Assembly (NCBI GenBank): GCA_016932965.1
Contig: JAFGBW010000081.1
Coordinates: 1-13,694, forward strand
From: Candidatus Auribacterota bacterium
GTDB lineage: Bacteria > Auribacterota > JAFGBW01
DNA: 13,694 nucleotides
Reading direction: 5' to 3'
In this document: positions 1 to 13,694 of the stretch, piece after piece
Numbering within the stretch: position 1 is the stretch's first letter
Layout of the letters: each line of letters opens with the position of its first letter
The notes under the pieces: model-generated
Database searches by the model: none
What the model was told of the DNA's origin: nothing
The model's input: only the letters and a program-made list of their open reading frames with translations
Position numbers and translations under genes: made by a program

Positions 1-102
1 AGGCCGCTCTCTTTGGGTCATTCAACCCCCGCCTCGGATTCTTCGGGCTCTTTTCCGATTGATTCAAAAAATGGCCGGCCGAAAAAATTTATTTCAATAA
101 TT

Positions 103-130
103 ATTCCTTTTGGATTTATCCAAAAGGAAT
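103..130 (+). terminator. Perfect 12-bp inverted repeat, possible terminator
   Basis: ATTCCTTTTGGA (103-114) is followed by a four-base loop TTTA and by its exact reverse complement (119-130). The hairpin begins three bases after the stop codon of one possible upstream reading frame, as expected for a gene end. There is no long T run after the stem (only TTTGAT) and the stem is AT-rich, so intrinsic termination would be weak. An operator or mRNA-end hairpin is an alternative. Confidence 0.4.
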
Positions 131-346
131 TTGATAAATAAATTACATTCTGTTATTTATAACATCATAATATTGTTTCAGGGGGTTTTATAAGAGATCA
201 AGAAATTAATGACCTTAGTTATACTCTGAATAATCCACTTCTATTTTCTCAGATGAGAACTGTACTTACCTGGAATAAAGACAAAATATGATTTCAAAAA
301 TGTAGATAACAATAATTATGCATATGGAAGGCTAGTATTCTTTTTT

Positions 347-360
347 AAGGAAAATTCTAA
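347..360 (+). promoter_or_regulatory. Ribosome binding site of gspL-like gene
   Basis: AAGGA at 347-351 lies nine bases before the ATG at 361. It supports that start for the first gene of the cluster. Confidence 0.6.
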
Positions 361-1683
361 ATGGGGATTGAAAACTACTGTTATCATATTTTTGAATTGC
401 ATTCTGACAGATTTGATTATTTCTTTTTTGATTCTAGAAAATCCTCCGTTTGTACAAAACATTCTGTTCAAAAAAAACAACCAGGGGATTTTTTTTCCCT
501 GCTTGAAATCCATGATGATGAAAGAGTTGTTTTTCTGCTTCCCCGGGCTATGTTTATAGAGAAACAACTCCTCGTTCCATCCCTTCTTGATGATGAAACA
601 ATCAAAATGGCAAAGCTCCAGGCCATGAAGCTGGTTCCGTTTGTGGAAGAGGAAATTCTGACTTATCCCCATGTTTTTGAGAAACAGGAAAATGGTTTCT
701 CATCTGTTCTTTTATATGTTTTGGAAAAATCCAGATTATTACTGGAAATCCAGCCCTTTTTGACTGCAGGAATAGTTCCCGATAAACTCTTGATTCGGCC
801 TTTGATATTTCCATTATTGATTCAGGCTTTGATCCCTCATGAAGAACAAATAAATTGTTTTGTTTCCACTTATCCTGACCAGGTAGAACTTGGAATTTAT
901 GGAAGTTCCGGATTAAAATATTCTCGAAGTATTAAAGGATTACATCAAAATCCCAGCGAAAGCCGGTTGTTAATCAACGAGATCATTCGTTCTTTTCAAT
1001 ATGCCCAATTGAAACATGGACTTGAATACACCCGCAAGTGCTATCTGTTGGGAGAATTCAATGCGGTAGAACTTGACTATTTCAAACATGAATCCATTCA
1101 GTTTGTTCATTTTCCAATCTCTGATGAAAAAAGAATTTCTGTTCTGGCACAACACAACGAACCGTACCCGTTTGTCATAGAAGATGTTATAGCCAGAAAA
1201 AAGACAAAACAGGCTCAATTGATCTCATTAAGAGTCATCATGCTCTTTCTTTTTGGCTTTCTTGTTTATTTTGCGCGTTTAACAGTGGCTGAATATATGT
1301 TGCAAAATCAATTGATTTCTTTGAATCATGAAATCAAAAAGACAAAAGTCAAAGCCGAGAAAGCTCTTTCCCTCAAGGAACAGGTGGCAACTGCATGCAG
1401 TCACTATTCCACAAGTGATTGTTTTATTAAAGCCGTTACTGAATTATATCGGATTATACCCGGTTATGTTCAGTTGAGTCTGTTTCAGGTGAAAAATACA
1501 ATACAAATTATCATCAAAGGCACAACTCAAAAAGGCGTGACTGAACTGGTGGAAAAACTGGAGGGGTCCCCTGTTTTTCAGAATGTAGCCTTGATTTATC
1601 AGAACAAATTAACCACAGAAAATAATAATGCCATGGAATTTCATCTCTCCTGCGAACTCGAAAGTCAGGGGGATTCAAAATGA
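361..1683 (+). CDS. gspL: GspL-like type II secretion inner-membrane protein (PilM/PilN-like layout)
   Basis: This is probably the T2SS platform protein GspL, which ties the cytoplasmic assembly ATPase GspE to the inner-membrane complex. The 440-residue protein has the expected order. A cytoplasmic domain (about 1-280) of the actin-like GspL/PilM type includes a segment near 88-104 (LVPFVEEE) resembling the conserved PF-EE region of that family. One membrane helix follows at about 289-309, then a short charged coiled-coil stretch (314-345). A periplasmic domain (about 355-436) is consistent with the small ferredoxin-like fold. Two periplasmic cysteines, C346 and C354, could pair. It heads the cluster and its TGA overlaps the next ATG by four bases, a sign of translational coupling. 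The cytoplasmic domain is divergent, so a fused PilM-PilN of a type IV pilus-like system is the main alternative. Order and neighbours favour GspL. Confidence 0.75.
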   Translation: MGIENYCYHIFELHSDRFDYFFFDSRKSSVCTKHSVQKKQPGDFFSLLEIHDDERVVFLLPRAMFIEKQLLVPSLLDDETIKMAKLQAMKLVPFVEEEILTYPHVFEKQENGFSSVLLYVLEKSRLLLEIQPFLTAGIVPDKLLIRPLIFPLLIQALIPHEEQINCFVSTYPDQVELGIYGSSGLKYSRSIKGLHQNPSESRLLINEIIRSFQYAQLKHGLEYTRKCYLLGEFNAVELDYFKHESIQFVHFPISDEKRISVLAQHNEPYPFVIEDVIARKKTKQAQLISLRVIMLFLFGFLVYFARLTVAEYMLQNQLISLNHEIKKTKVKAEKALSLKEQVATACSHYSTSDCFIKAVTELYRIIPGYVQLSLFQVKNTIQIIIKGTTQKGVTELVEKLEGSPVFQNVALIYQNKLTTENNNAMEFHLSCELESQGDSK

Positions 1684-2219
1684 TTTTCATACGCATGAAT
1701 ACACGGGAAAAATTACTTTTTCAGATTGTCATTATTGCCGGACTTTCATGGCTGATTCTGTTTTTTTTCGTTTTTCCAGGTCAGGACAGAATAGCCCGTA
1801 TTAAAAAGGAGATTGAGGGAAAAAGATTAAAATTATTCCAATACCAAAATGCCATGAAAGAAGAAGGGACTCTTGAACAAAAGATGGCCGAGATAGGCCA
1901 GATACCCAGACTATCCGCATCAGAAGAGATAGAAAAATCAAAACTTTTAAAAGTCATAGAATCTGTTCAGCAGAAAATTCAGGGAATCCAGCTGCTGGCC
2001 ATGACGCCCGTTGAATCCGAAAAGCTGGATATAAACAGAAAATTGCTTGTTAAAATCGAGTTGGAAGGTACAATGGAAAATATAGTGCGTTTTATTTATG
2101 AATTAAAGGAAACACCTGAAAAAATCAATCTGGTCAACCTCCGTATTTCCTCTGAAAATATAGAAGGAGATAAACTTAGAGCTTCCTTCATAGTGGGACA
2201 ATTATTGACGGTTCAATGA
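1680..2219 (+). CDS. gspM: GspM/PilO-like inner-membrane secretion protein
   Basis: A small bitopic protein of 179 residues with a short cytoplasmic tail, one membrane helix (about 12-33), a charged coiled-coil region (about 35-75) and a C-terminal alpha/beta domain (about 84-178) that fits the ferredoxin-like fold of GspM and PilO. GspM partners GspL in the periplasm and stabilises it, so the position directly after the gspL-like gene supports the call. The start at 1680 has a good ribosome site (AGGGGG at 1667-1672). The in-frame ATG at 1695 has none. It overlaps both neighbours by four bases. Sequence conservation in this family is low and the assignment rests mainly on topology and context. 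PilO of a pilus-type system is the alternative. Confidence 0.7.
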   Translation: MIFIRMNTREKLLFQIVIIAGLSWLILFFFVFPGQDRIARIKKEIEGKRLKLFQYQNAMKEEGTLEQKMAEIGQIPRLSASEEIEKSKLLKVIESVQQKIQGIQLLAMTPVESEKLDINRKLLVKIELEGTMENIVRFIYELKETPEKINLVNLRISSENIEGDKLRASFIVGQLLTVQ

Positions 2220-2659
2220 AAATGAAAAAACGAAATGAGGGTTTTACTTTAATTGAAATCATGCTTGTCGTGATCATCATCGGCATTCTGGCAGGGATAA
2301 TCCTGCCCCGGCTTTCAGGTAAAACCAATGAAGCCAGAATCTCGGCCGCCAAGGCAGATATCAACGGGACTTTGAGCACTGCATTGGATCTCTATGAACT
2401 GGATACGGGAAAATACCCCTCAACAGAACAGGGACTTCATGCTTTACTTGAAAAGCCAGCGGATTCTTCTGTTCCGCAGAACTGGAAAGGCCCGTATTTA
2501 AAGAAAAAGCAAGTATTGAAAGATCCCTGGAGCAGGGAATATTTGTATGAATCCCCTGGAAAAAACAACCAGGATTATGATCTGGCTTCTGCCGGACCGG
2601 ATGGGAACATGGGTACGGAAGATGACATCACCAATTGGGATAATGACAGAAACGGATAA
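2216..2659 (+). CDS. gspG: GspG, major pseudopilin of type II secretion
   Basis: GspG is the main subunit of the periplasmic pseudopilus that drives substrates through the secretin. The 147-residue protein carries a short basic leader ending in glycine, then FTLIEIMLVVIIIGILAG. Prepilin peptidase would cut between G9 and F10, leaving the invariant glutamate at mature position 5 (E14). The globular part shows family hallmarks: the GKYPSTEQGL segment (65-74), the DPW motif (103-105) and the C-terminal calcium-loop signature DLASAGPDGNMGTEDDI (122-138) followed by NW. Length is normal for the family. The start overlaps the gspM stop by four bases and the end overlaps the gspA-like gene by 17. 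No prepilin peptidase is encoded in the window. This is the most secure T2SS call here besides the secretin. Confidence 0.96.
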   Translation: MKMKKRNEGFTLIEIMLVVIIIGILAGIILPRLSGKTNEARISAAKADINGTLSTALDLYELDTGKYPSTEQGLHALLEKPADSSVPQNWKGPYLKKKQVLKDPWSREYLYESPGKNNQDYDLASAGPDGNMGTEDDITNWDNDRNG

Positions 2660-3485
2660 TGACAGACCCAATCATTATTTTGGGAAATGGGGGCTAGTAA
2701 AAGACCCGTTTACCACTTCCCCTGACCCTGATTATTTATTTCCCTCCCATCAGCACCTGACTGTTTTAACCTGTCTGGAAATATCCGTCCGTTTAAGGCG
2801 AGGGGCCTGTGTTGTGCTGGGGGAAATCGGCACCGGAAAAACAACCCTTTGCAGGACGCTCATTCAAAAACTGGAGTCTGACCCTTCCATTGAAATTGCC
2901 TTATTACTTAATCCGCCTGATGGGGGGGGTAATTCGTTTTTATCAGCCTTATCCTCCCTGTATAGACTTCCTGTTCAAACAGTTGGGGAAACGTTTTCAG
3001 CTTTAAAGGATTATTTGTTTTATCACGGTGTTGAAAGAAATAAAACTGTGGTGCTCATGATTGATGAGGCTCAAAAATTGAACACAGAATCCATTGAACT
3101 GATCCGGACTCTTTTGAATTACGAAACGAATGAATACAAACTACTTCAGCTTGTTCTTTTTGCCCAATTGGAACTGAAGGACAAAATCAAACAACTTCCC
3201 AATTTTGAAGATCGTTTGAATATTAAAATTGAATTAAATCCGCTGAGTGTTGAAGAATGCGGGGAATTGATACAATTTAGATTATTAAAAGCCGGGTATG
3301 GCAATGAAGAACCGGTTTTTACCGATGATGCCATACGCGCCATTCATGAAATCACAGGCGGGTATCCGAGAAAAATCTGTATGCTCGCCCACAAGGCAAT
3401 GATGGAGATGGTCATGACTGAAGTCATGATTGCCGGTGAATCCCTGATCAGGCAGATCGGTGTTCATGAGGTTGTCCTGGCATGA
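2643..3485 (+). CDS. gspA: GspA/ExeA-type AAA+ ATPase, short soluble form
   Basis: An AAA+ ATPase of the ExeA/GspA family (also MshM-like). In Aeromonas, ExeA works with ExeB to insert the secretin through the peptidoglycan. From the preferred ATG at 2643 the protein has 280 residues and opens with the family-typical YFGKWGLVKDPF and TPDP-like SPDPDYLF segments. It has Walker A GEIGTGKTT (60-68), Walker B VVLMIDEAQ (136-144), a sensor-1-like stretch around 168-177, FEDRLN (188-193) with a likely arginine finger, and GGYPRK (239-244) as sensor 2. It ends after the AAA+ module. There is no membrane helix and no peptidoglycan-binding domain, unlike full-length ExeA of about 550 residues. The frame stays open upstream to an ATG at 2547, but those extra residues lie inside gspG and look unlike the family. 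The stop overlaps the next start by four bases. Confidence 0.87.
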   Translation: MTETDNDRPNHYFGKWGLVKDPFTTSPDPDYLFPSHQHLTVLTCLEISVRLRRGACVVLGEIGTGKTTLCRTLIQKLESDPSIEIALLLNPPDGGGNSFLSALSSLYRLPVQTVGETFSALKDYLFYHGVERNKTVVLMIDEAQKLNTESIELIRTLLNYETNEYKLLQLVLFAQLELKDKIKQLPNFEDRLNIKIELNPLSVEECGELIQFRLLKAGYGNEEPVFTDDAIRAIHEITGGYPRKICMLAHKAMMEMVMTEVMIAGESLIRQIGVHEVVLA

Positions 3486-4054
3486 AAAAATCCGTGCTTC
3501 CGGAAGAACGTCTGCTTGATTTGATTAAAAAGGCCGATCCGTTTCATCAAAATGTCCGGGATCATTCCGTGATTGCCGTTAAGGAAAATCCGGAACTGAA
3601 ACCGATACCCCGGATTGAATCCGAATTGCATGAGATTAAAAAGACCAAACGTTTTTTTTCTCCTTTTATCATTCTTGTTCTTGTGATTCTATCATCCGGT
3701 GTTGTTGTATTGTATTTTGTTAATAACCCATTTTTATCTTCACAAAAAGAACTTCAGTCCGAGTTCAAATCAGATGATTCCCCACAGGATTACAGGGAAT
3801 TAAAAAATGTTTCACCGAGACCGGTTGTTCCGGATATGGAAATATCTTACAATAAAATCCCTGCACCGGAATATCTCGCTTTAGGCGGGGTGATAGGGGG
3901 GGATAAACCTGCTGCCATTATTCAAAACAGGCAATCAGGGCAGAACACGACCTTAGAACAGGGAGACAATTTCATGGGTTACATTTTAACCAAGATTGAA
4001 AAAGGTCGTGTGACCTTTACGAAAGATAAAGAAATATTTACTCTGGATTTGTAA
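3482..4054 (+). CDS. gspB: GspB-like inner-membrane protein with periplasmic HR-type domain
   Basis: A 190-residue bitopic protein with a charged cytoplasmic N-terminus (1-57), one membrane helix (about 58-80), a polar linker (85-128) and a small C-terminal periplasmic domain (about 131-190). The domain resembles the GspB/PulB and GspC homology-region beta fold. Its position right after the ATPase and the four-base ATGA overlap suggest the ExeA-ExeB pair, in which the B protein is the membrane partner of the ATPase. From residue 132 to 188 it aligns without a gap with the same residue numbers of the next gene's product. Shared positions include L132, L134, G136, AII 145-147, GD 161-162 and VT 177-178. 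A second GspC-like or PilP-like protein would fit the sequence equally well, so the B label depends on context. Confidence 0.65.
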   Translation: MKKSVLPEERLLDLIKKADPFHQNVRDHSVIAVKENPELKPIPRIESELHEIKKTKRFFSPFIILVLVILSSGVVVLYFVNNPFLSSQKELQSEFKSDDSPQDYRELKNVSPRPVVPDMEISYNKIPAPEYLALGGVIGGDKPAAIIQNRQSGQNTTLEQGDNFMGYILTKIEKGRVTFTKDKEIFTLDL

Positions 4055-4056
4055 TC

Positions 4057-4626
4057 ATGCCCTTGAAACAGAATCAGTCTGAAGCTGCCCAATTTGATGA
4101 ATGGTTGAAGAATTCTTCAACTGGAATCCGGCTGGAAGAAATTATAAATCCTTTCCTTTATCCTTTTATTCACAGGATTGTTTTTTTGATTATTCTTTTA
4201 TGCGGGATCAGTCTGATCATCTTTGATCTGAAAACCTATTCCGGAAAAATGAAGGTTCTTCCGATTAAAACAGAAGATGATAAGGAAACTCCAGATTTAA
4301 AAGAAAAAGCTGTTCCTGTCAATTTCGGAGAAATTCTTGCAGTCATTCAATCCAAAACCATTTTTAAAGCTACCAAAATGATTCCTCCTCCACCGCCGCC
4401 TAAATCTTTTGAGCCCAAAGGGCCGACATTGGAGGAAAAAATAAGGTCTTTGACACTGATAGGGATATTGAATGAGAATCCCGTACAGGCTATTATTGAA
4501 TCCAAACAAAACCGGGAAGTATATTATATTAAAAGCGGAGATACCCTTCTGGACATGGAAGTTGTATCTATTGCACCGGGAGAAGTGACGTTACGTTATA
4601 AGGATGAAACAAAAATATTGAGGTGA
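4057..4626 (+). CDS. gspC: GspC-like protein, homology-region domain without PDZ
   Basis: GspC links the inner-membrane platform to the N-terminal domains of the secretin. This 189-residue protein has the matching layout: a cytoplasmic tail (1-38), one membrane helix (about 39-57), and a periplasmic linker with a run of six prolines (110-115). A homology-region domain (about 124-189) follows, beginning LEEKIRSLTLIGIL and containing the typical AIIES and SGDTL segments. It stops after that domain, so the C-terminal PDZ or coiled-coil domain of many GspC proteins is absent. That form occurs in some lineages. The gene starts two bases after the previous stop with no strong ribosome site, which suggests coupling to the upstream gene. 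Its place just before gspD supports the call. Confidence 0.77.
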   Translation: MPLKQNQSEAAQFDEWLKNSSTGIRLEEIINPFLYPFIHRIVFLIILLCGISLIIFDLKTYSGKMKVLPIKTEDDKETPDLKEKAVPVNFGEILAVIQSKTIFKATKMIPPPPPPKSFEPKGPTLEEKIRSLTLIGILNENPVQAIIESKQNREVYYIKSGDTLLDMEVVSIAPGEVTLRYKDETKILR

Positions 4627-4738
4627 ATGAATTGATCCCTCAGCAGGAAACTGCAGGGTATTTTCATGACCAAGCCCGACTTTACAGTATTGGAACTTTT
4701 TAAATTCTACAAATAATATTTATTGAGGAAATTTCAAT
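4627..4738 (+). promoter_or_regulatory. gspC-gspD intergenic region with candidate promoter and RBS
   Basis: This is the only sizeable gap in the secretion cluster. TTGGAA at 4690-4695 and TAATAT at 4714-4719, 18 bases apart, form a plausible but imperfect sigma-70 type promoter. A ribosome site GAGG at 4725-4728 lies ten bases before the gspD ATG. The implied leader would be very short, so the promoter is only a candidate. Confidence 0.35.
4637..4658 (+). terminator. Hairpin with GAAA loop between gspC and gspD
   Basis: CCCT (4637-4640), CA bulge, GCAG (4643-4646), loop GAAA, CTGC (4651-4654) and AGGG (4655-4658) form an eight-pair GC-rich stem with a two-base bulge and a GNRA-type tetraloop. 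TATTTT follows at 4659-4664. It starts ten bases after the gspC stop. It could be a weak terminator or an mRNA end-point setting different levels of gspD and the upstream genes. Confidence 0.45.
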
Positions 4739-6784
4739 ATGAAGTGTTTTTTATTTTCCGCCATATTCATCATTTTTCTATTCAATACGGCCTCCCTTTT
4801 TTCTCAGGAAATTCAGACTAAACCGGAACAGGCAAGAAGGGAAAAGAGTAATGATAAAGGCGATATGATTTCCCTGGAATTAAAAGACATCGATGTTGTG
4901 GAAGTCATTAAAATTCTTTCCAGAAAAGCCAAATTCAATATTGTCATCGGTTCCGGCGTTAAAGGAAGGATCACTTTATTTCTTAACGAGGTGAAATTGA
5001 AGGAGGCTCTTTTTATTGTTCTGGAAGCCGCTGATATAGCTTATACCGACAAGGAGGGAATTCTAACCCTCATGCCTGAAAAGGAATATGAATCCACTTA
5101 CGGCAGGGAATTTTACAACCATAAAAAACTGGTTTCATTTCCCATCCAATATGCAGTAGCAGCTGATATTGCCACTTCATTGAATAAACTGCTGCCAAAA
5201 ACCAAGATCATTGTGGATGAAAGAACCAATGTTTTGCTGGCTGAAGATTCTCCTGAGAACATTGAGGAAATCAGAAAAGCCATTGGTGAAATGGATCTGG
5301 AAATCATTACCAAGAACTACACCTTGAAACATTTGTCCGCCAAAAGGGCGGAAGACCTTATTAAGATGCTTATCGGCAAGAAGGGGGTTTATTATATAGA
5401 TACGAATATCAAGCAGGTAGTGATCAAGGATTTTCCTGAAAACGTTGGAAAAATATTATCGCTTCTTAAATCCCATGATATTCCGCCCAAGGTGATTTCC
5501 AAATCCTATGAATTGAGTTACGCGAAATTTGATGCCTTGGAGGCCAAATTAAAGCCGATTTTAACACCGGATATCGGTCAGATTGTTTCGGATGAAAGAA
5601 CCAATAAAATCATCGTGAATGACCTGGAATCGAATTTTGAAAAGATTGATAATCTTGTTTCAGAATACGACATAAAAGACAGGCAGGTTCTGATCGAGGC
5701 GAAAATCGTACAGGTGATATTAAACGACCGTTTCCAGCTGGGAATCAACTGGCAGACAGTCATTGAGCAACTGAACAATTCCAATCTTGGTTTGCGATTG
5801 ATGTCGGCGAATGAAATCGTCAAAGGTCAGGACCTGGTCGGTGAAGCCGGTTTTGCGCAATCCATTAATCGAATAGGTAAAATTCCTGACGATGCAAGAG
5901 TTCCCGCAGATACACAGACCACCACCATCACGACCAATATTGACGAAAAAGGAAAATCAACCACAACAAGCAATATGGTCCGGACAATTACCGAGACAAA
6001 TCAAGATACAACAACACCGGACGAAACCACGACTTCAACAATTTTGCCTTTCAACCAAAAAATTTCAGGTCCGTCGGAAGGCGGTGCCAGGATTGTGGCA
6101 ACAGGAAGCATTGGCGGCCATCAGTTTGAAAGCGTCCTGAATGCTTTAAAGTTGGTTGGAAACACCAAAGTCTTATCCAGCCCCAGGATCATTGCGATCA
6201 ATCAAAAGGAAGCGAAACTTTCCGTATCGAGTAAAGAGGCTTACGCCACTTCCACCGTATTGACCACAGCTACAGGCCCTTCCACGACATCTGAAAACAT
6301 TGCTTTTGAAGAAGTGGGTGTCATGCTGACCGTTACCCCGGCCATCAACAGGGACAATTTCATTACTTTAAAAGTAAAGCCCTCGATATCTTCAGTGACT
6401 TCATATGCCACAACGGCTTCAGGGAATAAGATTCCGATTGTTTCAAAACAGGAAATCGAATCCACCATTCAGGTCAAAGACGGCACCACGGTTGTTCTTG
6501 GCGGGCTTCATGAAACACTCACCGACAAGTCATCCAACGGAATCCCTTTTTTACAGGCTATTCCCCTTATCGGTTATCTTTTCAAAAGAGTAGACAACAG
6601 GATCAAAAACAGCGAACTGGTCATGTTTCTGACTCCGCATATCATCACGGGTGAAAAAAGTTTTTATGAGGAACAGGATGACAAAATTCAAGTCGGAAAA
6701 GGGGTTACAGAAGTTCTTGACGATGAGAACAAGGAGCCAAAGCCGGGCTTCTGGAAAAAATTAAAAAGAAAACTGAAAAAGTAA
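4739..6784 (+). CDS. gspD: GspD, type II secretion outer-membrane secretin
   Basis: GspD forms the multimeric outer-membrane channel through which folded proteins leave the periplasm. The 681-residue protein has a Sec signal peptide (about 1-22, cut before or near Q23) and an N0 domain (about 44-113). Three N1-type domains follow (about 129-186, 189-247 and 251-311), then the secretin core (about 313-637). Core landmarks are QVLIEAKIV (316-324), GINW (335-338), VLSSPRI (478-484), GTTVVLGG (582-589), GIPFLQAIPLIGYLF (601-615) and ELVMFLTPHI (626-635). A Thr/Ser-rich low-complexity stretch (about 390-436) is inserted in the core. The C-terminus is a basic tail, FWKKLKRKLKK, and not a recognisable pilotin-binding S domain, and no pilotin gene is nearby. 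The start is backed by GAGG at 4725-4728. The gene ends 25 bases from a convergent neighbour. Confidence 0.96.
   Translation: MKCFLFSAIFIIFLFNTASLFSQEIQTKPEQARREKSNDKGDMISLELKDIDVVEVIKILSRKAKFNIVIGSGVKGRITLFLNEVKLKEALFIVLEAADIAYTDKEGILTLMPEKEYESTYGREFYNHKKLVSFPIQYAVAADIATSLNKLLPKTKIIVDERTNVLLAEDSPENIEEIRKAIGEMDLEIITKNYTLKHLSAKRAEDLIKMLIGKKGVYYIDTNIKQVVIKDFPENVGKILSLLKSHDIPPKVISKSYELSYAKFDALEAKLKPILTPDIGQIVSDERTNKIIVNDLESNFEKIDNLVSEYDIKDRQVLIEAKIVQVILNDRFQLGINWQTVIEQLNNSNLGLRLMSANEIVKGQDLVGEAGFAQSINRIGKIPDDARVPADTQTTTITTNIDEKGKSTTTSNMVRTITETNQDTTTPDETTTSTILPFNQKISGPSEGGARIVATGSIGGHQFESVLNALKLVGNTKVLSSPRIIAINQKEAKLSVSSKEAYATSTVLTTATGPSTTSENIAFEEVGVMLTVTPAINRDNFITLKVKPSISSVTSYATTASGNKIPIVSKQEIESTIQVKDGTTVVLGGLHETLTDKSSNGIPFLQAIPLIGYLFKRVDNRIKNSELVMFLTPHIITGEKSFYEEQDDKIQVGKGVTEVLDDENKEPKPGFWKKLKRKLKK
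5906..6046 (+). repeat. Thr-rich low-complexity segment inside gspD
   Basis: Codons 390-436 of the secretin encode a stretch dominated by Thr, with Ser, Asn, Asp and Glu, including TQTTTITT, KSTTTS and TTTPDETTTS. The reading frame stays intact. It interrupts the secretin core between the GINW strand and the conserved second half. Confidence 0.7.
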
Positions 6785-6809
6785 ATATCCAATTTAATGG
6801 TCCGTTAAT

Positions 6810-8540
6810 TCATCTGAAAATACAAATCATGTTTTTCCCTATCAGGATCAAAAGAATCAATTGAATTAGAAAAGGAAGATACAGAAGGTATTTAATTTTG
6901 TCATATTTTCTGGCATTAAGAAGAAGTAAAGCCAAAAATGATCCGATAGCAATTGGAATAAACCAGAGATTATGACTTGAAAATGAGACATAAAACAAGG
7001 CTATACCCAGGGTAAATTCGATGATCTGAACTTTCAGGGAATTGCTTTTAAAATCCAAAAAACCGTTGTTCTGGATTGCCGTTTTATCCGTTTTGTCCCC
7101 TGTAATCGGAAAAAACGTCATCCCCGTAATCAGGTAAGAAATAATACTCAGGGTTGAAGACAGTGTTAAGGAAGTATAAATACCAGTTGAAACAAAAAGA
7201 TAATTCAGACATTTCATGGGTTGTTTCCTCAATTCCATGAAGGCAGGAATGACCGGGTAAAGAAGTCCCAGGGCAATCAAAACATAAAAGTCCGTGGTCC
7301 AGTGCATGTTATATCTTAATCCGGATAAATAATCAGTCACGTGTTTCCCTGCTGAAGCAACAGGCAGATTAAACATGGCTCCGGTGAGATTGAATGCCTG
7401 GAAGAAAAATGGAAGAAAAAAGGCTATCAGAAGAATAAAAAAAATAAACGGAGCGGACATCAGCATACTGAACCCCGATGCCAGCAGGTCCGCCTTTTCA
7501 AACCAGGGAATATTTTCCGAACAAATAAAATTTAAAAAGTTTTTTCTGAAAAATTCCGCAGTACCCCTGACCCATTTTTCATGGCGTTTCCGGAAAGCAG
7601 GATAATCTTGAGGTATATCCTCACCAGTCCAGACGTTTGCTGCAAGTATTCCCTGGTAACCGATTTCTCTTATCCTGGCTGAAAAAGCCAGATCTTCACT
7701 GACCACTTCGGGGAGGCCGTTGATTTTTTCCCAGACTTCCATTTTGATAAGCGCTGAATGTCCGTAAAACATCACAAATCCGGATGAGTTACGGTATGGC
7801 ATAAAATATTTCCAGTGAATGGAAATCTGCAGGGCCATGTCCGAGGCAAAAACCGAGGTATTTTTTTCAGAAGCACTGCAGCAGGCCTGGACAAAGCCTA
7901 TGGATTCATCCGCCTGAAAATATGGTAAAAGGGATGAAAGAAAATTTACAGGCAGAATACCGTCCGAATCGGACACGGCAAAATATTTAAAATCGTCATG
8001 AATCAGCCTCAGGGCGTTATTCATATTTCCAGCCTTGAATCCGGTTTTGTTTTCCCTTCTAATCACCTGAATTTTATTCCTATTGAAATCAGGCATCCTT
8101 GAGGGGATAACATCAGAAATAAACGCATCAATTTTCTTATGTCCGGCTCCCGGGCTGCTGTCATCCAATATAAAAACCTTGTAATCTGGATAATCCTGAT
8201 TAAGGCAGGAAAGACATGCTTCCTGATTAAAATCGTTTCTGGTCAGATATAAGAGCGCTATAGGAGGAAGGTATGAATTTTTTTCATTTATCGAAAAGGG
8301 ATTGATATGCAGGGGTGGTGGGATGTTATTTTTTGAAAACCTGGAAAATATAATGGCCAGAATATTATAGACCTCATAGAAAAAAAACAGATTAAAAAAA
8401 AGAACAAACAGGAGTATTCCCAGGAGGGAATACCAATTAGGTGCAATAAATATAAAAGAAAGAAGTCTCGGACTGAAATAAAGGGATACCAGACTGAACA
8501 GCCATAAAACGGTGACAGAAAAAACAGGACTTTTCCTCAT
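6810..8540 (-). CDS. Membrane-bound family 2 glycosyltransferase (cellulose synthase-like)
   Basis: A 576-residue inner-membrane GT2 enzyme, probably moving sugars from nucleotide donors into a polysaccharide or surface glycan. Two N-terminal membrane helices (about 8-30 and 36-62) precede a cytoplasmic GT-A domain (about 92-335). The domain shows DD at 126-127, a KAGNMNNAL segment (169-177), the DxD motif SDSDG (190-194), SED (281-283) as the likely catalytic base, and RHEKW (319-323) in place of the usual Q/RxxRW. Several further membrane helices follow (about 356-382, 417-435, 446-475, 504-542 and 549-570). There is no PilZ domain. The start at 8540 has no clear ribosome site, but an in-frame stop just upstream (8550-8552) leaves no earlier ATG. 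The acceptor and sugar cannot be read from the sequence. It faces the secretion cluster tail to tail and shares no operon with it. Confidence 0.87.
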   Translation of the reverse strand: MRKSPVFSVTVLWLFSLVSLYFSPRLLSFIFIAPNWYSLLGILLFVLFFNLFFFYEVYNILAIIFSRFSKNNIPPPLHINPFSINEKNSYLPPIALLYLTRNDFNQEACLSCLNQDYPDYKVFILDDSSPGAGHKKIDAFISDVIPSRMPDFNRNKIQVIRRENKTGFKAGNMNNALRLIHDDFKYFAVSDSDGILPVNFLSSLLPYFQADESIGFVQACCSASEKNTSVFASDMALQISIHWKYFMPYRNSSGFVMFYGHSALIKMEVWEKINGLPEVVSEDLAFSARIREIGYQGILAANVWTGEDIPQDYPAFRKRHEKWVRGTAEFFRKNFLNFICSENIPWFEKADLLASGFSMLMSAPFIFFILLIAFFLPFFFQAFNLTGAMFNLPVASAGKHVTDYLSGLRYNMHWTTDFYVLIALGLLYPVIPAFMELRKQPMKCLNYLFVSTGIYTSLTLSSTLSIISYLITGMTFFPITGDKTDKTAIQNNGFLDFKSNSLKVQIIEFTLGIALFYVSFSSHNLWFIPIAIGSFLALLLLNARKYDKIKYLLYLPFLIQLILLILIGKNMICIFR

Positions 8541-8622
8541 GCGCGGACATTAAATTAAAAAGTTGCAGAATAGAAGAGTTTTTTGCTAGTAATATAATCA
8601 TTCTTTTTTTGGGGGGTATTCC
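8541..8622. promoter_or_regulatory. Divergent intergenic region with TATAAT box
   Basis: The 82 bases between two diverging genes must hold both promoters. A perfect TATAAT lies at 8593-8598 on the plus strand, but no -35 box sits at normal spacing (TTGCAG at 8563-8568 is 24 bases away). A T run leads into GGGGGG at 8611-8616, which is the likely ribosome site six bases before the ATG at 8623. No clear minus-strand promoter was seen. Confidence 0.4.
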
Positions 8623-10254
8623 ATGAAACCTTCATGTAAACGTCTTATTTATATTTCAGTTATTACAGCTTCCTGCTTTCTCTGCGCCTATGTGGGACTG
8701 ATGGAGGGGATCAAGGCCGCCGGTTATCGTTACCTTGAGAAGAGAAAATTCGACAAGGCTCTAAAATCCTTTTCATATGCGGGGGATAAAAAAGGCCAGG
8801 GAGAGGCTTTTAACGGTCTGAAACAATATGACCCGGCAATCAGGGTTTTTGATGAGGTAAAAGATCATTCGGGACTGGGGAATTCTTATCTCGCCAAGGG
8901 TGAATACAACAAGGCATTGGAACATTACAGAAAAGCCGGTGACAAATCGGGTCTTGGTCTGGCGGCCTGTTCCAGGAGGAATTACGATAAAGCCATTGAA
9001 TATTTTACTGAAAATAATGACCGCTCCGGCCTTGGCTTGGCCTATCTGGGCAAATTCGATTATGACAGGGCGGAAGAATATTTTAAAAGCGCCAACGACA
9101 AATCAGGCCTGGGGTTGGTGGAATGCGCCAGAAAAAATTACGAAAAAGCCCTGGAATATTTCAGAGAATGCAATGATTTCAGCGGGCAGGGCAATGCCTA
9201 TCTGGGAATGGGGGAAACGGAAAAGGCAAGGGAATGTTTCATTAAAGCCAATGATCTGAACGGCCTTGGAAAAGTTCTTGTAGCGGAGAGAAAGTATGAA
9301 TCCGCCTGTCATGTGTTTGCCAACACGAAAAACTATTCAGGCCTGGGGACCGCGCTTATAGGACTCCACAGATACGACGAAGCCATCGCTCAATTCAGGA
9401 AAGTCAATGACCGTCAGGGCATAGGACTGGCTCAGATCGGGCAGAAAAACTATGATAAGGCTTTCCAATCATTCAGGCAGATCAATGACTTGCTTGGGGA
9501 AGCTCTTGTGTATATGGAAATCGACGATGTTGAAAAGGCGAAAGAAATTTTTCAGAGCAAAAACGACAGCTTCGGGCTGGGTTTGGCGGCTTTGGACAAA
9601 AGGGAAATAGAAGACGCGCTGACTTATTTTGCATCTGCAAATGATTATTCCGGCCTGGGGCTTGTGAACCTGGCTGTCCGGGACTTTCAGAGATCAGAGG
9701 AATACTTTAAAAAATACAATGACTACGACGGGCTTGGTTCATCATCACTGGAACAAAAAAATCTGAACAATGCCCTGGAATATTTTGAAAAAACCGGCAA
9801 CAAATCCGCCCTGGGGGATCTATATTACAAAATCCAGAATTATGACAAAGCCTTTAAAATATTTGACGAAGCGAACTTTTATTCAAAGGCCGCGGGTGCC
9901 CTGGCGGAAAATGACAAGCCTGAGGAGGCAATCCATTACGTTCAGGACAAATTAGAAAAGAACCCGGACCAGCCGGAACTATATGAGATTTTAGGCAGGC
10001 TTTATTCGGGAAAAATGGATCTTGAAAAAGCTGACATGACTTATCAGAAACTGGGGGAAAGGGAATTGTACCAGGCCAAAAGCCTGTTTTTAAGGGCGGC
10101 CTTGTATTTTAAATTTCAAAAATACGATGAAGCCGAGAAACTGATCGATGAACTGAAAATAAATTTTAAAAACAGTTCTTTTACTGAAAAGGCGGGCAGC
10201 CTGCTTCCGGCAATAGACATAATAAGGAAGTCGGGTTCGGTAAACATGGAGTGA
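8623..10254 (+). CDS. Membrane-anchored protein with fifteen 26-residue TPR-like repeats
   Basis: A 543-residue protein I cannot match to a named family. The N-terminus has a basic start and one hydrophobic helix (about 8-27) without a clear cleavage site or canonical lipobox, so it is probably a signal anchor with the body in the periplasm. Residues 31-420 are fifteen consecutive repeats of exactly 26 residues with consensus SGLGLAYLGKxxYDKALEYF followed by about six residues ending in ND plus one. The second half of each unit matches helix B of a TPR (YxKAxxYF). The first helix is about eight residues shorter than in a 34-residue TPR. The C-terminal part (about 421-520) changes to longer, more ordinary TPR-like units, for example KAAGALAENDKPEEAI and RAALYFKFQKYDEAEKLI. 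It is likely a protein-binding solenoid. The RHS gene follows on the same strand 66 bases later. A link to secretion or to the RHS protein is inference. Confidence 0.85.
   Translation: MKPSCKRLIYISVITASCFLCAYVGLMEGIKAAGYRYLEKRKFDKALKSFSYAGDKKGQGEAFNGLKQYDPAIRVFDEVKDHSGLGNSYLAKGEYNKALEHYRKAGDKSGLGLAACSRRNYDKAIEYFTENNDRSGLGLAYLGKFDYDRAEEYFKSANDKSGLGLVECARKNYEKALEYFRECNDFSGQGNAYLGMGETEKARECFIKANDLNGLGKVLVAERKYESACHVFANTKNYSGLGTALIGLHRYDEAIAQFRKVNDRQGIGLAQIGQKNYDKAFQSFRQINDLLGEALVYMEIDDVEKAKEIFQSKNDSFGLGLAALDKREIEDALTYFASANDYSGLGLVNLAVRDFQRSEEYFKKYNDYDGLGSSSLEQKNLNNALEYFEKTGNKSALGDLYYKIQNYDKAFKIFDEANFYSKAAGALAENDKPEEAIHYVQDKLEKNPDQPELYEILGRLYSGKMDLEKADMTYQKLGERELYQAKSLFLRAALYFKFQKYDEAEKLIDELKINFKNSSFTEKAGSLLPAIDIIRKSGSVNME
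8713..9882 (+). repeat. Array of fifteen 78-bp coding repeats (26 residues each)
   Basis: Fifteen units, in frame and without spacers or length changes, cover codons 31-420. Strongly repeated positions within a unit are G2, G4, A6, L8, Y13, A16, Y/F19-F20 and N24-D25. The DNA copies are well diverged, so the array is old or under selection for structure and is not a recent tandem duplication. Confidence 0.9.
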
Positions 10255-10308
10255 AAACGGCTGAAGAACCCAGAAAATTAAAAAAGACCAATAGAAAATA
10301 ACCAGAAA

Positions 10309-10320
10309 AGGGGAAGAACC
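10309..10320 (+). promoter_or_regulatory. Ribosome binding site of the RHS gene
   Basis: AGGGG at 10309-10313 lies seven bases before the ATG at 10321. It fixes the start of the partial gene that follows. The 66-base interval before it has no obvious terminator. Confidence 0.65.
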
Positions 10321-13300
10321 ATGATAAACAGATGTCTGAATGCATTAATATTAATGACAGGAGTATTTCTTCAGTTACCCTGCCAGGCGGCTTATGATGT
10401 GGATTTTGGCAAAGCAATGGGGATAACGCATGCCAATCCGTTTGCCACGGACGAGGTGGAGTACGCACCGCATGATCTGCTCGAAGCTGACAAGATGACG
10501 TACACGGCCGAGGACTTCAACATTGCCGGAAAAGGCCGCGGAGCAGATCTGAACCTATCCTTCATCCGGTATTACACGAACGAGAATTCAGCCAAGGGCG
10601 TATGCGGACACGGCTGGAGCACCTGTCTGGATGTCACTCTTCAGTTTGTAGGAATGCTGGTGGATGCGGTTATCCTTGATGAAAAAGGGGAGATGTTCAC
10701 GTTTTCCGTGAACGGGACCGACACCTGGGAGCCGAAATCCGAGCCCAACCCGCACCGGTTTTACAAGCAGCAAATCAATCCGGAAACCTTTTATTATATT
10801 TTTGAAAGAAAGTACGGAAATAAATATTATTTTGATTCAACCTTCCTGCTGCTGGAGAAAATCACGGACCGGAACGGAAACACGATTGTATACAACAGGG
10901 ACCCGGAAACCAATCTTATCACATCAATCGAGGACAATTCCGGCAGGCAGATCCAGTTCACCTATGATTCTTTCCGGAAAACCGTTCTGACCGTCACAGG
11001 GCCTGACAACAGGACGTTTCATTACTATTACAACTCCATTCTGGACAATCTCATCCAGGTGACAGATCCGGAAAACAATTCAACCTTCTTCGAATATACG
11101 CATTATAACGTTCACAATATCACAAAAATCATCACCCCCAACGGGAACTACCAGGCTTTTAACTATGGCATTGAAAAATTGAGCGAAATATTTCAGGGGC
11201 CTCATCTCATTTCAACGATTTCCTGTTTCGAGGCGGGAGAGATAAAGAACGTTCAGATGCAAAATCCTGTGGGATTCACGGCAACAAGAAACATTCTGAA
11301 AACGTATGATACCAATCCCCCGACCACCACCATCACCTCAACGGACAACACCGGCACTGAAACCGACATCCTGGATAAATACGGCTACGAATGGAAATAC
11401 ACGGATAAAAAGGGCAGGTACACCGTGATGACCAGGGACATCAGGGGAAACGTACTTTCCATGAGGAATGCCAAGGGATACACAACCACCCAGACATTTT
11501 CCGCGTTAAACAAACCCCTGGTCATGACCTCGCCGCTGAGCCTCGTTGAAAGATTTATTTATGATGCAAAGGGGAATCTCATCCAATACACCAACGGGGA
11601 GGGCGGGATTTATACGCTCTCATATGATGCAAACGGACTGCCGTTGACTTTCACCGATCCGAACAACAAAACCGAAACCTATGAATATGACAGTTACGGC
11701 AACATGACAAAAGTGACGGATTCGGAAACCGGCGTGAAGGAATTCTCCTATGATTTATATGGCAACTGCATCCGGGAAAAGGACGAACGGGGATATGAGA
11801 CTTTCTTTGAATATGACCGGATGAACCGGCTGAAAAAGACGACATTTCCGGATTTGTCCACCCGGGTTCTCACTTATGACGGAAACGGAAATGTTTTGAC
11901 GACTCAGGATGAAAACGGGAATGAAACGGTTTTCACCTATAACGAATGGGACAAAAAGGCCACGGTCAGGGACGCTGAAGGAAACATCCGGAGTTTCACC
12001 TATGATGCCATTGGACGCTTAAGCGCCGTGACGGACGGGAACAACCAAGTCTGGACCTATGAATATGATGTCCTGAACAATCTGACAAAGAAAACCTTTC
12101 CTGACGAAAGCTTCATCCGGTACGAATTTGACATTCAAAGTTCGAGCAAAATGGTTCCTTCCGCCGGGGTGAAACCGAAAAACGTCACAGATGCCATGGG
12201 GGCTGTGACAAACTTTCAATATGATGAGATGTACGCGCTGTTTAAAGAGACAGACGCCCTGCAGAAAACCACGACCTTCATTCACGACAGCCTGGACAGG
12301 ATCATCACTTACAGGGACAAACTGGGCAAAAACTACAACATGACGTACAACAAGCTGAACAAGGTGACCTCGGCCCAGAATCCTTTGGGATATGTGAGTT
12401 CCACAGTATACGACAAAATGGGCCAAGTACTGAGCAAAACGGACTCAAACGGAAAAACAGTCAGCTACACCTATGACGGGGAAGGCCGGGTCAAAACCGT
12501 GACCAATGCGCTCTCACAGACGGTTTCATACAGTTATGACGCAGAGGGGAACGTTATTTCCATCACAGATGCGAAAAACAATTCCGTGAATTATGAATAT
12601 GACAGCCGGGGAAGGGTCTCAAAGGAAAGGGATGCTCTGGGGAATGAATCGCGGGTGTTCTATGACAATGCCGGAAACATTGTCAGAAAAGTGAGGCCGG
12701 ACAACACGGAAGTGCTTTATACGTATTACAGAAACAATCTGTTAAAAACGATCAGTTACCCGGCGGCAGGCAAGACGGTTTCCTTTGAATATGACGGGAA
12801 CAACAATCCGGTAAAGATGACGGACTGGCTGGGTGAGACGAACTATGTTTATGACAGCCGGAACCGGCTGACAGAGATCACGGAACCAACGGGACGAAAA
12901 ATCCGCTACGAATATGACGCAAACGGGCGGAGGACCGCGTTAAAATTATTGAATGACGGCGTGAGTGAGGCATACAGACTGAACTACACTTACGACGTTT
13001 TAAACCGTCTGACCAGGATAGCGGACAGTTCCAATGCTTTTGTGAATTTCACCTATGATGCGCTTGGCAGAAGAATCCTTCAGGAATACTCCAACGGGGT
13101 GAAGGCTGCCTTTGTCTATAATGACATCAGCTTTTTAACACGGATCAGGGCCGTGAACTCAGGGAACGGTGTAATCATGCAGTTGGATTACACGCATGAC
13201 AAAGCGGGAAACATTTTAAGCGAAACTGAACAGGGCGGTCTGACCAAAACTTATTCCTATGACAGCATTTATCAGCTTCTGGGGGTGGGTTACTCAGACG

Positions 13301-13694
13301 GGACATCGTGTGCGTTTTCCTATGACGCAGCCGGAAACCGGCTTTCCAAAACAGAGAACGGGATCAGTACCACTTACACCTACAACAATCTGAACCAGCT
13401 GACCCAGGCTTTAGAAAACGGAGTCCAGACGGATTTTGTTTATGACCTGAACGGGAATCTCCTTCAGGAAACAAACGCAAACCAGATCATGACCTATGGG
13501 TACAACTTCCTGAACAAGGTTGCTTCAATCAATAAGGTGACGGCAACGGAGAATATCACCCTTTCCATGGTTTACAACTCCGAGGGAAAAAGAATCAGTA
13601 AAGCTTACTCCACGGGTGAAACCTGGAATTACGTTTATGACGGCCAGAACGTATTGCAGGAGCAAAACGGGGGCAATACTTCCTTCTACCTCCC
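10321..13694 (+). CDS. Exported RHS/YD-repeat protein, 3' end cut by the window
   Basis: The frame is open from the ATG at 10321 to the right edge, giving 1124 complete codons and no stop. A Sec signal peptide (about 1-23, ending QLPCQAA) is followed by an N-terminal RHS-associated domain of the DUF6531 type (about 45-200). Its family landmarks are AGKGRGADLNLSFIRYY (69-85) and GHGWS (96-100). A looser YD-like stretch continues to about 400. Canonical YD repeats then fill the rest, for example YEYDSYGNMTKVTD and FTYDAIGRLSAVTD. RHS repeats wrap into a beta-strand shell that often encloses a C-terminal toxin. Here the C-terminus, including any PxxxxDPxG-type core end and variable tip, lies beyond the window, so toxin or adhesin function cannot be judged. 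The signal peptide implies Sec export, and the T2SS 3.5 kb upstream is one possible route onward. Confidence 0.9.
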   Translation, partial: MINRCLNALILMTGVFLQLPCQAAYDVDFGKAMGITHANPFATDEVEYAPHDLLEADKMTYTAEDFNIAGKGRGADLNLSFIRYYTNENSAKGVCGHGWSTCLDVTLQFVGMLVDAVILDEKGEMFTFSVNGTDTWEPKSEPNPHRFYKQQINPETFYYIFERKYGNKYYFDSTFLLLEKITDRNGNTIVYNRDPETNLITSIEDNSGRQIQFTYDSFRKTVLTVTGPDNRTFHYYYNSILDNLIQVTDPENNSTFFEYTHYNVHNITKIITPNGNYQAFNYGIEKLSEIFQGPHLISTISCFEAGEIKNVQMQNPVGFTATRNILKTYDTNPPTTTITSTDNTGTETDILDKYGYEWKYTDKKGRYTVMTRDIRGNVLSMRNAKGYTTTQTFSALNKPLVMTSPLSLVERFIYDAKGNLIQYTNGEGGIYTLSYDANGLPLTFTDPNNKTETYEYDSYGNMTKVTDSETGVKEFSYDLYGNCIREKDERGYETFFEYDRMNRLKKTTFPDLSTRVLTYDGNGNVLTTQDENGNETVFTYNEWDKKATVRDAEGNIRSFTYDAIGRLSAVTDGNNQVWTYEYDVLNNLTKKTFPDESFIRYEFDIQSSSKMVPSAGVKPKNVTDAMGAVTNFQYDEMYALFKETDALQKTTTFIHDSLDRIITYRDKLGKNYNMTYNKLNKVTSAQNPLGYVSSTVYDKMGQVLSKTDSNGKTVSYTYDGEGRVKTVTNALSQTVSYSYDAEGNVISITDAKNNSVNYEYDSRGRVSKERDALGNESRVFYDNAGNIVRKVRPDNTEVLYTYYRNNLLKTISYPAAGKTVSFEYDGNNNPVKMTDWLGETNYVYDSRNRLTEITEPTGRKIRYEYDANGRRTALKLLNDGVSEAYRLNYTYDVLNRLTRIADSSNAFVNFTYDALGRRILQEYSNGVKAAFVYNDISFLTRIRAVNSGNGVIMQLDYTHDKAGNILSETEQGGLTKTYSYDSIYQLLGVGYSDGTSCAFSYDAAGNRLSKTENGISTTYTYNNLNQLTQALENGVQTDFVYDLNGNLLQETNANQIMTYGYNFLNKVASINKVTATENITLSMVYNSEGKRISKAYSTGETWNYVYDGQNVLQEQNGGNTSFYL
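11560..12132 (+). repeat. Run of ten YD motifs spaced exactly 21 residues
   Basis: From Y414-D415 to F603-D604 of the RHS protein, ten motif positions follow each other at exactly 21 codons (63 bp): residues 414, 435, 456, 477, 498, 519, 540, 561, 582 and 603. The last has EFD in place of YD. The regularity breaks at about residue 605 and resumes less strictly to the end of the window. Confidence 0.85.

What the first reader, a model, noticed from the sequence alone, without database searches (positions are those of the whole stretch)
8713..9882. Solenoid of fifteen exact 26-residue repeats, a shortened TPR-like unit
The sequence shows fifteen contiguous units of exactly 26 residues with no insertion or deletion. 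TPR units have 34 residues and Sel1 units about 36. Helix B looks like a normal TPR helix, while helix A is reduced to about ten residues with a glycine-rich start (SGLGLA). Strict length conservation in diverged copies implies a regular superhelix with its own geometry. I know of no named family with this period, but that is memory and not a search.
Basis: partly seen in the sequence, partly recalled or inferred. Interest (0 to 1): 0.75.

Follow-up and report, generated by a model that had tools for sequence, protein, structure and literature searches.

The report
Shortened-TPR solenoid partnered with Rhs toxins
This uncultured bacterium makes an exported coil-like protein from fifteen copies of a 26-residue miniature of the common 34-residue TPR repeat, and in related bacteria the same coil always sits beside, or is fused to, a giant Rhs toxin-type protein, so it is probably a dedicated arm for building or displaying such toxins.

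Summary
Observation confirmed: residues 31-420 of ORF 8623-10254 are fifteen contiguous 26-residue units without indels (lag-26 identity 0.327; shuffles 0.071 +/- 0.014). AlphaFold2 (pLDDT 89.7) gives helix 10, loop 3, helix 10, loop 3 throughout. The unit aligns to TPR positions 5-30, so 8 residues at the helix-B end/helix-A start are missing and both helices are short, not helix A alone. It is a new TPR variant, not a new fold class; canonical TPRs follow at 421-540. The 26 period holds in 280 of 294 unit-to-unit spacings in about 20 relatives (8-32 units) from Auribacterota and Omnitrophota. The main new result is context. Wherever the contig continues (18 of 18 loci) the solenoid is followed by, or fused to, an Rhs/YD-repeat protein; in the 17 type-A loci a catalytically intact GT2 glycosyltransferase lies upstream. 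Relatives show polymorphic-toxin hallmarks: Rhs-associated core, swapped tips, orphan tips and one Imm50 gene. Fused forms place a C39 peptidase with intact Cys/His/Asp, and an invariant EGG motif, between solenoid and Rhs. Best reading: a non-cytoplasmic scaffold dedicated to Rhs export or display. The mechanism is inferred; the window's own Rhs tip lies beyond the contig end.

The parts
8623..10254 (+). ORF of 543 aa: N-terminal membrane segment, 15 short-TPR units, canonical C-terminal TPRs
8623..8712 (+). residues 1-30: positively charged N-terminus plus hydrophobic segment (signal anchor or signal peptide; places the solenoid outside the cytoplasm)
   Evidence: Kyte-Doolittle mean 2.07 over 19 residues starting at residue 8; a similar N-terminal segment in every relative whose start is present
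8713..9882 (+). fifteen exact 26-residue short-TPR units (78 bp each, first unit 8713-8790, last 9805-9882)
9883..10251 (+). residues 421-543: transitional unit, then canonical full-length TPR helices with the Pro-containing linker restored (EKNPDQPEL)
   Evidence: helices 433-446, 451-463, 467-478, 481-497, 501-514; Pfam TPR_14, TPR_19 and ANAPC3
6810..8540 (-). GT2 membrane glycosyltransferase (CelA/MdoH/PgaC-like), divergently transcribed from the solenoid gene in this genome
   Evidence: Pfam PF13632 E=1.6e-16; NCBIfam CelA E=8.6e-16; DD126/127, D191xD193, E282 D283, R317xR319..K322 W323 invariant in 15 GT relatives
8541..8622 (.). 82-bp divergent intergenic region between the GT2 gene and the solenoid gene
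10321..13692 (+). Rhs/YD-repeat protein, truncated by the contig end; its Rhs core end, tip and any immunity gene are not seen
   Evidence: Pfam RHS_repeat E=3.4e-109, DUF6531 E=1.2e-6; open 3' end

Best explanation
The array is a superhelical scaffold made of a shortened TPR (26 residues: helix 10, loop 3, helix 10, loop 3). It is held at the outer face of the inner membrane by an N-terminal hydrophobic segment and continues into canonical TPRs. It is the second gene of a GT2 - short-TPR - Rhs cassette and works as the dedicated non-cytoplasmic assembly/presentation arm for the Rhs protein that follows it: its groove and C-terminal TPRs hold the Rhs protein during export and display. In Omnitrophota the arm is often covalently fused to Rhs through a C39 peptidase that probably cuts at the adjacent Gly-Gly motif to free the Rhs part. 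In Auribacterota (and some Omnitrophota) the two are separate proteins and Rhs carries its own signal peptide. Shown here by computation: the repeat, the modelled fold, conservation of the period, adjacency or fusion to Rhs, an intact GT2 active site, intact C39 residues in fused forms, swapped Rhs tips and one Imm50 neighbour in relatives. Inferred: location, binding of Rhs, cleavage, export by the type II secretion system and the role of the GT2.
For: Exact period; 10+3+10+3 helices at pLDDT 89.7, the same pattern where confident in the single-sequence model. 280 of 294 spacings in relatives are exactly 26, while Geobacter TPR hits to the same matrix space at 34/36. Rhs directly downstream or fused in 18 of 18 loci where the contig continues, GT2 upstream in 17 of 17 type-A loci. 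Five fused short-TPR/C39/Rhs reading frames. Rhs-associated core, swapped tips between recent duplicates, Imm50. In the duplicated cassette the solenoid is under stronger constraint (dN/dS 0.08; 96% identical) than the Rhs (core about 84%, last third 53% identical). T6SS sheath protein VipB absent from 11 of 11 carrier genomes, T2SS-G pseudopilin present in 11 of 11.
Against: No physical interaction, location or cleavage was tested. The relatives with organism titles are MAGs. The window's Rhs is cut by the contig end, so its tip and immunity gene are unseen. Type-B loci carry a C39-like domain that lacks the catalytic Cys/His and probably faces the cytoplasm. Some carrier genomes have other Rhs genes without a short-TPR gene (G610:C14 and C56, G535:C16), so the partner is not needed for every Rhs. 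The constant GT2 neighbour is not explained by a pure chaperone role.
Confidence: 0.55

Rival explanations
1. The solenoid serves the neighbouring GT2 synthase as a periplasmic polysaccharide scaffold, like the TPR parts of PgaA, BcsC and PelB or the Sel1 protein AlgK, and the Rhs protein is a surface protein attached to that glycan.
For: GT2 immediately upstream in all 17 type-A loci with intact DD, DxD, ED and R..KW residues; CelA/MdoH/PgaC are its best NCBIfam relatives; exopolysaccharide systems pair a GT2 synthase with periplasmic TPR scaffolds (PMC9384988).
Against: The fusions join the solenoid to Rhs, never to GT2. Type-B loci keep solenoid and Rhs but have no adjacent GT2 (L024, L028). 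No outer-membrane porin or polysaccharide-modifying enzyme was recognised in the cassettes, though not every neighbour was scanned.
Confidence: 0.2
2. The solenoid is itself an extended surface stalk or adhesin that carries Rhs outward, without chaperone or processing activity.
For: Fusion on the N-terminal side of Rhs; unit number varies from about 8 to 32, as expected for a length-setting spacer; polymorphic toxins generally put filamentous or repeat regions between the trafficking part and the toxin (PMC3482391).
Against: In more than half of the loci it is a separate protein with its own N-terminal hydrophobic segment and is not covalently joined to Rhs; canonical TPRs at its C-terminus suggest a binding surface.
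Confidence: 0.2
3. An ordinary TPR protein whose 26-residue spacing is chance or a local quirk.
For: Strong TPR_1/TPR_2 matches; the C-terminal part is canonical TPR.
Against: The spacing is conserved in 280 of 294 unit steps across two phyla and the model shows uniform 10-residue helices.
Confidence: 0.03

Closest known systems
Tetratricopeptide repeat (TPR, Pfam TPR_1/TPR_2 and others)
   Same: Two antiparallel helices per unit and the small/aromatic signature at TPR positions 7, 8, 11, 17, 20, 24 and 27 (unit L3, G4, Y7, Y/F13, A16, F20, A23); E=1.3e-34 to TPR_2
   Different: 26-residue period instead of 34; TPR positions 31-34 and 1-4 missing, both helices about 10 residues, Pro32 linker absent, a strongly conserved D/N at unit position 25 just before helix A
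Sel1-like repeats (AlgK type)
   Same: TPR-related helical hairpin solenoid, periplasmic examples known
   Different: 36-residue period; best Sel1 score 21.5 bits against cut-off 30.7
Eukaryotic IFT/coatomer/clathrin alpha-solenoids
   Same: Short helical hairpins with a GD..Ax..Y-like motif; IFT140/172 TPR model E=1.2e-7, just over its cut-off; IFT-A chains among Foldseek hits
   Different: From general knowledge these have irregular hairpin lengths and lie in the cytosol; here every unit is exactly 26 and the protein is exported; TM-scores to the query at most 0.36
Rhs/YD-repeat polymorphic toxin systems (PMC3482391)
   Same: Rhs/YD repeats, Rhs-associated core, variable tip, orphan tips, an Imm50 neighbour in a relative
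   Different: No T6SS sheath in 11 carrier genomes; the trafficking/presentation part is a short-TPR solenoid with or without C39, plus a GT2 gene, an arrangement not found in the papers searched
TPR scaffolds of synthase-dependent exopolysaccharide systems (PgaA, BcsC, PelB, AlgK; PMC9384988)
   Same: Exported TPR-class superhelix next to a GT2 synthase
   Different: No porin found in the cassette; the constant partner is Rhs; 26-residue unit

Membership tests
TPR superfamily | signature residues at TPR positions 7/8/11/20/24/27 | tested here: met
   TPR_2 E=1.3e-34 with residues 82-105 on profile 4-27; A16 97%, G4 81%, F20 80% in 160 units
TPR superfamily | two antiparallel helices per unit stacked into a solenoid | tested here: met
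   AlphaFold2 helix pairs in every unit, pLDDT 89.7; handedness and pitch not measured
canonical TPR | 34-residue period with helices of about 14 residues and Pro at 32 | tested here: not met
   period 26, helices of about 10; the canonical form returns only after residue 432
Sel1-like repeat | 36-residue-class unit scoring above the Pfam cut-off | tested here: not met
   21.5 bits against 30.7
Pfam TPR_4 (PF07721, model length 26) | match of the window protein to this model | tested here: not met
   absent from the 25 families listed for the window protein (E up to 1); E=0.003 in one relative, below cut-off. The model is a trimmed TPR, not a description of a 26-residue period (own knowledge)
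known solved solenoids | close global superposition of residues 31-420 | tested here: inconclusive
   Foldseek TMq at most 0.36; best VIA rows cover the canonical TPRs at about 390-540; repeats superpose poorly as wholes and the array was not folded alone
Rhs polymorphic toxin system (neighbour protein) | YD/RHS repeats in the downstream protein | tested here: met
   RHS_repeat E=3.4e-109 in the window
Rhs polymorphic toxin system (neighbour protein) | Rhs-associated core, variable tip and immunity gene | tested here: inconclusive
   met in relatives; in the window the gene is cut by the contig end
synthase-dependent exopolysaccharide TPR scaffold | GT2 synthase with intact catalytic motifs | tested here: met
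   invariant DD, DxD, ED, R..KW in 15 GTs
synthase-dependent exopolysaccharide TPR scaffold | outer-membrane porin in the same system | tested here: inconclusive
   none recognised among the neighbours scanned; not all neighbours were scanned
C39 double-glycine peptidase | catalytic Cys/His/Asp in the window protein | tested here: not met
   the window protein has no C39 domain; fused Omnitrophota relatives keep C, H and D

The most novel reading that the evidence does not exclude
A previously undescribed Rhs toxin export/presentation system of Auribacterota and Omnitrophota: a GT2 enzyme, a solenoid of strictly 26-residue short TPRs whose unit number sets its length, and a C39 self-cleavage step at a Gly-Gly site that releases the Rhs shell, operating without a type VI apparatus.
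Probability: 0.3. Interest if true: 0.8.

Novelty: new variant of a known kind. Interest (0 to 1): 0.62.

Why it matters
A natural solenoid that keeps the TPR hydrophobic signature but drops one helical turn from each helix, invariant in length over up to 32 units, is a clean test of what sets TPR geometry and a ready template for repeat-protein design. Its fixed link to Rhs proteins points to a delivery or display route for Rhs toxins in bacteria that lack a type VI system, which bears on how uncultured Omnitrophota and Auribacterota interact with other cells.

Tried and rejected
A literature search for 26-residue TPR-like repeats found nothing relevant. The window protein has no meaningful PADLOC match (weak TPR only). 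One IMG/VR scan gave a single weak relative (L137), in which the unit matrix found no run of two or more units. Forty genome-contig hits in Geobacter and other bacteria were rejected as relatives of the array: they are TPR proteins, and those that could be measured space at 34/36. G055, a hit in another phylum, reads as an ordinary TPR protein by eye. The viral structure library gave only generic TPR/Sel1 hits. A Nature Microbiology study of Omnitrophota (PMC10066038) mentions giant proteins but not TPR, Rhs or toxins in its main text. I considered Ntox24 for the L135 tip from memory, but no Pfam or NCBIfam tip model matched, so it is not claimed.

Full report
Observation. The ORF at 8623-10254 (+, 543 aa) holds fifteen contiguous 26-residue units at residues 31-420 (window 8713-9882) with no indels. 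Self-identity peaks only at lags 26, 52, 78 and 104; lag-26 identity is 0.327 against 0.071 +/- 0.014 for 2000 shuffles (maximum 0.118). Units are 15-65% identical (mean 34%); DNA identity averages 47%, and Tandem Repeats Finder finds nothing. The array is therefore old and its period has been kept by selection on length.

Anatomy of the unit. From 160 units in relatives the consensus is SGLGLAYLGKRDYDKALEYFKKANDK, with A16 97%, Y/F13 84%, G4 81%, F20 80%, D/N25 94%. Pfam TPR_2 matches at E=1.3e-34 in one register (residues 82-105 to profile 4-27). By this register the unit is TPR positions 5-30; the eight missing residues are 31-34 and 1-4, where helix B ends and the next helix A begins. AlphaFold2 with nine relatives gives mean pLDDT 89.7, pTM 0.76, and helix 10, loop 3, helix 10, loop 3 in almost every unit; the single-sequence model agrees where it is confident. 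So both helices lost about one turn each, and D25 lies just before helix A, an N-cap-like position (inference). After residue 432 helices return to 12-17 residues and the Pro-containing linker reappears (EKNPDQPEL): the C-terminal part is canonical TPR.

Comparison with known structures. phmmer against PDB sequences hits designed consensus TPRs (E=8e-17) and the OGT TPR domain. Foldseek finds TPR, SKI, PAF1C and IFT-A solenoids with query TM-scores of at most 0.36; the best VIA-align rows lie mostly on the canonical TPRs at about 390-540. This does not show that the array has no solved counterpart: it was not folded and searched alone.

Relatives. The nearest named relatives are Candidatus Auribacterota and Candidatus Omnitrophota MAGs. 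Among the genomes searched, hits at E<=1e-10 occur in three Auribacterota genomes of one order, the window's own included, and hits at E<=1e-15 in 8 of 384 Omnitrophota genomes. Across these proteins 280 of 294 unit-to-unit spacings are exactly 26; most others are 52 (a weak unit missed) or the step into canonical TPR. Unit numbers run from about 8 to 32 and differ by whole units. As a control, the same matrix run on Geobacter and other TPR hits gives 34/36 spacing. Long Omnitrophota arrays also show a two-unit (52-residue) alternation.

Neighbours. In the window the solenoid gene lies 66 bp before an Rhs/YD-repeat gene (10321 onward, cut by the contig end) and 82 bp from a divergent GT2 glycosyltransferase gene. 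Two layouts are seen elsewhere. Type A: GT2, then short-TPR, then Rhs, mostly spaced by a few to 80 bp. Type B: a LamG-domain protein, then short-TPR plus a membrane segment plus a C39-like domain, then an Rhs-like protein (L024, L026, L028). Counting about 20 loci, Rhs follows or is fused wherever the contig continues (18 of 18), and GT2 is upstream in all 17 type-A loci (in L025 with one small ORF between). Fifteen full-length GT2 proteins keep DD126/127, D191xD193, E282D283 and R317xR319..K322W323, the catalytic pattern of processive-type GT2 enzymes (own knowledge).

Fusion and peptidase. In five Omnitrophota loci (L129-L133) solenoid, C39 domain and Rhs form one reading frame of 1380 to 2452 aa, some cut by contig ends. 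Their C39 domains keep the putative Cys (N-[RF]-CGP), His and Asp, and an invariant EGG[TIW]TK[GN]D[PQ]G motif follows, before the Rhs part. C39 peptidases of bacteriocin transporters cut after Gly-Gly (own knowledge), so self-release at this site is a testable inference. In type-B proteins the Cys and His are replaced, so those domains are probably inactive.

Toxin evidence in relatives. Rhs proteins of several cassettes end in the Rhs-associated core TIGR03696. Two recently duplicated cassettes of one genome (L035 and L022/L039) keep the solenoid at 96% identity (dN 0.025, dS 0.32) and the Rhs core at about 84%, but the last third at 53%, with tips after the core that do not resemble each other. 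Orphan Rhs ends lie downstream in L039, L131 and L135, and in L135 the gene after the Rhs is an Imm50 immunity protein, E=5.3e-15. No T6SS VipB was found in 11 carrier genomes, while a T2SS-G pseudopilin is present in all 11; in the window a T2SS-like gene set lies next to the cassette. These points make T2SS export plausible but do not show it.

Mechanism and rivals. The most economical reading is a membrane-held scaffold outside the cytoplasm that receives and presents its partner Rhs protein, with the peptidase-containing fusion as the one-polypeptide version. Fusion, strict adjacency and retention of the solenoid-Rhs pair in type B favour Rhs over GT2 as the direct partner. A role in GT2-dependent polysaccharide export, as in PgaA/BcsC/AlgK systems (PMC9384988), remains possible because GT2 is constant in type A. 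A passive length-setting stalk is also possible. None of these was tested physically.

Novelty. Fold class: TPR superfamily, known. Unit length and strict period: not found in Pfam, NCBIfam, PDB sequences or the papers searched. Cassette: Rhs systems are well described (PMC3482391), but the GT2 / short-TPR / C39 / Rhs arrangement was not found in the papers searched. Verdict: new variant of a known kind.

Noticed in passing
window 361-6784 (+): T2SS/type IV pilus-like gene set: PilN-like, PilO-like, GspG pseudopilin, ExeA-type AAA ATPase, two small membrane proteins, GspD secretin.
   Followed up: partly
window 2547-3485 (+): The listed start of the AAA ATPase lies inside the GspG gene; the real start is probably near 2643 (MTETDND...).
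   Followed up: no
L026 (G000:C47) with L003/L027 (G000:C100); L028 (G000:C209): The window genome carries two more, type-B cassettes; C100 and C47 overlap and seem to be one gene split by assembly, and most of C100 reads as N.
   Followed up: partly
L025:3935-5230; L136:1-2053: Solenoid genes broken by in-frame stops (one in L025, two in L136): pseudogenes or MAG errors.
   Followed up: no
L131, residues 27-858 of ORF 4667-12025; L031: Long arrays alternate two unit types (SGLSxAYCGKxxFDxAxxYAxxAND / SALGHAYCGKxxFDxAIEYFxxAND), a 52-residue super-repeat.
   Followed up: partly
L039:14823-16496; L131:3402-4295; L135:12627-13013: Orphan Rhs C-terminal cassettes downstream of the main Rhs genes, as in tip-swapping Rhs loci.
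   Followed up: partly
L024:25-7029; L028:8126-11866: Large LamG-domain proteins (2334 and 1246 aa) directly upstream of type-B cassettes.
   Followed up: no
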